The position numbers were made by a program, and so were the translations under genes. The notes under the pieces were generated by a model that was not told the origin of the DNA, ran no database searches, and saw only the letters and a list, made by a program, of their open reading frames with translations. DNA of 31,662 nt from a virus, in IMG/VR virus record IMGVR_UViG_3300035698_015428, positions 1 to 31,662 of that record; one strand, 5' to 3'. Positions 1 through 31,662 of the stretch are shown piece by piece. Numbering within the stretch: position 1 is the first letter of the stretch; every line of letters begins with the position of its first letter.

Positions 1-11
1 ATTTTTTTCGC
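1..11. repeat. 11-bp terminal direct repeat, copy 1 (matches 31652-31662)
   Basis: The first 11 bases (A, seven T, CGC) are identical to the last 11 bases of the window. No gene is truncated at either edge, and the terminase genes are ordered sensibly across the join, so I infer a circular or circularly permuted molecule of about 31651 bp. An 11-bp A/T-rich match alone is weak evidence. Confidence 0.5.
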
Positions 12-38
12 ACCCTAACTTAAATAAGGAAACACACA

Positions 39-188
39 ATGAGAAATACACAAGATAATGAAACATACACAGCCCATGAGGAAAAGTTTGCAGACATACT
101 ATTGGGTAATATAGAAAATGATGAGCTAGACCAAGCCCATCAGAAGAAAAAGTTTGCAGACACACTGCCTGTGGTGATGTTAAAGTAG
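39..188 (+). CDS. Small hypothetical protein (49 aa), paralogue of the gene at 31244
   Basis: A 49-residue frame starting MRNTQDNETYTAHEEKF, with AAGGA about 8 bases before the ATG. Its first 17 codons and its ribosome binding site closely match the start of the gene at 31244-31516; after that the two differ. The segment KFAD recurs inside the protein (EEKFADILL, then KKFADTL), which suggests a short internal duplication. No domain is recognised. If the molecule is circular, this gene lies directly downstream of its longer paralogue and could be a decayed or shortened copy. It is on the plus strand, opposite the flanking terminase genes. Confidence 0.6.
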   Translation: MRNTQDNETYTAHEEKFADILLGNIENDELDQAHQKKKFADTLPVVMLK

Positions 189-213
189 CTTTAGAGTGGG
201 CTGTTACAAATCT

Positions 214-594
214 TTAACCTTTTATTTCATCATCCTTTTTATCATCTTTCGTATAATGGTCCTTAAGAGCAGTGATTAGATCCTTAAGTTCCCCACCAAA
301 CCCTTCTTCATTTTTAGGTGATTCGCTCTGCCCAAGCCTTTGTTTTCCAAGCCATATTAACATGGTCCTATCCTTCTCTAGGGCGAGCTCATACTGTTTA
401 TTATGAAGCACTGCGTTACCCTTTTGCCTTTGAATCTGGGAATAAGCGGTCCATCCCATTTTATGATCAAAAACACATCTATCATACAACGTATCTGGAT
501 GAACACAAATGGATGAAGCCACCTGTACACCTGAACAACCTGACTCTAAATGCTTATCTACAACCTTCCAATCTATGATTAATTTAGGTACCAT
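214..594 (-). CDS. Putative terminase small subunit / helix-turn-helix DNA-binding protein
   Basis: 126 residues with a TAGGAG ribosome binding site before the ATG. The N-terminal half (IDWKVVDKHLESGCSGVQVA, then CVHPDTLYDRC) looks like a helix-turn-helix of the kind found in small terminase subunits, which bind the packaging site and recruit the large subunit. The central IWLGKQRLGQ is a motif I recall from phage proteins encoded beside terminases. The C-terminus is lysine- and aspartate-rich. Across the probable circular join it lies upstream of the large terminase on the same strand, the usual order. The assignment rests on motif memory and position; a generic helix-turn-helix regulator is the alternative. 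Confidence 0.6.
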   Translation of the reverse strand: MVPKLIIDWKVVDKHLESGCSGVQVASSICVHPDTLYDRCVFDHKMGWTAYSQIQRQKGNAVLHNKQYELALEKDRTMLIWLGKQRLGQSESPKNEEGFGGELKDLITALKDHYTKDDKKDDEIKG

Positions 595-602
595 GACAAC
601 TC

Positions 603-707
603 CTAATTAAAGTTATTTTTATCAATTGCATCTTCCAATTCTTTTATTGTACTACTGAGATACAACAGGAACTTCTTCGTTTCTTTCTGCGTCTCTTGCA
701 GCTTCAT
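603..707 (-). CDS. Possible small coiled protein (34 aa), overlapping the upstream gene
   Basis: A 34-residue frame starting MKLQETQKETKKF and ending DAIDKNNFN, with a heptad-like pattern of charged and hydrophobic residues. It overlaps the 3' end of the gene at 652-930 in another frame and stops just before the small-terminase-like gene. The upstream AGAG is a poor, distant ribosome binding site. The composition is protein-like, but a chance frame is quite possible. Confidence 0.3.
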   Translation of the reverse strand: MKLQETQKETKKFLLYLSSTIKELEDAIDKNNFN

Positions 708-930
708 TAGCAATTTGCTCTTTTCTTGACTGTTCATAATTTTCATCCATCTTGACTGCTTGCATGTATCTTACGTTATCAAGCTCTGTCCAAAACCCGT
801 TAGTATCCGCTTCGTTCCAATACATTTCTTTAGCTGTTATACACTCTAAGAATTTAGGATATTGCTCCTCAGATATTTCTAAGTTTACATTTTTATCGTC
901 ATTATATATTAATTTTACAAGGTAGTTCAT
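652..930 (-). CDS. Hypothetical protein (92 aa)
   Basis: 92 residues starting MNYLVKLIYNDDKNVNLEI. Acidic and soluble, with no signal or membrane segment; the C-terminal third is rich in Glu, Ala and Arg and probably helical. Its start overlaps the stop of the gene at 927-1199 by 4 bases (ATGA), which implies translational coupling in one operon. No family is recognised. Its place in the cluster with RusA and the replication-initiator-like gene suggests an early or accessory role, but that is inference from position only. Confidence 0.75.
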   Translation of the reverse strand: MNYLVKLIYNDDKNVNLEISEEQYPKFLECITAKEMYWNEADTNGFWTELDNVRYMQAVKMDENYEQSRKEQIANEAARDAERNEEVPVVSQ

Positions 931-1199
931 TTTTTATCCTGTTGATTTATTAATTCTTGTTGTTGACGGTGCTCTCTAACAAGACGTTGGCCTAGAGCCC
1001 ACTCCTCACCTTCTTTCCACACACGCCATTTTTTTATTGTTGCCAATGGTGGTAATCTTTCATCTCCTGCAAACCTCACCTCTGTTTCGGTAGGTCTATA
1101 CCATCCGTAACATTTAATCTCGATAGTGTATTCACAGGGTTGATCCGCTTCAGGCCTTACTTTACATACGTCATTCCACTTTTTACTTATTTTTTTCAA
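927..1199 (-). CDS. Hypothetical protein (90 aa)
   Basis: 90 residues starting MKKISKKWNDVCKVRPEADQ. The middle has alternating hydrophobic residues (YTIEIKCYGWYRPTETEVRF) suggesting beta strands, followed by a charged, glutamine-rich helical tail ending QQDKK. Start and stop overlap both neighbours by 4 bases, so the three genes 1513-652 form a coupled operon. I do not recognise the family. Confidence 0.75.
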   Translation of the reverse strand: MKKISKKWNDVCKVRPEADQPCEYTIEIKCYGWYRPTETEVRFAGDERLPPLATIKKWRVWKEGEEWALGQRLVREHRQQQELINQQDKK

Positions 1200-1513
1200 A
1201 ATGGTGATACCTCGTTTAGTTCTAATTGCTCAGGAACGTAATTTTTATTTATAAATTTATCTATTGCTTCTATGACTTTTGCTTGGAAATAGTCATGGTG
1301 ATTGGCATCTTTAAATCTTATGTGTGCAAAGTATTTTTTCACGCCATCTTTTTCATATTCTCTAGAAGGAAACTTTACCCATTTTTTTCCGTCTTTCATA
1401 AAATATTGCATGCCGAATATTTCTACACCCCACTTAGGAATGTACATGTTAACAAACCCCTGTAGGGCTCCTTTGTTAATTTCTTTGTAACCTATGCACT
1501 CAAATTCTTCCAT
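1196..1513 (-). CDS. Conserved-looking hypothetical protein (105 aa)
   Basis: 105 residues starting MEEFECIGYKEINKGALQGF. The N-terminal pattern, with IPKWGVEIFGMQYF and then KKWVKFPSREY, resembles small phage proteins with a SpoVG-like fold: a strand-rich core with KWG and a later W-x-x-(F/L)-P-S motif. That likeness is from memory and low in certainty. It is the first gene of a three-gene minus-strand operon whose promoter and probable operator lie at 1532-1573. The stop overlaps the next gene by 4 bases. Confidence 0.72.
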   Translation of the reverse strand: MEEFECIGYKEINKGALQGFVNMYIPKWGVEIFGMQYFMKDGKKWVKFPSREYEKDGVKKYFAHIRFKDANHHDYFQAKVIEAIDKFINKNYVPEQLELNEVSPF

Positions 1514-1531
1514 TTACCCTTCTATTGTTAG

Positions 1532-1573
1532 TTACTATTTTATATGTATACAATTTAAAATAGTAAATTTCAA
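1532..1573 (-). promoter_or_regulatory. Promoter with overlapping 10-bp inverted-repeat operator
   Basis: On the minus strand TTGAAA (1573-1568), a 17-base spacer and TATACA (1550-1545) make a good sigma70-type promoter for the operon starting at 1513. A perfect 10-bp inverted repeat, TTACTATTTT at 1532-1541 and AAAATAGTAA at 1557-1566, straddles the -10 box, as expected for a repressor site. Which protein binds it is unknown. Confidence 0.6.
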
Positions 1574-1580
1574 CTTAATA

Positions 1581-1982
1581 TTACTTAATTTCATATCTTA
1601 CGATTATTTCTGTTCTTGGTTCTTCAGAGTATATTTTAGTAGCTGATATTGCATGTACTAACTTGTCGTCTGAGTACACTACGCCTGACATAACATCAAG
1701 AATTTTTTTTATTAAATTATCTACGTCGGGCTTATATATATGCGGTGAATTCAGAAGGCGGTTTTTAAGCGCTTTAGAAGCAGATTTAGCGATAGGCATA
1801 TGGAATATCATCTTTATAGCTATTGGACCATCAGGGATGATGTTAATACCCTTCTTTGCCATTTGCTCAACAAACAACAGCTTCATTTTTTGTTTCATTG
1901 GAGCTTGTGGATCGTAGAACTTTCTGTTACCTACCCTAGCACGCTGTTGAGGTGTTGGTACACCGGGGATAGTGAATATCAT
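1581..1982 (-). CDS. rusA: RusA-type Holliday junction resolvase
   Basis: 133 residues, the usual size for RusA-family endonucleases, which act as dimers and cut four-way DNA junctions symmetrically. The signature is clear: HIYKPDVDNLIKKILDVMSG at 81-100, then VVYSDD to residue 106. It provides the acidic metal-binding residues D86, D88 and D105/D106. The N-terminus IFTIPGVPTPQQRAR also fits the family, where the opening strand is followed by P-x-x-K/R-R. It overlaps the replication-initiator-like gene by 4 bases. In phages it resolves recombination or replication branches before packaging, which fits with the annealing protein and exonuclease at 4292-5780. Confidence 0.92.
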   Translation of the reverse strand: MIFTIPGVPTPQQRARVGNRKFYDPQAPMKQKMKLLFVEQMAKKGINIIPDGPIAIKMIFHMPIAKSASKALKNRLLNSPHIYKPDVDNLIKKILDVMSGVVYSDDKLVHAISATKIYSEEPRTEIIVRYEIK

Positions 1983-2863
1983 AATTTTACCTCAGGAAAT
2001 TCTTTTTTGATTAAAGCGGTTATTTTCTGTATGAAATCTATGTCGTTATAGTTGAATATTTTCCACGTAGAGCCTTGAGATATAAATTCTACATAACTTA
2101 AGCATATGTCCATTCTGATGGGTATTTTATGTTTGGTTGCATGTAGAGTCCTTCCATTTAAGTGCCCTAACAGATCTTGAGCTTTCATCTTATGCTCCTC
2201 AATTCTATTCTCAGCTTTTACTAAAGCCGATACATCTGGTTGTGTCTTACATGCCCATTTGAGTGTGGCAATGAAAGATGTTTTTATTTCAGTGTAAGGG
2301 CTATAACAATATTCTAAGGCCTTGGATACTTCATCTACATTATATCGAAGGCTTATCCATTCCTTCTCTTTAACAGGGATGTCTACCTCTTTTAAGCATG
2401 AAAGAACAGCAGCATCTTGTTTGTTGTTTTTCTTTAAGTATATTTTTTTAGTATCTTGTATAGGTGGTGAGATTTCTTTCTTTCCTATGTGAGATTTCTC
2501 TCTAGGTAATATTATTTTGAATCCTATGTCTTTAATCCACATTTTCTCATCTGAAAAAGCATACCAAGTGGTTTTGTCATAGTTGTGTTTATTGAAATTT
2601 CCAGTTTCAATTATTCCTTTTTTCACCAAAGATTTTATTATCCTTGTTATTTTGAATCTATCGCCTAGATAAGGTAAGTGAACAAGCATGTCTTTTTGCG
2701 TTTGATATGTCCAAGTTTTGCCCTCTTTAAGATTCTTACCGTTCCGTTTATTAATGCTTATCCAATGGATCATTTGAGTAATTATAACAGTTTCTTCAAA
2801 CCCAAAATGGAAAAGTAATCCAGGATCAAATGCATGTGATATACCAGTGAAATATGGGTTCAT
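1979..2863 (-). CDS. Putative replication initiator with N-terminal winged helix
   Basis: 294 residues with a strong AAGGAGG site before the ATG. Residues about 1-105 (YFTGISHAFDPGLLFHFG, then IIKSLVKKGIIETGNF) fit the winged-helix domain of phage and plasmid replisome organisers, with an aromatic wing tip (KTTWYAFSDEKMW). The middle is basic and the C-terminal half is helical, possibly for helicase or loader recruitment. No ATPase motif is seen. The start overlaps the stop of a 20-codon mini-ORF, and tandem hairpin repeats lie just upstream, a typical setting for an initiator beside its origin. No helicase or polymerase is encoded, so replication would rely on the host. Confidence 0.6.
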   Translation of the reverse strand: MNPYFTGISHAFDPGLLFHFGFEETVIITQMIHWISINKRNGKNLKEGKTWTYQTQKDMLVHLPYLGDRFKITRIIKSLVKKGIIETGNFNKHNYDKTTWYAFSDEKMWIKDIGFKIILPREKSHIGKKEISPPIQDTKKIYLKKNNKQDAAVLSCLKEVDIPVKEKEWISLRYNVDEVSKALEYCYSPYTEIKTSFIATLKWACKTQPDVSALVKAENRIEEHKMKAQDLLGHLNGRTLHATKHKIPIRMDICLSYVEFISQGSTWKIFNYNDIDFIQKITALIKKEFPEVKL

Positions 2864-2922
2864 TCTGCACCTCCTTGACTAAAAGGCGCATTCTTATAAT
2901 TTTTATTATGATAACTGTTCAT
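2860..2922 (-). CDS. 20-residue leader ORF coupled to the replication-initiator gene
   Basis: ATG at 2922 has AGAGGA upstream and reads MNSYHNKNYKNAPFSQGGAE before TGA. The stop overlaps the ATG of the replication-initiator-like gene (ATGA), and the GGAGG of that gene sits inside this frame. This layout fits translational coupling. The peptide has no recognised domain; it may matter only as a translated leader. Confidence 0.5.
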   Translation of the reverse strand: MNSYHNKNYKNAPFSQGGAE

Positions 2923-2962
2923 TTTTTTTCCTCTTATTAATTAATAATGTGGAAATAAATAC

Positions 2963-2976
2963 TTATCATGTGATAA
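2963..2976. promoter_or_regulatory. 14-bp near-palindrome, candidate operator for the initiator gene
   Basis: TTATCATGTGATAA has perfect 6-base half-sites around TG. Part of it, CATGTGAT, is repeated in inverted form as ATCACATG at 3005-3012. It lies 40-55 bases upstream of the mini-ORF, about where a weak minus-strand -10 would sit downstream of a TTGAGT -35-like box. Likely a protein-binding site; the ligand is unknown. Confidence 0.4.
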
Positions 2977-3010
2977 ACTAAAAACATACTCAAGATGTAA
3001 GTTGATCACA

Positions 3011-3162
3011 TGGAAGTTTTATTTCCATTTTTTTTCTTAAATCTAAGTAGGTGGTCTAATTATCCCACTTGCTTAGATGAATAATATGGAAGTTATATAT
3101 CCATTTTGTTTTTCTTAAAGTTAAGCAGGCGGTCTTCTTATGCCGCTTGTTTTTCTTGTAGT
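3011..3162. repeat. Two tandem ~76-bp hairpin repeats, candidate replication origin or regulatory RNA
   Basis: Two diverged copies start with TGGAAGTT at 3011 and 3087. Each has a short TGGA/TCCA hairpin followed by a T-rich run, then a second, longer hairpin. In copy 1 the second hairpin pairs ATCTAAGTAGGTGG with CCACTTGCTTAGAT. In copy 2 it pairs AAGCAGGCGG with CCGCTTGTTT. Compensating G-T pairs keep the stems despite sequence drift. A further GCAGGA/TCCTGT hairpin follows at about 3171-3188. The block lies beside the initiator-like gene and encodes no protein that I can see. Confidence 0.6.
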
Positions 3163-3212
3163 ATTTATCTGCAGGATTTTGGGTCCTGTAGTTAATTTTA
3201 TTGATTTTGTTT

Positions 3213-3246
3213 AAAAGGTAGAGATTTATTTTTCTACCTTTTTTTT
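3213..3246 (-). terminator. Bidirectional rho-independent terminator
   Basis: AAAAGGTAGA (3213-3222) pairs perfectly with TCTACCTTTT (3233-3242) around a 10-base loop. Read on the minus strand, it follows the helix-turn-helix gene and is trailed by TTTT; read on the plus strand, it is trailed by a longer T run. It would separate the regulator transcript from the repeat region. Confidence 0.7.
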
Positions 3247-3279
3247 CTTTAATAAGAAGCTTTATATCATCCGTAATAT

Positions 3280-3519
3280 TTAATGAACAGTCTTAAAAAC
3301 TTTTATTCTTTTGTTAAACTTTTCAGTATCCGCAACATTAAGTAGTTTCATCATAGGCACAACCCTATTAGTGTACTCATGTATTACAAATGCATTTAAC
3401 AGCGTGAAACTTCTCTTTTTGTTATATGAGTCCATCAACGCCTGATAAGGTATCCCTGTGTCCTCCACTACTTTCTTTTTTGATAGTTTGTTTCTCCATA
3501 GATATTCGTCTAAATCCAT
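3280..3519 (-). CDS. Small helix-turn-helix regulator (Cro/CI-like)
   Basis: 79 residues from ATG at 3519, chosen because GGAGG lies 5 bases upstream; an upstream TTG at 3531 would add four residues but would put the ribosome binding site inside the gene. The N-terminus DLDEYLWRNKLSKKKVVEDTG, followed by IPYQALMDSYNKKR, has the helix-turn-helix spacing of small Cro/XRE-like proteins. The rest (LLNAFVIHEYTN, MMKLLNVADTEKF) is helical and may dimerise. It faces the plus-strand early operon across 135 bases with a palindrome near its own -10 box, so it probably represses itself and perhaps the early operon. No integrase is present, so a lysogeny role is uncertain. Confidence 0.65.
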   Translation of the reverse strand: MDLDEYLWRNKLSKKKVVEDTGIPYQALMDSYNKKRSFTLLNAFVIHEYTNRVVPMMKLLNVADTEKFNKRIKVFKTVH

Positions 3520-3543
3520 TTTAACCTCCAAGTTATATCTGAT

Positions 3544-3635
3544 AGTATACTACATATGATGTTAAACATAAAGTGATAAATTTAATGTATAAAACATTTG
3601 CGTTAATATAAACATATATGTTAAACTTACATCAT
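3544..3635. promoter_or_regulatory. Divergent early control region with repeated operator-like sites
   Basis: On the minus strand, TATACT at 3549-3544 is a -10 box for the regulator gene. The 11-base palindrome ATGTTAAACAT at 3559-3569 lies just upstream, within the promoter spacer. A second, related site with the same ATGTTAAAC core is at 3618-3632, in the leader of the plus-strand operon, and ATGATGT (3556-3562) and ACATCAT (3629-3635) are inverted to each other. The plus-strand promoter is less clear; TTGCGT at 3598-3603 is a possible -35. Confidence 0.5.
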
Positions 3636-3654
3636 TAAACGATAGGGAGATAAG

Positions 3655-3822
3655 ATGAGAATAAGCGAAGAAGATTTAGAGCACGCACAAGATCACATGA
3701 TGGGAATACTGGATATTATATATGGCAAAGGGGATATTTCTGAACTTGAGTCATGTTTAGAAGAAGTGTGCGTAGTTTTAGGGGTTAATATTCCTGTAAA
3801 CAAGATTATGATAAGGAAGTAA
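3655..3822 (+). CDS. Small hypothetical early protein (55 aa)
   Basis: 55 residues starting MRISEEDLEHAQDHMMGILD, with AGGGAGA about 6 bases before the ATG. Acidic and predicted helical, with no membrane segment. It is the first gene of the plus-strand early operon directly downstream of the operator region, a place often held by small anti-repressor or host-takeover proteins. No family is recognised, so function is unknown. Confidence 0.65.
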   Translation: MRISEEDLEHAQDHMMGILDIIYGKGDISELESCLEEVCVVLGVNIPVNKIMIRK

Positions 3823-3824
3823 AA

Positions 3825-3995
3825 ATGAACGAAAATGAAATGATAGAGAAACTTTTATACAGAAGCTATGTGGCTCAACGTAAGTGGTTTATACCCGAAA
3901 AAGCGTCTCAACATTTAGTGAATAAAATAGAGTTTTTCTTTCCAAAATGGAAATCATACGAAAAAGAATATAGTAAGGGAGAGAATGGATATTAA
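3825..3995 (+). CDS. Small hypothetical early protein (56 aa)
   Basis: 56 residues starting MNENEMIEKLLYRSYVAQRK, with a helical N-terminus and a basic, aromatic C-terminus (IEFFFPKWKSYEKEY). The start lies 2 bases after the previous stop, with AAGGAA upstream inside that gene. The 3' end overlaps the HU-like gene by 11 bases, and the HU ribosome binding site AGGGAGAG is embedded in its last codons. No family is recognised. Confidence 0.65.
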   Translation: MNENEMIEKLLYRSYVAQRKWFIPEKASQHLVNKIEFFFPKWKSYEKEYSKGENGY

Positions 3996-4299
3996 AAAAA
4001 AATACTACTGTAAAAAGTATATGGTAAAACAGTTAATCGATAAAACCGGACTAGAAAAAGACGATGTGAAAGATCTAGTAGATGGCTTTATAAAACAAAT
4101 GATAGATATTCTTGGTAAAGGTGACTCAATCATGTTTAAAGGGTTTGGAACGTTAAAAGCTATTCATTGTAAAGCTAGACCTGGTAGAAATCCACAAGAT
4201 GTAACCAAGACATATTTGATACCAGCATATAATTCTGTAAAATACCGTCCTTCACAAAGTTTAAAAGATACAATCAACAAAGGAGCTAATAATGAATGA
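3985..4299 (+). CDS. HU/IHF-family DNA-bending protein
   Basis: 104 residues, close to the usual 90-100. The family pattern is clear: an N-terminal helical dimer region (VKQLIDKTGLEKDDVKDLVD), the turn IMFKGFGTLKA, and the arm carrying GRNPQ at about residue 72, where the conserved proline inserts into bent DNA. Basic residues at the N-terminus (MDIKKKYYCKK) are an addition to the typical start. It is coded next to the annealing protein and exonuclease and overlaps the ERF gene by 8 bases. Likely role: structuring DNA for replication, recombination or packaging. Confidence 0.9.
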   Translation: MDIKKKYYCKKYMVKQLIDKTGLEKDDVKDLVDGFIKQMIDILGKGDSIMFKGFGTLKAIHCKARPGRNPQDVTKTYLIPAYNSVKYRPSQSLKDTINKGANNE

Positions 4300-4930
4300 A
4301 ACATTACCTCAAGTATACGAATCTGAAGAGCTTAATGAGCTATATGCAGCGCTTTCTAAAACTCAGCTAGAGCTGGAGGGTGCAAAAACAGATAGTGTAA
4401 ACCCTCATTATAGATCGCGTTATTCAAACCTTTCAGAAATCATAAAAGCTTCACGTCCTCATTTATGTAAAAATAATCTTTGTGTTATCCAACGTATAAT
4501 CACAGATGAAAATAATAAATCCTTTTTACTTACAAGATTGTGCCACATGTCCGGTCAGTGGATGGAATCTAAAATGATTATAAACCCTGCAAAACAAGAT
4601 ATACAAGCTATAGGTTCTTACATCACTTACTTGCGCCGTTATAACTACGCGTCTATGGTTGGTGTAGTCTCCGATGAAGATGATGATGGAGAGAAAGCTA
4701 TGGTGTCTGATCGAGCACCTGTAAGTCCAATATCTAATGAGAAAATTAGTACTGCCCAGTTGAAAGCATTAGTTGATGAACTTGTTGGGAACAAAGATAT
4801 TCTAACACGAATTCTTAATAAATATAGTCTGAAGATGTTATCCGATATGTTATGTAAAGATTTTAATGTATGTATCTCAGGGATACGCAAATTGAAAAAT
4901 GATGAGGCACATGATGGAACAGGGAACTAG
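4292..4930 (+). CDS. erf: ERF-family single-strand annealing protein
   Basis: 212 residues. Residues about 8-140 match the ERF recombinase domain: LYAALSKTQLELEGAKTDSV, N-P-H-Y-R-S-R-Y-S-N-L, then IGSYITYLRRYNYASMVGVV followed by an acidic EDDDG. This family pairs single strands and works with a 5'-3' exonuclease to recombine or circularise phage DNA. The C-terminal 70 residues (ISTAQLKALVDELVGN and onward) form a separate helical domain typical of ERF tails. The gene overlaps the HU-like gene by 8 bases and the exonuclease by about 17 to 32 bases, so all three are likely co-translated. Confidence 0.92.
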   Translation: MNETLPQVYESEELNELYAALSKTQLELEGAKTDSVNPHYRSRYSNLSEIIKASRPHLCKNNLCVIQRIITDENNKSFLLTRLCHMSGQWMESKMIINPAKQDIQAIGSYITYLRRYNYASMVGVVSDEDDDGEKAMVSDRAPVSPISNEKISTAQLKALVDELVGNKDILTRILNKYSLKMLSDMLCKDFNVCISGIRKLKNDEAHDGTGN

Positions 4931-5780
4931 TGAATGGTTAAAGATGAGACGCAGTTATATTGGCGCAAGTGACGCTATTATTATTATGGGCCTTGCAAAA
5001 TGGAAACTTGATGATGGCAGGAAAAAAACAATCAACTTGTTATGGCAAGAAAAAATTGGTCTGATATCTTTAAATGTAAATAATGCCAACACAAGATACG
5101 GCAACACTATGGAAGCCCCAGCACGTTCTGCTTATGAGAAAATGACTGGCATACTTATGGGTGCTGAGATAGTTTTCCACAGCTCTATACCTTACATGAT
5201 GGCTAGTTTAGATGGACTTTCTTTTGATAAGTCGTTAGCCTTAGAGATAAAAAATTGTAACGCCTTGGATCATGAGACTGCACGAGAGGGCAGTGTCCCA
5301 AGGCATTATATTCCTCAAGTACAACATCAACTGGCTTGTTTAGGCCATGATTATATGCACTATTTCTCCTTCCATAAAGGGGAGGGTATCCTTGTTAAGG
5401 TGTATAGAGATGAGAAGTATATAGCTAAGCTTATCACCAGAGAAAAAGAATTCTGGGGGTATGTGGAAAGTCTTACTTCACCACCATTAACTAACGATGA
5501 TTATATCTATCAAGGGGAGGAGTGGTCATCATATGCAGAAGGTTTATATCTGATCCAGCGTAAGATAAAGGACCTAAAATCTCAAGCGGATATATATAAG
5601 GGATTTCTATCAAACATCGGAAACAATAAAAACTCTATAGGAAGTTCATTTACATACTCACGTAGCGTAAGAAAAGGTAGTATAGACTACTCTTCAATAC
5701 CAGAGCTAATTGATGTCGATTTAGAAAAGTATAGAACGAACCCTACAGTATCGTGGAGAATTAAAAAATTAAAGGAATAA
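4914..5780 (+). CDS. YqaJ-like (lambda-exonuclease-type) viral recombinase nuclease
   Basis: About 288 residues from ATG 4914, chosen because GAGG lies 6 bases upstream; starts at 4899 or 4911 would add one to five residues. The N-terminus QGTSEWLKMRRSYIGASDA is the family signature. The PD-(D/E)xK centre is visible: MASLDG supplies the aspartate (D100), ALEIKN the glutamate and lysine (E111, K113), and YIPQVQHQLA the following glutamine helix. This enzyme chews one strand of double-stranded DNA to expose the strand that ERF anneals. The C-terminal third (IQRKIKDLKSQADIYKGFLS) is helical. It overlaps the ERF gene. Confidence 0.9.
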   Translation: MEQGTSEWLKMRRSYIGASDAIIIMGLAKWKLDDGRKKTINLLWQEKIGLISLNVNNANTRYGNTMEAPARSAYEKMTGILMGAEIVFHSSIPYMMASLDGLSFDKSLALEIKNCNALDHETAREGSVPRHYIPQVQHQLACLGHDYMHYFSFHKGEGILVKVYRDEKYIAKLITREKEFWGYVESLTSPPLTNDDYIYQGEEWSSYAEGLYLIQRKIKDLKSQADIYKGFLSNIGNNKNSIGSSFTYSRSVRKGSIDYSSIPELIDVDLEKYRTNPTVSWRIKKLKE

Positions 5781-5781
5781 A

Positions 5782-6099
5782 ATGAGTAAACAAATATGTA
5801 GTAAATGTAGAGAAGATAAGCCTAAATCCCATTATAATAAATGGTCAAAAATATGTTTAGATTGCAGGCGAATTAAACAAGAAAAATATTATTCCGAAAG
5901 AGTGGAAAAAGTAAAAAATATTGATTTTATTATCGACAAATTAGATAAAGTTACACGTGAAAAAGAATATTTAGTTAAGAACATTGCTACTATGACAGGC
6001 GCTTCAAATAATATGATGACAGTATTAACGATTTCTATTGTAGTAACAATTACAAATACTATACTGTTAGGGATATCACTCCTCATGTTTTTCTTTTAA
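5782..6099 (+). CDS. Small zinc-ribbon protein with C-terminal membrane anchor
   Basis: 105 residues with ATG 2 bases after the exonuclease stop. Residues 6-29 hold two Cys pairs (CSKC and CLDC) that form a likely zinc ribbon. A charged helical linker follows (residues 31-65), then one hydrophobic segment at about 79-105 (VLTISIVVTITNTILLGISL), ending in FFF. The topology suggests a cytosolic zinc finger tethered to the inner membrane. No family is recognised. It could be a coiled adaptor, or a holin-like membrane protein. Confidence 0.65.
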   Translation: MSKQICSKCREDKPKSHYNKWSKICLDCRRIKQEKYYSERVEKVKNIDFIIDKLDKVTREKEYLVKNIATMTGASNNMMTVLTISIVVTITNTILLGISLLMFFF

Positions 6100-6116
6100 T
6101 TTATTAAAGGTGTTTA

Positions 6117-6407
6117 ATGCGTCTTATATTTATACTACTCTCCCCCTTATTCTTTATAAAAATCATGGGGGGAAGTTATGTACCGATAGATGTTGAAATC
6201 ATAAAAAAAAAACTCGAAAATATATTGGTAGAATATCAAAACGTTATAGAAGAAGAAGAAGATGATGTTGGCGCCGTCAATATTTCACGTTATATGTATG
6301 CCAAAGGAAAAATTGCTCTCCTAAATGAAATGCTAGATGAATTAACCAAAACAAAAAAGAAATATTTAAAAGAGCAAAAAGAATTAACTGTATTTGGTAA
6401 CTCGTAA
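6117..6407 (+). CDS. Small membrane-anchored coiled protein (96 aa)
   Basis: 96 residues with AAAGGTG 5 bases before the ATG, which decides this start over the internal ATG for M17. The first 16 residues are hydrophobic (MRLIFILLSPLFFIKI), a signal anchor or signal peptide. The rest is helical and charged (KKKLENILVEYQNVIEEEED), ending in a lysine-rich tail. Its 3' end overlaps the convergent gene at 6384-6776 by 24 bases. The shape, an anchor plus a coil, recalls inner-membrane spanins, but the length and sequence do not prove it. Confidence 0.6.
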   Translation: MRLIFILLSPLFFIKIMGGSYVPIDVEIIKKKLENILVEYQNVIEEEEDDVGAVNISRYMYAKGKIALLNEMLDELTKTKKKYLKEQKELTVFGNS

Positions 6408-6776
6408 TCCACCAGGGCTCTTAACAATTGTTAACATCTTTCTTACCATTCCTGCTGTCATTGGAGCTGGATGTTCACTACATAATCGAATTACCTTGGT
6501 ATTCACCTCATTAAGTGTCGTATCCTTATCCTTAGCTCTATCTAAGGCCATTCTCTCTAGTATCTTATGAAGGTTAGACATGCTGTTTTTAAGAGCCTCT
6601 CGTTGATCCGCTGCAAGTTTAGGGTCGTACTTACGTACCTCTCCTGTTTCGCTAACATATACTTGAGTGTCTGGGTTCACTGCTGGCTTCCCACCAAAAC
6701 AACAACAATTACAAGAATCTGTAAACGTGAAGGTTAAGTCTCTAGCTTGTGGTGCTACATTTATACCTGCTGACAT
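6384..6776 (-). CDS. Hypothetical protein with a cysteine cluster (130 aa)
   Basis: 130 residues with AGAGGA before the ATG. Residues about 18-29 contain SCNCCCFGGKP, four cysteines in five positions, unusual in a cytosolic phage protein and suggestive of metal binding or lipid modification. The rest is helical: ADQREALKNSMSNLHKILER is followed by a domain ending MTAGMVRKMLTIVKSPGG. No family is recognised. It ends convergently with the gene at 6117, overlapping by 24 bases, and lies downstream of the small membrane protein at 6810. Confidence 0.65.
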   Translation of the reverse strand: MSAGINVAPQARDLTFTFTDSCNCCCFGGKPAVNPDTQVYVSETGEVRKYDPKLAADQREALKNSMSNLHKILERMALDRAKDKDTTLNEVNTKVIRLCSEHPAPMTAGMVRKMLTIVKSPGGLRVTKYS

Positions 6777-6809
6777 AGTAAAATCCTCTTTTTTTTAATA
6801 TAGTCATTC

Positions 6810-6992
6810 TTACTCTTTTGATAAAGGAGAAAGATCAACTTCTACACCCGTTTTTTGCTCAATGATATCTTCTATTGCTTCTTCCACAATATTATCACTT
6901 GGTATGTCAGGGAAAATAAATCTTGATACTGAATATACTACTGTTAACGAAGTGACTATTGCTATGGTCATTGCAGATATATTTTTTTTCAT
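6810..6992 (-). CDS. Small single-span membrane protein (60 aa)
   Basis: 60 residues from ATG 6992, chosen because GGAGG lies just upstream; a longer frame to 7043 has no such site. Residues 5-26 (ISAMTIAIVTSLTVVYSVSRF) form one membrane span, followed by an acidic tail (DIPSDNIVEEAIEDIIEQ) ending in VDLSPLSKE. The pattern of a short N-terminus, one span and an acidic outer tail is known from small phage membrane proteins of unknown role. A holin or spanin function is possible but not shown. Confidence 0.65.
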   Translation of the reverse strand: MKKNISAMTIAIVTSLTVVYSVSRFIFPDIPSDNIVEEAIEDIIEQKTGVEVDLSPLSKE

Positions 6993-7101
6993 GATTCCTC
7001 CATTGCCTTTCTTTACTTTACAGGTTTTAAAAATTAGTGCCACATTTTATTTTCTATATGGTATTGTTTTCACAGTATATTTCATTATGAAAGGAGATAA
7101 T

Positions 7102-7377
7102 ATGAAAAAATATTTGTTAATGATACTTATGACAGGGAGCTTATGTGCTCATAGTATTTATCCTGATGACATTTCAAACTGCGAATACCCTGATGTTATA
7201 GTTTTATATTCTGAGATTAATATGTATATTGAAGATACTATAGAAAAACTTAATCATGAAAAAATTTATACTAGTACGTCAGTTGACCAACGTACTGTAT
7301 TGGAAGGTAAAATTACAATGTGTAAAGACATACATGATTATATCGATTTGTTAATCGATTTTGAAGAAGATAAGTAA
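7102..7377 (+). CDS. Small secreted or periplasmic protein (91 aa)
   Basis: 91 residues with AAGGAG 6 bases before ATG 7102, so the open frame upstream to 6862 is not used. The start MKKYLLMILMTGSLCAHS is a signal peptide; the cysteine at position 15 is followed by A-H-S and could be a lipobox (GSLC). The mature part has two more cysteines (NCEYPD and MCKDI) and a helical core (YSEINMYIEDTIEKLNHEK). No family is recognised. It is divergent from the membrane protein at 6810-6992, and 6993-7101 would hold both promoters. An outer-membrane lipoprotein such as a spanin partner is one guess. Confidence 0.65.
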   Translation: MKKYLLMILMTGSLCAHSIYPDDISNCEYPDVIVLYSEINMYIEDTIEKLNHEKIYTSTSVDQRTVLEGKITMCKDIHDYIDLLIDFEEDK

Positions 7378-7414
7378 TTTACTTTTCTTTTCTATATGAA
7401 ATATATTATCCTTG

Positions 7415-8176
7415 TTAAGTTATACCATATAAGCGTATTGTCCCAGCTCCAAAGGTAGTACCATTAAAATAAAATCTAACCCCTGTTATAGCTGTACCAG
7501 AAATCGCCAAAACATGCGCACCAGTTACATGATATGGGGTATTAGATGCGGTAGCAAATACCACCTCGCTGGTCATTCTACTTGACTGTGTGGTACTTAA
7601 ATTGTAAATTGTTAGGTTTCCAGCTAAAGCTGAAAATGTGGAATCAGGTTTTGATACTGTCTCGTCACCACTAATAGTACCGTTATTAGTGGCATAGTAA
7701 CCGGCCGATACAATTACTGGGGTACCAGAGGTCAAAGAAGTAATTTGAAATGCAGATGCATAAGGTCCCGTATTATTCCATGTTGAACCAGCATCTAGGC
7801 TAAGTTGATAACGAAAAAAATTAGCAGCGGTTGGTGCTAAACCGTAAAATTCCAAACTATATTGATTGAAAGACGAAGCAAACCCTGTAGTAAAAGTTAA
7901 ATATGTCTCTCCCCCTGCTGCGGTGATCGATTCAATAAGAAATCTACCTGGATTCACCCATGTAGCAGCACCAGCACCATCTGTTGTTACAACTTGACCA
8001 TCGGCACCGTCCGCTCCTGCAAGAGTATATTGACTGGAAATGCTTACTAACCCTGTACCATCGGGAGAAAGGACAATATTTCCATTTGTATCCGTAGACG
8101 AAATAGTGTTAGTGTTTAAATTTAGATTATCCACATTTAAATTTGAAGCAGTATTGTTTATACTATTTGATGACAT
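7415..8176 (-). CDS. Tail-fibre protein with repeated N-terminal module (253 aa)
   Basis: 253 residues, rich in Ser, Thr, Asn and Gly. Residues 1-80 form a module (NTASNLNVDNLNLN, STDTNGNIVLSPDGTG, then QYTLAGADGADGQVV and TTDGAGAATW) also found at the start of the gene at 8382 and in the middle of the one at 10224. Such modules form trimeric beta-helical shafts. The C-terminal 160 residues (YLTFTTGFASSFNQYSLEFY onward, ending IRLYGIT) are different from the neighbours and probably the receptor-binding tip. The last gene of the fibre cluster; its 3' end is followed by an unused ribosome-site copy (CAAGGATAATATAT) that recurs before the start at 8176. Confidence 0.75.
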   Translation of the reverse strand: MSSNSINNTASNLNVDNLNLNTNTISSTDTNGNIVLSPDGTGLVSISSQYTLAGADGADGQVVTTDGAGAATWVNPGRFLIESITAAGGETYLTFTTGFASSFNQYSLEFYGLAPTAANFFRYQLSLDAGSTWNNTGPYASAFQITSLTSGTPVIVSAGYYATNNGTISGDETVSKPDSTFSALAGNLTIYNLSTTQSSRMTSEVVFATASNTPYHVTGAHVLAISGTAITGVRFYFNGTTFGAGTIRLYGIT

Positions 8177-8188
8177 ATATTATCCTTG

Positions 8189-8284
8189 TTAAGTAATTCC
8201 GTAAAAATTTATGTGTCCAGTGTTAATTGTTCCACCATTAACTATCCCTACAGGATTTGCTGAATTCCAATTATTTTGAGTCAT
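8189..8284 (-). CDS. 31-residue mini-gene, probable remnant of a tail-fibre cassette
   Basis: ATG at 8284 follows AAAGGATAATA and reads MTQNNWNSANPVGIVNGGTI to a C-terminus of INFYGIT. That ending resembles the IRLYGIT end of the neighbouring fibre at 7415, and both genes end in CTTAACAAGGATAATATAT. It looks like the joined start and end of a fibre gene whose middle was lost. It may be translated but is unlikely to act as a fibre. It could instead be a minimal complete cassette; the sequence cannot tell. Confidence 0.5.
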   Translation of the reverse strand: MTQNNWNSANPVGIVNGGTINTGHINFYGIT

Positions 8285-8320
8285 TATTATCCTTTGTAGG
8301 TTAAGGTTATTTTTTAAAAA

Positions 8321-8352
8321 CAGAAAATAATCTTTTTGGGACTACTTTCTGT
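8321..8352 (-). terminator. Probable rho-independent terminator after the 8382 fibre gene
   Basis: On the minus strand ACAGAAA (8352-8346) pairs with TTTCTGT (8326-8320) around about 19 bases and is followed at once by TTTT. It lies between the stop at 8382 and the mini-gene, in a 97-base stretch with no other coding sign. The long loop lowers confidence. Confidence 0.45.
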
Positions 8353-8381
8353 CTATTAATGTGTTAATGTTGAATATAATA

Positions 8382-8960
8382 CTATACTATAGTGATATTT
8401 CCTTGTTGTACAGAAGCAAGAAAAGTATTATTTGCCTGTGAACAAACAAATCTTACCCAATCACCTTGTTCAGAAGAAGCTAATGATCCTCCTGCTCCAG
8501 TTGTTGAAGTAGTAGTACCAACAATAACTGATTGACCAGCTCCTTGAGCTAATGTCCATCCAAAAGCTGCTTGAGCCGCATTAATTTCAAAAACGTCTCC
8601 AATAGCAGCTGTTGCAGGTAAAGTAAATGCTACATCTGAACCACCGTTATTAGCTATATAACCATTATCAACAGCAATTGTTTGGCTAGCGCCAACAACT
8701 TCTTGCCAAGTAAATCCACCTGATGCAGGAGTTGCCCATGATGTTGAGGCTCCGCCGTCAGCTTGTAATACTTGTCCGTTAGTACCAGCTGTTGCAGGTA
8801 AATTATACTGGTTATACATATTTATTGAACCAGAACCATTAGGGACTAGAATAATATTTCCGTTAGTGTCAGTACTTTGTATTTGGTTGGCTACTGCGCT
8901 TATTGACAGATTACCTACGGCAAGTTCGCTTGCTGTGTTATTTACACTATTTATTGTCAT
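8382..8960 (-). CDS. Tail-fibre protein, shared N- and C-terminal modules (192 aa)
   Basis: 192 residues with CAAGGA before the ATG. Residues 1-80 (NTASELAVGNLSIS, STDTNGNIILVPNGSG, QYNLPATAGTNGQVL, ASTSW) repeat the N-terminal module of the gene at 7415. Residues 84-192 (WQEVVGASQTIAVDNGYIAN, AIGDVFEINAAQ, TTSTTGAGGSLAS, QGDWVRFVCSQANNTF) form a C-terminal module shared with the genes at 9048, 9637 and 10224. So this short fibre is a fusion of one shaft module and one tip module. A likely host-recognition protein, based on position and composition. Confidence 0.75.
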   Translation of the reverse strand: MTINSVNNTASELAVGNLSISAVANQIQSTDTNGNIILVPNGSGSINMYNQYNLPATAGTNGQVLQADGGASTSWATPASGGFTWQEVVGASQTIAVDNGYIANNGGSDVAFTLPATAAIGDVFEINAAQAAFGWTLAQGAGQSVIVGTTTSTTGAGGSLASSEQGDWVRFVCSQANNTFLASVQQGNITIV

Positions 8961-8991
8961 GATTTTTCCTTGTGTTTTTTTTAATTTACCA

Positions 8992-9018
8992 AAATTTAGT
9001 TTTTTTTTAACTAAATTT
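8992..9018. terminator. Perfect 10-bp A/T hairpin between fibre genes, possible bidirectional terminator
   Basis: AAATTTAGTT (8992-9001) and AACTAAATTT (9009-9018) are perfect inverted repeats around seven T. The stem has only two G-C pairs. It sits in the 87-base gap between two fibre genes. It could reduce read-through or protect the 3' end of the upstream message; no strong T run follows on the minus strand. Confidence 0.4.
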
Positions 9019-9047
9019 ATTTTTCCCTTTTTTATTTTACTTCTTTC

Positions 9048-9623
9048 TTACGACAAAATTAATGATCCTTGTAGTGATGTACCCCACCATTCCGTATTAG
9101 CTACAGAACATGTTAATGTTACACTATCCCCTAGTAAATTTCCTGCTAGTTGACCCGATACGCCTGTTGTGGAAGAGTCAGGTCCTACATGTATTGTTTG
9201 TCCTGCATTTAATTGGATTTTATAACCGTTAAAAATATTTGTAAGAATAATAGTATCTCCAACGTTGCTTAATACTGGTAGTGACATTTCCAATTCTGCG
9301 GAGCTATTTGTAAAATATCCATTGTTTACTTCCATTTGAAACGTTGTAGTTGTTATAACAGTCCAAGGCAAGTGAGTATAATCATTTTGTCCTGTATCTA
9401 ATTTTAGCCATACAGCTTCTCCGCTACTATTATATTCTGAAAGATACCATATATTACCTTTTGTGCCAGAAGTAGGATTAGATCCAATGATCACCATGGT
9501 TCCAATACGGAAATTAGTGTCTTCTTCAGTAGGCTCACGATACATCATCTTAATAGGGACAGTATTCATCTGTGGACCTGTATAAGATAATGGATTCTGA
9601 TATGATATTCCTGCTATGTTCAT
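9048..9623 (-). CDS. Tail-fibre paralogue (191 aa)
   Basis: 191 residues, paralogous along its whole length to the gene at 9637. Shared features: YQNPLSYTGPQMN, then VPIKMMYREP, G-T/S-M-x-I-I-G-S-N-P-x-S-G-T-K-G and WYLS. This N-terminal domain also resembles the start of the fibre at 11901. Residues about 85-191 (VNNGYFTNS, NVGDTIILTNIFNGYKIQLN, AGQTIHVG, GDSVTLTCSVANTEW) are the common tip module. Tandem duplication of the pair is clear. Probably a fibre, or a baseplate-like receptor-binding subunit. Confidence 0.75.
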   Translation of the reverse strand: MNIAGISYQNPLSYTGPQMNTVPIKMMYREPTEEDTNFRIGTMVIIGSNPTSGTKGNIWYLSEYNSSGEAVWLKLDTGQNDYTHLPWTVITTTTFQMEVNNGYFTNSSAELEMSLPVLSNVGDTIILTNIFNGYKIQLNAGQTIHVGPDSSTTGVSGQLAGNLLGDSVTLTCSVANTEWWGTSLQGSLILS

Positions 9624-9636
9624 GTGTCATTTATCC

Positions 9637-10215
9637 TTACGTTACTACAAAATTTCCGTTTAAACTTGATGTTACCACAAAGTTAGTATTAGCTACTGAA
9701 CAAACTAAAGTAATACTGTCTCCTTCTACTGGTGACCCAACAAACCCAGCCACACCAGTTGTAGTAGAAGAAGTTCCTAGATATATTGTCTGACCTGCAT
9801 TCTGTTCTATAAGAAATCCATTATTTATATTTGTGATAATGATTAGATCCCCTACGGCAGCAACTAAAGGTAATGTAAAATCTACAAAGAATGGGTTGTT
9901 TGCAAAATAACCGTTGTTAACTTCTATGTTATATGATGTTGATGTTACCATCGTCCATGGCATAAAGTTATAAGGGTTTAGAGTATAGTCAATCTTTATC
10001 CACAATGCTTGTGAGTTGCTATCAAATCCCGATAGATACCATAAACTTCCTTTTGTTCCTGATATAGGATTGGACCCAATAATACACATGGATCCAACAG
10101 GATATTTGGTGTCTGAAGCTCTAGGTTCTCTAAAAAACATCTTAATTGGAACGAGGTTTATCTTTGGACCAGTGTATGATAGTGAATTTTGAAACGGAAC
10201 ACCTGGTAAATCCAT
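9637..10215 (-). CDS. Tail-fibre paralogue (192 aa)
   Basis: 192 residues and a close relative of the preceding entry; the two genes are separated by 13 bases. The N-terminal domain (PFQNSLSYTGPKINLVPIKM, SMCIIGSNPISGTKGSLWYL) and the tip module (EVNNGYFANNPF, NAGQTIYLG, STTTGVAGF, GDSITLVCSVANTNFVVTSS) are kept, while the linker between them differs most. The 9-residue span LVCSVANTN is nearly the same in both genes, so gene conversion between them is plausible. Likely receptor-binding. Confidence 0.75.
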   Translation of the reverse strand: MDLPGVPFQNSLSYTGPKINLVPIKMFFREPRASDTKYPVGSMCIIGSNPISGTKGSLWYLSGFDSNSQALWIKIDYTLNPYNFMPWTMVTSTSYNIEVNNGYFANNPFFVDFTLPLVAAVGDLIIITNINNGFLIEQNAGQTIYLGTSSTTTGVAGFVGSPVEGDSITLVCSVANTNFVVTSSLNGNFVVT

Positions 10216-10223
10216 TATATACC

Positions 10224-11273
10224 TTATGTAGTACTTACATTCCCTTGCTTAACATTACAGAAAAATGAATTATTATTTATATTACATACCAATTCTACCC
10301 AATCCCCTTCTCCTGTAGACGAAATGGATCCTGTAGTTACAGTAGAAGTAGTAGCACCTATTTGAATACTTTGCCCTGTCCCATAATCTATAGTAAACCC
10401 TGCTGCATCCATCGCTACAACTTGAAATGTATCACCCACAGTTGCTGTGACTGGTAATGTTACCGTTACACCACCTGCATTGTTAGCAAAAACTCCATCG
10501 TTAGCAGCGACAGTATCTGTTGTGCCACCTACAACTCTCCACGAGGTTCCCTCAGCAATACTTGATCCATCTATAGTAACAGTGGAACCAGCTCCTGAAG
10601 TGGTTATTCCTCCTGTTCCAGCAAACGTCAGAACCCCTGATGCAGGAACACCGGACCCAGAGTCAGTAGAGAAAGATGTAGCAACAACCGCACCTGTTTC
10701 TAAATTTAAAGTTCCGGGCCCCGCTGTGATAGAAATCGTACTAGATGTAGAAGTCATACTTGCAGCAAAAGGAAAGTTCCCTGTGCCTCCTATTATAATC
10801 TGACCATCTGTAAGAGGTCCGACATAATCTATTTGTCCTGACGCTCCTATTACGGGAACAGAATATTGTGGAAGGTAGGAAATATGCACTCTTCCTGCAC
10901 CTTGTGGCGTTAATGTAATGTCGCCATTAAGATCCGTACTTCGTATAATATTGGTTGAGATCTGGATGTTACCAATACTAGCATCAGTGATCACAATAGT
11001 GTCATCTAAATTGATGACTACAATAGCTCCTGATCCTGAAGTATTCATGTTACTACCACCGTCTAAATTGATGGTATTTGCTGCAACAGCTGCTGTTCCG
11101 CTGTCTGTAGCAAAATCTAGAGATGTTAAACCATCAGTTATAGTAACTGTATTACCTGATGCTGATGTGGATAATGATCCTGCACCAATTATATTGATAA
11201 TGTTAGCAACTGCTGATGCACTGCCTGTATCTCCATCAAAAGAAGTTGCTACTGTTGAAGGGACTTCATCCAC
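10224..11273 (-). CDS. Long tail-fibre protein; true start probably upstream at a non-AUG codon
   Basis: At least 349 residues from GTG 11273, but that start has no ribosome binding site. The frame is open upstream to 11324 and would add I-G-Y-K-Y-N-P-F-T-G-E-L-D-I-V-S, a phage fibre N-terminus I know as MGYKYNPFTG-like. A strong GGGGG lies just before it, yet the available codons are ATC (11324 or 11321). The body has Ser/Thr/Gly repeats (ASAVANIINIIGAGSLSTSA, TAAVAANTINLDGGS), the STDLNGDITLTPQGAG shaft module and the common tip module at about 243-349 ending VKQGNVSTT. The largest of the fibre set, so possibly the main fibre. Confidence 0.75.
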   Translation of the reverse strand: MDEVPSTVATSFDGDTGSASAVANIINIIGAGSLSTSASGNTVTITDGLTSLDFATDSGTAAVAANTINLDGGSNMNTSGSGAIVVINLDDTIVITDASIGNIQISTNIIRSTDLNGDITLTPQGAGRVHISYLPQYSVPVIGASGQIDYVGPLTDGQIIIGGTGNFPFAASMTSTSSTISITAGPGTLNLETGAVVATSFSTDSGSGVPASGVLTFAGTGGITTSGAGSTVTIDGSSIAEGTSWRVVGGTTDTVAANDGVFANNAGGVTVTLPVTATVGDTFQVVAMDAAGFTIDYGTGQSIQIGATTSTVTTGSISSTGEGDWVELVCNINNNSFFCNVKQGNVSTT

Positions 11274-11330
11274 AGAAACTATGTCTAATTCGCCTGTGAA
11301 TGGATTATATTTGTATCCGATGATATCCCC

Positions 11331-11888
11331 CTATGAATAATTGTAGTTAACGACTTCTCCGAAGGTTGCTGTTCCCCCTGAAGAATAGACTGTATATGCT
11401 GAAGAGTTAATACCTGAAAGCTCAAATGTCTTTGGACCTGCAGCAATATTAGCTACAGTATAGACATTAGTTCCATCATAGTTCACCTGTGTCATTCCAG
11501 AAACTGACTGCAAGATTACTTTATCACCATTTTCCAAAGTTCCTAATGATGATACAGTAACTACTGCAGGGTTAGCCTTAGATACATCTGTAACAGTCAA
11601 ATCAGCTACTGTTGTCCATGCTAATTCGTAATCTGTAGATGCTAAATTCTCAGCATTTTCTGCCCATTCTATTCTAATAACAGACTGATTGGAATCATAT
11701 GAAATCTTCCTTATCTGCCATTTTTGTACAGACAGAGGCTCACCTGCTTTTGCTCTACCAAGGAAAACTGGATTACCATTAGTATCATTGATTGCAACGA
11801 AAGCAACTTCTGAATCTTGAACGATAAATTCTCTTCTATTGCTTTCACCAAATTTCATTGGTCTATTTTCAACTGATCTTGAAGTCAT
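11331..11888 (-). CDS. Tail-fibre-associated protein with FCCH-like domain (185 aa)
   Basis: 185 residues. Residues 1-95 (FIVQDSEVAFVAINDTNGNP, WQIRKISYDSNQSVIRIEWA) look like a beta-rich phage tail domain. Residues about 103-178 (ANPAVVTVSSLGTLENGDKV, VSGMTQVNYDGTNVYTVANI, FELSGINSSAYTVYSSGG) match the small beta domain called FCCH-like in phage tail proteins. The same domain is inserted in the nozzle-like protein at 18040. The stop TAG at 11333-11331 runs straight into the GGGGG ribosome site of the next gene. Probably a fibre base or connector. Confidence 0.7.
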   Translation of the reverse strand: MTSRSVENRPMKFGESNRREFIVQDSEVAFVAINDTNGNPVFLGRAKAGEPLSVQKWQIRKISYDSNQSVIRIEWAENAENLASTDYELAWTTVADLTVTDVSKANPAVVTVSSLGTLENGDKVILQSVSGMTQVNYDGTNVYTVANIAAGPKTFELSGINSSAYTVYSSGGTATFGEVVNYNYS

Positions 11889-11900
11889 CCTTCATTTCTC

Positions 11901-12998
11901 CTAGTTTTGTCTTATAATCCAATACATTACTACTGATACATCATTAGTTTCTGTAGATGCTGGTGTTCCGGCCTGTACAGATGTTAATGTGAAGCTTGTA
12001 GATGCTGAAATGCTATATGTAATCAATCCTAAAGCACTAGAACCATTAATCCCTTGTCTCTGAACAAATAGCCTGTCTGTAGCTGATATGTTAGTATTAG
12101 CAATAGTAACTGTACCAGATGTTAAAGTCGCTGTACCAATAAAATCAGTAACTGCTCCACCAACCATTTGATAACTTGTTCCTGCTGTGGTAAGCTTAAA
12201 ATCACTTCTTGACTGAACACCATTGGTGGCAGTAAATAATAAATTAGAACTACTTTGTATTGTAATCTCACCAGCTGATGCGGTACCAATATCTACTGTA
12301 TGCGCACCTGTTCCTTGAGCCATTGTAATAGATCGAGCAACATTACCTGATCCTATAATAATTACATCTGATGCATTGTTCAGACCTACATAAAAATTAC
12401 CGTTTCTATGATCGAAATCACCATTTGAGCTAATATCTAGTCCAGAAAAAGAAATTACATTTGAAGAGATATTTATAAGATCTCCACCAACGCTATTTTG
12501 CACATTGATATAAGTTGCCCCACCATTATCACCTAGAGTCATATTTATATTTTTTCCTGTAGCTGCTGTGATATTCATATCAGATGCGGCTGGAGCTGTA
12601 AATAAAGGAGAAGTTACTGAGGTTACAACAGAGATCGCATCGTCTAGATTGATTGTAATTGTTCCCGGTCCAGCTGTTCCAGCTGTGGTAATGTTTGATC
12701 CTCCTGCAAGAACAACGTTCTCTGCAGTTGGTGAAATTGCTCCTCCGCTATCACCTTGTAATGTCTCTAAATCACCTGCTCCTGTAGCTGATAACGTCCA
12801 TACACCGTTTCCACTTGAGTCTATACCACCAAATACGTACACGTTACGTGCATCGCCATTTTTATAAATCCATACTTGTCCCACTTCATGAATTTTATCT
12901 GAGGAAGTTGGAGCGGCGGTTTTGAAAATAGGGAAAGGAAAAACGTCTACCATTCCTTGATTTTGTGAATATGCTCTTATTTTGGAAGGGCGTGACAT
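11901..12998 (-). CDS. Tail-fibre protein (365 aa), first gene of the fibre operon
   Basis: 365 residues with GGAGAAACTT before the ATG. The N-terminus (MSRPSKIRAYSQNQGMVDVF, IHEVGQVWIYKN, SSGNGVWTLSA) looks like a virion-attachment domain. The middle is a Gly/Ser/Thr/Asn shaft with repeated strands (GGAISPTAENVVLAGGSNIT, GTITINLDDAI, GKNINMTLGDNGG) like pectin-lyase-type or collagen-free fibre shafts. The C-terminus (TNISATDRLFVQRQGINGSS, LTSVQAGTPASTETNDVSVV, YWIIRQN) matches a tip type seen in marine and gut phages. The operon promoter would lie at 13010-13040. Confidence 0.75.
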   Translation of the reverse strand: MSRPSKIRAYSQNQGMVDVFPFPIFKTAAPTSSDKIHEVGQVWIYKNGDARNVYVFGGIDSSGNGVWTLSATGAGDLETLQGDSGGAISPTAENVVLAGGSNITTAGTAGPGTITINLDDAISVVTSVTSPLFTAPAASDMNITAATGKNINMTLGDNGGATYINVQNSVGGDLINISSNVISFSGLDISSNGDFDHRNGNFYVGLNNASDVIIIGSGNVARSITMAQGTGAHTVDIGTASAGEITIQSSSNLLFTATNGVQSRSDFKLTTAGTSYQMVGGAVTDFIGTATLTSGTVTIANTNISATDRLFVQRQGINGSSALGLITYSISASTSFTLTSVQAGTPASTETNDVSVVMYWIIRQN

Positions 12999-13009
12999 AA
13001 GTTTCTCCG

Positions 13010-13040
13010 ATTATAGTTAACTTTAAATTCAATTTGTCAT
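13010..13040 (-). promoter_or_regulatory. Candidate promoter of the tail-fibre operon
   Basis: On the minus strand TATAAT (13015-13010) lies 12 bases before the ribosome site of the fibre gene, preceded at 19 bases by ATGACA (13040-13035). The -10 is perfect but the spacer is long. The flanking stretch to 13125 also holds the plus-strand promoter of the next gene. Confidence 0.4.
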
Positions 13041-13102
13041 AATGGATATTTTATTACAACTTTTATATGTCATATGTATATACAAATAATACAGTAATGT
13101 GT

Positions 13103-13108
13103 TAGAAT
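13103..13108 (+). promoter_or_regulatory. Extended -10 promoter for the ribbon-helix-helix gene
   Basis: TGTTAGAAT (TG at 13100-13101) forms an extended -10 element 18 bases before ATG 13126. The -35 is poor. AGGGG at about 13118-13122 serves as the ribosome binding site. Confidence 0.4.
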
Positions 13109-13125
13109 CCTATGTATAGGGGCTT

Positions 13126-13287
13126 ATGAGAAATAGAAAAACTACAGATAAAAAAACAAAATCTTGGATCATGAGGTTATCTCATGAGGAGCATGCTGAC
13201 ATAAAGATGTTAGCTGCAGAAAGAGGAATCACCATGACTAGGTTTGTTTCGGAGGCTGTAAGAGAATACATTAAACAAAGGACCTAG
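13126..13287 (+). CDS. Ribbon-helix-helix DNA-binding protein (53 aa)
   Basis: 53 residues. After a basic tail (MRNRKTTDKKTKS) comes WIMRLSHEEHADIKMLAAER, then GITMTRFVSEAVREYIKQ. This is the strand-helix-helix pattern of Arc/CopG-type regulators, which dimerise and contact operators with the strand. It has its own extended -10 promoter and AGGGG ribosome site and is oriented opposite to both flanking operons. It could regulate the fibre operon, whose promoter is within 100 bases. The family call is firm; its target is inferred. Confidence 0.8.
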   Translation: MRNRKTTDKKTKSWIMRLSHEEHADIKMLAAERGITMTRFVSEAVREYIKQRT

Positions 13288-13289
13288 AC

Positions 13290-13493
13290 ATGTGGAAAGA
13301 TCTAAAAAATAGAATAAACTGGGAAAAAGTATTTATGGCTATTTTCGTAATTTATTTAATCAAAACATCACCTATATCTTCCGATTTATCAGACGAAATT
13401 TTGGACAGTATCTTACATTGGGTGGGAGTCATATATATGATAAAGTATCTTTTTACACCTGACAAGCCTAAAGTAAGCTCATTAAAAAACTAG
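13290..13493 (+). CDS. Small membrane protein (67 aa)
   Basis: 67 residues starting 2 bases after the previous stop, with AAAGGA upstream. Residues 13-27 (KVFMAIFVIYLIKTS) and 42-55 (LHWVGVIYMIKYLF) are two hydrophobic segments, so one or two membrane spans with a short charged C-terminus. It may be a holin-type protein, but nothing specific supports that. Its 3' end overlaps the convergent 963-residue internal protein gene by 26 bases. Confidence 0.65.
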   Translation: MWKDLKNRINWEKVFMAIFVIYLIKTSPISSDLSDEILDSILHWVGVIYMIKYLFTPDKPKVSSLKN

Positions 13494-16359
13494 GGCTCTT
13501 AGCCTTTTTCTTTACTGTTCTTATATTTGCACTAGTGTAGCCCTCTTTTTTCATTTCTTTAAACAACTTATCTTTTTCTTGTATAGATTTCATATTTTTA
13601 AGTTGTCTTGCTTTGTTCCACAAAGGTATTTTTTTCCTTATTTGTTTAAAAATATTAAATAATGAAATTTGTCTAATAGCCGTGCCACCTTTTTCCCCTG
13701 CAAACCCTGTAAGACCTTTAAAGATAGTAAAAGGCAGATGAATGTCAAACTCATCTTTAATATAAGACTCTAATCCACCGTACAATGCTAAAGTACTTAA
13801 GTATTTTTTAGGTTTTGAAAGACCGTTCCAATAATCTTTCATTTTGTTAATAAATTCTTTATTTATTTTACCTTTTTTAGCAAAGCCCCACATATCTTCC
13901 GCAAATTTCTTTGCTGTATCCGCAGTTTTCTTTACATCATCTTTAGGTATACCTGTCTCTTCACTAACTTTTTCCCATTTTTTATCTTTAATGTCATCAA
14001 GTCTTTCTTTAGTGAAGTTATCTTTAAGAGACTCTTTAGCTTTAGCTTGTTCTTTAGCCTGTTCTTTTTTGTTTTTCAAAGATCTATCAATTTTTTCTTT
14101 GCGTGCAAGTTTAATCTTAGCAATCTGTTTTATCTTTTTGTCGAAATCAGAAAATCGTTTCTTTTGCTTTATGAAGTCTTTTTGGAATTCTTTAAGGTCT
14201 TTTCTAATATCTTTAAGTTGCTGTTTAACAAACGCACTACCAGGCTTTTTCAACTGATATAGAGTCTTTAGCTTATCTTTTTGTCTCTCTACTTTAGCTA
14301 CATTTATGTTCAAGTTTTTATCTAATAGCTTCTTAAATTTATCTAGCTCACGACTCTCTTCTGGAGAGGCACCTTTGTATCTGCCTTTAATGTCGGATAA
14401 CTCTTTCTTATAGTACTTTTGATAAGCTTCTAAAGGCCTTATATAGCTATCCTTGTATGGAGCATCAGCTAGGTACCCTTTCTCTAAAAGGTCCATGTAT
14501 TCTTTAAAATACTTAGTGTCCTTTTGAAACTTTCTATCTAATTCTTTAGCTGCTTCGGAGTCAGGATTGGCAGATGCTTGCTTAACTTCTTCTATATGCT
14601 CTAATATTCTTTTCTTAGCATCAGACTCTCTAAATGGCGCCCTACCTTTGGTAGATATTCCTTGAAAATCTTCTATCTTATTGTTAATACTACTGAGCTG
14701 TTTGTTTTTTCTTTCCAATGAAAGCCGAGTAAACTTCTTTTCACCAGGGGAGATATCCTTTGCTTCAAGACGGGATTCGTATTTATCGATCTCTGATTGA
14801 AGTTTTCTTTGTGTAGGTAAAAGCTTTTCCACAGTACTACTTGCAGCTTCTCTTTTTAATGTTTCTCTAACTGTTAAAGGCTTATCTTTCTTTATTTGTG
14901 CTTCTGCAGCTTTTGCTAAATACTTTTCTACCGGTCTTTCTGCAACTCTTTCTGCTACTTGACGAGGAGTTGGCTTATCAGTATCTGTAACCTTAATAGA
15001 TTCCTTAAATACATCCCTAGATTTAGAGTAGTCAGTTGTAACATCTTTTACTACCCTAACCATGTCATTAGGATTATTAATGTCATAACCCCCACCAGCA
15101 ATCTTAACTTCTATCTGCTTGGCAGCTTCTGCGACAGGCATCTTAGATTCTTCAAAGTAGTTATAAGCTTTTTTAGAATTCTTACCCGCACCTTTAAGGA
15201 GGTCAAAACCTAGAAATGTAGCTAAACTAGTTCCATATTCTTTAATAGAAGGAATACGACCTTCTGAGGCCCCTTTAGCTGTTTCAAATACGGCTGCTTT
15301 ACTACCTGCATTAAGAACAGCTTTAACAGCTGATCCACCTTTCATATTAAAAATGTTTTTTAATGCTGGAATTTTATTTAACAATTGTCCCATTGGTAAC
15401 ATCGATGTTAAAGCATATAATGCACCTGTTTTACCTGCTTTTGCAGTTACATCTTTTACATTTTTAGCTGACTCAACAAATCTACCAAAGCTTGCATCCC
15501 CTCCATTATCAGTATATTCCATATACTCTTTAAGAGATGACTCTATTAAAGCAGGTAAACCCAAACCTAGTGCTCCTGAACCTGCAGGTCCTGCTACTAT
15601 ACCCCCAGCTGCTGCACCAGTTAAATAAAAAGGCGCATCTGTAACAAAGTTTTTAATTCCTTGTACCATACTTTTTAATGTAGAAGGGTTTTTTATTCCC
15701 GTACGCTTCTGAAATGCCGATTCTCCTTCTCCTTCAAGAACTGCACTTGTTCTTGCACCAATACCACTGGAAGGTCCAAATAAAACGTCAGTAAATGATT
15801 CTTTATCTTCTACTAGTTCTCCTCGCGGTCCTTGGTAAACTTCTTGCTGCTCATTTAGTGTTTGGTCTAACACTCCACCTTCACGCTGCCCACCTTGTAG
15901 TTGTCCAAGATTACCTGACAGGAAATCATTATAAGCTTTGAGGGTAGCTTGTTCTCTTCCCATTGTTGGGATGTCTTTTTGAGAAGCCATCATAATAGCA
16001 TTAAAATCTTCAGGACCCATTTCCTCAAGAGTATCTTTAGGTACTCCCATTTGCCCTAAAGTAGGCTTAACTTTAGTTAGAGGATAGGGAGCATTTTCAC
16101 TTTGCGCTTCTTGTTGTTGCTTTTGGTATTTACCAATTTGATCATAAAATTTAATCACATCGTTGACTGGCGCACCTTGATCAACTGCTTTAAGAGCATG
16201 TTGGAGAGTACCTAATGGAGAAGCATCTTTAGGAAGCGTGTTATAATTATTAATTAAAGCATCTGATGTCCTACGATTCCTAAATCCTTCTCCAAAACTT
16301 TTTCCTAAATTGCCTAAAGCTTCGTTAAGAGCTCCACCTGTCTGATATGAATAAACCAT
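13468..16359 (-). CDS. Large internal virion / DNA-ejection protein (963 aa)
   Basis: 963 residues, the largest gene. The N-terminus (YSYQTGGALNEALGNLGKSF) is glycine-rich and similar to podovirus ejection proteins. Residues about 240-400 contain hydrophobic and small-residue stretches (GAAAGGIVAGPAGSGALGLG, AKAGKTGALYALTSMLPMGQ) suited to membrane insertion. From about 470 to 850 the protein is a long lysine- and glutamate-rich helical region (ERKNKQLSSINNKIEDF, FVKQQLKDIRKDLKEFQKDF). A second hydrophobic patch lies near 865-900. These proteins leave the head first and form a conduit for DNA. No lytic transglycosylase motif was found. Function inferred from size, composition and order. Confidence 0.7.
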   Translation of the reverse strand: MVYSYQTGGALNEALGNLGKSFGEGFRNRRTSDALINNYNTLPKDASPLGTLQHALKAVDQGAPVNDVIKFYDQIGKYQKQQQEAQSENAPYPLTKVKPTLGQMGVPKDTLEEMGPEDFNAIMMASQKDIPTMGREQATLKAYNDFLSGNLGQLQGGQREGGVLDQTLNEQQEVYQGPRGELVEDKESFTDVLFGPSSGIGARTSAVLEGEGESAFQKRTGIKNPSTLKSMVQGIKNFVTDAPFYLTGAAAGGIVAGPAGSGALGLGLPALIESSLKEYMEYTDNGGDASFGRFVESAKNVKDVTAKAGKTGALYALTSMLPMGQLLNKIPALKNIFNMKGGSAVKAVLNAGSKAAVFETAKGASEGRIPSIKEYGTSLATFLGFDLLKGAGKNSKKAYNYFEESKMPVAEAAKQIEVKIAGGGYDINNPNDMVRVVKDVTTDYSKSRDVFKESIKVTDTDKPTPRQVAERVAERPVEKYLAKAAEAQIKKDKPLTVRETLKREAASSTVEKLLPTQRKLQSEIDKYESRLEAKDISPGEKKFTRLSLERKNKQLSSINNKIEDFQGISTKGRAPFRESDAKKRILEHIEEVKQASANPDSEAAKELDRKFQKDTKYFKEYMDLLEKGYLADAPYKDSYIRPLEAYQKYYKKELSDIKGRYKGASPEESRELDKFKKLLDKNLNINVAKVERQKDKLKTLYQLKKPGSAFVKQQLKDIRKDLKEFQKDFIKQKKRFSDFDKKIKQIAKIKLARKEKIDRSLKNKKEQAKEQAKAKESLKDNFTKERLDDIKDKKWEKVSEETGIPKDDVKKTADTAKKFAEDMWGFAKKGKINKEFINKMKDYWNGLSKPKKYLSTLALYGGLESYIKDEFDIHLPFTIFKGLTGFAGEKGGTAIRQISLFNIFKQIRKKIPLWNKARQLKNMKSIQEKDKLFKEMKKEGYTSANIRTVKKKAKSPSFLMSLL

Positions 16360-16382
16360 TTTATCTCCTAATGCTACTGCAT

Positions 16383-16916
16383 TTATCTTTTAAAGCTATT
16401 AAGTATACCGGCTAACGCTCCACCTGCCCCGCCTGCTAATCCACCACCAGCTCCTGACGCAACAGCATTTAATATTCCTGGTAGTAAACCTGCTTGTTGA
16501 TTCATCACAGGCTCAAACGCTCTAGTGTTCATCATTCCGCCCAGACCTTGCAGTGCTCCCATCTGATTTTGTCTTTGTTGGTTATATTGACCCAACATAC
16601 CTTGACCTAACTGAGAAGACAGATCCGTTGCTGATTGAGCAAGAGCTCTATTAAGTGAAGAACCACCTGATTCATCCATCCCTAGGAAGCTTTCTTTGAT
16701 TGTGGGAATAATGTTTCGCTGAAGATTCTGTTGAGCAGGCTCGATAAAACTCTTTTGGTAGAAATCTTGAAACTCATCTGGAGAATAGTCTTGAAGAAGA
16801 TTACCATATGCCTGTTGTGCATTACCCGTTTGCCCACCTAATACACTAGATAGAAAATTTTGTTGTTGTGGAGTAAGTAAATCTATATTTTCTTCTCTTT
16901 GGGCGCCGCCCATCAT
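16383..16916 (-). CDS. Internal virion / DNA-transfer-like protein (177 aa)
   Basis: 177 residues starting MMGGAQREENIDLLTPQQQN. Gln/Asn/Gly-rich, with a helical middle (DEFQDFYQKSFIEPAQQNLQ) and a glycine-alanine C-terminus (AVASGAGGGLAGGAGGALAG) that could enter membranes. Short glutamine-rich genes beside a long ejection protein are usual in P22- and T7-like podoviruses. Order supports a role in genome delivery. The upstream 60 bases (16917-16976) hold only the ribosome region, with no gene. Confidence 0.65.
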   Translation of the reverse strand: MMGGAQREENIDLLTPQQQNFLSSVLGGQTGNAQQAYGNLLQDYSPDEFQDFYQKSFIEPAQQNLQRNIIPTIKESFLGMDESGGSSLNRALAQSATDLSSQLGQGMLGQYNQQRQNQMGALQGLGGMMNTRAFEPVMNQQAGLLPGILNAVASGAGGGLAGGAGGALAGILNSFKR

Positions 16917-16976
16917 CGTTTTTCCAATAATAACCTCAGTGCAACTTTAGGTGTAATGTGTTGCCCATTATTTAAT

Positions 16977-17489
16977 TTATAACTTTTCATTTAGAACTTC
17001 GTCCTTCTCATTATCACAAGGTTCCTCAGTAATTTTTTCTTCTCCGCTGTATTCCATTAATACAGCCTTTGACTTTTTAAAGCCATGTCTTTGAGAGTGA
17101 CGTGGACTATTTGTTATCCAATATATTTTGTTAAGGCCACCACCTTTTGCAATAGCTTTAATGTGAATACATAACTTATCAACTGCACCACCACTCTTGG
17201 TATACTCTTTATCTACAGAATAGGTCTGGATAATCAAATCTTTGGTGAGCGGATCAACGCATACCCACAGGAACCCTTTTATCATATTCTCTTCATTTGC
17301 AAGAAAGTATAAATGAGAGAATGGATTTAGCACTCTTCCCTCACGAGTATTAACATAACACATGTTTTCTTGATATTTTAAGAAATCATCTACTTCATAG
17401 TCCCTGTGTTTTACTTGTTCAACCAAGTACTTTGGTAATAACGATGGTGTAGTACTTCTTACCCATCTTAATTCTTCCATTTTACTCAT
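16977..17489 (-). CDS. GNAT-like acetyltransferase fold protein (170 aa)
   Basis: 170 residues. The strand-helix order and phrases such as ENMIKGFLWVCVDPLTKDLI, IIQTYSVDKEYTKSGGAVDK, LCIHIKAIAKGGGLNKIYW and SPRHSQRHGFKKSKAVLMEY fit the GNAT fold (strand 4, acetyl-CoA loop, late GF). The loop AKGGGLN is not the exact Q/R-x-x-G-x-G/A motif, so activity is uncertain. Such proteins recur beside tail genes in podoviruses; the substrate is unknown. The C-terminus is an acidic tail (EEKITEEPCDNEKDE). Its start overlaps the upstream gene by 8 bases. Confidence 0.6.
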   Translation of the reverse strand: MSKMEELRWVRSTTPSLLPKYLVEQVKHRDYEVDDFLKYQENMCYVNTREGRVLNPFSHLYFLANEENMIKGFLWVCVDPLTKDLIIQTYSVDKEYTKSGGAVDKLCIHIKAIAKGGGLNKIYWITNSPRHSQRHGFKKSKAVLMEYSGEEKITEEPCDNEKDEVLNEKL

Positions 17490-18024
17490 CGCTTATTCCT
17501 ATATATCTAAGGTGAAAATCTATTGCTCCTGATGCAGGAACATTCATAATTGCTAACCCTACCCCTGATCCGGATGTATAAATCAGTCCTCTATAAGTAT
17601 CTGGCGTGGCGGCAATGTTTGCAGTAGTGCCTGTAGCATAGGTAATGTTACTAGTTATGCAAGTACCAACAAAGGGTATTCCCCCACTTTTTGTAGCAAG
17701 ATAGGGTAATTCTACATACAAGAATCCAGTAGCTGTGGTTGCTCCCCAAGCAATATTACCCCAGACTTCAGTCATAATCCCTTGCCGATGCACCCATCCT
17801 ATTTGATTTGTATAGGTGAATGTCCCCGAAGCAGTGGTTCCTGCGAGAGTAGGGATCCATTGAGAAGAATCGACGTCAGCATAGTTACGTATGGTACCAT
17901 TCACATTATCAGATAAATTCTCATACATATCTTCTAATCTAGTGATTAAATTCTCTATAAAATTAGTAGGATCAGATTCATAATCTTCTGGCTGAGGTAA
18001 ATTTATTGTAGTAGGTAATGTCAT
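17482..18024 (-). CDS. Tail-associated protein (180 aa)
   Basis: 180 residues. The N-terminus (MTLPTTINLPQPEDYESDPT, ENLITRLEDMYENLSDNVNG) is helical, and the rest is beta-rich (GTFTYTNQIGWVHRQGIMTE, GNIAWGATTATGFLYVELPY), ending in SGAIDFHLRYIG. The WVHRQG-to-LRYIG part resembles short fibre or tip domains found at the end of phage tail proteins. It lies next to the nozzle-like gene and overlaps the GNAT gene, so it may be a short fibre or plug protein. Confidence 0.65.
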   Translation of the reverse strand: MTLPTTINLPQPEDYESDPTNFIENLITRLEDMYENLSDNVNGTIRNYADVDSSQWIPTLAGTTASGTFTYTNQIGWVHRQGIMTEVWGNIAWGATTATGFLYVELPYLATKSGGIPFVGTCITSNITYATGTTANIAATPDTYRGLIYTSGSGVGLAIMNVPASGAIDFHLRYIGISDE

Positions 18025-18039
18025 ATTTTTTACTTATCT

Positions 18040-20166
18040 TTAGTTAATAGTACGTCTTCCTCTAGGGCGGAAACTGGGTTTTATTGAATGAAGTCTAAAT
18101 GGTGCATCTCCACCATTAATATTCACTTTTATCCAATGTATATATCCTATTCCCCCACCATAAGCTCTTAACCATGTTCTTGTCTGGTAATATTCTTTTA
18201 GATAGACAGATGCTCCCCCTCTATAAGGAGTAAACAATGTGGCATCCACACCATCTAAAGTGAATGTATTCCCGTTGATGACAGTAATAGTATACCCATT
18301 ACCACTATTTACACTCTCCATTCCCCATCTAGCATTTCCTCCGCTAGTATATGGTGTATAAGCTGTGGAATTTATTCCCTGTAGCTCGAACGTATTACCT
18401 GATATGTTAGCGACAATATAAGAATTAGTACCTGTATAGTTTACTTCTGTCATTCCACCAACGCTGTACATAGAAATGATTATTCCATTGGTTAAATCCC
18501 CTATAGAGTTTACAGTTACCACGGCTGGATTAGCTTGGGTGATACCTGTTACATTAATCTCATCAGAAGTACTACCATAAATATAAGCAATATTACCAGT
18601 AACAAGACCATGTCCCGGAGCAGTAATTTGACAAGGCGAATCATTAGTGACAGAAGTAACAGTGGCCACGTAGTTAAGGTTAGGTAAAAACTTAATATCC
18701 TGAGTAACGTATGGACTATCTTGGTCATTAACATAAAATTCTACGGTACCCTTAGTCTCTCTATCAGTATCTACATAGAAGTCCACATAACTCATTTGTG
18801 CTTCTTTACCTTCACTTTGGTATGGATTCCATGATGCTGTAGTAAATGTTGCACTGGTATTTGTCTCTAAATCTTTGGCTCCAAATTGCAGCTCAAATAT
18901 ATTCCCATTTATATCTCCTCCTAGTAATATATCTTCTTTCTCGTCGAAATACCAATCTTGTAAAGTATCTTCACCCATTTCATCTATAGAATAATCTAAA
19001 TTTTTAGCAGATGTGAAATCATCTAAACTGTAATCTAATGCTGTATTGCCATATCCTAAGCAGTTTAAGGCGATAGAATATGTAGTGAACGCTTTTGATT
19101 CATCATCAAAGATTAGTGCCTTATCATTCTCTGTAGATTCTTGAGAGGGATATAGCGTCCACCATCGTTGTGTTTGATAGCTTCTATAACAAAATATCTT
19201 TTGGAACTCTTCAAAATTCACTTTGTTGTTAGTAAAATCAACAATCCTTTGATCTATCCTCTTAGTTTCTGAACCATTCGTACCGGTGATCCCTCTAATA
19301 CCAATTGAAATAGCATTTCTATCATAAAGAACTGATGCCATCTTCCCATCGCATGCTCTATAACTATTCAATCGTACCCATTTAAACGCTTTATTAGGAT
19401 CAGATGTAGCCTGTAATGACCATACAGAGTTTGTGAAGAAAACTATTATCTGATTTTGTAAAGACTGTGCCGATACTATCTGATCCCCAGTTCCCGCATC
19501 TGCATAATCACCTCCGCCTGCAATTGTATCTACCCAGTTATAAGGAGATTGTTTAGCACACCACCTAGCTCTTTGAGGATGAGAAGTAGTGACAGTTGTC
19601 ACTGAGTCATATTCATAAGTATATAAGACTACTAATCTTTGTCCTAATGTGAATATTAGCTTACCTCCATAAAGAGTTTGAGTAGCACCAACATCTAATG
19701 TAGGTATAAATGAATTAGTGACCGTCGGAGTATTATCATCGAAATATCTTATTCCATCTAATCCCCCTGCATACTCTTTTCCATTTGTAAAATATAACCT
19801 ATTCACAACATTAGAGCTCTGCCAATTACAGCCCCAAATAAAATCGTATGCGTCACCACTAAATATTGATGCAACATCTAATAAAACAAACGATAAGGTG
19901 GTAGAATTATATAAATATGCCCTGGTTAAATCGAATGCTAAGGTAGATTTTGAACCGTCAGATTTAATAAATCGTTGTATACCCATAACCCTAGTGCCAT
20001 TACTTAAAGTACCAAATAGGCGATATCCTGATCTTTTTTCTAGAAACCCATGATGTATATGAACATTATCAGCTTCTCTAAATGAATCTGGAGGTGCTAG
20101 CCATGGCTCTTTGTCAGTATCTATCCCTGTCTTAAAAGGAGCAATAATCATTGTTTTGAACGACAT
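18040..20166 (-). CDS. Tail nozzle / stabilisation-like protein with inserted beta domains (708 aa)
   Basis: 708 residues. The N-terminus (APFKTGIDTDKEPWLAPPDS, READNVHIHHGFLEKRSGYR) and the propeller-like middle (NRLYFTNGKEYAGGLDGIRY, VVLYTYEYDS, FFTNSVWSLQATSDP) resemble the tubular tail proteins of podoviruses (T7 gp12 / P22 gp10 type), which extend the portal channel. At about 500-655 extra beta domains are inserted, including an FCCH-like one (ITQANPAVVTVNSIGDLTNG, MTEVNYTGTNSYIVANIS) that matches residues 103-178 of the fibre protein at 11331. The core resumes with TRTWLRAYGGGIGYIHW and a basic end (FRPRGRRTIN). Function by fold and order. Confidence 0.75.
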   Translation of the reverse strand: MSFKTMIIAPFKTGIDTDKEPWLAPPDSFREADNVHIHHGFLEKRSGYRLFGTLSNGTRVMGIQRFIKSDGSKSTLAFDLTRAYLYNSTTLSFVLLDVASIFSGDAYDFIWGCNWQSSNVVNRLYFTNGKEYAGGLDGIRYFDDNTPTVTNSFIPTLDVGATQTLYGGKLIFTLGQRLVVLYTYEYDSVTTVTTSHPQRARWCAKQSPYNWVDTIAGGGDYADAGTGDQIVSAQSLQNQIIVFFTNSVWSLQATSDPNKAFKWVRLNSYRACDGKMASVLYDRNAISIGIRGITGTNGSETKRIDQRIVDFTNNKVNFEEFQKIFCYRSYQTQRWWTLYPSQESTENDKALIFDDESKAFTTYSIALNCLGYGNTALDYSLDDFTSAKNLDYSIDEMGEDTLQDWYFDEKEDILLGGDINGNIFELQFGAKDLETNTSATFTTASWNPYQSEGKEAQMSYVDFYVDTDRETKGTVEFYVNDQDSPYVTQDIKFLPNLNYVATVTSVTNDSPCQITAPGHGLVTGNIAYIYGSTSDEINVTGITQANPAVVTVNSIGDLTNGIIISMYSVGGMTEVNYTGTNSYIVANISGNTFELQGINSTAYTPYTSGGNARWGMESVNSGNGYTITVINGNTFTLDGVDATLFTPYRGGASVYLKEYYQTRTWLRAYGGGIGYIHWIKVNINGGDAPFRLHSIKPSFRPRGRRTIN

Positions 20167-20167
20167 C

Positions 20168-20698
20168 TTAATATCCTATGGCTACATAATAATAAGTACG
20201 AGGTGAACCACCTGAGGAGCTAGTGGCTGCAGTGAAGCTTGTTGAAGTCAGAGTGGTAACACGCCCATAAGCATTTCCTGTGCAAGTTAACTGTACATTT
20301 AAGGTATTGGTAGGAAAAGCTACTGGATATGTAACGACAGTTCCTCCTATCGTTACCGATGCAGTGCCCCATTTCATAATAACCCCGCCAGGTAAAAATA
20401 CTGTACCTTCGGTTCCTATTGTTGCAGGTGTTGATGTAAACTGCGTAATAACTGAGTTCTCATCTATACCAAATAATCCAGGAAGACCATTACTATCTTC
20501 TTTGCTATACAATACAAAAGAATCAGGAATTGCTGAGGGATCATTACTAGGTCCAGAAACTGTTCTGTTATTAAGATTTATTGCCTTAGGCTTAAAAGTG
20601 AGATCACCTTCCTGAATGGCACTAAAATTCGGCCGTATCACCGTTCCTAAATTTCTTATCTTAGTATTATCTTGTGGTTCGCCTACTTGCCAAGCCAT
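20168..20698 (-). CDS. Tail-fibre-like protein with gp53-like C-terminal domain (176 aa)
   Basis: 176 residues starting MAWQVGEPQDNTKIRNLGTV; only 1 base separates it from the nozzle-like gene. The C-terminal domain from about residue 100 (FLPGGVIMKWGTASVTIGGT, VVTYPVAFPT, VQLTCTGNAYGRVTTLTSTS, RTYYYVAIGY) has the G-x-I-x-x-W-G ... YPVAFP ... Y/W-x-A-I-G-Y signature of gp53-like tail-fibre tips. The N-terminal 95 residues are a virion-anchoring region (SKEDSNGLPGLFGIDENSVI). Probably a second type of short fibre bound near the nozzle. Confidence 0.75.
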   Translation of the reverse strand: MAWQVGEPQDNTKIRNLGTVIRPNFSAIQEGDLTFKPKAINLNNRTVSGPSNDPSAIPDSFVLYSKEDSNGLPGLFGIDENSVITQFTSTPATIGTEGTVFLPGGVIMKWGTASVTIGGTVVTYPVAFPTNTLNVQLTCTGNAYGRVTTLTSTSFTAATSSSGGSPRTYYYVAIGY

Positions 20699-20707
20699 AT
20701 ATGCTCC

Positions 20708-21604
20708 TTAAAATGTTGGTTGTGCTCTTACATTTAGTAAGTTTTGATTTGTTCTTCTTAATACATATGCTACCTGCTCTTTATATAGGGCAGTAATTTC
20801 TGCATATCCGTCCATTTCGCCGTAATCTACTAAGATCTCTCTAGCGGTACCATATACTATGCATCTACCCCATTCATTCAATCCTGGGGTGTCTGTGGCG
20901 TTATCTAGGGCAGTTACTACACTATAAGCCTGCATTTTTATCTTATACGCTTGGTCAGGTATAGGGAATAACTGAAATTGGTTATTGTACATCAAAATAG
21001 CTTGAGGTCTTTTAGCTGCAAAGACAACATAGTTAAAATGAATGTTTTGTCCATTTGCTGGTGCCGTATTGAATGATACTGTAACAGTTCCTGCCAGGTA
21101 ATTTATAGTAGCAGTACCAGCCAAGTTTCCTGTAACAATAACATTATCAATAGTCCAGTCTTTATTGGTATCTTCAAACAGCTCAACATTATCAGTAATA
21201 GTCACTGTTCCTGGCATAATAGGGTAACCAGTGATAGTTGTTGTAAACGTAGTAGTGGCCCCATCACCTACCCAAGGAGTAAGAAAAGTATACTGTTGTG
21301 GATTGTTCTCGAAGAAATACGCAGGGTTTTGATACCACAGCATATCGAGATTATCACATTTAGCTGGTGGTTCGAAATTAGTATATGTCTCCATAGGCAT
21401 ATCATAGTAAGCCTGATTAGCACTTGTCATAAACGTGTAGTACGCATGCTTTTTCTCTAACTTAACCTCTGCAGGGAACGTTAAAGTATAAAACTGATTT
21501 ATCCTAGTTTTTAAATCAGCATTACTAATCTCAGAAGAGGTAAATCTTCCAGTAACTTTTCTTATTGTCTGCTGAATATTTGATAGAGTCCACTCAGATG
21601 CCAT
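20708..21604 (-). CDS. Head-to-tail adaptor-like protein (298 aa)
   Basis: 298 residues. The N-terminal helices (EWTLSNIQQTIRKVTGRFTS, NADLKTRINQFYTLTFPAEV) and C-terminal helices (GLNEWGRCIVYGTAREILVD, EITALYKEQVAYVLRRTNQN) fit the helical adaptor that binds under the portal (P22 gp4 type). Between them, at about 107-195, lies a beta domain (GDGATTTFTTTITGYPIMPG, TATINYLAGTVTVSFN, NIHFNYVVF), an insertion seen in several phage adaptors. Located between nozzle and capsid genes. Good agreement of fold order and position. Confidence 0.72.
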   Translation of the reverse strand: MASEWTLSNIQQTIRKVTGRFTSSEISNADLKTRINQFYTLTFPAEVKLEKKHAYYTFMTSANQAYYDMPMETYTNFEPPAKCDNLDMLWYQNPAYFFENNPQQYTFLTPWVGDGATTTFTTTITGYPIMPGTVTITDNVELFEDTNKDWTIDNVIVTGNLAGTATINYLAGTVTVSFNTAPANGQNIHFNYVVFAAKRPQAILMYNNQFQLFPIPDQAYKIKMQAYSVVTALDNATDTPGLNEWGRCIVYGTAREILVDYGEMDGYAEITALYKEQVAYVLRRTNQNLLNVRAQPTF

Positions 21605-21606
21605 GA

Positions 21607-21963
21607 TTAACCTTTGTTAAATACTTGTCTCATTTGAAAACGAGGAGTTCTTCCTACCTCAGCCATTTCTTTACCACCAACGCCATCCGGACGCCAATCG
21701 TATATAGGCATAGAACATGATTCTATATGCCTAGCGATATGTCTTGGTAGTGTATATGTCGCACCATGCATAAGATGGATATTTTCTGATTTCTTAGTAC
21801 TTCCATATGGGAAAGTAATAGCCAGTCCAGTATCTTCAATGTTTTGGAAGATAAAATCTTGCATTTCTTTTAAGAACTTTTCTTCTTTTTCTGATTTTGG
21901 TTGCTCACCAACTATAGGAAGATTCTTGATCTTTTCCATATTATTATTTTTGATTTTACTCAT
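21607..21963 (-). CDS. Conserved-type hypothetical virion-operon protein (118 aa)
   Basis: 118 residues with AAGGAG 6 bases before the first ATG. Basic and helical at the N-terminus (EKIKNLPIVGEQPKSEKEEK), then a compact core (LAITFPYGSTKKSENIHLMH, ATYTLPRHIARHIESCSMPI) and a C-terminus with RTPRFQMRQVF. The HIARHI...P.Y.W pattern is one I recall from short proteins between capsid and adaptor genes in N4-gp56-type phages. Function unknown; possibly head completion. Preceded by a stem-loop at 21982-22014. Confidence 0.65.
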   Translation of the reverse strand: MSKIKNNNMEKIKNLPIVGEQPKSEKEEKFLKEMQDFIFQNIEDTGLAITFPYGSTKKSENIHLMHGATYTLPRHIARHIESCSMPIYDWRPDGVGGKEMAEVGRTPRFQMRQVFNKG

Positions 21964-21981
21964 TTTTTCTCCTTAATTAAA

Positions 21982-22014
21982 TAGGCGGAGGAAAAGGGTA
22001 TAGACCCCCGCCTA
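21982..22014 (-). terminator. GC-rich stem-loop, partial terminator after the capsid genes
   Basis: TAGGCGG (21982-21988) pairs with CCGCCTA (22008-22014), extended by three more bases with one mismatch. Read on the minus strand it follows the stop at 22020 and is trailed by ATTTAATT, an imperfect T tract. It could lower transcription of downstream tail genes compared with capsid genes, or stabilise the capsid message. Confidence 0.6.
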
Positions 22015-22019
22015 AGGTT

Positions 22020-22616
22020 TTATGATACTGAGTTTGATCCTTCGAATACTGCAACCATTGCTGCATCATTCGCTCCAACCATTCCTGTACCTATAGTTCC
22101 GCCTTCAATAGCAACGTTTACTAATGGATAAGGAACACCTGCTATGCTAGAAACTTGTGATAAGAAACCACCAGATACCCAAGCGCTAAAACCAGCTGCT
22201 GTACTTTCATCACAAGTAATTTGTGTTGCTGATACTGCATTAACTGTGTAGTTAGCATTTACTGTCGTACCTGTTTGATCATCTGAGATTTCTGTTGCTT
22301 TAACAACATCACCTACAGCAAAGCTAAACTGATCAAGGTATGAACAAGTAAAGATTGTATCTGCTGCAAGTGTTACAGCTGTTATAGGTGCACCAAATAA
22401 AGCACTTTGTGCTAGTGGTGTGAAACCATTAGATGTAGTTACGGCTCCTGTAGACATGGTAATGTAATACCCATTAGGCATTCCGTATACCCACATCCAA
22501 GATTCACCATTAGTTACATCAATAGTTCTAGCCATTGAAACTGCAAAACCAACTGATTGGCTTCTTGCAACGGCTGCAGCTGGGTTTGTCCAGCTAACTG
22601 TTTTCATTTGTGACAT
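22020..22616 (-). CDS. Putative head decoration protein (198 aa)
   Basis: 198 residues. Starts SQMKTVSWTNPAAAVARSQS, then beta-rich segments (TNGESWMWVYGMPNGYYITM, ANYTVNAVSATQITCDESTA), a loop with AAGFSAWVSGG and an end of AMVAVFEGSNSVS. It lies between capsid and adaptor genes, where capsid-decorating proteins commonly occur. The stop is followed by the stem-loop at 21982-22014. No firm family; the decoration role is inferred from position and composition. Confidence 0.55.
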   Translation of the reverse strand: MSQMKTVSWTNPAAAVARSQSVGFAVSMARTIDVTNGESWMWVYGMPNGYYITMSTGAVTTSNGFTPLAQSALFGAPITAVTLAADTIFTCSYLDQFSFAVGDVVKATEISDDQTGTTVNANYTVNAVSATQITCDESTAAGFSAWVSGGFLSQVSSIAGVPYPLVNVAIEGGTIGTGMVGANDAAMVAVFEGSNSVS

Positions 22617-22645
22617 AATTGTCTCCTTTTAATTTTTTATCGACC

Positions 22646-23599
22646 CTATGAGTGGGTGCAAGTTAGGTTAATCATGAAGTTGTCGTTTAATATTCTTGCA
22701 GTGAATGGGTGTGTCCACCCTATAGAACCTCTTTGGTTTAGTGGATCAGAAGAACCAGCAGAACCTAAAGGCTTAATGTGGAATTGACCTTTTTCACTAC
22801 CTAGATTTACAACCGCATATGCATCTTGCCCAACGATATAGTTATTATAAACTGGTGTAGCAGCGCCATTAGATGAATTTACACTTGAATGTAGCCATCT
22901 AACGTTGTTTGTGCTTCCCCACTCAGCTGTTAATACAGAATCTTTCTCCATTCCAGGATAGTTAGCAGTACTTACAAAACTTGCTACAGCTTCTAGATCA
23001 TCTAGTAGATCAGTGCTCATCATTCCAAAGAAACTTGGACGGATAGGTGTTGTACCAAATTGGTTAGTACCCCTGATAACTTTTGATAGCATCTTAGCAT
23101 CATTAGAAAGGAGTGTTTTAACTGCTGAATCGATATCAGCTTTTGTTAATTCTGTTGGAGTTGAACCATTCACACCGTTTGCACATTGAAGAACAGAAGA
23201 AGTAGATGCTAAAACATCTTTAACAACTTCATCAACAGTTTGACCTAGATTCTGAGCAAGAAGCTCAGCTGCTTCATTCATTACTTTATCTTCTACAGTA
23301 AGTTGAACCTGATTAGTAATTGTTACGAAATTACCATAAAAAGAAACTCTTGCTTTAAGATCAGTAACTGACAGTGGTGTTCCTGGTGGAGTCACTGAGT
23401 CAACTAGTGGAATTGGTGTTGTAGATAAACGTGCATAACGTCTGAAGACGATAGTGTCACCGCTTTTCTCTGGTAAAGACCTTTTTTGTGCGAATTGCGC
23501 ATGTATTAGGTATGGGTATGCAGTAGTCAATAAGACTCTGTCATAATATTCTCTCACAGCTGGTGGTAGTATTGCAGTTGTGGTGATTGAACTGGACAT
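22646..23599 (-). CDS. Major capsid protein, N4-gp56 family
   Basis: 317 residues, the usual length. Family features: an N-terminal AVREYYDRVLLTTAYPYLIH, then KSGDTIVFRRYARL with PLVDSVTPPGTPLSVTDLKA, the helix EDKVMNEAAELLAQNLGQTV, and a C-terminal GQDAYAVVNLGSEKGQFHIK with GSIGWTHPFTARILNDNFMI. These follow the HK97-like fold seen in the N4-gp56 family. It is flanked by the scaffold (upstream) and the decoration-like gene. The 15-base gap to the scaffold gene suggests tight co-expression. Confidence 0.92.
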   Translation of the reverse strand: MSSSITTTAILPPAVREYYDRVLLTTAYPYLIHAQFAQKRSLPEKSGDTIVFRRYARLSTTPIPLVDSVTPPGTPLSVTDLKARVSFYGNFVTITNQVQLTVEDKVMNEAAELLAQNLGQTVDEVVKDVLASTSSVLQCANGVNGSTPTELTKADIDSAVKTLLSNDAKMLSKVIRGTNQFGTTPIRPSFFGMMSTDLLDDLEAVASFVSTANYPGMEKDSVLTAEWGSTNNVRWLHSSVNSSNGAATPVYNNYIVGQDAYAVVNLGSEKGQFHIKPLGSAGSSDPLNQRGSIGWTHPFTARILNDNFMINLTCTHS

Positions 23600-23614
23600 A
23601 AGATTTCCTCTTTT

Positions 23615-24280
23615 TTATCCCCTATTTTTAGCCATTAACATCTGAAACTCATCGTCACTCATATCTTTGTATCTTTTAGCTTGATTCACAGGTGTAGAAG
23701 CACCAACACTAGATAAACTACCACCGCTTTGAGAATTTTTTATTATTCTTTTAGCGTTAGCATTAATATCTGTTGATTGTTGAGACTTTCTATATCCTTC
23801 AGAATTTTTAGCTAAATAATACGCAAGTTCATAATCCTGAGTTTGTTGTAATGTGTGCTTTAATTTGGGGTTTGATTTAATAATTTCTGGTAAATGCTTG
23901 CTTATAACATCTTGATAATCGGGATGTTTTTGAGCCATTTTAAGCTCATCAACAGTGGACTTATAACGACTATCTAAAGCTTTAAGCATTTTTTTCTGCT
24001 CACCTTTAGTAATAACATCGTCATCGTCATCGTCATCGTCATTATCATCGGTATCTTTTACAGATGATTTGGCGTACTGCTGCTGAGCTTTTAACAACTC
24101 ATAATTCTCTTTCATCAATCTATTTTCTTCTTCTAAACTCTGTCTTTTTGCTCTTTCTGATTCCAACGCACCCAAGGGAACTTGTCTTTGTTGCTCAGAT
24201 TCTTGAGACACTTCGTCATTGTTTAGTTCAGCGGCGTCCTGAATAATTTCTTCGCCCGTATTGTGTTCTTCTTCGCTCAT
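23615..24280 (-). CDS. Capsid scaffolding protein (221 aa)
   Basis: 221 residues, highly charged and helical. It begins MSEEEHNTGEEIIQDAAELN, followed by a coiled region (ESERAKRQSLEEENRLMKEN). An aspartate run (DDNDDDDDDDD, residues about 78-88) is coded by a short DNA repeat. A helical C-terminus follows (KRIIKNSQSG, KRYKDMSDDEFQMLMAKN) that probably contacts the capsid. Directly upstream of the capsid gene. No protease was found, so the scaffold probably exits intact, as in P22. The role follows from position and composition. Confidence 0.8.
   Translation of the reverse strand: MSEEEHNTGEEIIQDAAELNNDEVSQESEQQRQVPLGALESERAKRQSLEEENRLMKENYELLKAQQQYAKSSVKDTDDNDDDDDDDDVITKGEQKKMLKALDSRYKSTVDELKMAQKHPDYQDVISKHLPEIIKSNPKLKHTLQQTQDYELAYYLAKNSEGYRKSQQSTDINANAKRIIKNSQSGGSLSSVGASTPVNQAKRYKDMSDDEFQMLMAKNRG
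24013..24044. repeat. Hexanucleotide tandem repeat coding the aspartate run
   Basis: About four perfect copies of ATCGTC (24017-24040), with partial copies beside them, lie inside the scaffold gene and encode Asp repeats. Slippage here would change the scaffold by pairs of residues without a frameshift. Confidence 0.6.
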
Positions 24281-24314
24281 GCTTAGTTTTCCTTCGCCCG
24301 ATTCACCGGCGGCG

Positions 24315-24683
24315 CTACTGTGTTATATAAGCCCCAGGGATAGTAGATGTTTCTACAATGGTATCTCCCCCAGGTATGTGTCCTACTCCAGGCAACCCTC
24401 CAAAATCAAAAGGAATTTGAGGCATGTTAATTTCCCATTCGAGTGTTCCACGGGAATTATCCACCTCAGCTACAATTTGACCCACTTGGGAGCTTGGCTT
24501 AGTCTTATATGGTTTAATGTGTTGTACCATGACTGGTTTTCCGTCTACATGCGTTCTGGAAGCCTTAGCAAAGATGACAATCCAATAGATTTCTTTTATA
24601 TGCCCGTTGGCATCAAGAATTTGTTCTATCATCTTGTTATTATCTTCCATAATCGCATCGCGTGTTTCGCCTGTGGTTTGCAT
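24315..24683 (-). CDS. Hypothetical protein of the virion operon (122 aa)
   Basis: 122 residues with AAAGGT before the ATG. A helical start (ETRDAIMEDNNKMIEQILDA) is followed by strands (EIYWIVIFAKASRTHVDGKP, VMVQHIKPYKTKPSSQVGQI) and a Pro/Gly-rich end (FDFGGLPGVGHIPGGDTIVE). Small genes of this type lie between portal and scaffold in related phages. No family is recognised. The 34 bases up to the scaffold stop side hold no gene. Confidence 0.65.
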   Translation of the reverse strand: MQTTGETRDAIMEDNNKMIEQILDANGHIKEIYWIVIFAKASRTHVDGKPVMVQHIKPYKTKPSSQVGQIVAEVDNSRGTLEWEINMPQIPFDFGGLPGVGHIPGGDTIVETSTIPGAYITQ

Positions 24684-24696
24684 GATTTACCTTTTT

Positions 24697-24915
24697 TTAC
24701 TTGTGTCCATCATTTCTGCATGAAGTACTTACATAGATTACTTTTCCATCTTGCATATTATCTGCAATATGCATCATAGATTTACCTTTCATTTCTTTTT
24801 TCATGCCATAAGACTCAGCTCTACGGTCTTTATAAGATTGCATTTTACCGCTCTCTTTTCCGTTTCGCATTCCCAGACTTTCATCCATCTTATCGCTATA
24901 TTTTTGCTTTTTCAT
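24697..24915 (-). CDS. Small charged hypothetical protein (72 aa)
   Basis: 72 residues with TAGGAGG before the ATG. The first 45 residues contain repeated short motifs: KMDESLGMRNGKES then RRAESYGMKKEMKGK, a D/E-S-x-G-M pattern that I recall from small head proteins of podoviruses. Strongly basic and methionine-rich; likely disordered or DNA- or capsid-associated. Lies directly downstream of the plus-strand HNH gene insertion on the opposite strand, and upstream of the 122-residue gene. Confidence 0.65.
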   Translation of the reverse strand: MKKQKYSDKMDESLGMRNGKESGKMQSYKDRRAESYGMKKEMKGKSMMHIADNMQDGKVIYVSTSCRNDGHK

Positions 24916-24988
24916 AAAACCTCCTAGGTAATAAATAAAAACGTTTCTTATTATTTACATTAACAGTTGCTAATGTTATCCTTGGCAT

Positions 24989-25579
24989 ATGAAAACATGT
25001 CCCACCTGCCAAAAAGTTGTTACTAGATATGGAGCTAAGTATTGCTCTAGATCCTGTTATAGTTTGTTCCATGAAAGAAGAGTTACTTTGAGTTGCAAGG
25101 AATGCAGCGTGGTTTTTACTCAACGACCTTCCGATATATCCCGAAGTAAAAATAAAAGAAGGACCTATTGCACAATGAAGTGCTTTAAAAAGTCCTGCGA
25201 AACATCTCCTGGAAAAGAACAAATTATTTGCCCTATTTGTAAAATTGAATTTACTGCAAAAAAGTCTAAGCAAAGAAAATTTTGCTCTAGAGAATGTGTT
25301 AAAAATTCTTATAAATCTGGTAGGATGCATGACATTAAAAACCCTAACTATAGAAAAGGGTCTAGAGTTTATAGGGCAAGAGCTTTTGCTCATTACCTTA
25401 ACGAGTGTTTTGTTTGTAAAACGATAGAAAAGAAACTTTACGTACATCATATTAACCCTTCCCATGAAGTCAATAATGTTGAAAATCTTCGTATTCTTTG
25501 TGCTAGTTGTCATGTAAGAATTCATAATGGGGCATTACCCCCAGGATTATTAGATATCACTTCTTCGCTAGACGATTGA
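24989..25579 (+). CDS. HNH homing-type endonuclease with three zinc fingers (196 aa)
   Basis: 196 residues on the strand opposite to the virion operon. Three Cys4 treble-clef fingers come first: C4/C7/C19/C23, C36/C39/C61/C65 and C81/C84/C99/C103. The HNH nuclease domain follows, with C140/C143, the H153-H154 pair, N162-N163, C171/C174 and H179. Freestanding HNH enzymes of this kind cut near their own site in related phages and spread by repair. The last 58 bases overlap the end of the portal gene, coded on the other strand. No good ribosome binding site is seen before ATG 24989. The position between portal and head genes looks like a mobile insertion. Confidence 0.88.
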   Translation: MKTCPTCQKVVTRYGAKYCSRSCYSLFHERRVTLSCKECSVVFTQRPSDISRSKNKRRTYCTMKCFKKSCETSPGKEQIICPICKIEFTAKKSKQRKFCSRECVKNSYKSGRMHDIKNPNYRKGSRVYRARAFAHYLNECFVCKTIEKKLYVHHINPSHEVNNVENLRILCASCHVRIHNGALPPGLLDITSSLDD

Positions 25580-27669
25580 TCTACTTGTGTTCCTGGTGAT
25601 AAAGCACCAGACATAAGGCTACCAAGTTCCTGACCTTTAGAAGAAATAATTAAATCTTCTTCGCGTATTTCTTCTTCTTTTACTTCAGAGGCAGCTTCCA
25701 TACCTTTGATAATTGATAAATACTTCACTAGACTTTGGTCGTCCATCTCAGCCAATTCTTTCATAGCCTTAACTCTATCTAATGCAGCTGAAGCTCTGTC
25801 ATCAACGGCTCTAGCAGTTCTTTCTGTCTCAAGAGAAGTGTTGGCGAAGGCTCTAGTAAACCTCTCTTTTGCCCCAGCCATTTTCTCTATTGATGACGAT
25901 TTAGTATTTTCTATTTGGCTCTTAACTGCTTCCAACTGAACTTCTTGCATCATCTGTTCTTGCTGTTGCTGAGCTTGCTGAGCTTGCTGTTGCACTTGCT
26001 GATTTTCTTCCATTTCCTTAATAAGGGTAGACTTACCTTGCATAGGAGCATTTGCCACAATCATCTGTGGGGTAATAGGACTAACGCCTGCTCCACCTGA
26101 TAGTGTGTACACATCGATAAGTTGCTTATAATATACTTGCCTTTGAGTGTCTGTTAATGGACCTTCTTGAATGCTTATGTCGTACTTAATAAAATCTTTG
26201 GAATAGAATTGTTCTGTAGGCTTTCTCCCTAGAATTCTTTCTACCTTTTCCGGTGTCCATGTCTGGATAAGCTTTAGGACTTTTTTAGAAAGATGCTTCT
26301 GAGCGTAACGTAAATTATCAAATACACCCTGTAGGTTAGTAATTGCTGCTCCCTGGCGAAGCATCATCATTACCCCTGACTCATTCCCAGACTCAGGCAC
26401 TCCAAATGCTGCATCATTTACCCCTAGAATCTCACTCATTCCTTTAGCGTATACTTCTTGTAGCTGAAACATAGATGGAGGTATCTGCCCTACTGGTATC
26501 TTCTCTATAGCACCAGGCTTGGCATTTCTATCTCTCCAGATAACTTTTCCCTGACCTGTTTGAAATAATGAGCGTGGGTTAATAACAGATTCTTCATCAG
26601 CTATCCATCCAGAGTTTATCTGCGACTCTACTAAATCTGTCATCTGGCTGAGACGTCTGTTAGATTCTTTTTGTGGATCAACCATACAACGCGTTAAAGA
26701 CTGTAGCTTAAGTTCCCACAGCTCACATTCAGGCTCAAACTGACCAACAAAAGGTACAAATGGATATTCATCTAAACCAAACTGATCGACGTCTGTTTTC
26801 ATATACGTATCGTTTAATATTATATGGCATTCTATCGATTTCTTTTGTTTATCCACTTTTTTGAGTTGTGGATAATTCTCCAGCATATATTTAAGAGCGT
26901 CTTTTGGACCATCCCACTCCATATAGTCGCCTGTCTCAGTGTCTACTAGCATAGGAACCTTATTCCACACTTGCTTGTAGTATTCATTATAAGCTAAATA
27001 ATCTTGACCATCTGGTTGCTTTTGGTAAGGAAGCCATGTAAACTTGTCATCTCTTGACCATCCTGTATGGTATAAATCCCAGACTTTATCTTCCATTCCT
27101 GGTAATAACGATGCAGCTTGTTCTGGGCTAACATACTTACGCCTAATGACATAACCACAATCTTCAAAGTCTAATCGAGTAAAGTATGGATCAGTTATAA
27201 ATCCTGAATACGGCTCTCTACCAAATTTAATATCACCGTTAACAGGATCGTCGCGGTAGTCCATATATACTGTGCATAAATTCCATCCTGTTTTAATGGC
27301 TCCTGAGAAGCTATCTGAAATGTACTTATACCCGTCAGCGGCTTGCATAACGTACGTTAAAAGATCTGACAGGTCATCTGCCCCTTGTTGATCTTGTTCT
27401 TGCTGAGGCATTACTATAGAGCTTAGACGGTGAGATCTTTGGTAACCATCAATCATGTTGATGTTCTTACGTATTAAGTTAAATACCCAAGCATTTCTAC
27501 CTTCTTCAAATAGTTTAGTTTTTTCTCTCTGGTCCCACTGATCTCCCAGGAACTGCCTGAGGTCAATATCCGCTAAAGGGTAAAACGGATTCCAGGCTGA
27601 ATACGCAGATGTGTATCTGTCGTTGTACTCATTAACTATATTTTCATTAGAATTTTCTGTATTTATCAC
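25522..27669 (-). CDS. Portal protein, P22-type (about 715 aa)
   Basis: About 715 residues, the size of P22-type portals, which form the dodecameric ring through which DNA enters. Features: RYTSAYSAWNPFYPLADIDL and RQFLGDQWDQREKTKLFEEG at the N-terminus, NMIDGYQRSHR, the crown and stem region with FGVPESGNESGVMMMLRQGA and NLRYAQKHLSKKVLKLIQTW. A glutamine-rich coil (QQVQQQAQQAQQQQEQMMQE) lies at about 580-605, followed by a charged barrel-like end. Start chosen at GTG 27669 because AAGGTG lies 6 bases upstream; GTG 27678 is within that ribosome site. The start region is part of an 11-bp antisense pairing in its own leader (27671-27800). The 3' end overlaps the HNH gene at 24989. Confidence 0.9.
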   Translation of the reverse strand: MINTENSNENIVNEYNDRYTSAYSAWNPFYPLADIDLRQFLGDQWDQREKTKLFEEGRNAWVFNLIRKNINMIDGYQRSHRLSSIVMPQQEQDQQGADDLSDLLTYVMQAADGYKYISDSFSGAIKTGWNLCTVYMDYRDDPVNGDIKFGREPYSGFITDPYFTRLDFEDCGYVIRRKYVSPEQAASLLPGMEDKVWDLYHTGWSRDDKFTWLPYQKQPDGQDYLAYNEYYKQVWNKVPMLVDTETGDYMEWDGPKDALKYMLENYPQLKKVDKQKKSIECHIILNDTYMKTDVDQFGLDEYPFVPFVGQFEPECELWELKLQSLTRCMVDPQKESNRRLSQMTDLVESQINSGWIADEESVINPRSLFQTGQGKVIWRDRNAKPGAIEKIPVGQIPPSMFQLQEVYAKGMSEILGVNDAAFGVPESGNESGVMMMLRQGAAITNLQGVFDNLRYAQKHLSKKVLKLIQTWTPEKVERILGRKPTEQFYSKDFIKYDISIQEGPLTDTQRQVYYKQLIDVYTLSGGAGVSPITPQMIVANAPMQGKSTLIKEMEENQQVQQQAQQAQQQQEQMMQEVQLEAVKSQIENTKSSSIEKMAGAKERFTRAFANTSLETERTARAVDDRASAALDRVKAMKELAEMDDQSLVKYLSIIKGMEAASEVKEEEIREEDLIISSKGQELGSLMSGALSPGTQVDQSSSEEVISNNPGGNAPL

Positions 27670-27670
27670 A

Positions 27671-27800
27671 ACCCGCACCTTAAATTAGTTATACTCACAT
27701 TTCTGTTAGCATTTCCTTCCTATAAAGGTGCGGGTCGTTAAGTATAGGCCTAACACGGGGGATCAATCCCTACCCGCAAAATTGTTACCTTTCGATAACT
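27671..27800 (-). ncRNA. Structured portal leader, candidate riboswitch-like translational switch
   Basis: Minus-strand order: a hairpin GTTATC-GAAA-GGTAAC (27799-27784) with a GNRA loop, then a three-way junction. P1 pairs TGCGGGT (27778-27772) with ACCCGCA (27735-27729). P2 pairs GGGA with TCCC around TTGA (27770-27759). P3 pairs GTTAGG with CTTAAC around CCTATA (27754-27737). The 3' strand of P1, extended as ACCCGCACCTT (27735-27725), pairs perfectly over 11 bases with AAGGTGCGGGT (27681-27671), which contains the portal ribosome binding site. P1 and the site-blocking helix exclude each other. The ligand or trigger is unknown. A 5-codon ORF lies in the loop. Confidence 0.6.
27695..27712 (-). 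CDS. Five-codon ORF in the portal leader
   Basis: GGAAGG lies 2 bases before ATG 27712, which reads M-L-T-E-M then TGA (27695). It sits in the 43-base loop of the alternative helix that would hide the portal ribosome site. Ribosomes here could open the helix. It may be chance: the frame is tiny and the spacing is short. Confidence 0.25.
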   Translation of the reverse strand: MLTEM

Positions 27801-27818
27801 TTTGATTTTTCTACTTTT

Positions 27819-28022
27819 TTACGTCCTATTTATTTTTGTCCTCTGCCAATAATGATAATCTTTATTTTTATTTACTTTTAAACCATCCCAATCAGACCCG
27901 GTCCACCATCCTGGGACTATATCCGAGCTTTTCATTCTTTTAATATGAACTAGTGTAAATGGTTCAGGTGTTTCTTCAGCAGTTATCTTCCATGAATTAT
28001 CCAATTTATCACCTAGTTTCAT
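27819..28022 (-). CDS. Small hypothetical protein (67 aa)
   Basis: 67 residues starting MKLGDKLDNSWKITAEETPE, with AGGTAAAT before ATG 28022. The compact sequence has many aromatic residues (VPGWWTGSDWDGLKVNKNKD, YHYWQRT), suggesting a small beta domain of the SH3 or PH-like kind; no family is recognised. It starts 6 bases after the upstream stop and is followed by the structured portal leader. Its place between terminase and portal suggests a packaging or head-assembly helper, inferred only from order. Confidence 0.65.
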   Translation of the reverse strand: MKLGDKLDNSWKITAEETPEPFTLVHIKRMKSSDIVPGWWTGSDWDGLKVNKNKDYHYWQRTKINRT

Positions 28023-28028
28023 ATTTAC

Positions 28029-28289
28029 CTATTCTTGTTGGAGCTCCGGATACTTGGCGAACACTTTTTTACGTATCATTGAAGGGTTTTTTGCATTAAA
28101 TGCTAACTTTAGTGCACTTTTGGCACGGGCTTTTGTATTTATGGGGAAAGTACCTACAGGCCCTGCAAAATCACCAGCTTTAACATTTTTATATTTGCCA
28201 ATATTGCTCATTCCTGGCTTTTTGGATAATTTGCTTTCTTCGCCTCTTTTAATTGAGACCCCTTTAGCTATTTGTACTTTCTTTGCCAT
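28029..28289 (-). CDS. Small basic hypothetical protein (86 aa)
   Basis: 86 residues from ATG 28289; GTG 28298 would add three. Lysine-rich throughout (MAKKVQIAKGVSIKRGEESK, MSNIGKYKNVKAGDFAGPVG), with a helical C-terminus carrying TKARAKSALKLAFNAKNPSM and IRKKVFAKYPEL. The G-P-x-G-T-F-P-I-N-T...A-R-x-A-L-x-L-A pattern is one I recall from small proteins beside phage portals. Function unknown; the basic charge fits DNA contact or head packing. First gene after the 318-base non-coding region, with a candidate promoter at 28329-28356. Confidence 0.68.
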   Translation of the reverse strand: MAKKVQIAKGVSIKRGEESKLSKKPGMSNIGKYKNVKAGDFAGPVGTFPINTKARAKSALKLAFNAKNPSMIRKKVFAKYPELQQE

Positions 28290-28298
28290 CACACCCAC

Positions 28299-28616
28299 TC
28301 AAATTGTAAATTATATTTCGTTAAGATTAATATAAGTTTTACCTATCATAACACAATATATATTGTTTATCATCTTTTTTATAGACATGTTAAGGAATAT
28401 ATACAAGTAATTTTACTGTTTATCAAAACATATTATTTTAGTGACAACGGTGTCGGCATAAAGTCCCATAAGTGATAAAAAACGATCGATGTTTTATTTA
28501 TTAATAAGTGTTGGAACCCTTAGCGAGTAAGGGTTGTAGAGATTTTCTACATAGGAGATTAGTGAGAAATATCCCCCCCCAAGGAAAAGGAAGGTAATAC
28601 TAGGGGAGGGATAAAA
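28299..28616. other. 318-base non-coding region with hairpins and an 8-C run
   Basis: No convincing gene on either strand. It holds a perfect hairpin AACCCTTA-gcgag-TAAGGGTT at 28515-28535 and a second, GTAGA/TCTAC, directly after it. There is also a short AAAAC/GTTTT hairpin near 28477-28494 and a run of eight C at 28573-28580 close to the terminase stop. On the minus strand it would be the 3' untranslated region of the terminase message and the promoter region of the virion operon. A packaging site is another option. Confidence 0.55.
28329..28366 (-). promoter_or_regulatory. Candidate late promoter with 14-bp palindromic operator
   Basis: On the minus strand TTGTGT (28356-28351), a 16-base spacer and TATATT (28334-28329) could drive the gene at 28289 and the virion operon. 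ACAATATATATTGT (28353-28366) is a perfect 14-base palindrome that overlaps the -35 box, so a bound protein would block or assist RNA polymerase. A TATAAT at 28315-28310 is a further possible -10 but has no clear -35. Confidence 0.45.
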
Positions 28617-30947
28617 TTAGCGAAGGAACATACGCTCATAGTCTTCGGCGTCTTTTTCTGTCATTCGTTTTCCACCTGATTTAAAAAAGTGGGTAAACAG
28701 AGCATATCTTACAGAATCCATACAATTCAAAGTTAAAATGTTATTAACAAAATAACACTGACAGTCTTTCACATGTATATTATATACTTTTTGTTTCTCT
28801 ACAGAATTTAGCCGAACAGGAAGATGAGCAGAACTTTCTTTTTGCATAATTGAACTCTTTAAAGATTTCTCTGCAATTTTTACATTGGTACAAAGAGAAT
28901 TTTTTAGGAACTGGGTTACATTTCCAGAACATCGTTCTTCCACATGATTTTGAGCATGTAGTGGATTTACGGTATTTATTTGTTGAGTATTGTCTATTAC
29001 AGAATTCACATATTCGATACTCATTGTCAATGTTATTGTCTCTTCTCCACTTACTTTTACATTTATTTGAACAAAATTTGGTGCTTGACTGTTTTCTTGT
29101 GAGATACTCGGAGGAACACTGCACGCATTTAATTTTCCTTTCGGGATACTTGAATGATTTATTTCCATGCTCTCTATGCCAAGCCCTACCTTCTTCGCTG
29201 GCATGCCATTTTTTAGTAAGAGGTCTGATGTTATCGAAATGTTTTCGTTTAGACTCTTTTTGTTCTTTCGTAAGAAGTTTGTTATGGATTCTAACGTGCT
29301 CTTTTGGAGTGAGCAGACATAAGTTACTAATTTCATTGTTGAGGGGATTGCAGTCGACGTGATGTATATGCATTCCTTTGGGAATTTTCCCATGGTTATG
29401 TTTCCAGATTTCTCTGTGAAAACTTTCATATCCTTTTCTTTTATCTGCACAAGACGGTGTAAAATACCTTCTACTTGTGGTAGATTTGGCATGTATGTAT
29501 CTACGATATGTGATTCCGTTAAAAACGATTTCTTCTTTTGACATTGATTATCCTCTTCCAACATTAGAATAATGTCCGAACATAGCATATCTTTAGACTC
29601 AATCCAACCTCTATTTGCCGTATAAAACTTATGCGAAGATGTACATGTTATAAGTTTCCCAAATATATTATACGTTTGCACTTCTTCATCATGTACGAAT
29701 TTATGAAGGATTTTTTTATACCCTATGGGAGTAAGAACCTCATCACCTATATTTATGCACTCTATAGATACATTACCTTTTCTTGTCATAACTAAAGATC
29801 CAGCAGCAAAACAGTGGTCATGTTTCTTTAGAGGCTTATCAACACCTCTTTCAGAAGCTTTAGCATCCCATAGGTATGTGGAAAACTCTTTAATGGTGTT
29901 TACACAGTTCATGCATACTTTGAATGTACCATTTGTCATTAACATAGACACATATCTAATCCCCGAAAGGACATCATTGTCACCATCAGAGAAGTTAGTA
30001 ATGCCATTTCTTATCAACTCTTGCTTAAACGAAGCCGCTGAAGGATCCAGATAAATATTCTTAACATAATAACCATCCATAAAATCTATTAAATCTAACG
30101 TATAATCGTAATCTGACTTCTGCTTTTGCTCTTTTCTTGAGTCATAGTAATACTCTTTTTCTAACCACATATTGGGGTAGGCAGATGGATTATAACCTAT
30201 TAACGAAAAACAACAAGGGTTAGTTGTACCGTAGTCGACACCAATAATATAGTAGTTAGCTGTGGCATCTGGTTGTTGGATAACATGCACTTCTTCATCA
30301 AAGAAATCGTACACAGCACCCTCAGCAAGCACCCACTTGCCTTCTATGAACCTCTTATGCCATAACCCTTTATACTCTGCTGAAAGGTCGTGAATATATT
30401 TTTCAGATAGCGACGGATTATCCCGTATACTAAACTGGAAACTTTTAATATTAAGGACGTCAGTCCTATCAAGGAAATCGCGACGAAGCCAATGAAAAGG
30501 AGAATCAGGATTTGTAGAAGCAAAAAGACATGCATTAGGAATAGAGAGACGAGATAAAAGCATTTTAAAGAAATTTTCAGGAATAAGGGTTGCTTCGTCA
30601 ATAAGCGCGCCAGCAAATTCAGAACCCCTGATTTTAGTTTCGGCTCTGTCATCGTTAGCTCCTATGATAAACATTGTTCTGTTATATAAATATGCTTCAC
30701 CCTTACCAGCTCTGTATACTAAGGCGTCTCCAATAAGCTGCTGAAGAGGCATAATGATGTTGCGCTTAATAGTCTTATCAGTACGTCCACATACCACAAG
30801 AGGACCCGCAGGGCCATTAGCACAGAAGTCTATCCATCTAAGCAGGCATACAAATGATTTACCCGAACGCACAGCACCTTCAAGAATGTTGATACGTGCA
30901 TCAGAGTTTAAGAATGCATCTTGTTGCTTTTCACTTAGCCCTTTCAA
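28617..30947 (-). CDS. terL: Large terminase with intein in the nuclease domain (776 aa precursor)
   Basis: The packaging motor ATPase and nuclease. The N-terminal ATPase has Walker A GAVRSGKS (24-31), Walker B ALIDEA with D117-E118, and the coupling motif FASTNP (142-147). The C-terminal RNase-H-like nuclease has D238 (IIGVDYGT), D301 (YLDPSAAS) and D744 (CMDSVRYA). Residues 379-741 are an intein inserted between KKHDH and CMDSVRYA; removing it leaves 413 residues and restores the usual DHCMDSVRYA motif. Start is TTG 30947, with AAGGGG about 9 bases upstream, 6 bases after the stop of the small gene at 30954. The third catalytic aspartate lies three residues from the splice junction, so splicing probably governs nuclease activity. 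Confidence 0.93.
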   Translation of the reverse strand: MKGLSEKQQDAFLNSDARINILEGAVRSGKSFVCLLRWIDFCANGPAGPLVVCGRTDKTIKRNIIMPLQQLIGDALVYRAGKGEAYLYNRTMFIIGANDDRAETKIRGSEFAGALIDEATLIPENFFKMLLSRLSIPNACLFASTNPDSPFHWLRRDFLDRTDVLNIKSFQFSIRDNPSLSEKYIHDLSAEYKGLWHKRFIEGKWVLAEGAVYDFFDEEVHVIQQPDATANYYIIGVDYGTTNPCCFSLIGYNPSAYPNMWLEKEYYYDSRKEQKQKSDYDYTLDLIDFMDGYYVKNIYLDPSAASFKQELIRNGITNFSDGDNDVLSGIRYVSMLMTNGTFKVCMNCVNTIKEFSTYLWDAKASERGVDKPLKKHDHCFAAGSLVMTRKGNVSIECINIGDEVLTPIGYKKILHKFVHDEEVQTYNIFGKLITCTSSHKFYTANRGWIESKDMLCSDIILMLEEDNQCQKKKSFLTESHIVDTYMPNLPQVEGILHRLVQIKEKDMKVFTEKSGNITMGKFPKECIYITSTAIPSTMKLVTYVCSLQKSTLESITNFLRKNKKSLNENISITSDLLLKNGMPAKKVGLGIESMEINHSSIPKGKLNACSVPPSISQENSQAPNFVQINVKVSGEETITLTMSIEYVNSVIDNTQQINTVNPLHAQNHVEERCSGNVTQFLKNSLCTNVKIAEKSLKSSIMQKESSAHLPVRLNSVEKQKVYNIHVKDCQCYFVNNILTLNCMDSVRYALFTHFFKSGGKRMTEKDAEDYERMFLR
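28725..29813 (-). other. Intein in the large terminase, with an alternate-frame nuclease gene inside
   Basis: 363 residues (379-741 of the precursor). Block A starts at C379 (CFAAGSLVMTRKGNVSIECI, with GDEVLT). Block B has T436-x-x-H439 (TCTSSHKFYT). Block F is KVYNIHVKDCQCYFVNN and block G is ILTLN741, followed by C742 as the +1 nucleophile. The segment between B and F, about 468-715, has low-complexity composition (many Ser, Thr, Asn and Lys) and no endonuclease motif in this frame, because the same DNA carries the HNH gene in another frame. Unusual residues: Q730 and L740 replace the histidines usual in blocks F and G. Confidence 0.85.
28780..29544 (-). CDS. Complete HNH endonuclease gene nested out of frame inside the intein (254 aa)
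   Basis: 254 residues, same strand as terL but in the -1 frame, entirely within the intein. It has its own AGAGGA site 6 bases before ATG 29544 and its own TAA. Order: an N-terminal domain (EIVFNGITYRRYIHAK), the HNH core with H43-REIW, IPKGMHIHHVDCNPLNN (H61-H62, N69-N70), N74 and E82-H83, a linker (KKWHASEEGRAWHREHG) and three Cys4 fingers (C140/C143/C158/C162, C179/C182/C197/C201, C221/C224/C239/C243). C65 replaces the usual Gly. This is the layout of freestanding phage HNH homing enzymes. Its target is probably the intein-free terL site of relatives. Confidence 0.9.
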   Translation of the reverse strand: MSKEEIVFNGITYRRYIHAKSTTSRRYFTPSCADKRKGYESFHREIWKHNHGKIPKGMHIHHVDCNPLNNEISNLCLLTPKEHVRIHNKLLTKEQKESKRKHFDNIRPLTKKWHASEEGRAWHREHGNKSFKYPERKIKCVQCSSEYLTRKQSSTKFCSNKCKSKWRRDNNIDNEYRICEFCNRQYSTNKYRKSTTCSKSCGRTMFWKCNPVPKKFSLYQCKNCREIFKEFNYAKRKFCSSSCSAKFCRETKSI

Positions 30948-30953
30948 TCTTGC

Positions 30954-31124
30954 CTACCCCTTGTGGTAATCTAGATTAAACCCACCTTTTTTTTCATGTT
31001 CCTTAGCGCAATGCACAAAGAAAGAGGATAAGCTCATTCCCATTATAGATGCCATAACCATGCACTTTGCATGAAATTCTTGGTCTAATATTACTGTTGA
31101 TCTTTTTTTAGTTTCTTTTTCCAT
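30954..31124 (-). CDS. Ribbon-helix-helix-like protein upstream of terL (56 aa)
   Basis: 56 residues: MEKETKKRSTVILDQEFHAK, then CMVMASIMGMSLSSFFVHCA, then a lysine-rich tail. The strand (RSTVILD) followed by two helices with a GMS turn matches the Arc/MetJ fold. It lies 6 bases upstream of terL and shares its operon, so it may regulate terminase expression or help recognise DNA. No Shine-Dalgarno site precedes ATG 31124. Instead TATAAT ends 6 bases before the ATG, so transcription would start at or next to the start codon. Confidence 0.7.
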   Translation of the reverse strand: MEKETKKRSTVILDQEFHAKCMVMASIMGMSLSSFFVHCAKEHEKKGGFNLDYHKG

Positions 31125-31130
31125 ACCCGT

Positions 31131-31138
31131 ATTATACC
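31131..31138 (-). promoter_or_regulatory. Extended -10 promoter of the terminase operon
   Basis: The minus strand reads TGGTATAAT just before the gene at 30954-31124; TATAAT is 31136-31131. The -35 is weak (TATAAA-like at 16-17 bases). The same TGGTATA core drives the gene at 31244 on the other strand, so both divergent genes use an extended -10 element. Confidence 0.5.
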
Positions 31139-31184
31139 AAATCTACACTAATTTATATAGTATTATCTTTTAAATAATATTATG

Positions 31185-31213
31185 TTGCGTAAATTCATAC
31201 CTTGTGGTATACT
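31185..31213 (+). promoter_or_regulatory. Strong sigma70-type promoter with extended -10
   Basis: TTGCGT (31185-31190), a 17-base spacer and TATACT (31208-31213), with TGG immediately before it. It lies 30 bases upstream of ATG 31244, which has AAGGAGA as ribosome binding site. The best-looking promoter in the window. Confidence 0.75.
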
Positions 31214-31243
31214 ATAGTTATAAGACAAACAAGGAGACACACA

Positions 31244-31516
31244 ATGAGAAATACACAAGATGATGCAATATACACAGCACATGAGGATAATTTCGTAGAA
31301 ACTATATGTACGGATGTTGACCTAATGATGTTTGTTAAAAAGAATTACCATACAAGTTCGTACGAAGAATTCTGTGGCGATGAATTTAACTGTGAAAGAT
31401 CATGCCTAGAAATATTCGAAAGAGTATGGGAAATGGATCCGGAAATAGCTATTGGAGACACTAAAGAAGCCATAGAGTATGACATTGAAAGTTCACAAAA
31501 TGAAGAAACGGATTAA
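31244..31516 (+). CDS. Small acidic hypothetical protein (90 aa), paralogue of the gene at 39
   Basis: 90 residues starting MRNTQDDAIYTAHEDNFVET; this ATG has AAGGAGA about 7 bases upstream, so the longer frame from 31202 is not used. Strongly acidic, with cysteines in a helical middle (FCGDEFNCERSCLEIFERVW). The first 17 codons and the ribosome site are nearly repeated at 39-188. A strong promoter before it and a terminator after it make it a single-gene unit on the strand opposite to the terminase operon. Possibly an early host-takeover or acidic DNA-mimic protein; this is a guess from charge and promoter strength. Confidence 0.75.
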   Translation: MRNTQDDAIYTAHEDNFVETICTDVDLMMFVKKNYHTSSYEEFCGDEFNCERSCLEIFERVWEMDPEIAIGDTKEAIEYDIESSQNEETD

Positions 31517-31536
31517 CAAGATAGAAATTAAAAAGA

Positions 31537-31586
31537 CCCGCTCAAAAAAATAAAAGGGCCCATAGAAAAATAGCGGGGTATTTTTT
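31537..31586 (+). terminator. Terminator after the gene at 31244
   Basis: CCCGCT (31537-31542) pairs with AGCGGG (31572-31577), followed by GTA and six T (31581-31586). The loop is long (29 bases) and contains the palindrome GGGCCC. The position, 21 bases after the stop, supports termination. Confidence 0.5.
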
Positions 31587-31648
31587 ATATACCTCAATAT
31601 TTCAATAGGGCATGGGCGTACATCAATATCTATAGTAAAAAATACCCC
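31575..31648. repeat. 13-bp inverted repeat next to the circle join
   Basis: GGGGTATTTTTTA (31575-31587) and TAAAAAATACCCC (31636-31648) are perfect inverted repeats, extended by TATA on both sides with a one-base bulge, around about 48 bases. No gene lies between them. It ends 3 bases before the terminal repeat at 31652. It may be a protein-binding or packaging-related site, or a terminator of leftward transcription. Confidence 0.55.
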
Positions 31649-31651
31649 TAT

Positions 31652-31662
31652 ATTTTTTTCGC
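31652..31662. repeat. 11-bp terminal direct repeat, copy 2 (matches 1-11)
   Basis: Identical to positions 1-11. Joining the ends places the genes at 31244 and 39 in tandem and leaves no broken frame. Confidence 0.5.

What the first reader, a model, noticed from the sequence alone, without database searches (positions are those of the whole stretch)
28725..29813. Complete HNH endonuclease gene nested in another frame inside a terminase intein (dual-coding mobile element)
Seen: the intein frame is open through all 765 nucleotides that also encode a full HNH protein in the -1 frame. That protein has its own AGAGGA site, ATG, TAA, intact HNH core and three Cys4 fingers. The HNH gene occupies exactly the place between intein blocks B and F where an in-frame homing domain normally sits. 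Known: typical bifunctional inteins carry the nuclease in frame as one protein; freestanding HNH genes have their own start. Inference: a freestanding HNH gene entered a mini-intein and was kept only if the host frame stayed open. This gives a composite element in which splicing protects terL and the separate enzyme can drive homing. An open frame of this length by chance in AT-rich DNA is very unlikely, so the DNA is under double coding constraint.
Basis: partly seen in the sequence, partly recalled or inferred. Interest (0 to 1): 0.88.

Follow-up and report, generated by a model that had tools for sequence, protein, structure and literature searches.

The report
Homing nuclease hidden inside terminase intein
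A phage DNA-packaging gene carries a self-splicing protein insert whose middle also encodes, in a different reading frame, a complete DNA-cutting enzyme; the same arrangement recurs in more than a hundred other phage sequences, so it is a real and stable kind of composite mobile element rather than a quirk of one genome.

Summary
The terL ORF (28617-30947, minus) has a 363-residue intein (28725-29813). The intein frame is open through an HNH gene (28780-29544) with its own Shine-Dalgarno site and start.

The arrangement recurs widely: 130 distinct loci have Int-N and Int-C in one ORF with the HNH in the same relative frame, and one more (L244) uses the other frame. Over 47 nested genes, 0 stops were seen in the intein frame against 158-253 expected. 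Homologues not nested in an open intein have 117 against 110 expected.

The dual-coding claim needs trimming. HNH third positions (intein second positions) evolve as freely when nested as when not, and the intein-frame middle is predicted disordered between two confident Hint halves. That frame is kept stop-free only.

Relatives show empty terL sites, mini-inteins, dead HNH in an open intein, HNH between halves of a predicted split intein (27 loci plus cultured phages CL2 and BL3), and freestanding HNH just downstream of an intact terL. This is a protein-splicing composite element, probably mobilised by the HNH and possibly linked to split-intein origin. Nearest known: the ShiLan hidden HNH and "fractured genes". 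A 2025 preprint that could not be read may already report something similar.

The parts
28617..30947 (-). terL ORF (776 aa, TTG start): terminase large subunit precursor with intein
   Evidence: TIGR01547 E 7e-41, Terminase_6N E 1e-9
29814..30947 (-). N-extein of TerL, ending ...KKHDH
   Evidence: empty-site relatives continue directly with CxDSxRY
28725..29813 (-). intein, 363 codons, Cys1 to Asn363
   Evidence: C1, T58-x-x-H61 and N363 invariant in 37 aligned inteins; Hint fold Z 16-17
29547..29813 (-). Int-N half of the Hint domain (residues 1-89)
   Evidence: pLDDT about 94-98 over residues 1-80
28725..28808 (-). Int-C half (blocks F and G, about residues 336-363)
   Evidence: pLDDT about 95 over the last 24 residues; VYNIHV...LTLN|C
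28780..29544 (-). nested HNH endonuclease gene, 254 aa, ATG...TAA, in the -1 frame of the intein
   Evidence: model mean pLDDT 90
29552..29557 (-). Shine-Dalgarno-like AAGAGG, 7 nt before the HNH ATG
29290..29421 (-). HNH core (PF13392, residues 42-85)
   Evidence: I-HmuI is the nearest solved fold, Z 7.2 over 76 residues
29059..29127 (-). Cys4 finger 1 (C140-C162)
28942..29010 (-). Cys4 finger 2 (C179-C201)
28816..28884 (-). Cys4 finger 3 (C221-C243), present in only some relatives
   Evidence: sequence
28620..28724 (-). C-extein of TerL, CMDSVRYALF... (nuclease motif)

Best explanation
This is a composite mobile element in phage terL. A Hint-type intein, inserted between H and C of the conserved 'DH|CxDSxRY' nuclease motif, is translated as part of TerL and (inferred) splices itself out. 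The mRNA of its interior also carries an HNH homing-endonuclease gene in the -1 frame, translated separately from its own Shine-Dalgarno site and ATG (inferred). The HNH (inferred) cuts the uninvaded terL site, so that repair copies the whole intein plus HNH. Selection for functional TerL keeps the intein frame free of stops across the HNH, and the protein made there is only a disordered linker between Int-N and Int-C. When the frame is not needed, stops accumulate to the neutral level: either the intein has split into two ORFs, or the HNH stands free next to terL. When the HNH dies, the intein frame can stay open.
For: Shown: splice-site residues invariant in 37 inteins; Hint fold Z 16-17 against solved inteins. 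Intein frame 0 stops in 47 nested HNH genes against 158 (own codon usage) or 253 (terL usage) expected; 117 against 110 in non-nested homologues. In 130 of 130 contiguous loci the HNH lies in the same relative frame; L244 independently uses the other frame, 0 stops in 152 codons where about 12 per 100 is usual. Dead HNH with open intein: L077 (intein frame 0, HNH frame 20 stops in 161 codons) and L004 (one nonsense codon). Same DNA: HNH frame pLDDT 90, intein-frame middle mostly below 50. HNH starts have stronger Shine-Dalgarno pairing than other ATGs (p 1.6e-6). Intein presence is scattered on the terL tree, 12 changes against 13.5 for shuffled labels; near-identical terL pair L062/L067 differs by a clean 966-bp in-frame insertion. 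Cultured phages Highwayman and TJE1 carry it.
Against: No experiment: splicing, HNH translation, cleavage site and homing are all inferred. The class 'contiguous' is stop-free by definition, so the test rests on bimodality and on loci found through the HNH alone. HNH and Hint divergence correlate only moderately (Mantel r 0.44), so exchange between elements is possible. Shine-Dalgarno strength is modest (49% at or below -5 kcal/mol against 19% of control ATGs).
Confidence: 0.86

Rival explanations
1. Assembly or sequencing indels put an ordinary in-frame intein nuclease out of frame.
For: The window is a metagenomic virus record.
Against: 130 distinct loci share the same frame relation, including cultured phages Highwayman and TJE1 outside that count. 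Nested HNH genes have their own start and stop. No in-frame HNH was seen among 77 intein-anchored loci.
Confidence: 0.01
2. The overlap is chance openness of one frame: the HNH protein's codon pattern happens to leave that frame nearly stop-free.
For: In this single gene only 4-5 stops are expected (P 0.004); the +1 frame is intrinsically stop-poorer than the +2 frame.
Against: 0 against 158-253 expected over 47 genes. Split relatives have 2-18 stops each. L244 is open in the stop-rich frame.
Confidence: 0.01
3. The HNH is a packaging co-factor (as in HK97-type or GVE2-like HNH near terL), not a homing enzyme, and its nesting in terL serves co-expression.
For: Freestanding relatives sit between terL and portal, and HNH genes at that place are proposed to act in packaging in Skunavirus (PMC12724721).
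Against: Presence is patchy even between terL genes about 90% identical; close terL relatives lack it at this place; HNH is lost or broken in L077, L106 and L004; the nearest fold is the homing enzyme I-HmuI (Z only 7.2).
Confidence: 0.1
4. The nested state derives from a split intein: HNH inserted between Int-N and Int-C ORFs first, and the frame was later cleared of stops and re-fused. (This concerns history and is compatible with the best explanation of the present function.)
For: Non-nested HNH genes have 6-20 stops in that frame, so direct insertion would break terL unless the intein split; split, free and nested states mix in one clan of the tree.
Against: The other clan (94 nested plus L244 and 1 free) is almost purely nested and deep; the tree is unrooted, so direction is not inferable.
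Confidence: 0.35

Closest known systems
ShiLan domain, hidden out-of-frame HNH in mycobacteriophage DNA methylases (PMC11855218)
   Same: HNH with zinc fingers in another frame of a phage gene; host frame open through it; disjunct distribution
   Different: ShiLan has no splicing domain (reported there) and the host product keeps the insertion; here the HNH lies inside a Hint intein, with Shine-Dalgarno sites, and was counted in over 100 loci with stop-avoidance statistics
'Fractured genes' with split inteins and a freestanding endonuclease between the halves (Dassa et al. 2009, 10.1093/nar/gkp095; known only from citations and memory, paper not held)
   Same: 27 relatives and phages CL2 and BL3 have Int-N ORF / HNH or its remnant / Int-C ORF; the profile's best solved match is gp41-1
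   Different: In the window the intein is one continuous ORF; the enzyme is HNH_3 with zinc fingers rather than the family named there (memory)
Actinobacteriophage inteins with 'non-canonical architecture' (Gosselin 2025 preprint, 10.1101/2025.01.02.630785) and 'Non-canonical inteins' (Gorbalenya 1998)
   Same: Cited in PMC11855218 for overlapping frames in actinobacteriophages; may describe the same kind
   Different: Not held; content unverified. This set includes phages of Acinetobacter, Lactobacillus, Brochothrix and Tetrasphaera and many metagenomic viruses
Collaborative homing, with a freestanding HEG beside an intron (PMC10448857)
   Same: Freestanding relatives sit tens to a few hundred bp from an intact terL that bears the intein target
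   Different: Here a protein intein, and endonuclease and splicing element are physically overlapped

Membership tests
Intein (Hint protein-splicing element) | Cys/Ser at position 1, block B TxxH, C-terminal Asn followed by Cys/Ser/Thr | tested here: met
   C1, T58, H61, N363 invariant in 37 rows; N|C or N|S at 123 of 124
Intein (Hint protein-splicing element) | Hint fold | tested here: met
   Z 16-17, about 120 residues aligned to solved inteins
Intein (Hint protein-splicing element) | Protein splicing activity | not testable with these tools
   needs expression
Bifunctional intein (in-frame endonuclease domain) | endonuclease in the intein reading frame | tested here: not met
   HNH lies in the -1 frame; intein-frame middle predicted disordered; no in-frame HNH in 77 loci
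HNH homing endonuclease | HNH motif with DNA-binding zinc fingers | tested here: met
   PF13392 E 2e-15; Cys4 sets
HNH homing endonuclease | cleavage of the uninvaded site and homing | not testable with these tools
   patchy presence only
ShiLan-type hidden HNH | no splicing domain around the out-of-frame HNH | tested here: not met
   Hint halves flank it
Fractured gene / split intein | Int-N and Int-C in separate ORFs | tested here: not met
   window intein is one ORF; met by relatives L031, L051, L139, CL2, BL3
Group I intron with HEG | conserved intron RNA | tested here: inconclusive
   no Rfam match in the window at gathering scores, and the insertion is stop-free in the terL frame with intein motifs, so an intron is not needed to explain it

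The most novel reading that the evidence does not exclude
A large, largely unannotated class of dual-coding inteins in which a homing nuclease is overprinted in another frame of a single-chain intein. It forms a continuum with split inteins and with freestanding HNH genes beside terL, so the overlapped state is an evolutionary bridge by which split inteins arise or are repaired.
Probability: 0.5. Interest if true: 0.85.

Novelty: new variant of a known kind. Interest (0 to 1): 0.74.

Why it matters
It shows inteins being mobilised, in all likelihood, by an enzyme encoded in a different frame of their own gene. It supplies natural series (empty, mini, nested, decayed, split, freestanding) that make the origin of split inteins and of collaborative homing testable. 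It also explains odd intein regions in TerL annotations and warns that terL genes in databases hide unannotated nucleases. As an overlapping-gene model it is unusually clean: one frame is constrained in sequence, the other only against stops.

Tried and rejected
Group I intron: no Rfam match in the window; in eight loci with non-nested HNH only a tRNA and int-alpA RNA were found, both in L139. Solved homologues of the HNH by sequence: none at E 0.01. Amino-acid constraint in the intein frame: third-position differences of nested against non-nested HNH genes are equal within a few percent at 35-70% identity; at 70-97% nested pairs look slower, but that is only 9 against 5 pairs. In-frame HNH version of the same intein: none found (that search is biased towards window-like inteins). 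Rooting the nested/split/free transitions: not possible, tree unrooted and weakly supported inside. Literature: 10 searches, one directly relevant held paper. Intein HMM hits of 16-37 bits in freestanding loci were taken as terL carry-over in the model, since terL is intact in most of them.

Full report
WHAT IS THERE. On the minus strand, terL is a 776-codon ORF (28617-30947; TIGR01547 E 7e-41). Codons 379-741 are an intein (28725-29813): Cys1, TxxH block, VYNIHV...LTLN|C. Inside it, in the -1 frame, lies a 254-codon HNH gene (28780-29544) with ATG, TAA and AAGAGG seven bases upstream. HNH_3 E 2e-15, phrog_15471 E 3e-39, three Cys4 sets. The window is an IMG/VR record.

IS IT MORE THAN CHANCE. 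For this gene alone the answer is 'probably' (4.7 stops expected with terL codon usage, open in 0.4% of redraws). Relatives decide it. An HNH-only search of viral contigs gave 58 loci, most with the same frame fully open. After removing duplicates, and with loci from the other searches to that point added, 47 nested genes have 0 intein-frame stops against 158 expected with their own codon usage or 253 with terL usage; 11 non-nested homologues have 117 against 110. With about 300 loci classified by separate Int-N and Int-C profiles, 130 distinct loci have one ORF from Int-N to Int-C and all 130 use the same relative frame. 27 have both halves but a broken frame, with 2-18 stops; no locus with both halves has one stop. 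'Contiguous' is stop-free by definition, so the weight lies on this bimodality and on the HNH-only search. The frame preference fits stop density: the other frame has 11-14 stops per 100 codons, this one 2.5-5 when unconstrained. One locus (L244) nevertheless nests the HNH in the stop-rich frame with none in 152 codons, a likely independent origin.

WHAT EACH FRAME DOES. AlphaFold gives the HNH mean pLDDT 90 and I-HmuI as nearest solved structure (Z 7.2 over 76 residues, modest). The intein model is confident (about 95) for residues 1-80 and the last 24, and mostly below 50 between, over the HNH overlap. Its Hint part matches solved inteins at Z 16-17, and the profile's best sequence match is gp41-1. 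C1, T58, H61 and N363 are invariant in 37 inteins. HNH third positions, which are intein second positions, vary as much in nested as in non-nested genes at 35-70% identity. The intein-frame middle is therefore a linker held open but otherwise not detectably constrained. Two natural dissections agree: L077 keeps the intein frame open (0 stops in 161 codons) with a dead HNH frame (20 stops) and its middle still aligns with the window intein; L004 has a single nonsense codon in its HNH.

HISTORY AND MOBILITY. Of 80 terL relatives at 54-78% identity most are uninterrupted at the same site, some carry the intein, and L106/L107 a mini-intein without HNH. Intein presence on the terL tree needs 12 changes against 13.5 for shuffled labels. 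L062 and L067, about 90% identical on both sides, differ by a clean 966-bp in-frame insertion between the His codon and TGT. On the HNH tree, nested against other needs 9 changes in 189 rows; one clan is almost purely nested, the other mixes nested, split and free. Free HNH genes mostly sit tens to a few hundred bp downstream of an intact terL that carries the intein target. Split loci have terL+Int-N ending near the HNH start, and Int-C starting inside the HNH. Cultured phages show these states too: Highwayman and TJE1 nested and unannotated, CL2 split with HNH, BL3 split with an HNH remnant.

MECHANISM. Shown: conserved splicing residues and predicted fold, separate HNH gene with above-control Shine-Dalgarno pairing (p 1.6e-6), selection against stops, patchy presence. 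Inferred: TerL splicing, HNH translation, cleavage of the empty site, co-transfer of intein and HNH, trans-splicing in split relatives.

COMPARISON. The ShiLan methylase insertion (PMC11855218) is the closest described overlap, but its authors report no splicing domain. 'Fractured genes' (cited in PMC10448857; paper not held) match the split relatives. A 2025 preprint and a 1998 paper cited in PMC11855218 for overlapping frames could not be read, so priority is open. I class this as a new variant of a known kind: an intein with an out-of-frame, separately initiated HNH, common in phage terL.

LIMITS. Metagenomic loci dominate; searches favour similar sequences; trees are quick and unrooted; no biochemical test was possible.

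Noticed in passing
window 24989..25579 (+): A second HNH-like gene with zinc-finger-like Cys pairs lies on the strand opposite to its neighbours and overlaps the end of the 718-aa ORF 25522..27678 (likely portal).
   Followed up: no
L244:1297-3399: terL intein with the HNH nested in the other (+2) reading frame, an apparently independent origin of the overlap.
   Followed up: partly
L048:417-4832: A 1472-aa terL ORF that appears to hold three inteins, the last with the nested HNH.
   Followed up: no
L026:879-4859: A 1327-aa terL ORF with two inteins, one at the ATPase P-loop (..GGNA|C...HHN|SGKTS); its middle looks as odd as the dual-coding ones and may hide another out-of-frame gene.
   Followed up: no
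L305 (Brochothrix phage BL3, gp2/gp3): terL is split: gp2 = TerL + Int-N, gp3 = Int-C + TerL C-terminus, with an HNH remnant between; annotated as terminase and gp3.
   Followed up: partly
L303 (Lactobacillus phage CL2): The annotated large terminase ends in Int-N; the Int-C + TerL C-terminal frame begins within the HNH gene and is unannotated.
   Followed up: partly
L139:6049-6690: A second, weaker HNH homologue lies next to a tRNA and an int-alpA RNA in the same Patescibacteria contig.
   Followed up: no
phrog_30251 and window 28900-29830: The PHROG terL family phrog_30251 aligns with the intein frame across the HNH overlap, so the reference library already holds such intein regions as 'terminase'.
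   Followed up: no
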